From: Bolinopsis microptera
Lineage: Eukaryota; Ctenophora; Tentaculata; Lobata; Bolinopsidae
Direction: 5' to 3'
Assembly (NCBI RefSeq): GCF_026151205.1
Contig: NC_087075.1
Location: 15,866,571 to 15,930,570 of the forward strand
DNA: 64,000 bases
Under the pieces are notes generated by a model. That model was not told the origin of the DNA and did not search any database. It saw only the letters and a program-made list of their open reading frames with translations. Made by a program: the position numbers and the translations under genes. Positions within the stretch are counted from its first letter, which is position 1; every line of letters begins with the position of its first letter. Below are positions 1 through 64,000 of the stretch, one piece after another.

Positions 1-151
1 AAAAAATCCCCTGTCCCGTAGCATTAGGTTTAAAAAGTTGTCATCATTAAGATAAATTTTAGCACATTCAGAATTGCCCTGAGGAAATACTGTCTTCTGA
101 GTAACTAACTGTCTGGAGTTCTCAACACCCCTTGAGAACACAGGTCACTTC

Positions 152-466
152 CAGGTAACTTTTGGCTTACTTTCGAGTAACTTTTGGGTTACTTTCGAGT
201 TACTCTTGAGTTACTTTTGAGTTACTTTTGAGTTACTTTCGGGTTACTTTCGAGTTACTTTTGAGTTGCTTTTGAGTTACTTTTGAGTTACTTTCGGGTC
301 ACTTCCGGGTAACTTTTGGCTTACTTTTGAGTTGCTTTCGAGTTACTCTTGAGTTACTTTTGAGTTACTTTTGAGTTACTTTTGAGTTGCTCTTGAGTTA
401 CTTTTGAGTTACTTTTGAGTTACTTTTGAGTTGCTTTTGGGTTACTTTCGAGTTCCAACAGGGTAA
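152..466. repeat. minisatellite, about 11-bp unit
   Basis: Degenerate tandem repeat of a unit close to TTACTTTTGAG, with variants carrying TTCGAG, TTGCT and GGGTAAC. It ends shortly before the 3' end of the oxygenase gene. There is no coding potential. From 467 to 843 I see no other feature than the 3' flank of that gene. Confidence 0.9.
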
Positions 467-843
467 CTTGTCAGTATGTTTGAGAGGTTCAGACTGAGGA
501 TTAGAATTGACAGCAGAGCTGAGAGTTGTATAGTCCTGAGAAGTTTACTAGGTGCATTTTACAATGAAAAAGCAATATCTGTGTCTTTAAAATGCAGGTT
601 ACAAATCTTTTAAAAACATGCAATAACAACTATAGATATAAAGTTTACAGTACAGGAATCAAATAAAAACCAAAGCGGTATGATGAAAAACATTGTCATA
701 AACAATATACATAATTCACCCGTACAAATGTGTATACAATAGGTATAACTAGCAAAAGATTATATTTATCTTAGTTAAAAGTCTTTCTTTGGTTCAGTGC
801 CTCGTCTGTGCTGATTCTGTCCAAGCTTGTTTTTTCTTACTGT

Positions 844-2625
844 TTAGTAGTAGAAGAGTTCAATAGCACCAAGGTAGTCCTTAATCCATTCTCCGAAGAT
901 GGTGTATTTTTGTCCAGCGTCGGTCAGTTTACCGCTTACACTTCGGCTGATATCAGCATCGAATCTGAAAAGAAATTACTTGAAAAGCCAATCAAGACTA
1001 CCCTTTTGGTATAACAGTAAGATTCACCGAGTAAGAAATTAATCAGCAATAAAAAGCAGAGAATCTTAAACAAAGTTTAAACTCACTGGGGTCCCAGGAA
1101 ATAGGTGATAGAGTATCTATCAAAGTCAACTTCAGCAACTCTGTGTCTGACTGAGGGCACCTTGTTGTCGATAAGGTCATCTACCAGCTTTCCGATGTTG
1201 ACGATGAAGGAGTTTTCTCCGGTCACGGGAACGGCTCGGTACTGGTTCTTGTAGAGTACCTAAAACATTTCATCGTTTAAAAATTGAAATATGTTTCGGT
1301 TAGTGGCAGAAAGCTATAAAATATTAATTGAGTTTTCAACAAGATACAAGTATGTTAAAGCGCATATTCCAAATGTTGCGTTAGGAGTTAAATTGTTACC
1401 TCAAGACCATCGTTGTTGAAGGTGGAGAGGACGGTGACGGTAGAGTCAATGTGTTCCAGTTCTCTCAGGAGAGTTCCGTCAAAGTCAGAGTACATGTTGC
1501 TGTTGATCCTGCGAAAAATTTATTATCAGAAAGGATTGATAAATAATTGGTCATTTAAATTCAAGAAATAAAGGTTATTCTAAGGTTATTTAAAGATTCA
1601 TAACGTGAGCGAATATACGTGACTCTAAAGTCTGACTAATGATTATTCGGCTGAAAGTACTGGACGAAGAAGAATGTTTCTTACTTTCTTCGGATGGGGT
1701 ATTTCCTGAGTCCCATAGCGGAGAACTCGTCCTCAGAAAAGAGAGCAGGCAGATTGGGGTACTCCATGGCTCGGGCAATGCTCCTGATGAAAGCTCTTCC
1801 GACGTTCCTCCTGATTTCGAATCCAGCTTGGAAGGTCTCCTTGAATACTTTGTCGAAGGTGCAGTTTCCAGTCTCGGGCCACACGTTGGGTTCCTGGCAA
1901 TCGTATCTGAGTTTCTCGAGGATGTCGTCACTCTCGAAGCTTGCAGCTCGGGTCTCGTGGGGTCCAATGTTGTAGAGGTTCTTGTATTGGAGGGTGTTCT
2001 CAACATCGTCAAGTCCGGGGCAGTATCCTTGATATTGGTTATTTAAGCGCCATATTCAAGAATTGCATCACCGATATTAGTAAAATTATAAATCTTAGAT
2101 AAACCGTATGATAAATGAAAATCAACTATATGATCACCTCGATAAGCATTCTTGTTGGCGGGGTTGTGTCTCCTGATAGCAATCTCGTCCTTGACATCCT
2201 CATCCAGATCGTAGAACTGCTTCATGATGTCCTGTTCCAGAGAAGCGCTGTATTCAGGGACATCCACAACGTAGAAATATCCGTATTTCTTCATGGACTG
2301 GAGGAGGAAGGGGTCAATGTAGGAGTTGTCGTTGAGGAGGTCCAAGTATGGGATTCTGGCTACCCCATCGAACACACCCTCATTTTGTTCCGGCCACAGT
2401 CTGAAAGATATATAATTATCTTTGCAAGCTTCACTGGGGAGTAATTATCTTTGCAATCATGGAATCTTTTACAGTTACAGTTTGTAAGATAATCGCTGAA
2501 GAGTTATAAAGGTTCGTTCTTGTGAACCTATCATTTTGAAGAAGGAGCACTTACTTTTCCAAAAGATCGGGAAGTAAAGCTGTTGCAGGAGCAACCAAAA
2601 GTAAAACAACTGCGAACAGTTTCAT
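844..2625 (-). CDS. FYY-terminal isopenicillin-N-synthase-like Fe(II) oxygenase, secreted-type, six exons
   Basis: Spliced model on the minus strand: exons 2555-2625, 2138-2400, 1685-2027, 1400-1508, 1087-1259 and 844-964. They total 1,080 nt (359 residues plus TAA). All introns are GT-AG and the frame closes exactly. Residues 1-16 (MKLFAVVLLLVAPATA) form a signal peptide. A DIOX_N-type region starts around RIPYLDL (39-45). The catalytic fold holds the 2-His-1-carboxylate triad: H245-x-D247 (in EHIDSTVTVLS) and H301 (in SVRHRV). R310-x-S312 (DRYSITYF) is the usual co-substrate carboxylate site. The protein ends exactly in F357-Y358-Y359. Family knowledge: non-haem iron dioxygenases of the IPNS/2OG superfamily, about 330-360 aa. 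FYY-ending homologues were reported in luminous ctenophores and linked to coelenterazine formation; that role is a hypothesis. The start is chosen because it gives the signal peptide. No intact paralogue is seen nearby. Confidence 0.9.
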
Positions 2626-2814
2626 AGCTAAAAGTAAAGCAACATGAAATCAAGTTAATCTTAGACCTAACTAGGTGACTACGAATATTTGAATTGACTG
2701 AATGGATGCACGATTTGTATGATGTGTTAATAAAATACCTTTTAAAGATAAAATTTATTAGTAATAAAGTTTTGAAATGAACTGATTTCGACGATCTGGT
2801 TCACATGGCCCATA

Positions 2815-3212
2815 ACAGAGTAGTATGGGGTAGTATGGGGTAGTATGGGGTAGTATGGGGTAGTATGGGGTAGTATGGGGGGTAGTATGGGGTAGTTATG
2901 GGGTAGTATGGGGTTGTAGTATGGGGTAGTATGGGGTAGTATGGGTAGTATGGGGTAGTATGGGGTAGTAGGGGTAGTATGGGGTAGTATGGGGTAGTAT
3001 GGGGTAGTAGGGGTAGATGGGGTAGTATGGGGTAGTATGGGGGTAGTATGTGGGTAGTATGGGTAGTATGGGGTAGTATGGGGTAGTATGGGGTAGTATG
3101 GGGTAGTATGGGGTAGTATGGGGTAGTATGGGGTAGTATGGGGTAGTATGGAGTAGTATGGGGTAGTACGGGGTAGTATGGGGTAGTATGGAGTAATATG
3201 GGGTAGTAACCA
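2815..3212. repeat. minisatellite, 10-bp unit (GGGGTAGTAT)
   Basis: About 38 copies of a decamer GGGGTAGTAT, G-rich on the plus strand, with occasional length variants. It lies about 200 bp upstream of the oxygenase start. The open frame on the opposite strand (Thr-Pro-Tyr-Tyr repeats) is a by-product of the repeat. Confidence 0.95.
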
Positions 3213-4179
3213 TGGTAATAGTATGAAGAATGCGTGATTACTCAGTCACTTGATGTATTTCTCGTGTTTGCTGTATTTAGTATTATAAATAAATAAACAA
3301 ATTCTAACATTTATTACATGCGACATTAAAATATACCCAACAAAGATGTACATTTAAGTCATTCAAGAAAGAGTTAGTCTGGAAATATCAGGATTATGCA
3401 CTTCTTTATAGCTTTACTAGTTCAGAATTTATGGACAAATATTGGTATAAAATTACCAAAATTATGCACTTTTATAATCAGTTCAGACATTATAGACAAA
3501 TATTAGGAATATTATCACAAGCTAGGTGGAAATAAAATTTATTTACGGCATTATAAAAAAATAATGGATTAAATCTCTAACAAGGAAACGTAAAGGGCGT
3601 CATTTAGAGATATAGAATGAGTTATGAACAAAGAGGTCAAACTGGACATTAGCTCGAGAGCAAAATAGGGACTTTTCCTCTCGAGAATTGTGAGGGTGAC
3701 TGAACGGAGGAGTCTATTTAAATGTTTTTGTGGCATCATGTGATCATGTGGTTTTTACTCCAATTAGTGGTAAATCAGATATTAGAGATAAGGAAACCAG
3801 AATAGAACACGGTTTCAAGCTGTCACACGCTGCACTAAATTAAATCAAAAGTAGGCATGTTAAGTTGCAGTTATACTTGTTATACCAGACATGTTCGTAG
3901 CAAATAAGGTTTTAAATGCTTGATTCCATTTAGCTTGATATCGAAAACCACTGATATAAAAATGGGCGAGGATTGCTTGCGGAGGGACATGATAATATTT
4001 AACAGTGTTAGAAAGAGTCAGATAACGAATTTAAATGCTTAATAATCCAAGTCACAAACTCAATGCAATAAACTTTGTAATATTTTATGGCACTCGAATT
4101 TGCTAAAGGCAATGACTTACCCCAACCCCCTTGCTTCAGTACTTTTGCTGACTAAAATATAGAATAGTATTATACATTT
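3213..4179. other. AT-rich interval without recognised gene
   Basis: No coding exon or RNA recognised. A diverged direct repeat of about 50-60 bp is visible (near 3394 and 3463, sharing TATGCACTT and GACAAATATT). Confidence 0.5.
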
Positions 4180-4428
4180 TTGAAACAAATTTTTGACGCA
4201 CAAATTAAGTTGACGTCCATAAAATTGACGTCAAAGTTACCTGAAAAACGACAAAAGTGGTGTGAACTCCAATTGTTTAACATTGTTGTATGTGAATTTA
4301 TTGCGGGCTGTGACGTTCAATTTAATAAAAGCAAAATGACGATGGTAGACGAGTGTCTTGATAAAGATAAAGTTGGTAATCTGTCAGAGAACGGTTTCCT
4401 TAAAGCTTTCTGTAAAGAACACGTGTAG
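4180..4428 (+). pseudogene. 82-codon open frame of uncertain origin, possibly a hAT-transposase fragment
   Basis: The frame contains a stretch around CEFIAGCDVQFNKSKMTMVD that is reminiscent of the central region of hAT transposases (usually an aromatic-rich stretch followed by PFN and a met-rich helix). It runs into a single copy of the 19-bp GTAAAGAACACGTGTAGTC repeat and stops next to the LTR element. A recognisable hAT C-terminal piece lies at 24568-24795 in the same orientation, beyond the inserted LTR element. The two could be parts of one broken hAT copy. This is an inference; the similarity is weak. An EF-hand reading of DECLDKDKVGN was considered and not accepted. Confidence 0.25.
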
Positions 4429-4432
4429 TCGT
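4428..4432. repeat. left target-site duplication GTCGT of the LTR element
   Basis: GTCGT precedes the 5' LTR and the same five bases follow the 3' LTR at 23363-23367. A 5-bp duplication is typical of Ty3/gypsy-type integrases. Removing the element rejoins the 19-bp array seamlessly. Confidence 0.85.
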
Positions 4433-5333
4433 TGTAAGAACCCCCGGATCTGACGTTATCCAAGACCGGACCTTACCCTGATAGTACGCCCTGGACCGGC
4501 GTACATCGGTTGTCATGGTAACATCGGTTGCCATGGTTACCGAAACCCGACCTGCAGACGGCCAAACCAGCCAGGAGCTGAAGTGTCGATAATTAGGATC
4601 TCGCCAAGGATTCACCATTCAGTTGGGTGTTAAGATAACGACCCATACCACTATGGTAATTGGTCTGATAACGGACCAAGCGCGGCCCGCCCCGGTAACA
4701 ACCAAAGAAGTGCCGCCGAGACTGTCGCCCTCAAGATACTGCTAGCGACCTGTGAACCACGTGTCACGTCGCATCACTTCTCTTGGGCCGATCCAGAGTA
4801 CGTTACGTTTTTCCGCTCGTGACTTAAGATGGAAGTATCCGGAAGGACTTCACCACCTTGATGAACTCTGCCGACCTCTCTGGACCACACTATCGAGCGG
4901 CTGACGATGATACACAACTGTCGCAGTACTTCCCGGAGTATGATTGATTGATTGATTGATTGATTGAGGAGCACTACCCGAAGGCATTACTCGGCACTAA
5001 CGCCTTAAAATCTTTAATTACAATCAAATATAAATATATGCACACAATGTATAAAGTATTAATAATGTATAAAATATGATTATGCTATTAGCAAATTTAA
5101 ATAGTACTATTAAGAATTTTAAATAACTCTTATCTCTTGACATAAATTTAGAACAGCGACACAGGGTCTGAAGAATGCGCGGTGATATTTTTATCTTTTA
5201 AAAGTTGTAAATGACAGTGAAATTGCGCGGTGTCGATAGCATTGTAAAAAATGCTCGAAGATAGTCATATTTTGTTATGAGGTTAAAGTTTTGTTGCTCG
5301 TTATTATGATCAACGTATGTTGTACCAAATTAT

Positions 5334-8300
5334 TTAAATTTCTAAAAGTACGAAATTTGAGTTGTCCCAGTCCTTGTCATCCGGTTTATGTGCTTGTGCA
5401 GTAAGCACATGCTTGTTGACTGTAGACTTGAATGAATTTAGGAATTTGTCTTGTAGGCAAGTGGTGACATATTTTATGTCCTTGTTAATAATGTTGACTG
5501 TTTGGTTATATAACTTAGGCCCAATGTAAGAAATGCTCTTGTCTGAATTACATAAACGGTTAAATGGTACTGCAAAGAACTCAGGTTCTCTTCTAGGTGC
5601 GTTTAAGTTTGAAACAGTGAACATTCTTATAATATTTGGTGGTGCAGTGTTAGAATAAACTTTGTGCATTAAGCATAATATACATTTAGCTATCACGTTC
5701 GGTAAAGCTAATACTTCTAGTTTATTGAAAATTTCCTTTGTGTGTGAAGGTGTGCTATTCAGATCTTTGTCATAAAAATAGCGGTGGTATTGGTTATCTG
5801 CAGCGCGAATGCCCTTTTTCTGGGCCGAGAAGACTCTTTTAACGGAGTTTAGCGATCTTGTTCCCCAAACTGTGCAGCAGTAGTACAAGTGAGACTGAAC
5901 AAAGCTGTTGTATATCAACTTGAGTGCTTTGTTAGGTACTGAGCCTTTGAGTTTGTAGAGAATACCCGCATTTCTAGATACTTTAGTGGCTAAATGTCTA
6001 ATGTGGTGGGCCCAATTTAGCTTAGTATCAATGATCACGCCAAGAAACTTTTCGTGATAACTTTGCTTTAGTCGCTCACCTCCCATGTAGATTTCTATAT
6101 CCTTGGTTTTCTTATTTGTAAAGATCATATATTTAGTTTTGCTAGCATTTAATTTAAGCCCGTTATTAGTAGCCCAATCAATTATCAAAGTCAGAATCTC
6201 ATTCACCAATGCATTAAGTTGTTCAAATGTATCTGTACTTATTATTAGGTTTGCGTCGTCAGCGAAATAAATATGTTTAGCTAAATTACTAATCTGAGGA
6301 AGGTCGTTGATGTAGATTATGAACAGAATTGGTCCGAGAATGGAGCCCTGTGGTACTCCGTAGTTAAGTTTGAGGTGAGAGGACTTGCAGTTGTTGACGC
6401 TCACGTATTGCTCTCTATCGGTTAGATATGAGTGAAACCAAGATAAAGCCAACCCCCGAACTCCATAGTGCTCAAGTTTTCTCAGAAGAATACTGCTGTC
6501 AACCATGTCAAAGGCCTTGCTGTAGTCCAATAGAAGCAGTGCTGTGACCTGCTTTTTTTCTAGTGCCCTGTGAATATGGTTTTGGGCTTCTAGTAAAGCA
6601 TGTTCGCAGCTGTGCCCAGCCCGAAATCCGTATTGAGAGTCAAATAGGATTTTCTCTGTCTTTAAGTGATCTAATAGTCGCGCTTGCATAATTTTTTCAA
6701 AGATTTTTGAGAAACATGAGAGTAGTGAGATAGGTCGATAGTTTGAAACTTCAGCACGTGACCCACCTTTGTGAAGTGGAACTACTTTCGCGATTTTCAA
6801 TTTATGAGGAAACTTCCCCTGATGTAGAGACGCAGAGACTAGGCAGCTAAGCACTGGTGCAAGTATATTGCTCACTTTTTTCAGGGGAAGTATACTCATA
6901 TCAGAAGTCGACTTAATCTTCAAACCCTTAACTATTTCAATTATTTCTGATGCGGACGAATCTTCTAGATTCATGCTCCGCTGGCATTTGCTATCTTGAG
7001 TTTCTGTTACGATAGTCCTGCCCTCAGAGCATACGAGACCATTTTCTCTCTTAAGAGTCTCAGCTATATTGCAGAAATAGTCATTGAAGCTATTCGCAAT
7101 TTGCTGAGAATCTGTTATCTCGCTCCCATTATAGTTAATTTTGTTTATCTTAATTTTGCCTTTTTTCTTTCTGTTTAACAAGTTATTAACCATTTGCCAT
7201 TGTTTTCTGCTGTCGCTAGAATATTTTGTAAAGTACGCGTTGTAATATTTGTTTTTGGCCTTATCCACGTGTTTATTCACAAATTTCTTCATTTTCTTGT
7301 ACCTAATATCATTTTCAGTGGTCGGGTTTGTGACAAAATCTTCATAAAATTTATTTTTGCGATCACATGCGCACCGTAACCATTCTTGGATCCACGGCTT
7401 TGTGTTTTTACGGCGGCCTGGTTTACTCTTTTTTGCCTTAATTGGGAAATTTCGGTCGTATAGTTCACTATATTTTTTATCGAAAGCCTCAAATTTTTCA
7501 TCTACAGAATCATAGTTATTAACCAAGTTCCAGTCTACCGCAGAAATGTCGTTCTCGAACTTTTGGATACTGTCATCGTTTATTACTCGAGAAGACATTT
7601 CTGTTGTATCTTCTTGAAGTTTACAACTGAGCCTATTCTGATCAACCATGATTGTGACAAAAGTTGCCAAGTGGTCAGAGATTGACTCAGAAATTACTCC
7701 CGATTTTGTAACAGCGTGGCAATTATTGACGAAAATATGGTCAATGATTGTCGCACTGTGATCTGTGACTCTAGTTGGTCTAGATATCACAGGAGCGAAC
7801 CCATGCTCTGCTAGAGTGTCCACATACTTAGTGACAGAGTCTATTCTCCCGTAATCTAGTAGGTCTATGTTAGTATCACCGGCCAGTATGATATTTTTGT
7901 TTCGATGTCTTGCTAAGTTACGGAGGAAAATTTTTAATTGTTCAAGGAAACCATTCAAATCCCCACTTGGAGAGCGATATATATTACAGATTAACGCGTT
8001 TTTGTGCCCTTTCAAGGTAAGTTCTGCAACCAAGAATTCTCCTATCTTAGGGTTATCGTGGCAACATAGAGCGCTCTTAACGTTTATGTCAGATAATTCA
8101 CATAGTTTTTTGTTAACATATATAACTAATCCTCCACCACGATTTGACGCTCTGGCGGGAGTCTGAACATACGGTGGATAGAAACCGTCTAGTTCGAGCT
8201 CCTCTCCCTGAAAAGGCAAACATTCCGTGTTACAATTTGTTTCATTGAAGCAGAGAACGTCGTATTTTGTGTATTGATCTATATTCTCCCGAAATTCTTC

Positions 8301-8945
8301 AATGTTCCCATTAAGTGACCTAACGTTTAGCGAGAAAAGTTTTAATTCATACTCCTTCGTATTTTTTATTGCTTTCGCGGTATAGTATTTGCAGTTATTT
8401 AGAAGACTAGACGTTGTTTCCCATGGATTCAAATCAGCATCAGTATCATCACGATCACCTATTTGATTTGATAGGTGGTCGCGATTAAAGGGGTTAAACC
8501 TAATAGTGTTACTGAAATTTATCATGTGAAGCTGTCTAATGGAGACATCATATGCTGGGAAAATTTTTCTCAAGCATTCTTTGCAGCCTGTTGAGCCAGC
8601 AGAACATCTTGTGTGGGATAGGTTGTCACAGTAGCAACATTTGGTCATTTGTCTTACATTCCCAATTTTTGTGCAAGTGTGACATTTTTCTCGTTTATTG
8701 GAGACTGGGATTTGTATAGGCCGTGATGGTAATAGAGGCATGACGGCGCCCACTGGAAGAATTTCTGAAATGCAGCTGTAGCAAGACCATTCTCCAGTAA
8801 GTTCAGTTATGTCGCTAGGTGTTAGGTGAGCACATTTTGGGTGATATGTCATATAACAGATACTACAAGTGATGCTTATCTTGTGTGAGACTAGGCGCTT
8901 TGTACAGGCCTTACAGCTATTTTTACTACTTCGGATAACTACCAT
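5334..8945 (-). CDS. LINE ORF2: PHD finger, APE endonuclease and reverse transcriptase
   Basis: 1,203 codons, uninterrupted. The N-terminus has a PHD-type Cys/His cluster (residues about 11-60, starting CKACTKR) and a second Cys-rich ribbon (about 87-130, CHTCTKIG...CCYC). An APE-like endonuclease follows from about residue 205 (LFSLNVRSLNG, then FNETNC, GDTNIDLL and SDH near 425). The reverse transcriptase carries GVPQGSILGP (about 866) and the catalytic YFADD (about 893). A C-terminal region without RNase H follows. This architecture fits the CR1/Jockey group; the exact clade needs a phylogeny. The intact frame suggests a recent, possibly active copy of ORF2, although the element is truncated upstream. 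Confidence 0.9.
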   Translation of the reverse strand: MVVIRSSKNSCKACTKRLVSHKISITCSICYMTYHPKCAHLTPSDITELTGEWSCYSCISEILPVGAVMPLLPSRPIQIPVSNKREKCHTCTKIGNVRQMTKCCYCDNLSHTRCSAGSTGCKECLRKIFPAYDVSIRQLHMINFSNTIRFNPFNRDHLSNQIGDRDDTDADLNPWETTSSLLNNCKYYTAKAIKNTKEYELKLFSLNVRSLNGNIEEFRENIDQYTKYDVLCFNETNCNTECLPFQGEELELDGFYPPYVQTPARASNRGGGLVIYVNKKLCELSDINVKSALCCHDNPKIGEFLVAELTLKGHKNALICNIYRSPSGDLNGFLEQLKIFLRNLARHRNKNIILAGDTNIDLLDYGRIDSVTKYVDTLAEHGFAPVISRPTRVTDHSATIIDHIFVNNCHAVTKSGVISESISDHLATFVTIMVDQNRLSCKLQEDTTEMSSRVINDDSIQKFENDISAVDWNLVNNYDSVDEKFEAFDKKYSELYDRNFPIKAKKSKPGRRKNTKPWIQEWLRCACDRKNKFYEDFVTNPTTENDIRYKKMKKFVNKHVDKAKNKYYNAYFTKYSSDSRKQWQMVNNLLNRKKKGKIKINKINYNGSEITDSQQIANSFNDYFCNIAETLKRENGLVCSEGRTIVTETQDSKCQRSMNLEDSSASEIIEIVKGLKIKSTSDMSILPLKKVSNILAPVLSCLVSASLHQGKFPHKLKIAKVVPLHKGGSRAEVSNYRPISLLSCFSKIFEKIMQARLLDHLKTEKILFDSQYGFRAGHSCEHALLEAQNHIHRALEKKQVTALLLLDYSKAFDMVDSSILLRKLEHYGVRGLALSWFHSYLTDREQYVSVNNCKSSHLKLNYGVPQGSILGPILFIIYINDLPQISNLAKHIYFADDANLIISTDTFEQLNALVNEILTLIIDWATNNGLKLNASKTKYMIFTNKKTKDIEIYMGGERLKQSYHEKFLGVIIDTKLNWAHHIRHLATKVSRNAGILYKLKGSVPNKALKLIYNSFVQSHLYYCCTVWGTRSLNSVKRVFSAQKKGIRAADNQYHRYFYDKDLNSTPSHTKEIFNKLEVLALPNVIAKCILCLMHKVYSNTAPPNIIRMFTVSNLNAPRREPEFFAVPFNRLCNSDKSISYIGPKLYNQTVNIINKDIKYVTTCLQDKFLNSFKSTVNKHVLTAQAHKPDDKDWDNSNFVLLEI

Positions 8946-9427
8946 TTTTTGGCTGTAAATGATACTCTTGTTTAAATGTAGATATAGGTTTGCTACTGTA
9001 TATTAATATATAATAAAGTACACGGAAAAACAGTTACTGAAAGTATCTACTCCAGATGAGTGAGCCAAGAAAATGGGGCCAGGGAAGAGTGAGAAAACGT
9101 GCGAGGTTTTGTGAACACTCTGTCCGGGTCCCTAACTTCAGCTCCTGACTAGAGAAATCAATTCAGTTAAGTGTTATTCTGTGGGAATAAGTTTAAAAAG
9201 TTAATTGAAGTATGTGAAATGTGAATGTGACTTGTATTCTGTATTTGTAACTTGTAAGTGTATGTACTTAGTGGTCTGATTACGTGATTCAAATTAGTAA
9301 AGATAAGATTTCGATTAGCCGTAAGCTGGTGCAGACAAGACATGGTTCGTATACTGTACGATTCTTAGTAGATTAATAAGTATGTCCAAATTTTCGATGT
9401 AGTATGTTTGTATATTGTATTGCTGTT

Positions 9428-9759
9428 CTAAGGTCTGCCCAATGAAGAAACATACTCCCGTCTTAGCGGCCAGTGTTTTCGAATTAAGTAGCTGCGCCCC
9501 ATAAATTCTTTGACACAGGTAGCAAGAGAGCGAGCTATCTCTCTCTTGGACAGTACTGTTAGGTGGATTCCGTTTCCATCAGGATCTACAATGACCTCTC
9601 TTCTCTGGTATAAAACAGTACAAATATGGTGCGAGTCAAAGAACCATAGCTTGGACACTCTATTGCTTAGTTCAAAAATAAAACTGTTAAAAAGCTTAAC
9701 CTCTTCATTAAGCCACGAGAAACGTGTGAGAACTAAAGAATTAAATATAAAAGTCGTGT
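9428..9759 (-). pseudogene. LINE ORF1, C-terminal part with SGNH-hydrolase-like end
   Basis: A frame of about 110 codons at the 5' end of the LINE, with no own start inside the element (the first ATG lies in the LTR). Near the end, DPDGNGIHLTVLSKREIA resembles the D-G-x-H-L block that holds the catalytic Asp and His of SGNH/GDSL hydrolases. Esterase-type ORF1 proteins are known from CR1-clade LINEs. The N-terminal half is missing because of 5' truncation. The intervening 8946-9427 holds no further frame. Confidence 0.6.
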
Positions 9760-9980
9760 TAGCCACCACGTCGAACCTTGTCGGATTCTACGCCTCTAAG
9801 CTTCACCAGAGATCTAACGACCACCGGAGTGAGTACTCCTAGAAGGCTTTAGGATTAGAACTTACGTTAAATTATTATGACGATATTACGATTATATATA
9901 TCCATTGCTTGGTATAATTACCTTGATGTCAGAAGCTATATTCTGGCCCCTTAAATAGGCGTACCTTACTGGTGTTATTA

Positions 9981-9987
9981 TATAAAT
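9981..9987 (+). promoter_or_regulatory. LTR TATA box
   Basis: TATAAAT in the right-hand third of the LTR; its twin is at 22999-23005 in the 3' LTR. Its position upstream of the splice donor and the AATAAA fits a U3 promoter driving a transcript that starts near 10010. Confidence 0.55.
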
Positions 9988-10175
9988 CAGTGACAACAAG
10001 GGTCACCAGCCAGGAGCAATCCTGTGCTGCAAATTGTCATTGAAATTACGTTAAAATAACAACACTACTAATACGGAATGATGCCGTGTCTCTCGGAGGC
10101 TTTCGAGTGCCACTAAATTAGTGGAACGTTACGAACCCGAGACCCTGGTGGAACCTGAAGGAGGACATGATGCAG

Positions 10176-10181
10176 GTAAGT
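10176..10181 (+). promoter_or_regulatory. LTR splice donor CAG|GTAAGT
   Basis: A perfect consensus donor in the LTR, preceded by two in-frame ATG codons and CAG (10167-10175). It could join the leader to the acceptor at 14437 that lies three bases before the gag ATG. Confidence 0.5.
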
Positions 10182-10347
10182 ATTGACCCGCTTGCCCGGG
10201 CTATCCAGGTTTGATCATGTTTGGGAGCTATAGGAAAGCTTCTATGGAGCCTTAAATAAACTCTCCGCCCTAGGTTGTTTGACGTATTATTCCAGGCCAC
10301 CTTTTGTAGTTCACAGCCAGTTTAACGACGGCTGGGCTCTTACAAAT

Positions 10348-10365
10348 TGGACCCAGATATACGGG
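10348..10365 (+). other. primer-binding site (tRNA)
   Basis: TGGACCCAGATATACGGG begins three bases after the 5' LTR, starting with TGG as expected for annealing to a tRNA ending in CCA. The specific tRNA was not identified. Confidence 0.55.
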
Positions 10366-13300
10366 ACTCGAATAGCTTATGATTGACAGGCATTATTTGA
10401 TCCGTATACAATATTCATGCTAAAAGCAACGTTACGCACTGTGGGATATTATCAGTCGACATGGACAGTAGTTACCAGTCGAGCCATCGTAGGCATTTTA
10501 TTAAGACACAGGCGTTGTAAAATTAGCCGACTCTAACATTATTTCCCCCTCATATATTGGATTGACGTGGACGGAACCAACCAAAGAAGTACCATGCCGA
10601 GGAGGATACGAGAAGCACGAATCGAATCAGTACACTCCAAACGCCGACAGTAGATGTCTCTTTAAAGAACACGACCGACGCCAAGGATACCCCTGTCCGA
10701 TGAACCAGTGAGGAAACAGGTCAGTGTGCTTGAAATATTCGGCTGATGAAAAATAACGATCCCAGTTTATGGATTATTAATGAGTAAATGGTTTGGCCGA
10801 CCAAAGCTAGGATAATGGTTACTTTTCGTTAAATTATTAAATATGTACATGAGACACTTTTGAAAGAAGTTCATTTAACAGAATAATCACGAATTGTGAT
10901 TTCGAGCCACAGCTTTGAAGTTAAATTAAATTATTAAAAACGTCGAGGTTAGTTGCCAGCCACAGCAACTGGACGTCAGTGAGATAATGAAAGTAATGTT
11001 TGACCGTTCTTCGGCGAAGGATGGAGATGCGTCCCCTATATTTTGCTAACTAAGATCATGTACACTCACTATAACGTTACTTTGGTTACCTACACGCTCA
11101 CGTCTCACGAACTCAAAAACCCCACGACATTCGCTGTAACCAGAGTAACGAGAATTGGGTTAGTTTACTTAAAGAGCGTCTAGATATTATCTGGTTGTCA
11201 TGCCAACTCTGGCTGAAGTGTTGTATGCGTGCAGCACTCCAGCTTCGAGAGGCGATACAAATTCCACGCTCCACCATCACTTTAGATATGGAGATTACCA
11301 AAAACTGGCCTCAAATGACACCAGCTAGTTGATGGAAGCTAATAATTTTGCCACTCACAAAGGGGGGGAATGACCCTAATGGTCACCATATCATCATCAA
11401 CGCAACTAATTATTTTTATCAACGCGTAAAAACAACTCTGCGTCGTATACGTCGTTCAGTACTTACAAGTAGACACGTTCTAAGGAGTCGATGAACACTT
11501 CGAAAAGAGAGGGAAGCACTAGGTGGATTAGAATAACCACCATCTCCTAGTATTAAGTTTGAAATCACTCGTAGCTTATGATACCGTAAAATTGTACGGT
11601 ACCCAGACCATTAAGACTAGTATAAGTGTAAGCCACAATTGAAGTGTATTACCAGTAATAAGTATTTACCATAAACGGGCCCCCAATCACAGTAGAAGTG
11701 TTGCTCGACATGGTAGATTATAGTGTAGAAAAGGTGGGTGGTTGTTGTCGTTGTTGTAATTACGTATATCTAGTAGTAAATTCGCCACCTCCGTTTAGAA
11801 ACCGGGGCCGCCGGGGCTGCAATGTATCGCGGTTTTTGTAGTATAAAATTCAATTTCTGTAAGTTGACTTTCGCCCCCCCAACTTCCACATAAATCAATT
11901 TATTCCTGCACTCCTCCTGGGTTCTACTTTCAGGGTTCCTACTTTCAGATCCCTAAACTATCCCCACGACAGGTAAGAGCATGACTGTTGTCGTAATTAT
12001 TTAATATCCACGATTCAAATAACGGAGTAGTCCGCTACGTATTAGCTTAATTTTTAATACTTTCAACAGTACTATATAAGTATAACAAATAACTTGGGCC
12101 TGAAGATGTCGTTGGCGCCGTAAATGTGCCTGCATTCCTGGCTCCCTGTTTTGTGGTCCTTGTCCCTTCCGGCCGGATGTTGTCCAGCTATCGGCATATC
12201 CACCATTGTACCAGTAATAAGTAGTAGTAGTAAACTGCCCTATGCCTCATTTAATACTTGTAAATAAATCGAGTAAAATGCTCCTAACTAAAAGATGGTA
12301 CTGCAAACACCGGTGAGCCGTACCAACCATGACGTAATGATTAAACCACACGACGTAACCACATACCCACGAGACCACGAAGTAGGTCAACCCTTCGAAC
12401 CATCAGTTGTTAACGAGCATCCCCTAATCGTATGTCATTGTTAATTGCAGGGAGAATACCCGAAATGACCTACCGAGGCTTGATAGTCAATCAAGTTGAT
12501 TAAGCAATTAACACGCTTAGCGAAACCACCTTAAGATTATCATGTGATTTTAGACCACCTCCTATATGAAAGATACCATTTAGTCGCCCTATTTAATAAA
12601 ACATGTGCAATGGAACGCATATTAACTTAGTGCTTCCAGTGCAGTTGTGCAATTGTTTAGCGTCTGGTTTTGATCTTTTTGATGGTAAAAAGGAATTAAC
12701 ACCCTAGCAACGTAAGTATTTTAAGAATTGTTGGTTTCGAACACCCATCCCAGACTATTGACGGGGCCTTCGGAATGTCGTTTAATTAGGTCGTTCTTGT
12801 AACAGTTAAGTTTCAAACTAGTGAGACTGGCCACTCAGTTAGCGATGGTCACGTGTCTTTCGGGAGCTGGGTTCCAATGAAATTCACACATTTATGAAAT
12901 CTCACACAGTCTGACGGTTACTCCTGTTACCACAGTTACCGGCATTTTATCGGTTCCACCCGACTAACTTTCCACGATCATCATACTAATTCCGCAGGTC
13001 GTTCTCACTCTAAACATACCGCACAAACGACCCTCGTACCACACACAAGATCGAACACCACCCCACACTATCGTGGCAGCTGCCGCGACGCCCCTAACCA
13101 TTTTGGCAATATAAGACAGGACTGTTAATTGCGCAACATAAGTTTAGTTGACGTATTACGATAAGTATCATGACGTAATACTGTACCTGATAAATGCTAC
13201 GACGTACTCAATTGTAGTTTAACATCTTTAATTCTTGATGTAAGGGTTGTTTTTTTATTATTTTTAAAATGTACATGTAAGGGGATACAGTTTTAATCCC

Positions 13301-14437
13301 GAATTGCTGAAATAGTACTTGTTTTATACCACTTTAAATTTCTTAATTCGAACTTATAACTTATGTTTGGTAGGCCACCTCACGTGTATTATTATATTAC
13401 GTCCCAAAAATTGTTGATGTTACTCCACTGGGAGAGCGGTACTGTAGAGAAAGTTAATCATGCCGTCAAGTTGAAGAGAAGAATGATGAAGAGTTGAGAC
13501 GCATGAAGCGTAAGTATGCTGGCAGGGGCCCCGTGATTAGAATAAAGTTGAAGTGTAAGTGGGTAAGTGTGTGAGTGTAGAGAAAGTAAGTAAGTAGAAC
13601 CGTGCTGGATTGTAACCGTATGAGTAAGCTGCTGTTCTGTGCGAAATAAGGTTAACCCGCTGGATTTTATATTTAGTGTTATTGACCAGAGAATAGTGCC
13701 TGAAAAGTAAGAGAATCGAAACAGCACGTGACTCATGAGTCTGAGTGGTGAATGTGTGATATGTAAGTATTAAGTAATGATAGCAGAAGATATGACAAAT
13801 GATGTTATATAGTATAAGAAGTTATGCCAGCTGGGCCCCAGATTATATGAGAATGAAAATGATAGTGTAGAGTGATGGTGTAGAGATCTCACGCGAAGTA
13901 GAAGTTATATATTCCTGCAGATGCCGACAATGGTCGATGCCGCAAAAAGGGCGAAGGTGAGTCAGTTTCGTAAAATAAATAGGATTAAAATAAGTGTACT
14001 AATTAGGCATCGACTGGCTCACGTGAGTATGTCGTGTGATGAATGTGTGAAATGTGAGAATTGATAAGCGCTATATAAGTATAAATTTGTATTCCTGCAG
14101 ATTTTACGGCCGAGTATTGCCGATTCCGCCAATTTAGAAATCAGTACAAATGTGAGTTACTGGGCGAAGAAGGACCAGGTTAAGTAAGCATACGTTAAGG
14201 AACTGATAGTAGGATAGCCACCTATGTACACTAGGTGATGACTGGTGCCTTGTTAAGAATATAATGTGACGGCACTTTCAATGAATGCAAGTGTGAGTAG
14301 TATGGTTAGATAAGAAGCATAACTCCGCTCTCCCTCAAATTTTAATGTAAACTTTTGTCACTATAAGTGCTATTATATTATATTGTGGCTAAAGGAAAAG
14401 AAATTTTTAACACTCAAATTAACCCTCTTCCTATCAG
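10366..14437 (+). other. long leader of the LTR element with candidate micro-exons
   Basis: About 4.1 kb with no frame above 62 codons that I would accept. It contains short segments bounded by good splice signals. 11949-11972 (24 nt) lies between a TTTCAG acceptor and a GTAAGA donor. 13921-13956 (36 nt) and 14101-14151 (51 nt) each follow TATTCCTGCAG or TTATATATTCCTGCAG and end at GTGAGT. Each is open and a multiple of three in the phase set by the LTR donor (10176) and the acceptor before gag (14437). I infer that the leader is spliced, with optional micro-exons adding residues before gag. Confidence 0.45.
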
Positions 14438-14440
14438 AAC

Positions 14441-15421
14441 ATGTCAACCCAAAGTTCAACCTCAACAATGAGCATGGACGCGAAGCACGCCATTAAAAAA
14501 TTAACCAGTATTCCCTCAGAAATGGCCGATGATCAAGCCCCTATGCGTCCGGCTGCAGCCGCCGCCGCTAACCCGCCGAGACTCCACCCAATGTTCGTAC
14601 GAGCACCGCCGCAGTTCAAAAGTGGCATGGATCTCGAACTCTACCTCCAACGTTTTCGTGCATACGCCCGATCCATCAATTGCCCCGCTGACGAACAGGC
14701 TGACCTCCTCATCAGCCTGTTGGAGGACAAGGCCCTAGAAGGGATTTCTCGGACCGTACAAGACGCAGCTGGTGATATCGACGACATTATTGCCCAACTC
14801 CGACGATCTGAAGGGTGGAATAGAAACAGCGAGCGATACGTCACGGAACTGAGGAACCGGAAAAGACTTCGCACTGAAGGAATTTGGGGGTACCACCTGG
14901 AACTGTTCAAGTTATCCAACAAGGCGTACCCCAACGACCCAGCAATGAGAAGAGGATCACTTCGCGAGTCCTTCATAGCGAATATAAACGACGCGTACCT
15001 GGCGTCACGGCTACGAGAGCTACAGGAGCTTGACATGGAGCAATTGCTAGACGCCGCCATTATGTTACACGGCTGTCAAGCTGCCTCATTCAAAACAGCA
15101 AACACCGTCACGTCCGAAGACGACGTAACCAATCAACCACCACGTGATGAACTAGGACAACGAATGGACAACTTGTCACTTAGATTGGACCAACTTGCGA
15201 TAAACCAAGTTGCCAGCAATCGAGCACCAGGTGGCCAACACGACGGCACGGGAGGTCCAACCAGTCATCAGGACGGGTACCACTACGACGGTCCACAACA
15301 TTCATTCCCTAACCCTCCAGTACCCAATAACCAATCTAACTCTCAACCACGAGACGGTTCTTGGATATTTGTCCCTAACGACCAAATGGACTACAATTCC
15401 CACCGATTCCACCAGAATTAA
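14441..15421 (+). CDS. gag-like capsid protein of the LTR element
   Basis: 326 codons. The N-terminus is low complexity (Ser/Thr, then an Ala run near residue 46). A helical capsid-like core spans about residues 55-220, with a block around RFRAYARSINC and WGYHLELFKLSNKAYP as in Ty3/gypsy-type Gag. The C-terminus (from about 225) is Gln/Asn/Pro-rich and hydrophilic. No CCHC zinc knuckle is seen. A polypyrimidine acceptor (CTCTTCCTATCAG, ending 14437) lies directly before the ATG. An overlapping +1 frame runs 15210-15578 and could extend the product by frameshift; there is no other support for that. It is probably a virus-like-particle former that packages the element's RNA. Confidence 0.65.
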   Translation: MSTQSSTSTMSMDAKHAIKKLTSIPSEMADDQAPMRPAAAAAANPPRLHPMFVRAPPQFKSGMDLELYLQRFRAYARSINCPADEQADLLISLLEDKALEGISRTVQDAAGDIDDIIAQLRRSEGWNRNSERYVTELRNRKRLRTEGIWGYHLELFKLSNKAYPNDPAMRRGSLRESFIANINDAYLASRLRELQELDMEQLLDAAIMLHGCQAASFKTANTVTSEDDVTNQPPRDELGQRMDNLSLRLDQLAINQVASNRAPGGQHDGTGGPTSHQDGYHYDGPQHSFPNPPVPNNQSNSQPRDGSWIFVPNDQMDYNSHRFHQN

Positions 15422-15842
15422 ACAAATCCACGGTAACCTACGTGTCCCAGCAACCAGGACCATTGACACGCTCAGCCAGCCACGTATCACTGGTGGTAGC
15501 CGCGGAACCGACAACCGTCGCACCCTACCGGAATATTTACCCGGAAACTCCGACGGGTCTCTAAACAAACAGGACTAAGTATCAACGGTAAACAGGTGAC
15601 GTATCGTGTAAACAACTACATTATTTTTAATCAATTATATCGATTTAACCCACTTTACAAATTTACCAAATTGGAAGTTTTTTTAACATTTTTAAATAAG
15701 TATTTTAACTCTGGCGTATTCTGATTGCTCTGCCCTACAATCCACTTTTCATACAGTATACCTTCTTTTAGATCGCTACGCTAGCATAAATAACCATATA
15801 CTAACACTCAATTCCCTTCAGAACGCTGACACGCCACCTAAC

Positions 15843-15953
15843 ATGGACTCAACACAACCAGACGTACAACGCCGGAGAGTGAATTTCGTCAAGGACGCTG
15901 GTTCACAGAAGACACCTGATAAACCATTAAACCCTTTTCTTGACGAACAATGA
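15843..15953 (+). CDS. small candidate ORF (36 aa) behind a splice acceptor
   Basis: A short basic/acidic frame starting MDSTQPDVQRRRVNF and ending PFLDEQ. It follows an acceptor (ATTCCCTTCAG, ending 15821), and the frame is open in phase 0 from 15822. That is the same phase as the candidate leader exons, so it could be a second splice product of the LTR element. It may equally be a relic; no family is recognised. 15422-15842 and 15954-16136 are otherwise without features. Confidence 0.3.
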   Translation: MDSTQPDVQRRRVNFVKDAGSQKTPDKPLNPFLDEQ

Positions 15954-16136
15954 CTAACGTATTTTGCCGTGAGAATAAGAAAAGAACGGTTTTAAATTTT
16001 ATTTTGGAGTTTAAACCTATTCTTAACTATAAGTACCACTATTCATTGTTGCATAACAAAAACACTAGAAGTGTATTGCCTACGATAACTATGTACGTTG
16101 ATTTAACTAAACCAGACTACTAAGTTCAATTATTGT

Positions 16137-16150
16137 GAAATATTACGCAT
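16137..16150. repeat. left 14-bp target duplication of LINE 2
   Basis: GAAATATTACGCAT, repeated exactly at 21970-21983. The poly(T) of the minus-strand LINE begins at its right edge. Confidence 0.9.
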
Positions 16151-16383
16151 TTTTTTTTTTTTTTTTTTTAGAGAGGCTGGGCCAAGATAGCCCACGAGAG
16201 GATAGCATTGAGATGCTCTGCCTACCTCTGGGGTGTGGCAACCTTGGGGAAGGTTACCGGTGAGATCAGAGTGATTGGTGGAGGATGGTGTAAGATGTTA
16301 TATGAGTCAAAATGATACGCTTAAATGCCAGCTGGGTTTGGAAAAGTAAAACGAGACGAGACAGCATATAATGAGATAATACT

Positions 16384-19300
16384 TTAAGTCACCCCGGTCT
16401 GATCCAGCTCTTCCGGCACAATTAAGCGTTTGGTGCGGTTTGCGAAATTGACAATTGTGGTGATGTGTTGGTTGTCGAATATGTCATTGACAGAGAGGTA
16501 GTAGTCTTGGAAATATTGACCTCTAATTTGGGCAATAGCCGGACACTGTCCAAGGAAGTGTGAGACAGTTTCCTCTCCGTCCCCGCACATAGGACAAGCA
16601 CTGGTGTTTGATTTGCAAATGGTGTGAAGGTGTTTATTTAGGCCGCAGTGACCCGTGATGAGGTGAACTGCAGTTCTGTAATCCTGTCTGTTGTTGCTGA
16701 GTGTAGTGTTGAGGTTTTTGATGATTTTGGCATGCTTGTGGCCGAGTGTCAGTTTGGTGTGTCTGGGACCGTCAGTTACCCAAGTTTCCTGATTCAGTCT
16801 GTTGACTTTGTTGTCGATTTGACGTTTGATGTAGGATTGTGGAATTGGACACTTCAAAGTGGATTCACTGATAGTGCCAAGCTTGGCCAGCTCATCTGCT
16901 TTTTCGTTCCCCCACAATCCGATGTGTGCTGCAATCCATCGTATATCTAGCGTGTTGTTGGATCCGAGTGAATTAAGAGAGTCGTAACAGTCTCTTGTAG
17001 TTCTACTCCGCGTTGAAAGTGCGGAGAGAGCTTGAATAGATGATAGACTGTCAGACCATATGATGATGTGTGTGTTGGTATATGTAGATAGATATTTGCA
17101 AGCTTCAATGATAGCGGTGAGCTCTGTTTGGTAAACAGTGCAATAATCAGGGAGCTTGAATGATCTTTCTTCAAGGGTGGTGTTATTGTTGTCAGTTGTG
17201 ATGATATAGCCAGCCCCGCATCCTGAGTCTGTGAGTGACCCGTCAGTGTAGCAGGTGATTGTTTCACTGGTAATGTTGTCTATGGTGTTTTGAAGTGAAT
17301 TTCTATATTCAGTGTTATCGGCTCCAGGAGTTGTGACGGTGAAGTGCCGTCCCAGCATCATGGTTGGTGTTGTTAGGTCTCTCGTTGCTCTAGGTGGAAT
17401 AATGAGATCTGCCATGAATTGTTTGTTGATAGTGGTATGATTTTTGATAGTTCCCTTCCTGAAGGCGATAGTTTCAAGAGTGAGGCTGCCATAAGCTTGT
17501 AGCCTGGCCGCACCCTTTGCTGCTTCGCCTTGCAGGAACAGTATGATGTCAGAAGTGTCGGTGAGGTGATTCAATGCGATAAAAGGTGTGCTTGGCATGG
17601 CACCAGACATCATTCTGAGTGCCAATGCCTGAACACGTTTGAGTTTCTTCGCGTTATAGTCCGTTTGAGTGGCCCTGATCCATATACTACAGCAGTAGGA
17701 TAGGATTGGACGGATGACAGCCGTGTACATCCATTTGCATGTTTTGGGGCTCATACCCCATGTGGGGCCGACAGCTCTTCGACATTGCATGAGGGATGCC
17801 GTGGCTTTTTTGGTGGTGTTGATGATATGTTCATTGAAGTTGAGTTTGCTGTCCAAGGTCACTCCTAGAAATTTAGCAGACTTGGAAAGACCTATAATGT
17901 TGTTGCCAACTGTTATAGGTCTTAGAGTCCACTTACTATTCCAGGTAAACATGACTATCTGAGTTTTAAGGGCGCTAATAGATAGCTCTTTGGTTCTGCA
18001 CCAATTTTCTATCGTTTTAATAGTTTTGCATGTTCGGTCCCAGATGATGTCTAAATCATCCCCTTCCGCTAGAGACAACAGATCATCCGCAAAGGCTTGC
18101 AGGTAACCCGGGATGTCTTTTGCGGTAAAGGAAAGGAGATCGTCGACTACCAGGTTCCAGAGAAAAGGAGAGAGAATGCCTCCTTGGGGGCAACCTCGCC
18201 TGATCCGTACTCTTCTCGACTTATCCTTATGATTTAGTGTGATGAATCGATTGGTTACCATGTTGATGATCCACTGTGCTGTAGCCAAGTCCACTTTCGT
18301 AGCCTTGACTGCTTCAGAGATAGCCTTGAACGAGACATTGTCGAAGGCGCCCTCTATATCTAGAAAGACACCTAGGACATATCCTTTCTTGGCTATTCTG
18401 CGCTCAATGGTGTGAGTAACTTTATGAAGTGCCGCTTCTGTGGAGCAGCCCTTCTTAAAGCCGAATTGTCGTTTGTTGATATCATTAGCTATGTTGAGGT
18501 CATGTTGCATATGCCATAAGATCACTTTCTCCTGCAACTTTAACATCACAGGCGAAAGAGTGATCGTTCGAAATGACTTAGCTTTGTTGTAGTCGGTTTT
18601 TCCAGGCTTAGGGAGAAAGATTCCAAGAGAGTCCCTCCACAAAGTTGGGATGTGTTGCGTTTCATGGTTTTTTGTCATAATGTTTTTTGTTATGTCTTTG
18701 ATATGAGCCCAGGCTTTCTGGAATATGATAGGTTTTAGAGTGTCAGGTCCTGCAGCCTTCAAGGGATCGAAGGATAGGAGAGCCTTTTCGATTCTTTCAG
18801 GGCTGTAGATTTTGTCTAGTAAGTCTGTGGAGATGGGTAAGGGGCAGAGAGGCGGAACTGGCGGATCAGTAACACTCTCCTTGAAGTGGGTTTGTGTCAT
18901 GACCTCCAGTGTCTCCTCTGCGTTTTTGGTGAGTTCGCCATTTGGTTTATAAACGGCTTCAAGTTTGTTATTGGTGTCATTACAGGTTTTCAGAATCTTG
19001 TTCATCCTTCCAGATTCCTTAACCGATTCTGTGTCTGCGCAGAATTTCCGCCACGCATTGCGCTGGGAGTTGGACAGGATCTTGTTGTATTGCTTGTTGC
19101 TTTCTCTAAGAGCGAGCCACGAAGCATCAGTTTTGATTCGACGAGCTGTGATGAGTTTGCGTCTTATACCCCTCTGTGCTTCCTCAACTTCTCGAGTTAG
19201 CCAGGGTGGTTTTCTGACAGCGCTGGAGATGTAAGTAATGGGACATGCCTCCTCGAAGGCCGCTCTGAGAGCAGTATTAATGGTGTTAACTTTGTGATCA

Positions 19301-20193
19301 ATGTCGTGTGGTGTGTTAACGCAGGTGTTGTGGAGATCATTGTTGTTGTAAAGAATCTCGTCAAATTTCGCCCAGTCAGTGTTCTTGACTAGGCGTATTT
19401 GTCTTGGTTCTTTTTTGGGACCAGAAGTAATGTCGAACATGATATATCTGTGATCGGAGTTTGAGTAAAGATCACTAACGTGCCAGTTACTGATCAGTTC
19501 AGCCCCCATTTGGTTGGTAATAGTGAGGTCAATGATGGAATTATGACCTCGTGAGTTGAGGAATGTTGGAGTTGAACCTTTGTTGGAACAGGAGAGCCCT
19601 AGCGACGAGAGGAAATCAAGTAGTTCCTCTCCTCTTCTATTGCACAACCTGTTACCCCAAAGAGTGTGTTGGGAGTTGGTGTCAGAGCCTATTATGAGTG
19701 GTATTTTATTGTCTATAGCGTATTTGGCTAGAGGTGTGGTTTCGTGGGATGGAGCTGGTCCATTAATATCCATGTACGAAGCTGCCAGAATTACTTCTGT
19801 CGAGCTAAGTTGAATCTTAATAGCAACTTGATCCGGGGTTGTGAATTGCGATAGTTCCCAACTTTTTTCAGCTAGGTTTTTGTGTATTACTATGGCGGCA
19901 CGGGGCCTAATGTCCCCAACTTTGTAATAATACTCGGTTAGTTCTTTGCTTATTGGTGGAATTAGGTGTTTGTTATTAGTGTATGGTTCAGTCGCTAGTA
20001 CAATAGGATTTTTCCTGCCATGAGTGTTCACCAGCAGGGTTTTCCAAGCGTTGTACTTGCGTTTAAGGTTGATTTGAGTAACAGAGTAATATTCATGATG
20101 AGTTTTACCTGTTTTTTTGGTATTGGGGACGTGGCGTGCAGCACCTGCAGTTACCCTCACCGGTCGGGTACTAGGACCTTTTGGATTGGGCAC
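16384..20193 (-). CDS. LINE 2 ORF2: endonuclease, reverse transcriptase, RNase H, zinc knuckle
   Basis: 1,269 codons. The APE endonuclease lies at the N-terminus (VTQINLKRKYNAW near 40, LATEPYTNNK, GSDTNSQHTLWG near 170, NSDHRYI). The reverse transcriptase has RRGCPQGGILSP and AFADDLLSLAEG (about residue 703). The RNase H domain begins with CYTDGSLTDSGCGAGY (about 983), continues with WSDSLSSIQAL and ends with GNEKADELAKLG. The C-terminal Cys/His motif is CPMCGDGEETVSHFLGQC (about 1205). RNase H after the RT plus a terminal zinc motif is the I/Ingi/Loa-type layout. The upstream ORF1 overlaps its start, suggesting reinitiation or frameshift for translation. Confidence 0.93.
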   Translation of the reverse strand: MPNPKGPSTRPVRVTAGAARHVPNTKKTGKTHHEYYSVTQINLKRKYNAWKTLLVNTHGRKNPIVLATEPYTNNKHLIPPISKELTEYYYKVGDIRPRAAIVIHKNLAEKSWELSQFTTPDQVAIKIQLSSTEVILAASYMDINGPAPSHETTPLAKYAIDNKIPLIIGSDTNSQHTLWGNRLCNRRGEELLDFLSSLGLSCSNKGSTPTFLNSRGHNSIIDLTITNQMGAELISNWHVSDLYSNSDHRYIMFDITSGPKKEPRQIRLVKNTDWAKFDEILYNNNDLHNTCVNTPHDIDHKVNTINTALRAAFEEACPITYISSAVRKPPWLTREVEEAQRGIRRKLITARRIKTDASWLALRESNKQYNKILSNSQRNAWRKFCADTESVKESGRMNKILKTCNDTNNKLEAVYKPNGELTKNAEETLEVMTQTHFKESVTDPPVPPLCPLPISTDLLDKIYSPERIEKALLSFDPLKAAGPDTLKPIIFQKAWAHIKDITKNIMTKNHETQHIPTLWRDSLGIFLPKPGKTDYNKAKSFRTITLSPVMLKLQEKVILWHMQHDLNIANDINKRQFGFKKGCSTEAALHKVTHTIERRIAKKGYVLGVFLDIEGAFDNVSFKAISEAVKATKVDLATAQWIINMVTNRFITLNHKDKSRRVRIRRGCPQGGILSPFLWNLVVDDLLSFTAKDIPGYLQAFADDLLSLAEGDDLDIIWDRTCKTIKTIENWCRTKELSISALKTQIVMFTWNSKWTLRPITVGNNIIGLSKSAKFLGVTLDSKLNFNEHIINTTKKATASLMQCRRAVGPTWGMSPKTCKWMYTAVIRPILSYCCSIWIRATQTDYNAKKLKRVQALALRMMSGAMPSTPFIALNHLTDTSDIILFLQGEAAKGAARLQAYGSLTLETIAFRKGTIKNHTTINKQFMADLIIPPRATRDLTTPTMMLGRHFTVTTPGADNTEYRNSLQNTIDNITSETITCYTDGSLTDSGCGAGYIITTDNNNTTLEERSFKLPDYCTVYQTELTAIIEACKYLSTYTNTHIIIWSDSLSSIQALSALSTRSRTTRDCYDSLNSLGSNNTLDIRWIAAHIGLWGNEKADELAKLGTISESTLKCPIPQSYIKRQIDNKVNRLNQETWVTDGPRHTKLTLGHKHAKIIKNLNTTLSNNRQDYRTAVHLITGHCGLNKHLHTICKSNTSACPMCGDGEETVSHFLGQCPAIAQIRGQYFQDYYLSVNDIFDNQHITTIVNFANRTKRLIVPEELDQTGVT

Positions 20194-20599
20194 TGTGTCG
20201 GGGGGCTGGTCGAAGTCGAATAGCAGCAGCCAGCGTCTCCGGGAGAAAACTGTGTTTCTCTAAGAATGTCTCACCCGGAGGTGAGACATCCACCCAGATC
20301 CGCTGCCTCTGTTTAAACTCCGTCGACGGGCCCCCACCTTCATGTAGCTGCACAGCCACTGCCTCCCAGATGTTGGTGATCTGTATCCTATTCCACGGTG
20401 GGGTAGGATTGAGAGATAATGAGTTATTGTGTATATGGGAGATTATGTGCGCGTTCCCGCGCAATGTTGTTGAAATAGGTCCTTTAATCACAATAATGTC
20501 TGATGTTAAGCGTAAATCAGAAAACCTGATCCGCTCTGCGAAAATCAATGTCTCATCCGTGTTAGGCAGTTGATACATCTCATTACCGCTATCAGTCAT
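20171..20599 (-). CDS. LINE 2 ORF1, small
   Basis: 142 codons from the ATG at 20599 (MTDSGNEMYQLPNTDE); it overlaps ORF2 by 23 nt. No zinc knuckle or coiled coil is obvious; no family is recognised. The same frame stays open upstream through the 162-bp repeats to 21262 (363 codons in all), because the unit is a multiple of three. A longer ORF1 with three 54-residue repeats is therefore possible. I prefer the short form because the upstream part is Gly/Thr/Ser-rich and repeat-derived, but I cannot decide. Confidence 0.5.
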   Translation of the reverse strand: MTDSGNEMYQLPNTDETLIFAERIRFSDLRLTSDIIVIKGPISTTLRGNAHIISHIHNNSLSLNPTPPWNRIQITNIWEAVAVQLHEGGGPSTEFKQRQRIWVDVSPPGETFLEKHSFLPETLAAAIRLRPAPRHSAQSKRS

Positions 20600-20639
20600 G
20601 ATTGTTTTGTAAATCTGGAGTTGTAGTATAGGGTTAATC

Positions 20640-21122
20640 GTGGTGGACTCCTTGGTGGTTGCTGAACGAGCACAGCCCCGATTGAAACCAGCACCCTCGC
20701 AGCAAGGCTGTGAAGCCTGCGCAAGTGTGCCAATCCCACACGAGGCCGGCTCAGTCCCGCCTCCTCCACTGGTAATCCGGTGTTGTAGTGTAGGTGTAGT
20801 AGTGGTGGATTCCTTGGTGGTTGCTGAACGAGCACAGCCCCGATAGGAACCAGCACCATCGCAGCAAGGCTGTGAAGCCTGCGCAAGTGTGCCAATCCCA
20901 CACGAGGCCGGCTCAGTCCCGCCTCCTCCACTGGTAATCCGGTGTTGTAGTGTAGGTGTAGTAGTGGTGGATTCCTTGGTGGTTGCTGAACGAGCACAGC
21001 CCCGATAGGAACCAGCACCATCGCAGCAAGGCTGTGAAGCCTGCGCAAGTGTGCCAATCCCACACGAGGCCAGCTCAGTCCTGCCTCCTCCACTGGTAAT
21101 CCGGTGTTGTAGTCCAAGTGTA
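20640..21122 (-). repeat. three tandem 162-bp units in the 5' part of LINE 2
   Basis: Three near-identical direct repeats, each containing GGTGGTTGCTGAACGAGCAC and CTGGTAATCCGGTG on the plus strand. They lie just upstream of ORF1 in the minus-strand element. This arrangement resembles the promoter monomers of rodent L1, though a coding role is not excluded. Confidence 0.85.
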
Positions 21123-21969
21123 TTAGTGAGAGTTTTAACACTTTCTGCGTATCGTAGAAAGATGTTTGTTTTACTACCGCGACAGTAATGATATGCCGCT
21201 AATAAGGTAAAGGTAAAACGGGTGCTAATGATCGGTATTAAGGGCCCGACCTTGAAGTACACACCCTGAACTTCTAAAACCCTATATGCTCAGGTGTGAG
21301 TGAAGGCTGTGAGAGCTCCAAAAGAAAAAGGGATCAAATGAGGTAAAGGAAGACGGTTGGCACGTGCGACCTACGTTCAGTTTTGCTCAGCTGAACAGTA
21401 CAGCTTAGTCTCGGCTGGTCTTGTGATGCCGATTAAGCCCCCTTACCACGGCAAGGTCATTTGCTTTGGATAAAGCACCATTACCAATCACTATAGGTGA
21501 GAGAAACAGGATAGGATTGGGTCCTGGGCAGTAACTCCAGAGCAAATGGGCAGAGTCATAAGTGGTGCTCTAGTGCTCAGGATTGACTCTGCCGCTGTAC
21601 TTTAAATCAATAAGTACCTACACGTGTGACAGACGCCCCAGCCGACAAGCCCCCTGACGCGATGCATGCGAGCCCAGAACAGAGTGCCTACACCCAGTGG
21701 CACGCCATGCTAAGACAACGCCGCCAGCTATCGACCCGGATGCTATCCCCACGAGCTACCTAGCGACTTTCGTCGCTTGGGTGCTCAATGTGGACTGCCT
21801 CCGTTACGACCACCAGCTTCGCCACTCAGCCCAGCGGTCCCCTGGCTTCAGCCATCCACCCCAGTCTCAGCACACACCACACTGGGAACCACCAACCAGC
21901 ACATCCAGACCCACATGCCAGGCCTCATCAAAGCTACCTGGTCTTTTGCCCGGAACCAGACAAAAGGGG

Positions 21970-21983
21970 GAAATATTACGCAT
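21970..21983. repeat. right 14-bp target duplication of LINE 2
   Basis: Second copy of GAAATATTACGCAT. Confidence 0.9.
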
Positions 21984-22258
21984 GCCCCAATTTATATCAC
22001 CGCCGCTCCTTATAGAGGGCCACTTTTAATTTATATCACTGCCGCTCCTTATAGAGGGCCACTTTTAATTGACTTTTATTTAACTAGGGGTAATTTACAG
22101 CATGCCGTAAATTAACTTACACAGCCTTCTAGTCCGCGTAGGAAAAACCGGAACTACGAACCCTTACAGCCGACAGTGATGAAAGTTCGACAACGACAGC
22201 AGAACAACCGATGCTCAACGGAGATGTACCCCCAAATAATTGACGTGGGCGTCAACTT
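21984..22258. other. 3' internal region of the LTR element with a tandem duplication
   Basis: A roughly 44-bp direct repeat (TTTATATCACCGCCGCTCC and following) occurs twice between about 21990 and 22070. No coding frame is recognised. Confidence 0.7.
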
Positions 22259-22271
22259 AAAGAAAGAAAGC
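22259..22271 (+). other. polypurine tract
   Basis: AAAGAAAGAAAGC directly before the 3' LTR, the expected primer for plus-strand synthesis. Confidence 0.75.
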
Positions 22272-23362
22272 TGTAAGAACCCCCGGATCTGACGTTATCC
22301 AAGACCGGACCTTACCCTGATAGTACGCCCTGGACCGGCGTACATCGGTTGTCATGGTAACATCGGTTGCCATGGTTACCGAAACCCGACCTGCAGACGG
22401 CCAAACCAGCCAGGAGCTGAAGTGTCGATAATTAGGATCTCGCCAAGGATTCACCATTCAGTTGGGTGTTAAGATAACGACCCATACCACTATGGTAATT
22501 GGTCTGATAACGGACCAAGCGCGGCCCGCCCCGGTAACAACCAAAGAAGTGCCGCCGAGACTGTCGCCCTCAAGATACTGCTAGCGACCTGTGAACCACG
22601 TGTCACGTCGCATCACTTCTCTTGGGCCGATCCAGAGTACGTTACGTTTTTCCGCTCGTGACTTAAGATGGAAGTATCCGGAAGGACTTCACCACCTTGA
22701 TGAACTCTGCCGACCTCTCTGGACCACACTATCGAGCGGCTGACGATGATACACAACTGTCGCAGTACTTCCCGGAGTAGCCACCACGTCGAACCTTGTC
22801 GGATTCTACGCCTCTAAGCTTCACCAGAGATCTAACGACCACCGGAGTGAGTACTCCTAGAAGGCTTTAGGATTAGAACTTACGTTAAATTATTATGACG
22901 ATATTACGATTATATATATCCATTGCTTGGTATAATTACCTTGATGTCAGAAGCTATATTCTGGCCCCTTAAATAGGCGTACCTTACTGGTGTTATTATA
23001 TAAATCAGTGACAACAAGGGTCACCAGCCAGGAGCAATCCTGTGCTGCAAATTGTCATTGAAATTACGTTAAAATAACAACACTACTAATACGGAATGAT
23101 GCCGTGTCTCTCGGAGGCTTCCGAGTGCCACTAAATTAGTGGAACGTTACGAACCCGAGACCCTGGTGGAACCTGAAGGAGGACATGATGCAGGTAAGTA
23201 TTGACCCGCTTGCCCGGGCTATCCAGGTTTGATCATGTTTGGGAGCTATAGGAAAGCTTCTATGGAGCCTTAAATAAACTCTCCGCCCTAGGTTGTTTGA
23301 CGTATTATTCCAGGCCACCTTTTGTAGTTCACAGCCAGTTTAACGACGGCTGGGCTCTTACA
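22272..23362 (+). repeat. 3' LTR, intact, 1,091 bp
   Basis: Begins TGTAAGAACC and ends GGCTCTTACA. Identical by eye to the 5' LTR apart from position 23121. It contains TATAAAT at 22999, a CAG|GTAAGT donor at 23194 and AATAAA at 23273. Confidence 0.93.
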
Positions 23363-23510
23363 GTCGTAAAGAACACGTGTAGTCGTAAAGAACACGTGTA
23401 GTCGTAAAGAACACGTGTAGTCGTAAAGAACACGTGTAGTCGTAAAGAACACGTGTAGTCGTAAAGAACATGTGTAGTCGTAAAGAACACGTGTAGTCGT
23501 AAAGAACTTG
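23363..23510. repeat. 19-bp tandem array (GTCGTAAAGAACACGTGTA), host of the LTR insertion
   Basis: Seven full units plus a partial one; each unit holds an E-box CACGTG (one variant has CATGTG). One more unit lies left of the LTR element (4413-4432), so the element inserted inside the array. The first five bases here are the right target duplication. Confidence 0.92.
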
Positions 23511-24412
23511 TCAACATTGGAGGACTTCGCCGCTTCGACGCGCCGTTGTGGCACTGTCGTGGCACTGTCGTGGCTCTTACTGTAAGCAATAAGCATGTCC
23601 AGGACTTCATTTCTGACCCCTAAATTGGTAAAACAATGTCTTGCTGGATTTATCATTTTACATTACAATTGTTAGATTTCAATCCTGAAAGCAACTTTCC
23701 TGAAATTTTTCCAAAAGTCTAAAATATGCATCCCTTTTCGAACCACATTTATTTGGCAAAAACTGCTGGCAGCCCCTATTCCTTAATGGTTAATATGCAT
23801 TTAAAATCGCATCATTTGAATCGTTTTTGAAACTGTGTTTGAAAATGATCTCCATTGCCAAATTACTTTAATATAAGGCCTTTTGCACGAGCAAAATATT
23901 TAAAACAATTTTGGCTACGGTTTGCCATTATTATCCATCTGCCAATAGAATTTGGACAGGATGCAACTTTCAGCCATCCCGTCATAAACTTTAAATGTTT
24001 TTACAGGCATGGTCTTTCCTCTGACTCTGAGACGTTACTCTTAACTGCGCACAATTAGATTTTCTGCACATTAAACGTTTCTCAAAGCAAGTGCACATAT
24101 CCCACGTTACCATGGTTACCACGATAATGGTTTCTGTAAATAATCGAATTTTCTGTGGACGTGTTTATTGCTCTCTTATCTACACAATTCCCATTGTCAC
24201 GTTATTTATTGAGCGATACATTGCCACGTCATTAGTTCACCAGAAGCAGTAGAATGAGGAGCCCAGTTTTAATATCTGCACGTGTCGCACTACCCTCGTT
24301 ACCATGGTTACTACTGCAGTACGACTACCTAATATCTCACTCATTCACTGCCAGAAGAAGTGCCAGCTTTTGTAGGTGGCACGATTTTGTCATTAATCAG
24401 GTAACTATAAAC
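23511..24412. other. interval of uncertain content
   Basis: On the minus strand, about 23520-23620 reads like protein (EVLDMLIAYSKSHDSATT and VPQRRVEAAKSSNVDKF), but it runs into the array and no family is recognised. GTTACCATGGTTAC palindrome-like motifs occur near 24108 and 24300. Nothing else is supported. Confidence 0.35.
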
Positions 24413-25115
24413 TAGTGTTGCACGCCGCGGTTTTTAACCTAAGATGGTAAGTTCGTACGGTACGTACCTTTAAATTAGCTGTACGGTACGTACTTAATAA
24501 AGTAGGCTGAAAGGTACAAATCGACAGAGAAGGGGTTAAACCCTACACTGATGCGGAATCAGAACCTATGAAGCTTATTAATCCGTCAATATACTGGAAA
24601 TATTTTGGAGGAGAACTTTTTTTTCTGCTTAAACAGTTGGCCCAAATAGTATTCAGTGTTTTAAGTTCTTCGTCAATTTGTGAGACCAATTTTAGAGATT
24701 ACGAGTATATTATGGACAAGCGTAGATTAAGGTTGCGACCTGAGCTAGCTGAAAAGCTGGTGTTCGTATACTGCAACAAAAGGATGAAGCTTTGAGTTTA
24801 ACGATAATTACAAGTAGTAGTAGTGTAGTACCGGTTAAGAGCGATCCGGTACAGAAATTTTTCTCTTAAATCTTTTATTGTTTTAACCACTTGGTTTATT
24901 TTCGAATTCTATCTCAAAAATTATGATGATGATTCATAATACTAATAAAAAATTGCAAGTAATTCACTGAAGTTGATTCTAAAAATTTGAAAAAAAATTG
25001 TACCTTACAGTGCCTGTACGGTACGTACCTTTAAAAGTAGCTGTACCGTACGTACTTAAAGCCCTGTACCGTACGTACTTGCCATCTAAGTTTTTAACTT
25101 ATCGGTAACGTGAGG
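24413..25115 (+). mobile_element. hAT-like relic with inverted subterminal repeats
   Basis: The left side carries TTTTAACCTAAGATGGTAAG followed by TACGGTACGTAC; the right side (about 25010-25100) carries the reverse complement with mismatches. CGTACGGTACGTAC blocks recur on both sides. Between them lies the C-terminal end of a hAT transposase. Exact ends and target duplication could not be fixed. Confidence 0.55.
24568..24795 (+). pseudogene. hAT transposase, C-terminal dimerisation domain fragment
   Basis: 75 codons. IYWKYFGGELF, LAQIVFSVLSSSSICETNF, DKRRLRLRPELAEKLVFVYCN follows the hAT dimerisation pattern (W near the start, small residues then E-x-x-F, R-x-R-L-x-P-E, L-V-x-x-x-x-N). The usual SERNFS is CETNFR here. 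The N-terminal 500 or so residues are missing. It is a dead remnant, as a complete transposase is far longer. Confidence 0.7.
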
Positions 25116-25312
25116 TTAAATAAGTGTCAGCGGTGAAAAATGTGGGCTCAAAATTAAAAGGGACGGTTACAGATCAGATTTATACTCAAATATTCCATAA
25201 TAATCAAACTTACTGAATACTGAATACATTATTAATAGGTTACTGAGAATCATGTCCAAACACTGCAAACAAATAGGTACTCCATCTTGCTTGAGTATAT
25301 GGGGTAAACAAT

Positions 25313-25545
25313 AAACTTAGAGGGGCTATCCACAGATGTCAGCCTCATAAGAGAGACAGCGAGGTTCTTGGTGAGAGCAAACAACAGGCGTTTCCCGAAG
25401 AAGGAAGTCACTAAGAAGGATCTGCTGAAGTCCAGCTGTAAAGTCCTCGCTACACCTCAACAGAACTCCTCTGCGGAGACGTGACGGTCAAGTCGAGCTT
25501 CATTTCATTTCATATCACGATCACCATATCATATCATTTTGGAAC
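25313..25545 (+). mobile_element. 3' end fragment of a LINE family (copy 1)
   Basis: Closely similar to 47699-47955 (shared GAGAGACAGCGAGGTTC, AACAGGCGTTTCCCGAAGAA). It ends in a CATATCATATCATTTTGG tail. Only the last few hundred bases of the element remain; it is 5' truncated. Confidence 0.8.
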
Positions 25546-25740
25546 AATATGTTCGTGGGAATTAAATTATATTATTTGCACTTGTTTCTCTTTCAACAAA
25601 AGATGTGACGAAGTTAAATTTTTATGATTTTTACATTTTTATTTTAAGAACACTCTTGCACATTATTTATTTATTTATTTCTATTATATTGATGTATAGT
25701 CAAGACGTGAGTGTTAGGGCTCTCATTGACAAATTTATGT

Positions 25741-25780
25741 TTAATCCTGTTTAATCCTGTTTAATCCTGTTTAATCCTGT
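25741..25780. repeat. short tandem repeat, 10-bp unit (TTAATCCTGT)
   Basis: Four exact copies directly left of the tRNA-like sequence. Confidence 0.9.
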
Positions 25781-25801
25781 ATATATATAGGTAACTATAC
25801 T

Positions 25802-25870
25802 AGGTGGCCTAGTGGTTAGAGCATCCGCCTTCTGCGCAGAAGGTTCAGGGTTCGAATTCCAGTGTCACCT
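25802..25870 (+). tRNA. tRNA-like sequence (degenerate tRNA or SINE head)
   Basis: A 69-nt unit with an acceptor-like stem (AGGTGGC with GTCACCT), a box A match (TGGCCTAGTGG) and a near box B (GGTTCGAATTCC). The anticodon arm is a perfect palindrome (CCTTCTGCGCAGAAGG), which does not give a standard 7-nt loop, and the T stem has mismatches. TATATATAGGTAA flanks it on both sides (about 25784 and 25876), like a retroposition duplication. A working tRNA is doubtful; a tRNA-derived retrocopy is more likely. Confidence 0.4.
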
Positions 25871-25980
25871 AGTCTATATATAGGTAATTTTCAAAATAAT
25901 CATAAAACGAAATCATTTCGTTCGTAACTAAACATTCACGCAAATAACTCCCTCTTATTATTCACGTCTTATGTTCACTA

Positions 25981-26779
25981 CCTTACTCGGGATTATTACG
26001 ACGGGTTTATTAACGACCGGTTAAAATATGGTTCGGGAAAAATATGGCGAAATTGCTCAAAACCCACCACATTTTCCCGGTCGCCATTTTACCGGTGTCC
26101 AACCTTTCAATTTTAGATTCAAAAATTTTGTCTCAGATGTAAATTTCCTTATTAGAGATAAGCAGGTTCAGAAATTTTCGCATTGCTAAAACTTGTGAAA
26201 CAAGTCGAATTATCAATAATTGTTGAAAGTAGACTTTAGCAAATTCGTTGTTTTGAATTAGCATTACATGTTTACGTGTATCAAATAACCATTATGACTC
26301 AATTTGTAGAAAATCTTCGAAAGAATGCATCGTTCACATTGTTTAGAATTATGAATAAATGACTGATGAAACTGATTCATGTTATTGACCGTTTTAATTA
26401 ATTCGAGTTTTAATTTAACTGTTACTTTTACTTTGAGTCCTATTTCATTATGTAGAGATAGTCAATACCTAAGAAATTAAAAATTGGCCTATTTAAATCA
26501 ACTTTGACAATAAGGATATATGACAAGAATTGGGCAAAAAGGTGAATTTTTTGCAATTTTAGCCAAATGAAGTCGAAAAAACCTACAACAAGTGTCCCAA
26601 TAGTCTTCTTTAGTGAATATAAGACAACCATTAAAATATGAGCACCCATACCCCTTGGGAACCCTAAAAGCTGAGTCGGCGGGTTTATTAACGACCGGTG
26701 AAAATGTGGTTCGGGAAAAATATGGCGAAATTACCCTAAACCCGCCACTTTATCCCGGTCATAATAATCCCGAGTAAGG
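25981..26779. mobile_element. 799-bp MITE with TA target duplication
   Basis: Terminal inverted repeats CCTTACTCGGGATTATTACG (left) and its near-perfect complement (right, ending GAGTAAGG) are flanked by TA on both sides. Just inside, GGGTTTATTAACGACCGG and GGAAAAATATGGCGAAATT occur in direct orientation near both ends. There is no coding frame. The TA duplication suggests a Tc1/mariner-type partner. Confidence 0.85.
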
Positions 26780-26781
26780 TA

Positions 26782-28240
26782 TTTTAAATCAGAAGATCAT
26801 AAGATCGTTATAAATAAACTTTTGTTTAGCAGAGAGAATATTCAATTTCTTTTGCTCCGTAGCAAGTTTGTCCTCGTTATATAACTGGAGTAGGTTTTAC
26901 CAATCACCACTGATCTATTTTACGGCCCACTTTAGCAATAAGCTATTCGAGGTGAGTTGCAGTTTGCTCAAATCACAAATGATAATGATATACTCAGTGA
27001 AAAGCGCCCACGTGCATGATACTCAAATACTCGAGTAGCTACTTAGAACAACCCTTATCTTATAATTATCTCCATTATATTTCGAGGAACTCTGCCCTAA
27101 ACAGTAAACATACGCCCCTCCGGCGTCTCTGACACAAATGGGCCAACCAGAATAGAGTATCTAAGTCACGTGACTTTGCTCGGCCTATCAGAGAAGCCAC
27201 TTCGAGATGGCAGGGCCTACTCTGGTGTAGTTGGTGTTGTACACACTGCACTGATAATGATATCACGTTGAACGTGTAATGTAAATATAGTGTGGAATGT
27301 GGATACATGCGAATATATATTCTAACTTTCTAAATAACTATCAGAGAAGCGCGTGTGAGACAATTGGCGTGATAAAGGAGAGAGATACTAAGTACGTACT
27401 CACAAGGCAACCAATCAGGAGCCAGGAAAATGTCACGTGACTATGCTCCGCACGAGCAAAGTTTATTTAACGTTTGTTCCGTCCAATTTGGTTTCGAAAT
27501 TAAATTAAATCATTCAACTTCACCAAGTGTTGCATATTGATATATATAATATGCTTAGTAAATTAAACTTAATCCAAGTAAGATTAATTGTGCGATGTCT
27601 CCTGAGACACCGACTTAATCAGCATTTTAAATACTTATATCGTAATACTCTGTTTCCATGGCGACGAACAGGCAAGAATTAAAACTGCCTTTGCTAGAAA
27701 TGGTTGATTTTGTGTAGTACTCTGTCAAAGCAGTGATTTGCACTTTGCTCTGGATACTCGAGGTTGTTAATCTCATAAGTCTCTATTTACTTTTTATTCT
27801 CTTGATTAGGCTGCAACTTATTACTTGAACTAAGTCGAAGTTAGTTATTTTACCCCATGGAATAATCTTGCATTAATTATATTCAATTAATAGCAAAAGG
27901 CTGAATCAAGTGTAAGATGGTAAACATCATGGACAATCGATATGTACGATACATCGGTACTCACTATGTGGACAGGCAAGTTATTAAATTACTGCTACTT
28001 ATAATTATAGTAGGTACTGTCAACCAAATTTGTATTAGTTTAGAGAATAACTCTCAATCATAAGATTTTTTTGCGTTTGTAGGTAATTATGTGATCGATC
28101 GCTAACTTTACTTCTACACTGTAGAAGTAAAGTGAGCTTGTGAAATACAAATGTGAACCGAAATTACAATATGATCCGAAATTCGGACAGATTTCGCCAA
28201 AAACGACTCCTGTCCGACAGCGACATCTGTCCGAAATCCC
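26782..28240. other. no gene recognised
   Basis: AT-rich unique DNA on both strands without an exon model I can support. Confidence 0.5.
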
Positions 28241-28277
28241 TAATTCGGCTGTCGGACAGATGTCGCTGTCGGACAGA

Positions 28278-29870
28278 TGTCGCCCAATCCACTGTAACCT
28301 GGTAACACTGTAACCTGGTAACACTGTAACCTGGTAACACTGTAACCTGGTAACACTGTAACCTGGTAACACTGTAACCTGGTAACACTGTAACCTGGTA
28401 ACACTGTAACCTGGTAACACTGTAACCTGGTAACACTGTAACCTGGTAACACTGTAACCTGGTAACACTGTAACCTGGTAACACTGTAACCTGGTAACAC
28501 TGTAACCTGGTAACACTGTAACCTGGTGACACTGTAACCTGGTAACACTGTGACCTGGTAACACTGTGACCTGGTAAGACTGTAACCTGGTAACACTGTA
28601 ACACTGTAACATTGTAACATTGTACCACTGTAACACTGTAACACTGTAACACTGTAACACTGTAACACTGTAGCCTGGTAACACTGTAACACTGTAACAC
28701 TTTAACACTGTAACACTGTAACACTGTAACACTGTAACACTGTAACACTTTAACACTGTAACACTTTAACACTTTAACACTGTAACACTGTAACATTGTA
28801 ACCTGGTAACACTGTAACCTGGTAACACTGTAACCTGGTAACACTGTAACCTGGTAACACTGTAACCTGGTAACACTGAAACCTGGTAACACTGTGACCT
28901 GGTAACACTGTAACCTGGTAACACTGTAACCTGGTAACAATGTAACCTGGTAACACTGTAACCTGGTAACACTGTAACCTGGTAACACTGTAACCTGGTA
29001 ACACTGAGACCTGGTAACACTGTGCCCTGGTAACACTGTAACCTGGTAACACTGTAACCTGGTAAGTGGTAACACTGTAACCTGGTAACACTGTGACCTG
29101 GTAACACTGTAACCTGGTAACACTGTAACCTGGTAACACTGTAACCTGGTAACACTGTAACCTGGTGACACTGTAACCTGGTAACACTGTAACCTGGTAA
29201 CACTGTGACCTGGTAAGACTGTGACCTGGTAACACTGTAACACTGTAACATTGTAACATTGTACCACTGTAACACTGTAACACTGTAACACTGTAGCCTG
29301 GTAACACTGTAACACTGTAACACTGTAACACTGTAACACTGTAACACTGTAACCTGGTAACACTGTAACCTGGTAACACTGTAACCTGGTAACACTGTAA
29401 CCTGGTAACACTGTAACCTGGTAACACTGTAACCTGGTAACACTGTGACCTGGTAAGACTGTAACCTGGTAACACTGTAACCTGGTAACACTGAGACCTG
29501 GTAACACTGTGACCTGGTAAGACTGTAACCTGGTAAGACTGTAACCTGGTAAGTGGTAACACTGTAACCTGGTAACACTGTAACCTGGTAACACTGTAAC
29601 CTGGTAACACTGTAACCTGGTAACACTGTGACCTGGTAAGACTGTAACCTGGTAAGACTGTAACCTGGTAAGACTGTAACCTGGTAACACTGTAACCTGG
29701 TAACACTGTAACCTGGTAACACTGTAACCTGGTAACACTGTAACCTGGTAACACTGTAACCTGGTAACACTGTAACCTGGTAACACTGTAACCTGGTAAC
29801 ACTGTAACCTGGTAACACTGTAACCTGGTAACACTGTAACCTGGTAAAGTACCGTAACCTGGTAACACTG
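28278..29870. repeat. 1.6-kb minisatellite, 16-bp unit (CACTGTAACCTGGTAA) with 8-bp subarrays
   Basis: About 100 units, with blocks of an 8-bp derivative CACTGTAA (for example 28600-28800 and 29230-29350). A higher-order duplication of the two unit types is visible. All three minus-strand frames are open because the unit lacks stops, giving Gln-Val-Thr-Val-Leu-Pro repeats; these are not genes. The left flank (28200-28275) has short inverted copies of CTGTCGGACAGATGTCGC. Confidence 0.95.
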
Positions 29871-30057
29871 TCATATTTTCCTAATCACAAACCCTCTCTC
29901 CCCCGGTGAACGTTCCCTAACCTGGTAACTAGGGACTTGAAGTGGTGTAACCTGCTGTAACCTAGTAACACTGTTACCTGGTAACACTTCCGCTCGATAA
30001 TGCTGTAACCTAGAAACCGGGTTACATCCCTGGAATGTAACTAGAAACTTAACCAGA

Positions 30058-30085
30058 CCCCCCCCCCCCCCCCCCCCCCCCCCCC
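30058..30085. repeat. C28 homopolymer
   Basis: An uninterrupted run of C just right of the satellite. Confidence 0.9.
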
Positions 30086-31710
30086 TTAACTAGAAACTTA
30101 ATACTCGGCTGAAGTTACTGAAGATGATGGGGTTTACACAAGCCGGGTGTGAAAATCCTGATAAATGCCTTGTTTGATGTTACTTGATACCTACTGTTAT
30201 GTGGAGTCAGAGAGTATAAATCTGTTAAAATTCTGTTGTGCTGTGTATTAAACAATAACAATACTGATTACATTGCTATGATACGTGTTGCTATGATACG
30301 TGTTGCTATGATACGTGTTGCTATGATACGTGTTGTTTTGCAAGGGATCGGTGTTATTTTTTGAGGGAGTCAAGACAATCCATTTATACCTTTGATCCCT
30401 CCAGTCTCCACCTCAATTTCTCGAAATTTTAAATGAAATAAATTTTGAATGCAGTAATGATAATGTTTTTCAAAGTTGAATGGTTTGTATGTATTCAGTG
30501 TTGGTACTTGGACCAGTATAGAATGCAAATTATTAGATTTGTGGATATATAATTGAATTTGTTGTTTTACTACACTGTTCATATGGCTTGCCTTCTGTTC
30601 TGTTTACATTTGATATCAGTTAGGAAACGACCAAAATTTCGGTTCGGTGAAGATTTGTTGCTCTTATGACTGGTTTGGTTATGTTAGGGTTATGTAAATA
30701 ATTACTGATTTGATCGTTTCCTCCCAACAGCGAATACTGAACACATCCTTTATACTAAATACATAACATTCTTATCGACTTATACTTACAGCTTTACAGT
30801 AGTCTATAAGCTCCTTACTAAATACATAACATTCTTATCGACTATAGTAGTCTATTATAGATATAAGATAATAATTTACGTCACGGGCCAAGGAGTGCAG
30901 AAGCAAATTAATTAATACTTAGCTCATCTCACTTTCATCCCAATAGTGGTTTATAATCTCCACTAGTTCATTAATTCTACTAAATTTACTCTTTGCTGGG
31001 CCTAGTGTTACTTATATTTATAAGCTTATATTGTTCGTGATGATCGCTATAATAGTACTGTGCCATGTGTAGCGGTGTGAGTGGAATGTTGTAAGAAATG
31101 GTCGCTTTTTTTTTGTATTTTGTGGCCTGAAAAAAAGCAAGTGTGGGGTCCCTCTCTCTCTCTCAATTAATCAAAAGATCAATATTTTCTCCATTGAATC
31201 CGAAATATTTCTAACTTCAAGTACACAGACGACGTTATTTTCATGCAAGTTTTATGAAAATAAAGCCTGCACTTGAGAGCTGTGCAATTTGTAGAATTTA
31301 TGAAGCACCTTACTTTAATGTAGTTATATGCTCTCCCCAACAGTGCACTCTCTCCCCAACTACTTAAAATAAGAATTGACTTTCAGACTGCAATAATGAC
31401 TACAGTCGGTTAATGAAGTCAGGCTTTGAAAAAGAAAACCTCATGATATGAAATATCCGAGGATCGAATGTCACTTACATTGCTCCTGTAATATGTGATT
31501 GGTCGGATCTGAGTCACATGACATAACTCAACGATTGCTATTGAGTATTGGCCGATATAGGAAGAGAGGATGGGATGGACCAAGATTAGGTCCTATTATT
31601 TGCAGTTGTGATGATTGTTTAGTTTGAACGTTTTGCTTGCCTGCTGTGTTCCCTTAATTGACTCTGTTATCTTACTTAACTCTGCACCTAACTCTTAAAG
31701 ATTAGCCTAT
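30086..31710. other. no gene recognised; short repeats
   Basis: Contains four copies of GCTATGATACGTGTT (about 30275-30335) and a direct duplication of ACTAAATACATAACATTC (30757 and 30818). No exon is supported. Confidence 0.5.
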
Positions 31711-34700
31711 ATAATCGCACTTAATTAATATGTTTTCGGTTGCTCTCAAAGCAAAGCGATTAGTTTTGGGCACTATCGTCGCGGAGTCGAGTCCGCGGCG
31801 GAGCCGCCGGACTCCGAGCGGACTCCGAGCGGACTCCGGCGGAGCCGCCGGACTCCGAGCGGACTCCGGCGGTGCTCCGCCAAAATGTATTTACAGTGGA
31901 CTCGAGTACATTTTGGCGGACTCCGAGCGGAGCCGAGCGGACTCCGAGCGGACTTTAAAGTCCGCCGCGGACTCCGAGCGGCTCCGCGGCGGCTCGGCGG
32001 AGTGTCCGCCGCGGACTAAGCCACTAGGCGGACTCCGGTCCGCCGCGGACTCCGGCGAAGTGCTTGGCGGACTCCGCCGGACCTCTCCGCCAGACTTGAA
32101 TCCGGCGGAGTCCGGCGGAGCTTGGCGAAGTCCGCCAGCTCGGCGGACTCCGCTCGGAGTCCGCCGGACTCCAACAGAGTCCACTGACTTCCGACCTCCG
32201 TCTTCCGACCCTCGGCTAAATTTGTCACGTGACATACAACATAGCATTTTGCAATATTGTGGTCAGATGAAAAGGTCGCTAGTGATAAACCTTAACCATT
32301 ACCCTCACAATGTCAATAGTGTACAACTCTAGTCCTAACTTTGACCCTATAATGTATAAACGTTGACCCTAACCCTCCACCCAACCGTCCGCAGCGAAAT
32401 ATCAATGTCATTGACTGGTCACGTGACCAAAACAATTTTGTCATATTATCTCATATGGGGAAGCGTTTTTAGTTTTACCCTACACGTTGCATGTGGCGTC
32501 ATTCGGCCGGATCCCAGCAAGCAAAAATACGTCGACCATCACATTCACAGGACGACGCCAGCCAGCACTCTCTACGCTCTTCGAGCTCCGATCGTCCTGT
32601 GACGAAGTAAGGACGAAGCCTGAGGTCCTCAGGTAACATCGACCACCGATTGAAAATTCAAAGATTTTTTGACATAAAGGTCAAATGTAAAACTAAAATC
32701 TTGATGCTGATTGATTGACGACGTCAATTTTTGAGCACAGCGCAAGCGCATGCGGAAAAGGACCGCGTAGCTAGTCAAGATGTTGATAAATATGTGGCTT
32801 GTGGCGCGATGTGTTGCTCTAACTATAGCCCTCTCGCTTGCAGTAGCGCGCGACCGCCGGAAATGGGCTCTTACTAATTCGCTCGCCCAAAAATTTCACG
32901 TGACTTTGGTTTTTATGGTTTTACAGCCGTACAAAACGGTTTTACATAAACCCTAATCCCAACCCTAACCCTAACCATAACCCCGAAGCTAACCATAACC
33001 CTTACCACAACCCTAACCCTAACCCGAGCCCTAAACAATCGAATTCATGTTTTACTAGCCTGTCACGTGACCAAAACGGTTTTTTGCCCATAACTCTCCA
33101 GGGAAGCATTTTTACCCTACGTCATGGGGGGTGATTCGGAATCAGCGTCCAAAAATACACCGATTCCGATCAATTTCATACCCAAAGGGCCTTTTCACAA
33201 GAATTTTCTTAAAATTTGGGCGAGCGATTTAGTAGGAGCGCCGGAAATGACTTGTGGAACAAGCGCGCCCGCAGCGGCGCGAAAGCACCTGGTTAGCTAA
33301 ATGAACGCGATGTGCCTTGCATTGTAGGATGAAATCCTACTAGCTGACGCCACTCGCAGCTGTAATGTTCGCTGTACGTCAGCGATCGAAATTTATACGC
33401 GTATCACCCGTTAAGATGTGCCACCCGACGCGCCACGCAATTTATCTCGTTGCTCGTCGCACGTCGACGAACAACGAAGCTCGTTGCGACGCGCAATGAG
33501 CTGCCAGGCTAGGACATCATCCTGGTCCAACAAATTTTGGAGAGCGCGAGCGATTTTCTCCAAAAATTTAATGAGGGCGCCGACTTCCACTCTGGCTAGG
33601 TTTCTTTTTATACTTATAGGGGGTGCACGATAAAAATAAAGTTGCTTGGATTTTAAAAATATTTGTACCACTGTTTTCTAGAGACTGTGAGAATTTTCAC
33701 AATACCAAATTTGTTATACCTTTTTGGAAAGATCAGTGAGTTTCGCCTAGGTGCCATATTTGATGGTGCGCGGCTTTTGGAGCAAAAGTAGCTGTAAAAG
33801 TCGCGTAATTTGACCAAATTCGTCCAAATTTGACCATTTTTGTCGTATTATTCGGATTTATCTTCAGTTCCTTAAATGAGATCATTCTGGAAATTGGCGA
33901 CGACCTTCCAATTGGGCTTTCACAACTGTCCGAAAAATTTGGTGGATATCGGAGTTGATATAGTAATAAAAATGGGGCAAAATACGCTGCTTTTAGCTGT
34001 AACATAATGTCTGATGGTTGGATATGCTTTAAATTTTTCGGACACTTTCCTTGTAAGTTTATGAGTAAGCTTACCAATTTTTGTTGCAATTGGAGGTCGG
34101 GAAGGATACTCTATATCTATTTGTTTGAAGAAAATTGTGCTGGCCGAAATTAGCGCTAAAAAACCATCCTTCAGTCGGCACGCGCGGCTCACTGTCGATG
34201 GCGCACTACCTACTTCTTACCCAGCGCGCGTTCCTTAATGCTCGGTGAATTTTGCCGCGCCTCTGGTGAGAGAAACGACCTTGAGATTAGCTGGCTAAGT
34301 AACTGTAAGGTTTCTTTTATAACGCCCACTAGAGTCTAGTATAAACTAAACTCCACTGTACCAACTTGGCGTAGTTTGATAATATAATTTATTTATCATA
34401 AACAATAAAGTTTATGAGCTGATAGCACATCTTAACGGGGGATACGCGTATAAATTTCGATCGCTGACGTACAGCGAGCAGCACAGCTGCGAATGGCGTC
34501 AGCTAGTAGGATTTCATCCTACAAGGCACATCGCGTTTACCTAGCTAACCAGGTCATTTCCGCCTCCGGCGGTCGCGCGCTACTGCAAGCGAGAGGGCTA
34601 TAGTTAGAGCAACACATCGCGCCACAAGCCAAATATTTATCAACATCTTGACTAGCTACGCGGTCCTTTTCCGCATGCGCTCGCGCTGTGCTCAAAAATT

Positions 34701-36019
34701 GACGTCGTCAATCAATCAACATCAAAATTTTAGTTTTACATTTGACCTTTATGTCAAAAAATCTTTGAATTTTCAATCGGTGGTCGATGTTACCTGAGGA
34801 CCTCAGGCTTCGTCCTTACTTCGTCACAGGACGATCGGAGCTCGAAGAGCGTAGAGAGTGCTGGCTGGCGTCGTCCTGTGATGGTCGACGTACTTTTGCT
34901 TGCTAAAAACGCTTCCCCATATGAGATAATATGACAAAAATTGTTTTGGTCACGTGACCAGTCAATGACATTGATATTTCGCTGCGGACGGTTTGGTGGA
35001 GGGTTAGGGTCAACGTTTATACATTATAGGGTCAAAGTTAGGACTAGAGCTGTACACTATTGACATTGTGAGGGTAATGGTTAAGGTTTATCACTAGCGA
35101 CCTTTTCATCTGACCACAATATTGCGAGCGTGCTAAATCACTCTACAGTCGATCTTCGAGATTGTTCTAAAAGGGCCCCCGACAGTTGAAACCAATTTCA
35201 ATCGATGTATTTTCGGACGCTGATTCCGAATCACCCCCCATGACATAGGGTTAAAATGCTCCCCTGACGAGATATTGGCGAAAAACTGTCTCGATCACGT
35301 GATATGACCATATAAGGAAGTTAGTCTAATTTCTCGTTAGGGTTAGGGTTTCAATGTATGTTTTTGTTAAAGATTGGGTTAGGGTTAGGGTTGGGATCAG
35401 ATTAGAGGGTTAGGAATTCGAAAAGTCGTTCAGGACCAGCTAGAGAACGGGTTGAAAAAGTCACGTGACAGTCGAGTGTAGAGTGATTAATCATCATCCA
35501 CAATATTGCAAAATGCTATGTTGTATGTCACGTGACAAATTTAGCCGAGGGTCGGAAGACGGAGGTCGGAAGTCAGTGGACTCTGTTGGAGTCCGGTGGA
35601 CTCCGAGCGGAGTCCGCCGAGCTGGCGGACTCCGCCAAGCTCCGCCGGACTCCGCCGGATTCAAGTCTGGCGGAGAGGTCCGGCGGAGTCCGCCAAGCAC
35701 TCCGCCGGAGTCCGCGGCGGACCGGAGTCCGCCTAGTGGCTTAGTCCGCGGCGGACACTCCGCCGAGCCGCCGCGGAGCCGCTCGGAGTCCGCGGCGGAC
35801 TTTAAAGTCCGCTCGGAGTCCGCTCGGCTCCGCTCGGAGTCCGCCAAAATGTACTCGAGTCCACTGTAAATACATTTTGGCGGAGCACCGCCGGAGTCCG
35901 CTCGGAGTCCGCTCGGAGTCCGGCGGCTCCGCCGCGGACTCGACTCCGCGACGGATAGTGCCCATTTTTGTAATCGCACTCCCTGAAAAAAAACCGACAA
36001 AAACCGGTGCGATTATGAA
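31711..36019. mobile_element. 4.3-kb foldback element with long inverted arms
   Basis: The left arm (about 31711-33420) and right arm (about 34431-36019) are inverted copies. The outer part (31768-32190 and 35545-35966) is GC-rich and built from GGACTCCGAGCG-like units; the inner parts share GATCGAAATTTATACGCGTA and flanking sequence. Each arm holds telomere-like tracts (CCCTAA near 32946-33040, TTAGGG near 35338-35400), at different places, so the arms are not fully collinear. The central 33421-34430 has no recognised frame. Long frames in the arms (Arg/Ser/Pro-rich) come from the repeats. Precise ends are uncertain (ATAATCGCAC is shared) and no target duplication was found. Confidence 0.75.
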
Positions 36020-38413
36020 AATAATAAGTGGCCGTCAATAGATCAAAAGTGGAGTTATAATTATTATTATTTGATAATCCAATTAATCATAATTATTTAA
36101 TTGTAATTAAATAATTGTAATCACTTAATTGTAATCACTTAATTGTAATCACTTAATTGTAATCACTTAATTATAATTACTTAATAAGGGTAATATAAAT
36201 TACATGTATTTGAATGCAGTGACGTTATTTGAAATATCTTGTACCGCATTGATGCAAATTATTGCAAAGCTTTTTCTTATTTTTACCCTTATTACTATAT
36301 CTTACATTAGAGAGAGAGAGAGAGAGAGATATCTTACATAACACGATATTTACAGTCTTCTAATTAATTAGCTTTTCCTTTTCAGTGCAATGAAACAATA
36401 CAATCTCATATACGCTCAAATTAAACTCTTTCGAGAAAATGTCTCACTGTTTTTAATAGACTTAGTTATGAAGATTGCATAATTAATAAATAATAATTAA
36501 ATAAAGGTAAACAGATCACGTTTCGACATTTGACGTCATATTCATATTTTAAAATTATTGGTTATACATTTATAAAGTGTTGAAAGTATTAAAAGTGCAA
36601 TAGAAATTCCCTGACGTTTTACTGACGCCAACATGACCCATTTTAACCTAAATATTCGATTACCGAACAGTTTATTAATTAATGTTTGGTGACGTCTTTT
36701 CAATTTGCTGTCCTGCTTTGATAGCTTACATATTATACACTGCGTTACCATAGTTACACTACACTACACTACACTACACTTTGATAGCTTATATCAACTT
36801 ATGCACGTCTACTGTTACAGTTAACTTGTGTTGACTTAAAATTTCGTTGTTTTATTGATCGTAGCACTAGCTATTTTTACTTTTGAAGGTTTCTTTGCAC
36901 ATTTCATTTTCATCTTTTTATCCCCTTGGTTTTTGTTCCTAATAGTAGTTTTTGTGTAAAATCCGGATTGGAGTATTATTTATGAGTCGCATTGTTGTAA
37001 TGTATTCTGTGTAAAATTATCTTTATCCCGGTTGTTGCGACAAGTGAAAATGCTCTTATTAGGGAAAGGAGTTTACTCGACGTTTCAATGTAACTACATC
37101 GTATTCATGATCTCAAATTATTTGTTATATAGTAGTGTTGAAAGTATTAAAAGTATTTCAATACTTTCAACACTACTATATAACTACTGTATATAAAATA
37201 ATTTTTGCCGTTTTAAATTCAATGGCCCTTTAATCTGCGACAAATTGAACGTTTTAATATTATTCACGTCCCATTGTTCTGGATCGGTTGTAACGAAGTA
37301 TCAATATTCATGTTAGCTACAGAAATCATCCTTGCGTATTGATTGTCGTGATCCGAGCGGACTTTATTTCCTCACAATTTTAAAGAAGAAGTCAACTTTT
37401 AATGATGCATTAATATCTAAAACCATTTCTATGAATGTTTCTTTAGCAGCTCCTCCCCCTGAAGTTACCACATGAAGTTACCACATGAACTCACGTCGTT
37501 CACCACTTTTAACATTAAGATTTAAGAGTGATAATTCACACAGGTCTCTGCAGTAATACCGTTGTTATTATTGCGTTACGCCACCCATTCTTTGTTGATT
37601 GTTTCGCTGATATTTGATACCAAAACTGTGCCAGCAGTTTGAGCTACCGTTTATAATTTATATATTGTAAGAGATTCTTGCTCGCTCTTTACTGCTTTAA
37701 TGTAACCATTTGATTTTTAAAGAGTTTCGGAGCTCTAATACTCTCTCTACGAGGCTCTAATACTCCGCAAAACTTCTACAGAAGCTGCATATAAATATAA
37801 TTCATTAATGTCTACCTTATCTGACCTTATTAGCTAGTTGTAGTCATCTATAATGGATCTGCCTCAAGAATGACCTACCCGAACTGACTTAAATCTTGGT
37901 TAATGGTTTTAATAGCTCTTCAGCTGCCGTATCACGTGACACTGTTGCCAGGGTAACGAATACTCCGGCTTCTCCAGTTTCGTTTTGTGATTCCCACCAA
38001 AAGACACTCCCCTTTATTATAAACGTCGTGTCTCCATACTTTGAAACCGCGTAACTCTTTAAACCAACAATTGCTGTTACCCTGGTTACCCCTGGTTACT
38101 GCTTCGAGACACAGTAACTGCAAGGTGAGACTAGTTACCTCACAAGACGTTAGAGCAAGAGTTGTAGTTTTACATTATTACCATGGTAACCACGGGGGCA
38201 CCACCCAGGGCTCATCCCCAATTCTTCCTCTAATCGAGCTCAATTTCAACGAATTTGAATTTGCAAGCAGTTCTGAATTTGTTACGCAGCTGTCATTTAA
38301 ATTTCAAATTTAACAGGATTTGTGCTCTTCAGTTTCTCCTACAGTGCCGCAACTACCCTCACTACTCAATCCCCAACTGCAATTTCAACAGTTACTCTCA
38401 GAAGAAAACCCGG
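36020..38413. other. no gene recognised; small palindromes and microsatellites
   Basis: Short repeats: TTAATTGTAATCAC units (36100-36175), an AG tract (36311-36328) and ACACT units (36755-36778). A 24-bp inverted repeat sits at about 37130-37187 (AGTAGTGTTGAAAGTATT and complement). No coding exon can be supported up to 38413. Confidence 0.5.
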
Positions 38414-38568
38414 ATGTTCAACAAAGCGTTCAGCAAACTGACCCGGACACTGAGCGGTCTGTTCAGCCCGGACTCGTTCAGTCAGGACCACGAACGGACA
38501 GCCTCCTCCGCAAGCAACCCTAACAGAGCCTCCTCCCAGGATTCCGTCATGTCACTGGACCCTCTCAT
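38414..38568 (+). CDS. candidate alternative first exon A (Ser-rich)
   Basis: The ATG at 38414 opens 51 codons plus 2 nt up to a CAT|GTAAGT donor. It begins MFNKAFSKLTRTLSGLF, a basic amphipathic start, followed by a Ser/Asn-rich tail ending SVMSLDPL. It ends in phase 2, like the other four candidates at 51522, 59448/59505, 60782 and 61678. The body of the gene would lie downstream. No homologue is recognised; transcript evidence is lacking. Confidence 0.4.
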
Positions 38569-38740
38569 GTAAGTGTGTTTTCAAGCGCTTTGTAAGAGCT
38601 GGTGTGAGAGCATTCTGCATTATGTTGATGTTTTCTAGCGTTATCTTTTCGCTGTTGTAAAAGCATAATTGAAATTTATTCTATTTTTAAGCACAGTTTA
38701 TTTTTTTGCGAGCATAATGTATTTTGTTTATGAGCATGAT

Positions 38741-40928
38741 TAGGGCCTGTCGTGATATCATGGATCGCTTAGGTTCCACCAGGATCTGGTAGTCCTCATA
38801 ATTCTGCGGCCTCTATGTGTCGTCATCTCGCACAACTCCGAAAAACCGTTGTGAGTTTGGCATGTGAAAATTTGCAGCCCTCCAGACATCGATTGGGTTA
38901 ACGAGTTGTCGTACGTCACCTCAAGATCGGGTGACAGGGGGCTGAACAGGCCAGAACCCAATTGATTGGGTCTGAGGTCACGTGATTATGAGCCTGAGGT
39001 CACGTGACTATGACGTCACCAGAGCTCGTTCTCCGTTTCCCGCTCTTTGGACCAGGTGAGCTTGCATGCTTGTGAAAGTGGGTGTAAGTACAGCTGTACT
39101 GTAGTTACATCCAATTACCCCTAATAGAATGAAGATTTATTTTCTGACAGAAAGCTAGAAATTTACCAAAATATCGACTTAGTTCAAAATTTATTTTGAT
39201 GACCACTCCTGACCTAAAATTGCACGAGAAATCGATTAAACTTGGTTTCAGAACTCAACAATGCTTCCTTATGCCTTAAAATCCATTTTTATCGATACAA
39301 TAAACATTTTGATCCTGTGGATTAATTAGTAACAGGTAACAAATGCACAAAAAAAACCATCGCACTTACATTGCATTCTTAACGGGTCGATTTCGAGTGA
39401 CCAATAATCGTCGTGATGATATTTATACGTCATGCGTTCCTGATCATCATCAGCAATCAAGAGACAGGAGCGGCGATTGCTTTAAATCAACGGTTTACGT
39501 TATTTTTGTGAATTCGACCCCTGTTTTAACGGTTATCACACTTTGTCATTGAATGTATTGAGGATAGCTTTACAAATAAGAGGACCAGTAAATAAAATTG
39601 TCACAAGTGTTTCTCTCATTCACTTTCGATAAGACACAATGAAAATTCTTACTTAACCATACGATTCGGAATTTTTCAACCGTTGAAGAATATCGGGCAT
39701 TTTTCAGAATTTGACCGCCAAATTTTGTTAAAGGCCTAACTTAAAATTCTAATACAAAACTTAAGGTCATGAGGCGATTCTACGTCGATTCTGAAAATTT
39801 CATGAAAAACTATTGAAACCCTATTGAGTTCTATTGTTTTGAGCGAAGTCAGTTTTGCAAATATCGCGAACTGATATATGGGCGATTTTGTTCATTTTTT
39901 GCAACTATTTGAACACAGAATCCACAGTTAGGTAGATATTGAGCTGATAATCATAGAGAATGTGTAGTATAGGCTTACCTTCCATATAAAGTTGGTTTCA
40001 TTCAAAAATATTGATATTTGACCAATTTATGGGCAAAAATCGATCAAATTTGGTGCGTATGCCCAAATATGGTCATATGGTTTTTGGCTCATAACTCAGT
40101 CATTTTTTGTCCAATCTTGATGAAAATTCATATACGAGTTCAGGGGACCACTAGTTACAAAAAGAGCACCTAAAATTTGGGTTTTGGGCATGTTCAGGGT
40201 ATTTGGCTAAATTGGGCCTGATTTGGACCAAATATGGGCGTGGCTGCCCCGCGGGCACCGTTTGGCGGTTGGGGTCCGGGACCCCCTCAAAAGGTTCGGT
40301 CACCGGTCCTAGTTTGTTGGTTAACTGCTATCTCGAAACTAAGTTTCACAAAAAAATCAGGGTGAACCCCCCCCCCCCCCCCCCCCCCCTTAAGGCATAA
40401 GGAAGCATTGTTGAGTTCTGAAACCAAGTTTAATCGATTTCTCGTGCAATTTTAGGTCAGGAGTGGTCATCAAAATAAATTTTGAACTAAGTCGATATTT
40501 TGGTAAATTTCTAGCTTTCTGTCAGAAAATAAATCTTCATTCTATTAGGGGTAATTGGATGTAACTACAGTACAGCTGTACTTACACCCACTTTCACAAG
40601 CATGCAAGCTCACCTGGTCCAAAGAGCGGGAAACGGAGAACGAGCTCTGGTGACGTCATAGTCACGTGACCTCAGGCTCATAATCACGTGACCTCAGACC
40701 CAATCAATTGGGTTCTGGCCTGTTCAGCCCCCTGTCACCCGATCTTGAGGTGACGTACGACAACTCGTTAACCCAATCGATGTCTGGAGGGCTGCAAATT
40801 TTCACATGCCAAACTCACAACGGTTTTTCGGAGTTGTGCGAGATGACGACACATAGAGGCCGCAGAATTATGAGGACTACCAGATCCTGGTGGAACCTAA
40901 GCGATCCATGATATCACGACAGGCCCTA
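38741..40928. mobile_element. 2.2-kb foldback transposon with 9-bp target duplication
   Basis: Inverted arms of about 540 bp (38741-39281 and 40390-40928) are near-perfect, with ends TAGGGCCTGTCGTGATATC and complement. They are flanked by GAGCATGAT on both sides (38732-38740 and 40929-40937). Nine bases suggest a Mutator-like enzyme; 8 bp plus a chance base would suggest hAT. The loop contains a C run (40369-40389) and a segment (40291-40352) found again at 49096-49157. No transposase frame was found. Confidence 0.85.
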
Positions 40929-40937
40929 GAGCATGAT

Positions 40938-41765
40938 TTATTTTTCTTATATTGAATCTAAGACCATGATTTCCAACAAACTGTTTTACGTCACATGCTG
41001 TCACAAACGAATATATTACGTAGTGTAATGTTAATATATTATGTTTAATTCATAATTTATTTTACTGCTGAACTGTCTGAGCACTTGAAACCATGCAATT
41101 CTTCATAAATTTGCCTGTCACATTTCACATTCTGACAAAATTTTCTCCTGCGTCATTATGTCGCATAATTTGTGTGTCATTATGTCGCATAATTTATGTG
41201 TCATTATACAAAGTCATATTATGTTTTCTCTCAATTAAACGCCAAAGAAACCTCTCTAACCACCAACTCAACAAACATCACCACTATCAACAGACATGAC
41301 GTCACTTGACAAAACACTTTGCTGCACATTATCTTCTGAAATCGCGGGGTTTTTACACAAGCCATAATAACACCTGCTTAAACTCGTTGAATCATGCTGA
41401 CAGTAGGTGTAGTCATGGTAACCAGTAGGCTGTATTCCTTGCTGACAGGGTAAGATGACAGGACCCAAAAACGGTAATCCACATTTCCAAAAATGATTCC
41501 ATTCCCATCTTTATCAGTGTGTCGATGACAAGTAATTAATTATATTCCCTGCTACACCTCAACAACGTGTACCCTTCTAGAATTACTGTTTGTTAAACAT
41601 TTCCTGGCCAACCTTTCATAATATGAGCCGAATATATCACCATGACAACCATTATATCGAATATATCCTACACGAACACTTACGCTAGTGTACTGTCATT
41701 AAAATCATGTTTTTAATTTCTGTTTGTGATTTCGGGTACTTTTGCCCAATATCTTGTTCTATGGT
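40938..41765. other. no gene recognised
   Basis: AT-rich unique DNA; a short direct repeat GTCGCATAATTTRTGTGTCA occurs at about 41160-41205. Confidence 0.5.
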
Positions 41766-41768
41766 TTA

Positions 41769-41876
41769 CAGTGTCGCACCACTAGTTACCATGGAAACAC
41801 CACTAGTTACCAGGGTTACACCACTAGTTACCAGTGTTGCACCACTAGTTACCAGGGTTACACCACTAGTTACCAT
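41769..41876. repeat. tandem repeat, about 21-bp unit (ACCACTAGTTACCAGGGTTAC)
   Basis: Five units. Related ACTAGTTACC/CATAGTTACAC motifs recur near 56380, 58720, 58945 and 61190. Confidence 0.85.
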
Positions 41877-42004
41877 CCTCCCGTCTTGTTGAGTAACAAT
41901 CAGCACTGTAAAAATTATCTCTTTTTAACACTGTTGACGCGTCCGTCTGTCTGGTATTCTGAGACGAGTACCAACGTACTATCTAGTTTCACGAGCAACG
42001 TGTA

Positions 42005-42478
42005 CACTGCACAGTGTACCGAGTAGCGCCCCCTGACCCCCCCCCTGTACAGTGTACCGAGTAGCGCCCCCTGACCCCCCCCCCTGTATAGTGTACCGAG
42101 TAGCGCCCCCTGACCCCCCCCCTGTACAGTGTACCGAGTAGCGCCCCCTGACCCCCCCCCCCCCCCTGTACAGTGTACCGAGTAGCGCCCCCTGACCCCC
42201 CCCCCCCCCCTGTACAGTGTACCGAGTAGCGCCCCCTGACCCCCCCCTGTACAGTGTACCGAGTAGCGCCCCCTGACCCCCCCCTGTACAGTGTACCGAG
42301 TAGCGCCCCCTGACCCCCCCTGTACAGTGTACCGAGTAGCGCCCCCTGACCCCCCCCTGTACAGTGTACCGAGTAGCGCCCCCTGACCCCCCCCTGTACA
42401 GTGTACCGAGTAGCGCCCCCTGACCCCCCCCCCCCTGTATAGTGTACCGAGTAGCGCCCCCTGACCCCCCCCCCCCCC
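42005..42478. repeat. minisatellite with C-run spacer, about 37-45 bp unit
   Basis: About 11 units of a constant core (TGTACAGTGTACCGAGTAGC and GCCCCCTGA) plus a run of 7-14 C. The core is nearly invariant while the C run varies, so length polymorphism should be high. Confidence 0.95.
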
Positions 42479-42479
42479 T

Positions 42480-43745
42480 TTTTGTCACTGTTGCGAAGGT
42501 GTGCCTTGTACGTGTGCCAGTGTAGTCATGGTAACCTACTGGTTACCACGACTACACTGCAGTACTTGATGCTCTGATGGATATTTTTGGCAAGTTGGAG
42601 GCAGGGCATTATAAATCCGTAAATCATTTAAGTTAACTTAAGTTAACTTAAATTAAGATTTGTAGTTTTGATAGTGTTAATTTCTTGCCTAAAAAAGAAA
42701 ATTTTTTTACAATATCTTGACAAGCGGTTGCCAATACTATATTTCGTAAATTTATCCCTTATAACAGTGTAGTAACTATGGTAACCTACTGGTTTTTATC
42801 CCTTATAAGCCTACTTAGCCTATGAATTTACCAATTTTAAATATAAATTAAACGTCAAAACTTGCAACCACTCTTGATAATATTACTGATAGGTTTTACA
42901 GTCTTTCTCCCCAGTAGTTGTCATTCTCATAAGATCAAATCCATTAATATTAACTTGTTTATTATCACACATAATATGTTATATAATAACAGGTTATGTT
43001 ATAACATATAACATAACCTGCACAAATACAAAACATCAAACCAATGTCTCACGGTTCCTCCAAATCGTTAAAACTCATTATTGAGTGACGTCAGGGACCG
43101 AGGAAGTATTAAGAATATCGGTACTTCGCTATACATCTTTAACGTGAAACATTGGAATATCTGACGTAGAAATCAACAAGTTTGCACGGTGCTTTAACTC
43201 TTTACAAGTTTAGCGTTTACCTTCATTAATAACTTGCTTTGGTTTATATTTGGTTGGTTTGTATGTTGTGATTTTGATTTCGTAGTTCTAAAAGCGAAGA
43301 ATTTTGTTGTTGTTTAAATCATCCTCATTTTTAATTTCGTGCCGAATATTTTCCCTAAGATTTTATCTATTTATGTTTTATAAGTATAATTATGTAATAA
43401 AGATATCATACTCGTGGAAGAAGGTACTAGTTAAATATGATTCATTTACGTAAAATCAAGAGCATAAGTTATATGGTTATATATGTGAAAACCAGGCCTT
43501 GAAGTTATAATGGCTCTAGTTGACATTACAATAAGGCTACTATGGTAACCATAGTTACCGTAGTAACCATAGAATCTCAATACAAAATATGATTTTAGTC
43601 AGAGAATCGAGGAAGAGTTTAAAATACTTGACCGGTAAACCACTATTACGTTGAACAGAACTATGTAACTTCCTTAACTAAAATCGTCACTATGTGGAAG
43701 CAAGAAGGGCGTGGGCTCTGTTCGTTTAAGGCATTATAATATACC
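42480..43745. other. no gene recognised
   Basis: Contains a short palindrome around 42965-43015 (AACAGGTTATGTTATAACATA) and GGTAACCATAGTTACC-type motifs near 43545. No exon is supported. Confidence 0.5.
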
Positions 43746-43914
43746 TTTATAGTATTATATAGTATTATATAGTATTATATAGTATTATATAGTATTATAT
43801 AGTATTATATAGTCTTATATAGTATTATATAGTACTATATAGTATTATATAGTACCATATAGTATTATATAGTATTATATACATAGTATTATATAGTATC
43901 ATATAGTATTATAT
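43746..43914. repeat. 10-bp tandem array (TAGTATTATA)
   Basis: About 17 units; a few more lie at 46673-46700, beyond the inserted element, so the array was split by that insertion. Confidence 0.9.
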
Positions 43915-44609
43915 GGACACGTTCATTTGAGTTTGAGGATATTGGTAAACAAAAATAATAGCGTTTTTGACGATAGTGGCTTAATTTTGACATCTATTAA
44001 CCTAGCACGTTCAGAAGTTCTGAACATTAGCCACGTAACCCATACTCCCATATGCACCGCTCAGAAAGAAAATCTATTGTTGTTAGGCACTATAATGTTT
44101 CAAATGTCACATTTTGTGTGACTTAGTTAACTGCAGTTGTCTAATTATCATTCCTTGGTCTGAAATATAGTAAATTAGGTCTATCTAACAATTATGATAC
44201 AACATTGGTTAATGGGCACGGATCGAACGGTTACAAGGCAATATTTGGGTAACTTTGTCACACTCATGATACCATACCTCTATTCTACTGTGAGGTGTCC
44301 TAAAAACCCTTTCAACTCATTATTTTATGGTTGCTCTACCAAGCATAGCCCTAAAATATGTTGTTTTGAATAGTTAGCTAATACAGGCACTTGGTTATTG
44401 GGAAATGAGGTTAATTCTGTCACAATATATGAAATTTAAAATTTTGGGCGAATAATTTATATCTGATTTTGGTTTGAAAGGCGGGAAAATGTTATATGAT
44501 GACAATGTAGTTGATGGAAGTTAAGACCAGTTGATGTTTACATTGTCACAAAAAATTATACGAAATCGTAAATAGATTAAAAACAATGATTATAGAATGA
44601 AATAGTCTC

Positions 44610-45260
44610 TTATAATAACTCTTATAATAACTGATGTGACAAAGTAAACATGTCTTGCCCCTATTTTGAAGATCTATATTCTATACCTCTATTGGAATAT
44701 TGTCCAGAACATCAGAGCTTAAGTTTAACAATTTTAAATTTGTCTAAGTCACTAAAAATGTGACAAAATTAACTTTTCATGCCCCAACAATTTCAAGATA
44801 GTGTGTAAAAATTAGCATAGGCTGCTTTATTACCTATATAAATCAATCCAAACTACAAAAAATATATGTTAATGTGATGACGATTACCTAACTCTTATAA
44901 TAACTGTTGTGACAAAGTAAACATGTCTTGCCCCTATTTTGAAGATCTATAACTCTATTAGAATTCAACATTCTTTCAGAAACGATTGGAAGAATATTTT
45001 CCAGAACATAAGAACTCAATTTTTAAAATTTAGATTAATTTGTCAAAGACATTGAAAATGTGACAAAATTAACTTTCCCTGCCCCAACAGTATCAAGATA
45101 GTGTGTTAAAATTGGCATAGGATTTATTACAGGTATATTAAAGTATTAATCGATCCAAACTACGAAAAATATCTTTTAATCTGATGACGATTACCTAACT
45201 CTTATAATAACTGATGTGACAAAGTAAACATGTCTTGCCCCTATTTTGAAGAACTATACT
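44610..45260. repeat. three diverged tandem units of about 270-305 bp
   Basis: Each unit starts AACTCTTATAATAACTG and continues with ACATGTCTTGCCCCTATTTT (44617, 44891 and 45197). The third is truncated. Confidence 0.85.
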
Positions 45261-45367
45261 TCTATTAGAATACTATGTAACTTTATCATCAAAAAAATTT
45301 CGATAAACTAGTTATTTTGCCAGCAAGGAGCTAACAGAGTTATAATATTTTTTTGTGACGAAATAAC

Positions 45368-45941
45368 GGCAAGTTTCCATAAACGATATTTTATGATCGG
45401 CGCCGATAATCGCTTATTGAGCGCTTTTTCGGCGCTTTTTAAAAAAAAAACCGTTTACAATCGCTTTTTTTACGATTATAAACGGTTCAAAAAAAATCGC
45501 TTATAATCGACTATAATTGGTGTCATAATTCAAAAAAGCGCTTTTTTTAATTTAAAAGCGCTTACTAGCGTCGCTGAGCGATTTGAAAGCGGTTTTCCAG
45601 TAGGATTGGCGCCAAAAACGGGTGGATAAGCGGTTGGCCGGATAAGCGATTCGTAGGCGCTTTTTTGAACCATTTATAAGCGATTATAAGCGATTATAAT
45701 TGGGGTGCAATTTAGCTGTTTGTAAAGCGCAAATAAAGCGCTTATAAGCGCTTTTAAATTCAAAAAAGCGCTTTTTTGAATTATGACACCAATTATAGTC
45801 GATTATAAGCGATTTTTTTTGAACCGTTTATAATCGTAAAAAAAGCGATTGTAAACGGTTTTTAAAAAAAAAAGCGCCGAAAAAGCGCTCAATAAGCGAT
45901 TATCGGCGCCGATCATAAAATATCGTTTATGGAAACTTGCC
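45368..45941. mobile_element. 574-bp foldback MITE with 8-bp target duplication
   Basis: Ends GGCAAGTTTCCATAAACGAT and complement, with arms of about 190 bp nearly perfect; flanked by GAAATAAC at 45360-45367 and 45942-45949. The 8-bp duplication suggests hAT mobilisation. The interior is dense in AAGCGCTT and GATTATAAGCG palindromic words. It is nested inside the 43915-46672 element. Confidence 0.9.
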
Positions 45942-46977
45942 GAAATAACCCTATTTTTGACCATGTAGCGGTAGTTTAATTGTGACACTGTTAACATATT
46001 ACCACCTGATAATGATTTATGTGACTGGTGCGTGGTACTAGCAGTGTTGTTTGATCCATAGTACGTATAATATAATGGGTTTAAGCTGGTATATCATTAT
46101 TTGTTCAATTTCACACATGTTCAGATATTATCAAGATTATGTGACAAAGTAAGCTTGGTTGTGCCTTCTGTGTTTTAATTCCTTACGACTATATGATATA
46201 ATAACAATTCCCAGCACTTCCAGGCCATCAAATAAACTTACACTACTCAGCATTGCTTATCAGGGTGCCCTAAACATTCATCACATATTTTCTTTAATGT
46301 GTGACAGAGTAAACCTGAATACACCATCTAACGAAAAAAGTCGTCAAATATGTAGGTAATGGTCATATGTACCCATCCAATCAACTGGACACTCAAAAAT
46401 TTGGTCAAAAACGGCAGCAAGGGGTCCATATTTACTCCGTCACATGTTTATAGTGTGACAATGTAACCATTTCCGTGCCGGCCGTATTTAAGCGATATCT
46501 TATCACCTGATTAAGATATCGTTATGTGACACAGTTAGCCTAGAGGATGAGACGATTATCCTAACCATAAAGGGTTTAAGTAATTTCATAGTGTGACAAA
46601 GTCAACTACACTGTGCCTTTTAATAGGGTCACTTATATTTACCAATATCCTCAAACTCAAATGAACGTGTCCATATAGTATTGTATAGTATTATATATAG
46701 CATACGAGCTATCACAATATTTGAGAATCATATTCATACGTGTTCCGCCAGAATTGTGTACCTGTCAGCTTGACTTCACTTTTAGATGAAATTGAAATAT
46801 GTCAGCCGTCTTTCATCCTTGTCGCTTTCTTCTGTGACATAACTTTTGTTTTCGGCATAGTTTGATAGGTAGGATGCTTTTTATTTTTAGCACTGAGTTA
46901 GTTACTATGGTTACCAAGTTACTAGGTTACTTGAATCTCAGTACAAAATACCGAGTCATAGTGTCTTCATTTGATTC

Positions 46978-47705
46978 GTGATTACAAGCATGATAGACTT
47001 ACGCCACATAAGGAAAGAGATAATCTTTAAACTCTTCGATGCACTTATTGTCCCAGTAGTCTCTTATGGATACCAGATTTGGCTCCCTCAGACATACTTC
47101 ATGGGTGCCTTCTCGTCGGGTAACTTTCCCAATCTAAAACAGATCAGGCAAGATCCAATAGAAAAACGTCACATCTCGTTTCTCAAGTAGACACTCAACG
47201 TCAATAAACAAACATCAAATGCGGCAATTTGGGGTGACACAGGAAGCTACCCTTTGGCGATAGAGCTATCATCCCAAGTTTATAACTACTGGGAAAGATT
47301 AGATAAAATGGAGAAAGCTGGATCTAACAGTCTTGTGCGACATGCCTTCAAAGAGCAACGCAGCCTCAGTCTTTCTTGGAACACCAACATCGAGACTGCA
47401 CGGTCGATTCTAAACCAACTCAATGGACATCAACTCGAACTATCACCTTCACAAATCAAAGAAGCGATGCGTTCGAACTTCAGACAGATATGGAACACTG
47501 AGAGATGGAACAACAGGAAACTAACGTTCTACAACACCATAAAGATGAGTTTTGGCTATGAGCAGTACCTCAATATGAACCTGTCACACGCTGAATCCAA
47601 AAAGCTGGCTCAATTCAGATCAAGCTCACACAATTTCAATCCCTGTATGAAGACTACCGACACCGCTTTAGTCAGAGAGCCAAAACCTGTCTTTTCGCTA
47701 ACTTA
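46978..47705 (+). pseudogene. LINE reverse transcriptase C-terminal remnant (copy 2 of the 25313 family)
   Basis: One continuous frame with a single stop at 47188-47190. The first part contains IFKLFDALIVPVVSYGYQIW, the thumb-region motif of LINE RTs. After the stop come NVNKQTSNAAIWGDTG and a helical C-terminal region to 47705. The stop (TAG) sits where relatives usually have Trp (TGG), consistent with a nonsense change. The following 47699-47955 matches the fragment at 25313-25545 and ends in a CATATC tail. 5' truncated and dead. Confidence 0.8.
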
Positions 47706-47959
47706 GAGGGGCTATTCACAGATGCTAGCCTCATAAGAGAGACAGCGAGGTTCCTGGTGAGAGCAAACAACAGGCGTTTCCCGAAGAAGGAAGTCGCTAA
47801 GAAGGATCTGCTGAAGTCCAGCTGTAAAGTCCCCGCTACACCTCAACATAACTCCTTTGCGGATACGTGACGGTCAAGTTGAGCTTCATTTCATTTTGAC
47901 TCTGAACTGTTGATATTCGGTTACTAATTCATATCATCATATCATATCATTTTGGAATA

Positions 47960-49073
47960 GGCTATCCATTATCGGTATGAAATCTTTTATCTAGATAAAC
48001 AGATAAAAATTTAGGTTTTATCTAGATAAAACCGATAAAACCGATAATTTTTCTGCTGAAGGCCAAAGCCAAAATGTTTTCCAAATTTCACAAAAACTGA
48101 TTGTCGACTTTTATTACTGTTTACCAGTAATCTTGCTAAAGTACAACTTCCTTTCTTTTGAAAATATTAGAGCATCAGTTTTCTTCTCCGGGGAACAATA
48201 ATGTACCAGTTCTCTTCAAAACAGTAGACCAACGGTTTGTCTTCTCCTAAGAACAGTAGTGTACCAGTTCTCTTCAAAACAGTAGATCACCGGTTTCCTT
48301 CTCCTAAAAACAGTAGTGTACCAGTTCTCTTCAAAACAGTAGACCAAGGGTTTCCTTCTCCTGATAACAGTAACGCACTAGTTCTCTTCAAAACAGGAGA
48401 CCACCGGTTTCCTTCTCCTGAGAACAGTAACGCAATAGTTCTCTTCAAAACAGTAGACCAAGGGTTTCCTTCTCCTGAGAACAGTAGTGCAACAAATACC
48501 AATTCTCCTCGAAACAGTAAAACATTTAAAGCGATTCAGTGAACCGTTTCCTTATCCTGTGGATAACTTGGAGCAACAGATTCCTTCTCCTGAAGACAAT
48601 GTTTCACGCCTAGAACACTTACGGAATTTAATTGAGTGCCCTGCCGGTATTTTTGACTCTTGTTAACAGTAACATGCTCGTTCCTGTCTCCAGAATGGTT
48701 GTAAGGTAGAACGCCAGCGCCCAGCACACTAGCCTCAAGATAACAATGTCAATAACTTTCTCTAGACTTCTACAGTTCTACAGTTCTACAGTTCCATAGG
48801 TATACAAATGTAAATAAGCTCTTAAGCTCACATTTAAGTAAACTACCTCTTCTATCATACTATAAAACGTTTGGGACTGTTTCTTGGATTACTTGGGAAG
48901 GCAAAAAACACTAATATTTCTTTAAAATTTTACGGTATTGTGGCAGTTTTTTCGGTAATTTCTAGTGAATTTTTATACCGATAAAAATATGTTTTATCTA
49001 GATAAACAGATAACCTTTTTTAACGAATTATCGGAGATAATTATCGGTAACGATTATCGGAGTGGATAGCCTA
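47960..49073. mobile_element. 1.1-kb hAT-type MITE with 8-bp target duplication
   Basis: Ends TAGGCTATCC and GGATAGCCTA are flanked by TTTTGGAA on both sides (47952-47959 and 49074-49081). It is inserted at the 3' edge of the LINE remnant: the sister LINE copy shows the uninterrupted site near 25540. Subterminal ATTATCGG/CCGATAAT and TTTTATCTAGATAAA words occur at both ends. It carries an internal 57-bp tandem repeat. Confidence 0.88.
48172..48540. repeat. 57-bp tandem repeat inside the hAT-type MITE
   Basis: About six units (core CCAGTTCTCTTCAAAACAGT and TTCCTTCTCCTGA). Because 57 is a multiple of three, one plus-strand frame stays open for 101 codons (Phe-Pro-Ser-Pro repeats). I regard this as a by-product. 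Confidence 0.85.
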
Positions 49074-49095
49074 TTTTGGAACATACTCATGGGAA

Positions 49096-49157
49096 GTTCG
49101 GTCACCGGTCCTAGTTTGTTGGTCAACTGCTATCTCGAAACCAAGTTTCACAAAAAA
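49096..49157 (+). repeat. dispersed repeat fragment, shared with the 38741 foldback loop
   Basis: GTTCGGTCACCGGTCCTAGT and what follows match 40291-40352 with few differences, in the same orientation. Confidence 0.85.
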
Positions 49158-49214
49158 ATACCCATTGGCCGTTTTAAACGTACGTGTACTTTATCATGTT
49201 TATGCATAATGTAT

Positions 49215-49704
49215 AGGGTGGGCCAAAAGTAAGTCAGGTGATTGACTTACCTAATCACGTGATAAGGTCACTCTGTTAAACTGTTAAACATTACGGGAAT
49301 CGTTAAGGCTGCCCAATTAAGGTGTCGTGTCACGGTGTCACATCACCCAGTCAATTTTGTTAACGAGATACACAAAATGCTTGATAACTTGATTTAAATG
49401 CTTGATAACTTCGTCATTTCAAATCCGTTTTACATCTTCTTTTTTTTCAGATCAGATGCATAATTTAATAATCTACTGTCTCTGAAAAAATTAGGCGTCC
49501 AACATGTTCAGAGAGAACAATATAGGTGTTTTAATATTAAATGGGCGTGGTCTAAAATGTCTGAATTTTAAAATTTTGGCGACGGAATCATCGAACAAGT
49601 AGGTACAGTATGCACTATGCCATCTGCAAAGCAACAACTCTCAAATATAAAACACAGCGAAGGTATAATAGCCAACGTATGGGTACTGACTTTTGGCCCA
49701 CCCT
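49215..49704. mobile_element. about 490-bp MITE, mariner-like ends
   Basis: AGGGTGGGCCAAAAGTAAGT on the left and its complement (ACTTTTGGCCCACCCT) on the right, bordered by TA-rich sequence. There is no coding frame. Confidence 0.7.
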
Positions 49705-51465
49705 GCATATATATGCCGCTGTGCGCCAACAGGCAACGTTACGCCACTGTACAACGTACGTACGTACGTGATTTGTGTATATCTTTAGTTTCACACATTC
49801 GTTATTCGCACATTATTAGTTTGTTAACTCATTCACAAACACTTAATTACTTAATTTGCCACTTTTTTTCTTGACACCTTTGATTTTGTATTACAATTTT
49901 GACATATTCTGCAGAAATGTTCTTGTAATTGTACTTTGAAATATAATATATTATATATTATATATAAACAAACCCACAATGGTGCACTAACGTCATATCG
50001 CCACATTCCACAATGCAAAGTTTGGCATCATTAATTTATTAATTGATAATCTTGTATTCCGTTTGTAATGGGAAATTATGTCTCGTGTATAAGAGTTGAT
50101 GTACAAAACTAAAGCACTGTAAGAAAGTCTAATCTCCTCAAATCTAGTATGCAAGGCTTAACTCGAAATCGATCTGTACTGCTTCCGGGATTTCGTGGTC
50201 ATAAAGCAGACGGGGTCTTGTTACCCTTCAATCAACAGTAAATGCTTCCAATCCAGTGATCCGTGACACAATTTGTTCAGTAAAAATTCTAACATATAAA
50301 ATTCTATCGGGTTCAATTTGTTTGACTTGTACTCTAGTGCTGTAGTTAAGTTTTTCAATTATCCTACATTCAAACGACGATTTGGCGCCCCCCCCCCCCT
50401 AAGATGGCGCCCACCCTAAGATGGCGCCCCCCTCCTAAGATGGCGCCTCCCCCCCCTAAGATGGCGCCCCCATAATTCCTAAAACGGTTGAATAGGATAT
50501 CCCGGACACCAAATTGATACCAGTCGATATTTGATTAAGAGTTCTTTGCCTGCATCGCACTTCCTCTCTCCTCCATTAACATTACGCTCCTACATTGAGC
50601 AGTGGCTTACGTCAAGATTTTGACCTCATCGACAAATGTCGACAAATTTCCGATTTCGTCAATTCTTTTTTGTTCATTACATCGTCAGTTCTGAAACTCT
50701 ACTACCTCTTTTCTTTTATAATTAACTTACTGTCAAAAAGTAATCGAAAGACTAATTTCTATGATAAAATTACTAAGACTTAAGAAAGTTCTGCTGAAGG
50801 GTATGGTAGGTATAGTAGTAAGGGTATAGTGTGGCATAGTCTTTGAGAAAGCCTTACGACTTCACGGTAACTATTTTTCTGGATTTTCTTTTACGTCTTA
50901 TCGATTTATAGTTGTACAGCTTCAGATGTCTAACTTTGGAAATATTATAGTTTTAGACAGGGTGTTCTAGTAATATAATGCTTACCTATAATTAGGATTT
51001 TGTACTTCTTAGCTTTATTCCTTTTAAAATTCTCAGTTAACAGTTTATACTGCCGGTCGTTTAATGTTTATTATAACGTTGGTTTTATTATTGATATCTA
51101 GTTAATATTTGCGTTTTTCTTGGTGCGCTAATGGATTTGTTTAAGTTAATAATAGTTTTGCGTATCTTTGCTATTGGTCGAGTCTCAACTATATCCGGCT
51201 ATTAATGAACACATTTTCGTATCATTTTATTCATAATCTGGAACATTATACCCTCCCTTGCCTCCTTTTTAATGCGTTTGTAGTTGTTATTTCTTTACTT
51301 CCTCGCTTATAATCAGTTGAAAAGCAAGAATAATCGCTTTTAATAAAACAGTTAAAAAGTAGGGATAATGTTTATTATTTCCATATAGCAAGCTCCCAAC
51401 ACATCTCTGCACGTGATGATATACTAATGAGAGTCAGATAGCGTGCTCATGCTCCTTAGTGGCAA
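49705..51465. other. no gene recognised; GATGGCGCC repeat
   Basis: Four AAGATGGCGCC units separated by C runs lie at about 50380-50472; TACG repeats are near 49756. No exon is supported. Confidence 0.5.
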
Positions 51466-51518
51466 CAATTGGCTACAATTGGCAACAATTGGCTACAATT
51501 GGCTACAATTGGCAACAT
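51466..51518. repeat. 10-bp repeat (ACAATTGGCT/ACAATTGGCA)
   Basis: Five to six units directly upstream of the candidate exon B start. Confidence 0.85.
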
Positions 51519-51521
51519 ACA

Positions 51522-51610
51522 ATGTTGAAAGGAATATGGAGTAAGGTGAAGAGCTTGGGTAAAAGAAATGATTCTTTTGACACTGATTCTCTTCCTCCCT
51601 CCCCACTCAG
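51522..51610 (+). CDS. candidate alternative first exon B
   Basis: ATG at 51522, 29 codons plus 2 nt, then CAG|GTAATT. The start MLKGIWSKVKSLGKR is basic and amphipathic, like exon A, followed by NDSFDTDSLPPSPL. Ends in phase 2. A 35-bp duplication (TTATTTAGTTGATTAGGTGA) lies in the intron just after the donor. No homologue is recognised. Confidence 0.4.
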
Positions 51611-52721
51611 GTAATTGATTAATAATTATTTAGTTGATTAGGTGATTGATTAATTATTATTTAGTTGATTAGGTGATTAGTTTTTGTTCGAACTCTTTTG
51701 ACACGCAGTGACACCCTTCCTCGCTTCTCCTGCAATTAGATTTGTGATTGTGGGTGTAAAGGATCTATTATACTCTTGGGATTTATCATAAAACTTATTA
51801 ATCATAAGACTTGTATAAACCGTGTAACTTGATAATGGTAAAACTAGCAACGAGACATTATGAATATATTCAAATCGCGGTGGAGTTACATGGAAGAATG
51901 GTGCTGATTATCAAATCATACCTTTTTGGTAATCTCGATGTTCAAGTTCAACATTTTATAGTGAAAGATTTAAGTTATATATTAGAAGTAGTGTAAGTAT
52001 TGCATAGCATGATGTGAATTGAGAACAGTTTCAAACAAATGTAAAACTTAAGTTTAAACTTCTCGCTGTTTTTTACATTTTTCCTAGAAGAACGCCCGTT
52101 GAGGGCACTTTGTAAGAAGGCTGCCATCAACCAGTAATTAGGGGAGTATGCCGCTTAATTACGGAGGTCTCATACAACCAAAATATATGTAGTTGTCATA
52201 ACAACAGAATACTAGACTGTTATAGTTACAGTATCACTAAAATGCATCCCCTCTAATAATGCTAATACCTCATTTGTTAAAGTTCCGACTTCTAAAACGT
52301 TGATGTTAACGGCTGTCACACCCATACTTTAATCTACTAAAATTGAGAGTTGCCTTTCCTCATATTATCTACTCTTGTTGCAATCAAGCCATATTGTCAA
52401 AAAATATGTAAAAAATCACTCAAAAATATTAATTAATCTGGCATGCTGTTTCCATAAAAACTTTAAGCGTTTAGATATTATAATGAGCAAATATACCCTA
52501 CTCGTTTAGATATTTCAAATTTTAGCGGTCTCCCATAATTATTTAAACTCAAAGTAATTTAACCTCGACTACTCTACTAATCGATCACCTTCAGTCTTGG
52601 ATAGTTTTATTATAGTAAAATTAAGCCTAAGACAATCCCTTCAACTTTAGGGCATTCACTTGCTCAATTGCAATTAAGTTTTGTTGTGTACACTGTACAA
52701 CAACACACCGATTTCTTAGTG
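51611..52721. other. no gene recognised
   Basis: AT-rich unique DNA. Confidence 0.5.
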
Positions 52722-52880
52722 CAAGTATATAGTGACATTATATAGTGCAAGTATATAGTGACATTATATAGTGCAAGTATATAGTGACATTATATCGTGC
52801 AAGTATACAGTGAAATTATATAGTGCAAGTATATTGTGAAATTATATAGTGCAAGTATATAGTGAAATTATATAGTGCAA
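52722..52880. repeat. 26-bp tandem repeat (GTGCAAGTATATAGTGACAT)
   Basis: Six units with GACATTATATA/GAAATTATATA variants. 52881-53384 holds no recognised gene. Confidence 0.9.
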
Positions 52881-53384
52881 GTTTACATTTTGCAATTTGA
52901 CTCCACCATCTGTCAACAAAGTCATTAGCATCCAACTTTGTCATTTCCAGTTCCCGACAAAGATACACACAACTTGTCGTGTTACCATGTTACGTTGTAC
53001 AACTTAACAAAACGTTTCAAGACTATGTTAATAACTGCTTTCATATTTTGTTCACTCTCTGTTTCGAACTTATTTGCCATTATTATTAACATTGTACCTA
53101 CTTATGTGACCTATGTTTATTAACATTGTAACAGTTTCGACAGTATATAAACTTGAGATATGCTGAAGACAAGAATTATACTTAATTAATCGGCCTATTC
53201 ACAAAGACAGACAGAAACTAAACTTTAGAGATTTAATAATAGCTTTTTTCATGAATATTCAAATTTTTCTCCCTATGTAATTGTAACGCCATTAAAATTA
53301 CTTCTGGCATGGACAGATTTGTCATAAATTTATAAACCCATATAAGAGGCGCTACAAAAGCTGGAAATTACAGAAATAAGCAGT

Positions 53385-53488
53385 AAAGAGACCTCGAACT
53401 GGGCCACAGAGACCTCGACCTGGGCCACAGAGACCTCGAACTGGGCCACAGAGACCTCGACCTGGGTCACAGAGAACTCGAACTGGGT
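53385..53488. repeat. 21-bp tandem repeat (AGAGACCTCGAACTGGGCCAC)
   Basis: Five units alternating GAACTGG and GACCTGG. Confidence 0.9.
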
Positions 53489-53711
53489 CGATATCATGAA
53501 CAATATAAATAATTATGAGCAACACGTTGCATGATATGTGTTAAATGATAAACAATGATCGCTCCAGTCAAAGTGACCTCGTAATATAATAGTGATAATA
53601 CTATCAGACTATATATAATAGCTGATATCGCTAACAGTACCATTATAAAGTAAGATGATACCGTACCAGCTGGACTATTTTGTTGTGTGATATCTGATAT
53701 TAACATTAGAA

Positions 53712-53768
53712 TTAGTCAGTAATTAGTCAGTAATTAGTCAGTAATTAGTCAATAATTAGTCAGTAATT
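53712..53768. repeat. 11-bp tandem repeat (ATTAGTCAGTA)
   Basis: Five units, the last with a substitution. Confidence 0.85.
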
Positions 53769-53871
53769 ACTGACATGACTATTAACTAATTACTGCTCGT
53801 TACTCACTGCAATGAGGGTACAGGCCCTGCAGGGATCAACGAGGAATGATAGTTTGTTGACAAATAACTAT

Positions 53872-54595
53872 AGCTGTATTATAGGCACTGAGTATAGGCA
53901 CTGTAAAGGCACTGAGTATATGCACTGTATAGGCACTGAGTATAGGCACTGTATAGCTGTATAGGCACTGAGTATAGGCACTGTATTATAGGCACTGAGT
54001 ATAGGCACTGTATAGCTGTATAGGCACTGAGTATAGGCACTGTATAGCTGTATAGACACTGAGTATAGGCACTGTATAGCTGTATTATAGACACTGATTA
54101 TAGGCACTGTATAGCTGTATAGGCACTGAGTATATGCACTGTATAGCTGTATAGGCACTGAGTATATGCACTGTATTATAGGCACTGAGTATAGGCATTG
54201 TATAGCTGTATAGGCACTGAGTATAGGCACTGTATAGCTGTATAGGCACTGAGTATATGCACTGTATAGCTGTATAGGCACTGAGTATATGCACTGTATA
54301 GCTGTATAGGCACTGAGTATAGGCACTGTAAAGGCACTGAGTATATGCACTGTATTATAGGCACTGAGTATAGGCATTGTATAGCTGTATAGGCACTGAG
54401 TATAGGCACTGTATAGCTGTATAGGCACTGAGTATATGCACTGTATAGCTGTATTATAGGCACTGAGTATAGGCACTATATAGCTGTATAGGCACTGAGT
54501 ATAGGCACTGTATAGCTGTATAGGCACTGAGTATAGGCACTGTATAGCTGTATAGGCACTGAGTATATGCACTGTATAGCTGAATTATAGGCACT
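53872..54595. repeat. minisatellite of TATAGGCACTGAG-type units
   Basis: A composite array of GTATAGGCACTGA, GTATATGCACTGTATA and GCTGTATA blocks with a higher-order period. Minus-strand open frames (Tyr-Ser-Ala-Tyr-Thr-Gln repeats) are by-products. Confidence 0.93.
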
Positions 54596-54599
54596 GAGG

Positions 54600-55176
54600 G
54601 GTGACAGCCACAATCCTTATTACGGGGCCACAAACTTCACCCCTATCAGTACGGACTATGGGCCATGGCAAATGATAATGAATTGTCCTGACAGGACGCT
54701 ATAATTATTGTTATGGTGTCAATAATGGCTGTCATTTATGGTTGGTAAATATTCTTGTGCTCGCACTGGGTTACTATGGTTACAATGTGCGTTTAGAAAC
54801 TGTACACGTCAGAGATTGTTGCCTTTGTTTACTGATATCACTGTAATGAGACTAGTTGCAATGTTTTGTGCAGAGGGACAATCCTCGGTAATGCTCCTTC
54901 TGTCACCCACCTTTTGTAATGCTCCTTCTGTCACCCACCTTTTGAGGAGACCAACTTTTGGATATTTATAGGTTTATAGGCGACCGGCCTATAAACATAA
55001 TAATAATTGTATTTTGGCTACGGTCCCTGGTCAGATTATTCAATCTTTCTACGGTCCCTGCAGTCGGATTATTCAATCTTTCATGGTCTTTTTGAATTCC
55101 TCTTCCGTTTGAGTATTCGGGTTTGGGCAGATTGAAAGACAAGCAGATAGAAAGGAAGCTCGCCCTCAGTAGTGGG
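54600..55176. other. no gene recognised
   Basis: Unique DNA with two short direct duplications: TAATGCTCCTTCTGTCACCC (54890 and 54917) and CGGTCCCTG (about 55021 and 55052). Confidence 0.5.
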
Positions 55177-56232
55177 ATTAGGGTTATAGTTATAAATATA
55201 GCTGTCCTGGCTATAATGATTAGGGTTATAGTTATAAATATAGCTGTCCTGGCTATAATGATTAGGGTTATAGTTATAAATATAGCTGTCCTGGCTATAA
55301 TGATTAGGGTTATAGTTATAAATATAGCTGTCCTCGCTATAATGATTAGGGTTATAGTTATAAATATAGCTGTCCTGGCTATAATGATTAGGGTTATAGT
55401 TATAAATATAGCTGTCCTGGCTATAATGATTAGGGTTATAGTTATAAATATAGCTGTCCTGGCTATAATGATTAGGGTTATAGTTATAAATATAGCTGTC
55501 CTCGCTATAATGATTAGGGTTATAGTTATAAATATAGCTGTCCTGGCTATAATGATTAGGGTTATAGTTATAAATATAGCTGTCCTGGCTATAATGATTA
55601 GGGTTATAGTTATAAATATAGCTGTCCTGGCTATAATGATTAGGGTTATAGTTATAAATATAGCTGTCCTGGCTATAATGATTAGGGTTATAGTTATAAA
55701 TATAGCTGTCCTGGCTATAATGATTAGGGTTATAGTAATAAATATAGCTGTCCTGGCTATAATGATTAGGGTTATAGTTATAAATATAGCTGTCCTGGCT
55801 ATAATGATTAGGGTTATAGTTATAAATATAGCTGTCCTGGCTATAATAATTAGGGTTATAGTTATAAATATAGCTGTCCTGGCTATAATGATTAGGGTTA
55901 TAGTTATAAATATAGCTGTCCTGGCTATAATGATTAGGGTTATAGTTATAAATATAGCTGTCCTCGCTATAATGATTAGGGTTATAGTTATAAATATAGC
56001 TGTCCTGGCTATAATGATTAGGGTTATAGTTATAAATATAGCTGTCCTGGCTATAATGATTAGGGTTATAGTAATAAATATAGCTGTCCTGGCTATAATG
56101 ATTAGGGTTATAGTTATAAATATAGCTGTCCTGGCTATAATGATTAGGGTTATAGTTATAAATATAGCTGTCCTGGCTATAATAATTAGGGTTATAGTTA
56201 TAAATATAGCTGTCCTGGCTATAATGATTAGG
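55177..56232. repeat. satellite: 25 units of 42 bp
   Basis: Units start ATTAGGGTTATAGTTATAAA and end CTGTCCTGGCTATAATG. 25 complete units fill 1,050 bp exactly, with only point variants (CTCGC, GTAATA, ATAATAATT), and no length change. Variants recur in a pattern suggesting block duplication. 42 is a multiple of three, so a plus-strand frame stays open (Ile-Arg-Val-Ile-Val repeats); I do not regard it as a gene. Confidence 0.96.
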
Positions 56233-56598
56233 TGTTAGAACTTAGATTACATTTAAATTCTCCGACTTTAAATTCATCCTGAGACGAAATATGAGAGGAT
56301 CAAAGCTCCACTTTTACTCTTTGAGTCTTTTAGCAGCTGAGAATCGATAATTGGTCATATATTATCGTATTCTGTATTACCATAGTTACACTACTAGTTA
56401 CCATAGTTACACTACTAGTTACATTCTGTATTATCAGTCCTTATAAAATGAGAAAATAGAGTTACCACCAGACAAAATTATCGCTGATAAATTTGTCTGA
56501 TAAATCATAAGAGCAGTCAGTTTTCGTTAGAACTCCACCGATATCGTTCATTAATCATATAAAATGGGTATTATACTCATGAACATAAAATGTATCGT

Positions 56599-57204
56599 CC
56601 ACCCAGTTACAAGTTATTGCTCAGTAACCATGGTAACCACCCAGTTACAAGTTATTGCTCAGTAACCATGGTAACCACCCAGTTACAAGTTATTGCTCAG
56701 TAACCATGGTAACCACCCAGTTACAAGTTATTGCTCAGTAACCATGGTAACCACCCAGTTACAAGTTATTGCTCAGTAACCATGGTAACCAACCAGTTAC
56801 AAGTTATTGCTCAGTAACCATGGTAACCACCCAGTTACAAGTTATTGCTCAGTAACCATGGTAACCACCCAGTTACAAGTTATTGCTCAGTAACCATGGT
56901 AACCACCCAGTTACAAGTTATTGCTCAGTAACCATGGTAACCACCCAGTTACAAGTTCTTGCTCAGTAACCATGGTAACCACCCAGTTACAAGTTATTGC
57001 TCAGTAACCATGGTAACCACCCAGTTACAAGTTATTGCTCAGTAACCATGGTAACCACCCAGTTACAAGTTATTGCTCAGTAACCATGGTAACCACCCAG
57101 TTACAAGTTATTGCTCAGTAACCATGGTAACCACCCAGTTACAAGTTATTGCTCAGTAACCATGGTAACCACCCAGTTACAAGTTATTGCTCAGTAACCA
57201 TGGT
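56599..57204. repeat. minisatellite: 16 units of 38 bp
   Basis: Unit CCACCCAGTTACAAGTTATT then GCTCAGTAACCATGGTAA. Nearly perfect. Each unit includes the palindromic TTACCATGGTAA-type core found elsewhere in the window. Confidence 0.96.
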
Positions 57205-57907
57205 CGGGCATCTATTTATAAACATTAGAATTATTGTTTTGCAACTTTACTGTGCACAGCTCTTTGTTTACTTTGTGCACAGTACTTTTGTTGACGTTAT
57301 AAATATAAGCTGTTTACAAACATTTAACCGTTATAAGTACACAACTTGTCAAAGTGTTGTCACTTATCCTCAAAGAAATTGTGACCTCTAGTGTGACCCT
57401 TTGCTACCTGTCAACTATTTAACACGGTGAGTAGTCTGTAGGTGTGTTGTGTGTTGTTATAGTAGATCAGGTAAAAGTGCCACCAGATTCATGGCTTTGA
57501 GAGCTGGTGGCAAATTCATCTTGCACGATTTGTGAATTTGACGCAATTTGTGACTTGATACTCGGCCGTTTATCAAGAATCTTTCTTTCTTCATAACTAA
57601 AACAAGTTTTCGCTACCTCTCAGCCAGTTTTCAAGTCCATCACTAACATATTTATCAAGATAACCATTTTTACGATGTCCCTTATTTCGGAACAGTTTTT
57701 CCATTTTTTTTCTATATTTCTAATTTTTATTTAACATAACTTTGCACGTTTAAAGTACTTCTATAAATATCGACAATAAACGATTCTACTTAAGCCATAA
57801 ATAATTAAGGTCTTAGAAATTCATATAGTTGATAGTTGCTAAAAAGTACTAAAGTATTAAACTTCGGTGGTAAACTTAATACTGGTATGCAATTCAAACA
57901 TCGCTCA
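57205..57907. other. no gene recognised
   Basis: One good donor-like site, CACG|GTGAGT (about 57425), could belong to an untranslated exon; there is no further support. Confidence 0.4.
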
Positions 57908-57909
57908 TA

Positions 57910-58074
57910 CAGTAAAACCCCGATTTACCGCGGAAAAGAAACAGCCGCAGTAAATCGGGGTTTTGTTTGTGTACATTATGTATGTCAAGCCCCATTTGGA
58001 AATGGCCGCGGTATATCGTGGTTTGCAGTAATACCTAGCGGAATATCGGGGCGCGGTAAATCGGAGTTTTACCG
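57910..58074. mobile_element. 165-bp MITE, pogo/Tigger-like ends
   Basis: Starts CAGTAAAACCCCGATTTACC and ends with GGTAAATCGGAGTTTTACCG, flanked by TA on both sides. Internal inverted and direct copies of the end (GTAAATCGGGGTTTT at about 57950) are present. It is too short to code. Confidence 0.88.
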
Positions 58075-58076
58075 TA

Positions 58077-59447
58077 CTTCCTTAAATGTGAATAATTGTT
58101 TTCTTGTGTTTGACTAGAGTCATACATTTTTAATTAAAGTACAGACCAGGGTGTCTATCGAGAATTCTTCTAAGAGATAAAATATTCTATATAAATATAC
58201 CGGGCAACTCTAGGGAAACTAAATATGTCCCGGTAAACGTACAAATAATATGAGGTATGTAAATTGCATACAGTATATTATTGATGATGACTTTGAAATG
58301 CTTTTAAGCATTAAAAACTTGGGCTCAACACTTAACAGCTTCAGCCTGTCATTTCTCATCTTGGTGTAAATACTTCTGTATAAAATATTCAATCGTACCT
58401 TTGTTTTTAGCAAATCTTCGTTGGAGACCGGAGAGTTGAATAAAGTGCACAAAAATGTAATACTCATCATCTTAAAGCCCTCATGGAGATAGCTTCTCAT
58501 TAAAAATTTCTTTAAATCTTACTACATGTCGCAGTATAAAATTAAAAGTTTTGCTCGAATCGTCATTCTATTCTATTCGATATGTAGCAAGTTTCTCAGT
58601 CATTAGAGTTCAATCACACCAGAGTCAAGCGAAGTTGTAAAATGTAATCTCTTTATCGAGTTAGTTGCAACGATTTGCAACTCATTTACTGCAGTATTGT
58701 AGAGTAGTATCAAGTGTTACCGAAGTTACACTACTAGTTACCATAGTATTATAGAGTAGTAGAGCCAGCTGTCATTATTACACCAACAATTTCAAGAATA
58801 TTATGCCGACCTATTTGCTTAGCCTCTGTTGTAGATTATTATGCCGACCTATTTGCTTAGCGTCTGTAAATTTTGATTTGTGTAACCAGACTTCCTATAC
58901 CGCGTCCAAGTTTTGCTCCATTACGTTTCAACCTAGTTTACTGTTACCATAGTTACACTACTAGTTACCATAGTTACACTACTAGTTATTATAGTTACAC
59001 TACCAGTCACAGTCAAGTGTTACCTGTGAGCACAATTATTCACTTAGTTGAAGCTTGGTATGTGTACCATGTGTACTGTGTACCTACCATGCAGGCTGGC
59101 ACTTAATTAGCACACATTCCACAAGCACAGTGAGTAGCACACACAGTCACGCATCAAGCTGTTAGTCAATTAGATATTGTTTAATTAGATAATTAGGCAT
59201 TGTCCATTGAGTGACCTACGTTTTATACATGTTATAGTCAGCTGTCATCAGCTTTATGTTGTCATGTAAGATCTGTGATGCGAACAGTTCTCCGACTAAT
59301 TTCACTGTGTTTCTACTAGAGTACTTTGTTAAGCGCTGTACTTTTGAGCTCATGTTACTACTGTAGTAGTAGTAGGTTGAATGTGATATTTTAGTAGCAG
59401 TGCTGTGAGTTTATTGTTTTTGTGTGAGGGATAGTCTCTGTGACAAC
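58077..59447. other. no gene recognised; CATAGTTACACTACTAGTTA clusters
   Basis: ACTAGTTACCATAGT-type tandem motifs occur near 58720 and 58940-59000; a 35-bp direct duplication (ATTATGCCGACCTATTTGCT) is near 58800 and 58838. No exon is supported. Confidence 0.5.
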
Positions 59448-59521
59448 ATGCAGCAGAGTAAAGCAGTAACCATAGTAACAACTAGTGTAACAACTAGTGA
59501 CAACATGGGATCTAGAAAAAA
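59448..59521 (+). CDS. candidate alternative first exon C (MGSRKK-type)
   Basis: Two in-frame ATGs (59448 and 59505). From 59505 the exon reads MGSRK plus 2 nt to an AA|GTAAGT donor, again phase 2. If the second ATG is used, Gly-2 with Ser/Arg/Lys following would suit N-myristoylation plus a basic membrane patch. From 59448 it is a Thr/Val-rich extension. 59522-60130 holds no other recognised feature. Confidence 0.3.
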
Positions 59522-60133
59522 GTAAGTTTAAACTTTGCATAATAGTAATGATGTTGCGAAATGATTCAGTCTTTATATGTAATAGGACACACATTCTTTG
59601 TGAACATTTTTTTTTCCCGAAAGTTTGGTTTTGCTGGAATTGACTGTTTTTCCGATTCATTACCCATATTAATACACAGTGACCAAGATATTTCCGTAAG
59701 TCCAAAAGGCTCAATAGTCTTCCAATTGGGATCTCTTGTAAAATTGCATGGACTTGTTCTGAGATCAATAATTAATTTACCAGATATGCAAACTGTAATG
59801 ACCATTCTTTGATATTAAAATCGTAAACACTCAGAAACCATGTTTTTGTTACCCAGCATCAGCAGCAATCAGCATGCACAACTTTAAAACCGTCTGACAT
59901 AACTAATTATTCGCACGATCGCCAAATTGCCTACGTAAACTTCTGACAAGTGGTGCCAGTGCCAACTTCTAACAGTTCCTTTCTAAGTTTCTACAACCCG
60001 ACAGACTTATAACGTCATCCCTATCACAGTTCAGAATTCTGTCTGCACTCCAAAGTTATGCACTATAATCTGCACCTCCAACGTCATTCACTCTGCACAG
60101 CAATGAGCAATATAATTATTGCTCTGACTATGC

Positions 60134-60350
60134 TATGACTCTGACTCTGACTCTGACTCTGACTCTGACTCTGACTCTGACTCTGACTCTGACTCTGACT
60201 CTGACTCTGACTCTGACTCTGACTCTGACTCTGACTCTGACTCTGACTCTGACTCTGACTCTGACTCTGCTCTGACTCTGACTCTGACTCTGACTCTGAC
60301 TCTGACTCTGACTCTGACTCTGACTCTGACTCTGACTCTGACTCTGCCTC
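60134..60350. repeat. hexanucleotide microsatellite (GACTCT)n
   Basis: About 36 units, with one short interruption near 60268. Open frames (Ser-Gln and Arg-Val repeats) are by-products. 60351-60781 has no recognised gene. Confidence 0.97.
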
Positions 60351-60781
60351 ACATTATAATGGTTCTCACAAGATGTCTCCACCTAGGTAGGTAGGTGAGT
60401 TAGGTGGACTACTACTAGTAGTAACTCTTAACCTAATACATTTAAATTTCACTATACAGATGATGAGACAGGGCCCAGGTCGAATTAGGGAAATTACTTT
60501 TGAACGAGGTGGAATTAACACCTCATTAAATGCATTAGAGCTGGGACCTGCCCGAGTTAGAGCTGCGACCTGCCCGTAAGCTACTAACCTAGCGGGGGTA
60601 ACACACATATTTGGGGATCTGCTTACAGTTTAGCTGTTTACACCTGTGCTGATGTTGCTTTAGACAACGTATATATTGGATATTTGTAGTTTTTATGCGA
60701 GTGGGGTTATTTTGGCTCGATCTTAGAGGTAGATCATCGTTTATGCTATCTAGTTTTTGTTTTAGTTTATCCGGTGAAATC

Positions 60782-60825
60782 ATGTCTGATGCAAAGCAAT
60801 TTCTGGTGGAAAATAAAAGAAGAAG
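60782..60825 (+). CDS. candidate alternative first exon D
   Basis: ATG at 60782, 14 codons (MSDAKQFLVENKRR) plus 2 nt, then AAG|GTAAGT. Phase 2. Only 215 nt separate it from the acceptor of the candidate internal exon at 61041, which continues its frame. This is the strongest of the five first-exon candidates. Confidence 0.5.
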
Positions 60826-60898
60826 GTAAGTTAGTCAGGTTTGAAACTGATGGTTCTATAATAGTTACCATAGTTACCATAGTTACCATAATAGCATA

Positions 60899-60987
60899 TT
60901 GTTGTTGTCATTAACTGAGGTTTTATGTGGCTTTAGCAATATTATTGCTAAAGCCACATAAAACCTCAGTTAATGACAACAACAATT
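60899..60987. repeat. perfect 44-bp inverted repeat (hairpin)
   Basis: ATTGTTGTTGTCATTAACTG and following 24 nt are mirrored exactly around a single central base. It lies within the putative intron between exon D and 61041. It is probably a young palindrome or micro-element. Confidence 0.9.
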
Positions 60988-61040
60988 TTGCCAGTCACCC
61001 TATGGACCCTAAATTCTCATGTCCAAAAACTTACTTCTAG

Positions 61041-61118
61041 AAGATTCCAGGCCATACCTCCAACATTTATCGCAACATCTGCCCGCATATATGAAGAAAT
61101 ACTAGCATTGCTTGCGGA
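61041..61118 (+). CDS. candidate shared internal exon (phase 2 in, phase 2 out)
   Basis: An acceptor (TTACTTCTAG) and donor (GA|GTAAGA) bracket 78 nt. After one base completing the upstream codon it reads RFQAIPPTFIATSARIYEEI, then LALLA plus 2 nt. The composition looks like real protein (helical, Ala/Leu/Ile) with no stop. It accepts exons A-D in frame; exon E lies downstream and would skip it. No family is recognised. Confidence 0.5.
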
Positions 61119-61677
61119 GTAAGAAATCATAAATATCTACAACAGCTAGCCTGACAAGTTCCCTTACTGTAACAGTAACAAACAAGTGTTACCATAGTTA
61201 CACTACCAGTAACAAACAAGTGTTACCATAGTTACACTACCAGTAACAAACAAGTGACAGTTTTTCCTTAGAAACACCTGCACGCCCCTCCTACATAACC
61301 TGTTAAAAGCTAAGAGAGCTGTCGCAACATGTATTACTCCGCAAGCAATGCTAGTATTATTAAGCGCACACAACGATAATATGCGGACCAGCTGTGCAGT
61401 GTGCACCAGCTGTGCATCAGTGGTCCACCTCACAGATTACTAATGTAACTCCAGTACGCCTCCCAGTACGCCTCCTACTACAGACCACCTAATCAGTAGG
61501 CCTCCTGCTTAATGTTCAGCCATGAAACTATTTCTTTTATTTTTCTGAATAAAGGGTCCTAGTTTGCAGTCTAGTGGAACACTGGTTTATATATAGTAGT
61601 GTGAACACTGGTTTGTTTGTTTGTGGTGTTGCTCCAGTTGTTTTTGATCAGCGAGGAAATTGATTGTTTGTTAAGAA
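61119..61677. other. interval with an inverted partial copy of the internal exon
   Basis: About 25 bp around 61334-61358 (TTACTCCGCAAGCAATGCTA) is the reverse complement of the 3' end of the 61041 exon and its donor. A 40-bp direct repeat (AGTAACAAACAAGTGTTACC) is near 61165-61250. No other gene is seen. Confidence 0.55.
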
Positions 61678-61709
61678 ATGTGGTTGAAAAAGCTTAAAAC
61701 GTTAACGAA
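61678..61709 (+). CDS. candidate alternative first exon E
   Basis: ATG at 61678, ten codons (MWLKKLKTLT) plus 2 nt, then GAA|GTAAGA. Phase 2. The basic amphipathic start resembles exons A and B. It would splice to an exon beyond this window. Confidence 0.35.
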
Positions 61710-62126
61710 GTAAGATGCTGTTTTATACTATGTAAAATGTATGCTGTTTGGATCTTTAGAACATTGACAGCAAAAAATTTTAAACTACATTGTTGATAAG
61801 GGGAAGCTATCATTTGATTAAGAATAAGAAAATAAAACTGCCGAAAAACCTTAACAGTAACAATAAAATCTCAAAATCACAATTAAACCAGCTGTTACGG
61901 GTTTTAAAATCCCGCGAGGAATTGCAAAACTTGAAAGCTACCTTTTCTTTATAGTCCCGCGAGGAATTGCAAAACTTGAAAGGTACCTTTTCTATATAAT
62001 CAACAAAACTGACAAGGCCACGGAGCGTTGCAACTTTGGTTTTTCATATCCTGTACACCCTGCTGTACGAAAACATTCATTCATATTATATTCATTTCGA
62101 TTGTCTGGAATGTGTGAAGAAGAGAC
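61710..62126. other. 3' flank of annexin with a direct duplication
   Basis: CCCGCGAGGAATTGCAAAAC with the following 20 nt occurs twice (61913 and 61955). No exon is found on the plus strand. Confidence 0.6.
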
Positions 62127-63211
62127 TTATTTGACAATGGCTAGCAGAAGAGACCTGTAATCTCCACTGGTCTCATCACTAATGTAGTCACTGAGACTCC
62201 TATCCAGCAGTCTTCCGAACTCTACTTTTATCTCCTCCAGATCTATTTCTGATCTCCACACTATGACCCGTATTAGTTCGTCATCGTCTGTCCCTACTCC
62301 CTTCATGATCTTAAAGAGCGCCTCAGCAAAGCACGCCGTGGGTCTCCTGATCAGGTTAACGATCTGCAGATATATCTCCTGATGTTCCCCTATCATCTCT
62401 GATCGTATGCTCTCCCCAATATCCTCGTACGCTTCAACCCGGTACTCCGCGAACACCAACTTCAAGTGCTCGTAACCCCGGGAAGCCAGCAGAGCGTTGA
62501 AAACAGGATCCTCCGTGCCGAACCTGTTAGGTCCAGCTTCTGAGAGGTCTTTAGCGTCTTGTTCAGCTAGGGCTGGGTCCGGTATCTCGCTCTCGTTTCT
62601 GCTCCCTTGCAGAATTGCTAGAACCAACCGTTTGAAACCGCTGCTCACGTTTAACATACCGCCAAGGTCCCTTTCGATTGAAACGTTGAATTTTTGGATG
62701 TAGAATATTTTCAGTTCGTTAAGGCTCCTATTATCCATGCCAATTAATACCTCTATAAGTGAGTGAGGCATACTCGTTTTTATGGCTCGGTGAGCTTCTT
62801 TAGCCAGCAGCTGGGGTACTGGCAGGATTAAACTTTTTACCAGTTTTAAGAAATGGGAGCTGAGCTCCGATTTCAGTTCCGTTTTGAGGGATTTGCCGTA
62901 CATTTTCTGAAATTTAATGTGATCGCCATTGTTGTTATTTGTAAAGATGAAATACCATTACATTAAAATGAGACGACTAAAATCACTGTAAAATTCTCGT
63001 ATTTATATGCCAAAGTAATAAAATGACAATGTGGATAAGAAAACGTTACCTTGAATTTGGTACAAATATCTAATCTCTGTTCAACTGTCCGGTTACTCAG
63101 TATCTTAATAATTGCAGCCTCGTCTGTTCCAATCCCCTTCATTGCTTTTTTGAGTTCTCGGCTGTCATTTTCAGCATTGCAGCTCTCATCCAAAACAATT
63201 GTCCCTGTCAT
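62127..63211 (-). CDS. annexin, four-repeat core, two coding exons
   Basis: Exons 63050-63211 (54 codons) and 62127-62906 (259 codons plus TGA/TAA-type stop) join in phase 0 to 313 residues, the usual size of a four-repeat annexin with a very short N-terminal tail. Repeat 1 has MKGIGTDEAAI (24-34). Repeat 2 has lost its G-x-G-T (SMPHS instead). Repeat 3 has RFGTED. Repeat 4 has MKGVGTDDDE with its acidic partner D303 in TSGDYR. Known role: Ca2+-dependent binding to acidic phospholipids at membranes. By eye only repeat 4 keeps the full type II calcium site; repeat 1 has Leu, and repeat 3 probably Gln, at the acidic position. There is no signal peptide, so it is cytosolic. The start sits in a triplicated segment (63209-63411), so upstream untranslated exons are likely. 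Confidence 0.92.
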
Positions 63212-63411
63212 TACCTCTAATATGAAATGGTTTTTACTTATTATTGATCAAGGGCACTGCAATGATAACTGTCATTACCTGGGCTCTAATATGAAATGGT
63301 TTTTACTTATTATTGATCAAGGGCACTGCAATGATAACTGTCATTACCTGGGCTCTAATATGAAATGGTTTTTACTTATTATTGATCAAGGGCACTGCAA
63401 TTATAACTGAC
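63209..63411. repeat. three tandem units of about 67-71 bp at the annexin start
   Basis: Unit TAATATGAAATGGTTTTTAC, TTATTGATCAAGGGCACTGC, with TGTCATTACC between units. On the minus strand each unit boundary reads CAG|GTAATGACAG, and the annexin ATG is the ATG of such a junction. Confidence 0.9.
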
Positions 63412-63633
63412 CACTTAGAAGAGCGGTCATCAAAGACCAGTGACAACCATAGACCAAACCAAATGTTAATCAGTGACCAAACTAAATGTTAATCAGTGAC
63501 CAATAATCACTGGTTAGTTGTAACCAATCACCAGTATACACTAGATTGTGGTCACTTATAATAGTGGTCAGGGACAAATCGTAATCAGTGACCCAGACAG
63601 TAGTGTTTAACTGTTGTCAACAATAATCAGTGA

Positions 63634-63845
63634 TCTATACAGTTACCATTGGTTACCAGTTACCATTGGTTACCAGTTACCATTGGTTACCAGTTACCAT
63701 TGGTTACCAGTTACCATTGGTTACCAGTTACCATTGGTTACCAGTTACCATTGGTTACTAGTTACCAATGCCATTAGTTACCAGTTATCATTGGTTACCA
63801 GTTACCAATACCATTGGTTACCAGTTACCATTTTTTACCAGTTAC
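63634..63845. repeat. short tandem repeat (TTACCATTGGTTACCAG)
   Basis: About 12 units of 15-17 bp, with variants towards the right. Just left of it (63430-63560), AATCAGTGACCAA motifs recur. 63846-64000 has no recognised feature. Confidence 0.9.
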
Positions 63846-64000
63846 CAAATTGGTTTCTGAATGGTTTTGATTTCAGACTAAAAATCAAATTTTTCTCGAT
63901 ATATTTAAACAAGTGACAGGTTTAACAAGCTTCAAACTCAAAATTACCCGTTCGGACAAAATATTACTCCTCAACAACAGTCTATAGTTCACACGACGGC

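Follow-up and report, generated by a model that had tools for sequence, protein, structure and literature searches.

Our data show that the gene at 844..2625 on the minus strand of the window (i.e., the whole 64-kb stretch of DNA analyzed here, C4:15866571-15930570, with C1, C2, and so on denoting contigs of the same genome) is a confirmed new genomic member of a family already published as a candidate maker of coelenterazine, namely the isopenicillin N synthase (IPNS) homologues ending in Phe-Tyr-Tyr (FYY) that were described in 2015 from luminous ctenophores (Francis et al., PMC4488382). Judged by its sequence, this gene, hereafter FYY-A, carries the features of the ctenophore FYY family as given in the accessible text of PMC4488382. 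We put the probability that it takes part in coelenterazine biosynthesis, by any step, as the published hypothesis has it, at roughly one half, and the more specific reading that the FYY tail itself is the substrate seems doubtful. New here are the number of gene copies in the genome, the constancy of the protein, the finding that two diverged FYY genes of one genome end alike, the independent connection to a genome with photoprotein genes, and the place of the FYY tail in the predicted structure.

RESULTS

A six-exon gene ending in Phe-Tyr-Tyr

The FYY-A model is a single gene of six exons, with its ATG at 2625 and its stop at 844, encoding 359 amino acids. We enumerated 32 GT-AG splice combinations around exon borders chosen by eye, and just one of them is open from ATG to stop, yielding exactly the six-exon, 359-residue product with a Phe-Tyr-Tyr end that the original prediction had proposed. 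All exons lie on the minus strand. Exon 1 (2555..2625, 71 nt) holds the start codon and a signal-peptide-like N-terminus, MKLFAVVLLLVAPATA-LL, and exon 2 (2138..2400, 263 nt) encodes R111 (codon 2139-2141), which aligns to IPNS Arg87. Y221 (codon 1699-1701) is found in exon 3 (1685..2027, 343 nt), and the predicted iron ligands H245 (codon 1451-1453) and D247 (codon 1445-1447), invariant in our 46-row alignment, are located in exon 4 (1400..1508, 109 nt). The next exon (1087..1259, 173 nt) contributes the predicted iron ligand H301 (codon 1143-1145) together with the RxS motif, i.e., R310 (1116-1118) and S312 (1110-1112). Exon 6 (844..964, 121 nt) encodes the predicted last helix and the C-terminus GAIELFYY, and its stop codon occupies 844-846. 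The protein ends in LGAIELFYY, with the codons TTC TAC TAC (847..855) specifying Phe357-Tyr358-Tyr359.

The intron phases are 2, 1, 2, 0, and 2, and the G+C content of the coding sequence is 0.486 versus 0.27-0.34 in the introns. At all five introns, the GT/AG sites are retained in six further copies from the same genome, whose exons are ungapped and of equal length, unlike the introns, which vary in length and sequence. This conservation across six paralogues argues for the gene model on comparative, rather than RNA, grounds.

The iron triad and R310/S312 were found at the residue numbers originally predicted, with Y221 in addition. These numbers are also those published for ML199826a of Mnemiopsis leidyi, because both proteins share the same spacing; ML199826a has H245, D247, H301, R310-S312, Y221, the RELEHxD motif, a GAIELFYY C-terminus, and a SignalP-predicted signal peptide cut at ATA-LL (PMC4488382). 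By inspection, the N-terminus of FYY-A is hydrophobic and carries the same ATA-LL site, and the protein is probably routed to the secretory pathway. We also considered whether FYY-A is M. leidyi ML032920-35201 and rejected this identity, given that two published exon primers mismatch at 3/27 and 2/20 bases; for the other two, the best match still leaves 8/31 and 10/28 mismatches.

As for the other content of the 64-kb window, no tRNA genes and no Rfam families were found. Minisatellites with 11-base and 10-base units (158-454 and 2820-3208) flank the duplicated FYY block. Two open reading frames of non-LTR retrotransposons are present on the minus strand, one (5337-9002) with endonuclease and reverse transcriptase domains and a PHD-like stretch below the cut-off, and the other (16387-20259) with endonuclease, reverse transcriptase, and RNase H. 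By eye, two long and similar reading frames on opposite strands (31715-32329, plus; 35497-36012, minus) may represent inverted termini of a mobile element. An annexin gene with three Pfam annexin stretches (62130-62957, by eye to 63247, minus strand; E 5.9e-38) was the only other host gene recognized among the ten long window ORFs scanned. None of the 358 ORFs in the window ends in FYY, which is uninformative since the real last exon falls below the ORF length limit.

Copy number and selection

A search of the whole genome (264,652,675 bases in 232 contigs) returned 62 exon-wise matches and, together with local gene modelling, revealed that FYY-A is a multi-copy gene, a point absent from the original prediction. 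Six further copies (T1-T6) form a head-to-tail array at C6:20,510,082-20,523,986 (minus strand), with exon lengths as in the window copy and GT/AG kept at all five introns. T1-T5 are open and end in GAIELFYY. The last array gene, T6 (C6:20510082-20511830), keeps its splice sites and FYY end and has an in-frame stop at codon 26, which could be an erroneous base, one allele of the gene, or the mark of recent pseudogenization. A block of ~2.1 kb (545..2633, minus strand) is common to T6 and the window copy at 89%.

The coding sequence of the window copy is 97.8-98.1% identical to those of T1-T6, with 18-23 silent versus 1-2 replacement differences (dN/dS 0.011-0.029); against T1, there are 20 silent changes and 1 replacement. 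The products differ from that of the window copy at position 6 (all six copies), at position 322 (T3), and by the T6 stop. Among themselves, T1-T6 show 0-1 replacement and 5-14 silent differences. Their introns are 76-94% identical to those of the window copy, with gaps amounting to as much as 73% of the length. The pattern of substitutions points to purifying selection, or conversion combined with selection, as what keeps the FYY-A protein constant.

A second FYY gene and two homologues with other ends

The genome also harbors a second FYY gene, FYY-B (C4:133,653-135,480 for exons 2-6), for which we built a 363-residue model using the most signal-like of six candidate first exons. It is 84% identical to FYY-A (291/345 aligned residues by BLAST, 301/359 by MAFFT), and the two genes differ by 85.2 silent changes over 232 silent sites (dS 0.50) and 75.8 replacement changes over 845 sites (dN 0.096). 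Their last 17 residues are identical, with three codons silently changed there. Conservation covers the whole of this terminal stretch and not FYY in particular. We left two FYY-B pieces at C4:668-671 kb out of the gene count, as they match only from exon 3 on and lie inside a palindrome (C4:665500-674193) with arms of ~4.2 kb, four pieces of which are each 100% complementary; the palindrome is possibly an assembly artefact (fold-back).

Two homologues have other ends. In the one at C12:9.885-9.891 Mb, the frame runs on to ...VDVGGH, and in the one at C6:13.906-13.908 Mb, there is no FYY in the frame read, whose final exon is possibly not complete. Exon by exon, their significant matches to the FYY-A protein are 41-60% (C12) and 30-56% (C6:13.9 Mb) identical. 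We counted FYY-B and seven loci of FYY-A, one of them with a stop, versus one locus for each of these two nearest non-FYY relatives, all of these counts being lower bounds.

We built a midpoint-rooted tree of 21 rows, with all ctenophore rows taken from one genome and the non-FYY ones among them assembled from exon matches. In it, the three FYY rows (two being near-copies) grouped together with support of 100/100. This group is nested in a larger branch that also holds the C12 and C6:13.9 Mb genes, both of which fall outside the FYY group itself, and a further oxygenase, at C6:8.36 Mb, is placed among the 15 bacterial rows. The tree program issued warnings about long branches and about the odd letter make-up of the C6:13.9 Mb row.

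Family membership

The FYY-A protein matched PF03171 at 39.7 bits (cut-off 23, E 6.6e-10) and scored just short of the DIOX_N cut-off (PF14226, 27.1 bits versus 27.3, E 7.1e-6) in Pfam. A phmmer search against solved structures matched IPNS at 6.8e-6 with the triad aligned, and an NCBIfam search gave 0 families at E <= 1 and hence no match to the curated IPNS model. The penultimate residue is Tyr358 rather than a metal ligand of the Gln330 type as in true IPNS. We place FYY-A among the non-haem iron oxygenases of the IPNS/2OG-Fe(II) superfamily, in the IPNS branch. The "IPNS-like oxygenase" of the original prediction stands, based on the PF03171 match and on the IPNS enzymes among the fold matches described below.

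Bacterial relatives were obtained by scanning for a DNA motif of fixed spacing, which gave at least 120 stretches, 80 of which were listed. From the listed stretches, 85 ORFs matched the FYY-A protein at E <= 1e-3, and 46 had usable coverage; one was dropped, 45 were aligned, and 15 of these entered the tree. The triad and RxS are invariant in all 46 rows (FYY-A plus the 45 bacterial relatives). Since the RxS serine is kept in 45/45 bacterial relatives and is common to ordinary 2OG oxygenases, it does not show peptide binding; RxS and the Tyr, being present in all 45, do not discriminate. An FYY end occurs in 0/45 aligned bacterial relatives and, by inspection, in 0/85 of the matches listed from this one-motif sample. 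Viral contigs searched with the FYY-A protein yielded no relative, and prokaryote genomes searched with an IPNS fragment yielded no confirmed one.

Predicted structure and position of the tail

An AlphaFold2 model of FYY-A based on the alignment of 45 bacterial relatives reached a mean pLDDT of 79.9 and a pTM of 0.82 (pLDDT 34 when folded without an alignment). A Foldseek search with this model returned 742 PDB chains at E <= 10, 257 of them at E <= 0.001. The first matches listed were an ancestral ethylene-forming enzyme, thymine hydroxylase, and IPNS of Pseudomonas aeruginosa, and the highest query TM-score among the 50 matches listed, 0.70 (E 5.9e-16), belonged to 1ips_A, the resting Aspergillus nidulans IPNS with manganese. 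FYY-A is thus predicted to have the oxygenase fold of the superfamily. In the model, the last helix spans residues 343-358, with FYY at its end; the last block has a confidence of ~67.

Before substrate arrives, the metal of IPNS is ligated by Gln330, the next-to-last residue; once the substrate has displaced Gln330, the last residues extend the final helix over the pocket, as reported in the accessible parts of PMC5637899 and PMC6097109. The segment that moves on substrate binding is Asn326-Thr331 (PMC5637899). FYY occupies positions 45-47 after the RxS serine, and an equal count from IPNS Ser281 leads to 326-328. By this residue count, which is not a superposition, FYY falls within the mobile segment, and the FYY tail would therefore correspond to the part of IPNS carrying the metal-visiting residue. 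The same count makes the FYY-A tail approximately three residues shorter, with Gln330 two residues beyond its end, and so Gln330 itself would have no counterpart.

Photoproteins in the same genome

An aequorin query gave 55 matches in the genome (a lower bound), 54 of them free of inner stops and 51 covering query residues 16 to 191 or 192. They form tandem arrays on C1, C3, C5, and C13 (e.g., C1:21999412-22006929, C5:17012730-17026401, and C13:11082451-11094340), with a spacing of often ~0.94-1.03 kb, and they also occur on C2, C9, and C10. M. leidyi has roughly ten photoprotein genes, fewer than the matches here. At two loci checked, with one protein each, the best matches were berovin and mnemiopsin-1 (E 5e-121 or better). 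The host carries the light-emitting protein type of luminous ctenophores. The assignment of the window to a luminous ctenophore, initially drawn from the FYY gene, is thus backed by photoprotein genes that are independent of it.

DISCUSSION

A candidate role in coelenterazine synthesis

Coelenterazine can be read as a Phe-Tyr-Tyr in which a bond joins the Phe amine to the beta carbon of the final Tyr, the carboxyl of that Tyr is gone, and the central part of the peptide has closed to an imidazolone. Such chemistry needs a tripeptide with a free terminal carboxyl, and IPNS forms a comparable oxidative N-C(beta) bond. De novo synthesis of coelenterazine in ctenophores has reportedly been treated in a published study.

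For FYY-A, we infer iron binding and secretion, as well as a substrate and an order of steps, as follows. A free C-terminal Phe-Tyr-Tyr, the protein's own or its neighbour's, would enter the iron pocket as the C-terminal tail does in resting IPNS, with its last carboxylate held by R310/S312/Y221. Fe(II)/O2 would oxidize the beta carbon of this last Tyr, whose carboxyl group would be lost. The tripeptide may be freed by a protease before ring closure, in which the Phe amine would bond to that beta carbon and the imidazolone would close. The 2015 authors proposed an autocatalytic cleavage and cyclization that, by their own remark in the available text, has no precedent (PMC4488382).

Several findings speak for a role in this pathway, including the full iron triad with RxS and Tyr, the predicted oxygenase fold with FYY at the end of the terminal helix, the residue count that sets FYY in the mobile segment of IPNS, the dN/dS of 0.011-0.029, the number of FYY copies, the photoproteins in the genome, and the published occurrence in luminous versus non-luminous species (PMC4488382). 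Other observations count against it, among them the RxS motif common to ordinary 2OG oxygenases, the conservation of the whole terminal stretch, the tail some three residues shorter than in IPNS, and the confidence of ~67 at the end of the model. The family was originally found by searching for FYY ends, and one transcriptome study of a copepod that makes coelenterazine had, as far as its accessible text goes, no such gene (PMC6140675). Our survey of the open-access literature found no functional (biochemical or genetic) test of an FYY protein and no account of the Bolinopsis microptera FYY genes.

A reading we regard as somewhat unlikely takes FYY-A for an oxygenase with no connection to luminescence; FYY would then be an aromatic cap giving structure to the last helix, which non-luminous species would have lost incidentally. 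Of 16,543 filtered M. leidyi gene models, 374 contain FYY and 2 end in it, both belonging to this family (PMC4488382); these counts, with an assumed mean length of ~400 aa, imply roughly one FYY end per proteome by chance, so that the ending alone is weak evidence. The conservation nevertheless exceeds chance, with T1 differing from the window copy by 20 silent changes versus 1 replacement and FYY-B sharing all of the last 17 residues, although such strong constraint would fit any important function and extends over the whole last helix. Set against the idea of a mere cap is the published distribution, since an FYY homologue was reported from nearly every ctenophore transcriptome examined, in keeping with the literature behind the original prediction, and from neither Hormiphora nor Pleurobrachia (PMC4488382). 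These are just two non-luminous species from one family, as far as the accessible text tells. A further point against the cap is that the FYY genes have multiplied, whereas their two nearest non-FYY relatives, as far as seen and with all counts as lower bounds, have not. We also judge it unlikely that FYY-A is a pathway enzyme whose substrate is separate, be it a later intermediate, an amino acid, a dipeptide, or a free peptide, with its FYY tail going unconsumed and serving at most as a product-like lid. Enzymes of this fold normally turn over catalytically, a free tripeptide would suit the same pocket residues, and the IPNS tail likewise leaves the metal on substrate binding and then covers the pocket (PMC5637899, in the part accessible). 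A separate substrate, however, offers no explanation for the terminal FYY identity of FYY-A and FYY-B.

The window copy itself might be a dispersed duplicate that has no working promoter and is becoming a pseudogene, which we regard as very improbable. At 8 bases above its start codon, homology to T2-T6 breaks off, which gives it a promoter unlike theirs; over the 300 bases upstream, it can be aligned to the array copies only with 35-43% gaps; and T6, the copy closest to it in the 3' flank, is the one with the in-frame stop. Decay of this kind is at odds with a dS of ~0.09 against T1 accompanied by 20 silent changes and a single replacement, and with intact splice sites and frame; this ratio and the open frame indicate either selection for most of its separate life or conversion that keeps the window copy alike.

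Returning to a role for FYY-A in coelenterazine synthesis, the most far-reaching form of it is that each FYY protein is both enzyme and ribosomal precursor, oxidizing its own Phe-Tyr-Tyr in a single turnover and giving one coelenterazine per polypeptide. We consider this form improbable. Each photoprotein binds one coelenterazine, and a single turnover would explain why an array of FYY genes exists alongside multiplied photoprotein genes, when the closest relatives lacking FYY show no such multiplication as far as seen. Should the tail prove to be the substrate, the reaction would be of a new kind, with an oxygenase converting its own C-terminus into a small molecule. The locus supplies exact gene models and, besides one copy with a stop, seven FYY genes that are open; these models, together with the structural expectation of a tail at the iron pocket, make the 2015 hypothesis directly testable.

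Comparison with known systems

One close counterpart is IPNS of A. nidulans (PDB 1bk0, 1ips), which is like FYY-A in its fold (predicted for FYY-A) and in its residues, as His214/Asp216/His270, Tyr189, Arg279/Ser281, and Arg87 all have aligned counterparts. The A. nidulans enzyme and the FYY-A model likewise share a terminal helix, which in IPNS lies near the active site (PMC5637899, accessible part). The two are 25% identical over the fragment compared, and FYY-A differs by its signal-peptide-like N-terminus, by Tyr in place of Gln330, and by matching no NCBIfam model. Bacterial oxygenases annotated as "isopenicillin N synthase family" resemble FYY-A in the triad, RxS, Y221, and R111, invariant in 45/45, whereas they are only 19-27% identical to it and form a separate tree branch (15 rows).

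The FYY proteins of M. leidyi (ML199826a and its relatives) share with FYY-A the IPNS homology, the residue numbers, RELEHxD, GAIELFYY, and the ATA-LL site. M. leidyi also has two non-FYY proteins with 45-48% and 33-36% identity (PMC4488382), values that can be set beside those of the C12 and C6:13.9 Mb homologues described above. The two species differ in the number of FYY genes, with two complete and two incomplete ones reported for M. leidyi in the accessible text of PMC4488382 versus six tandem copies, one dispersed copy, and a second FYY gene here.
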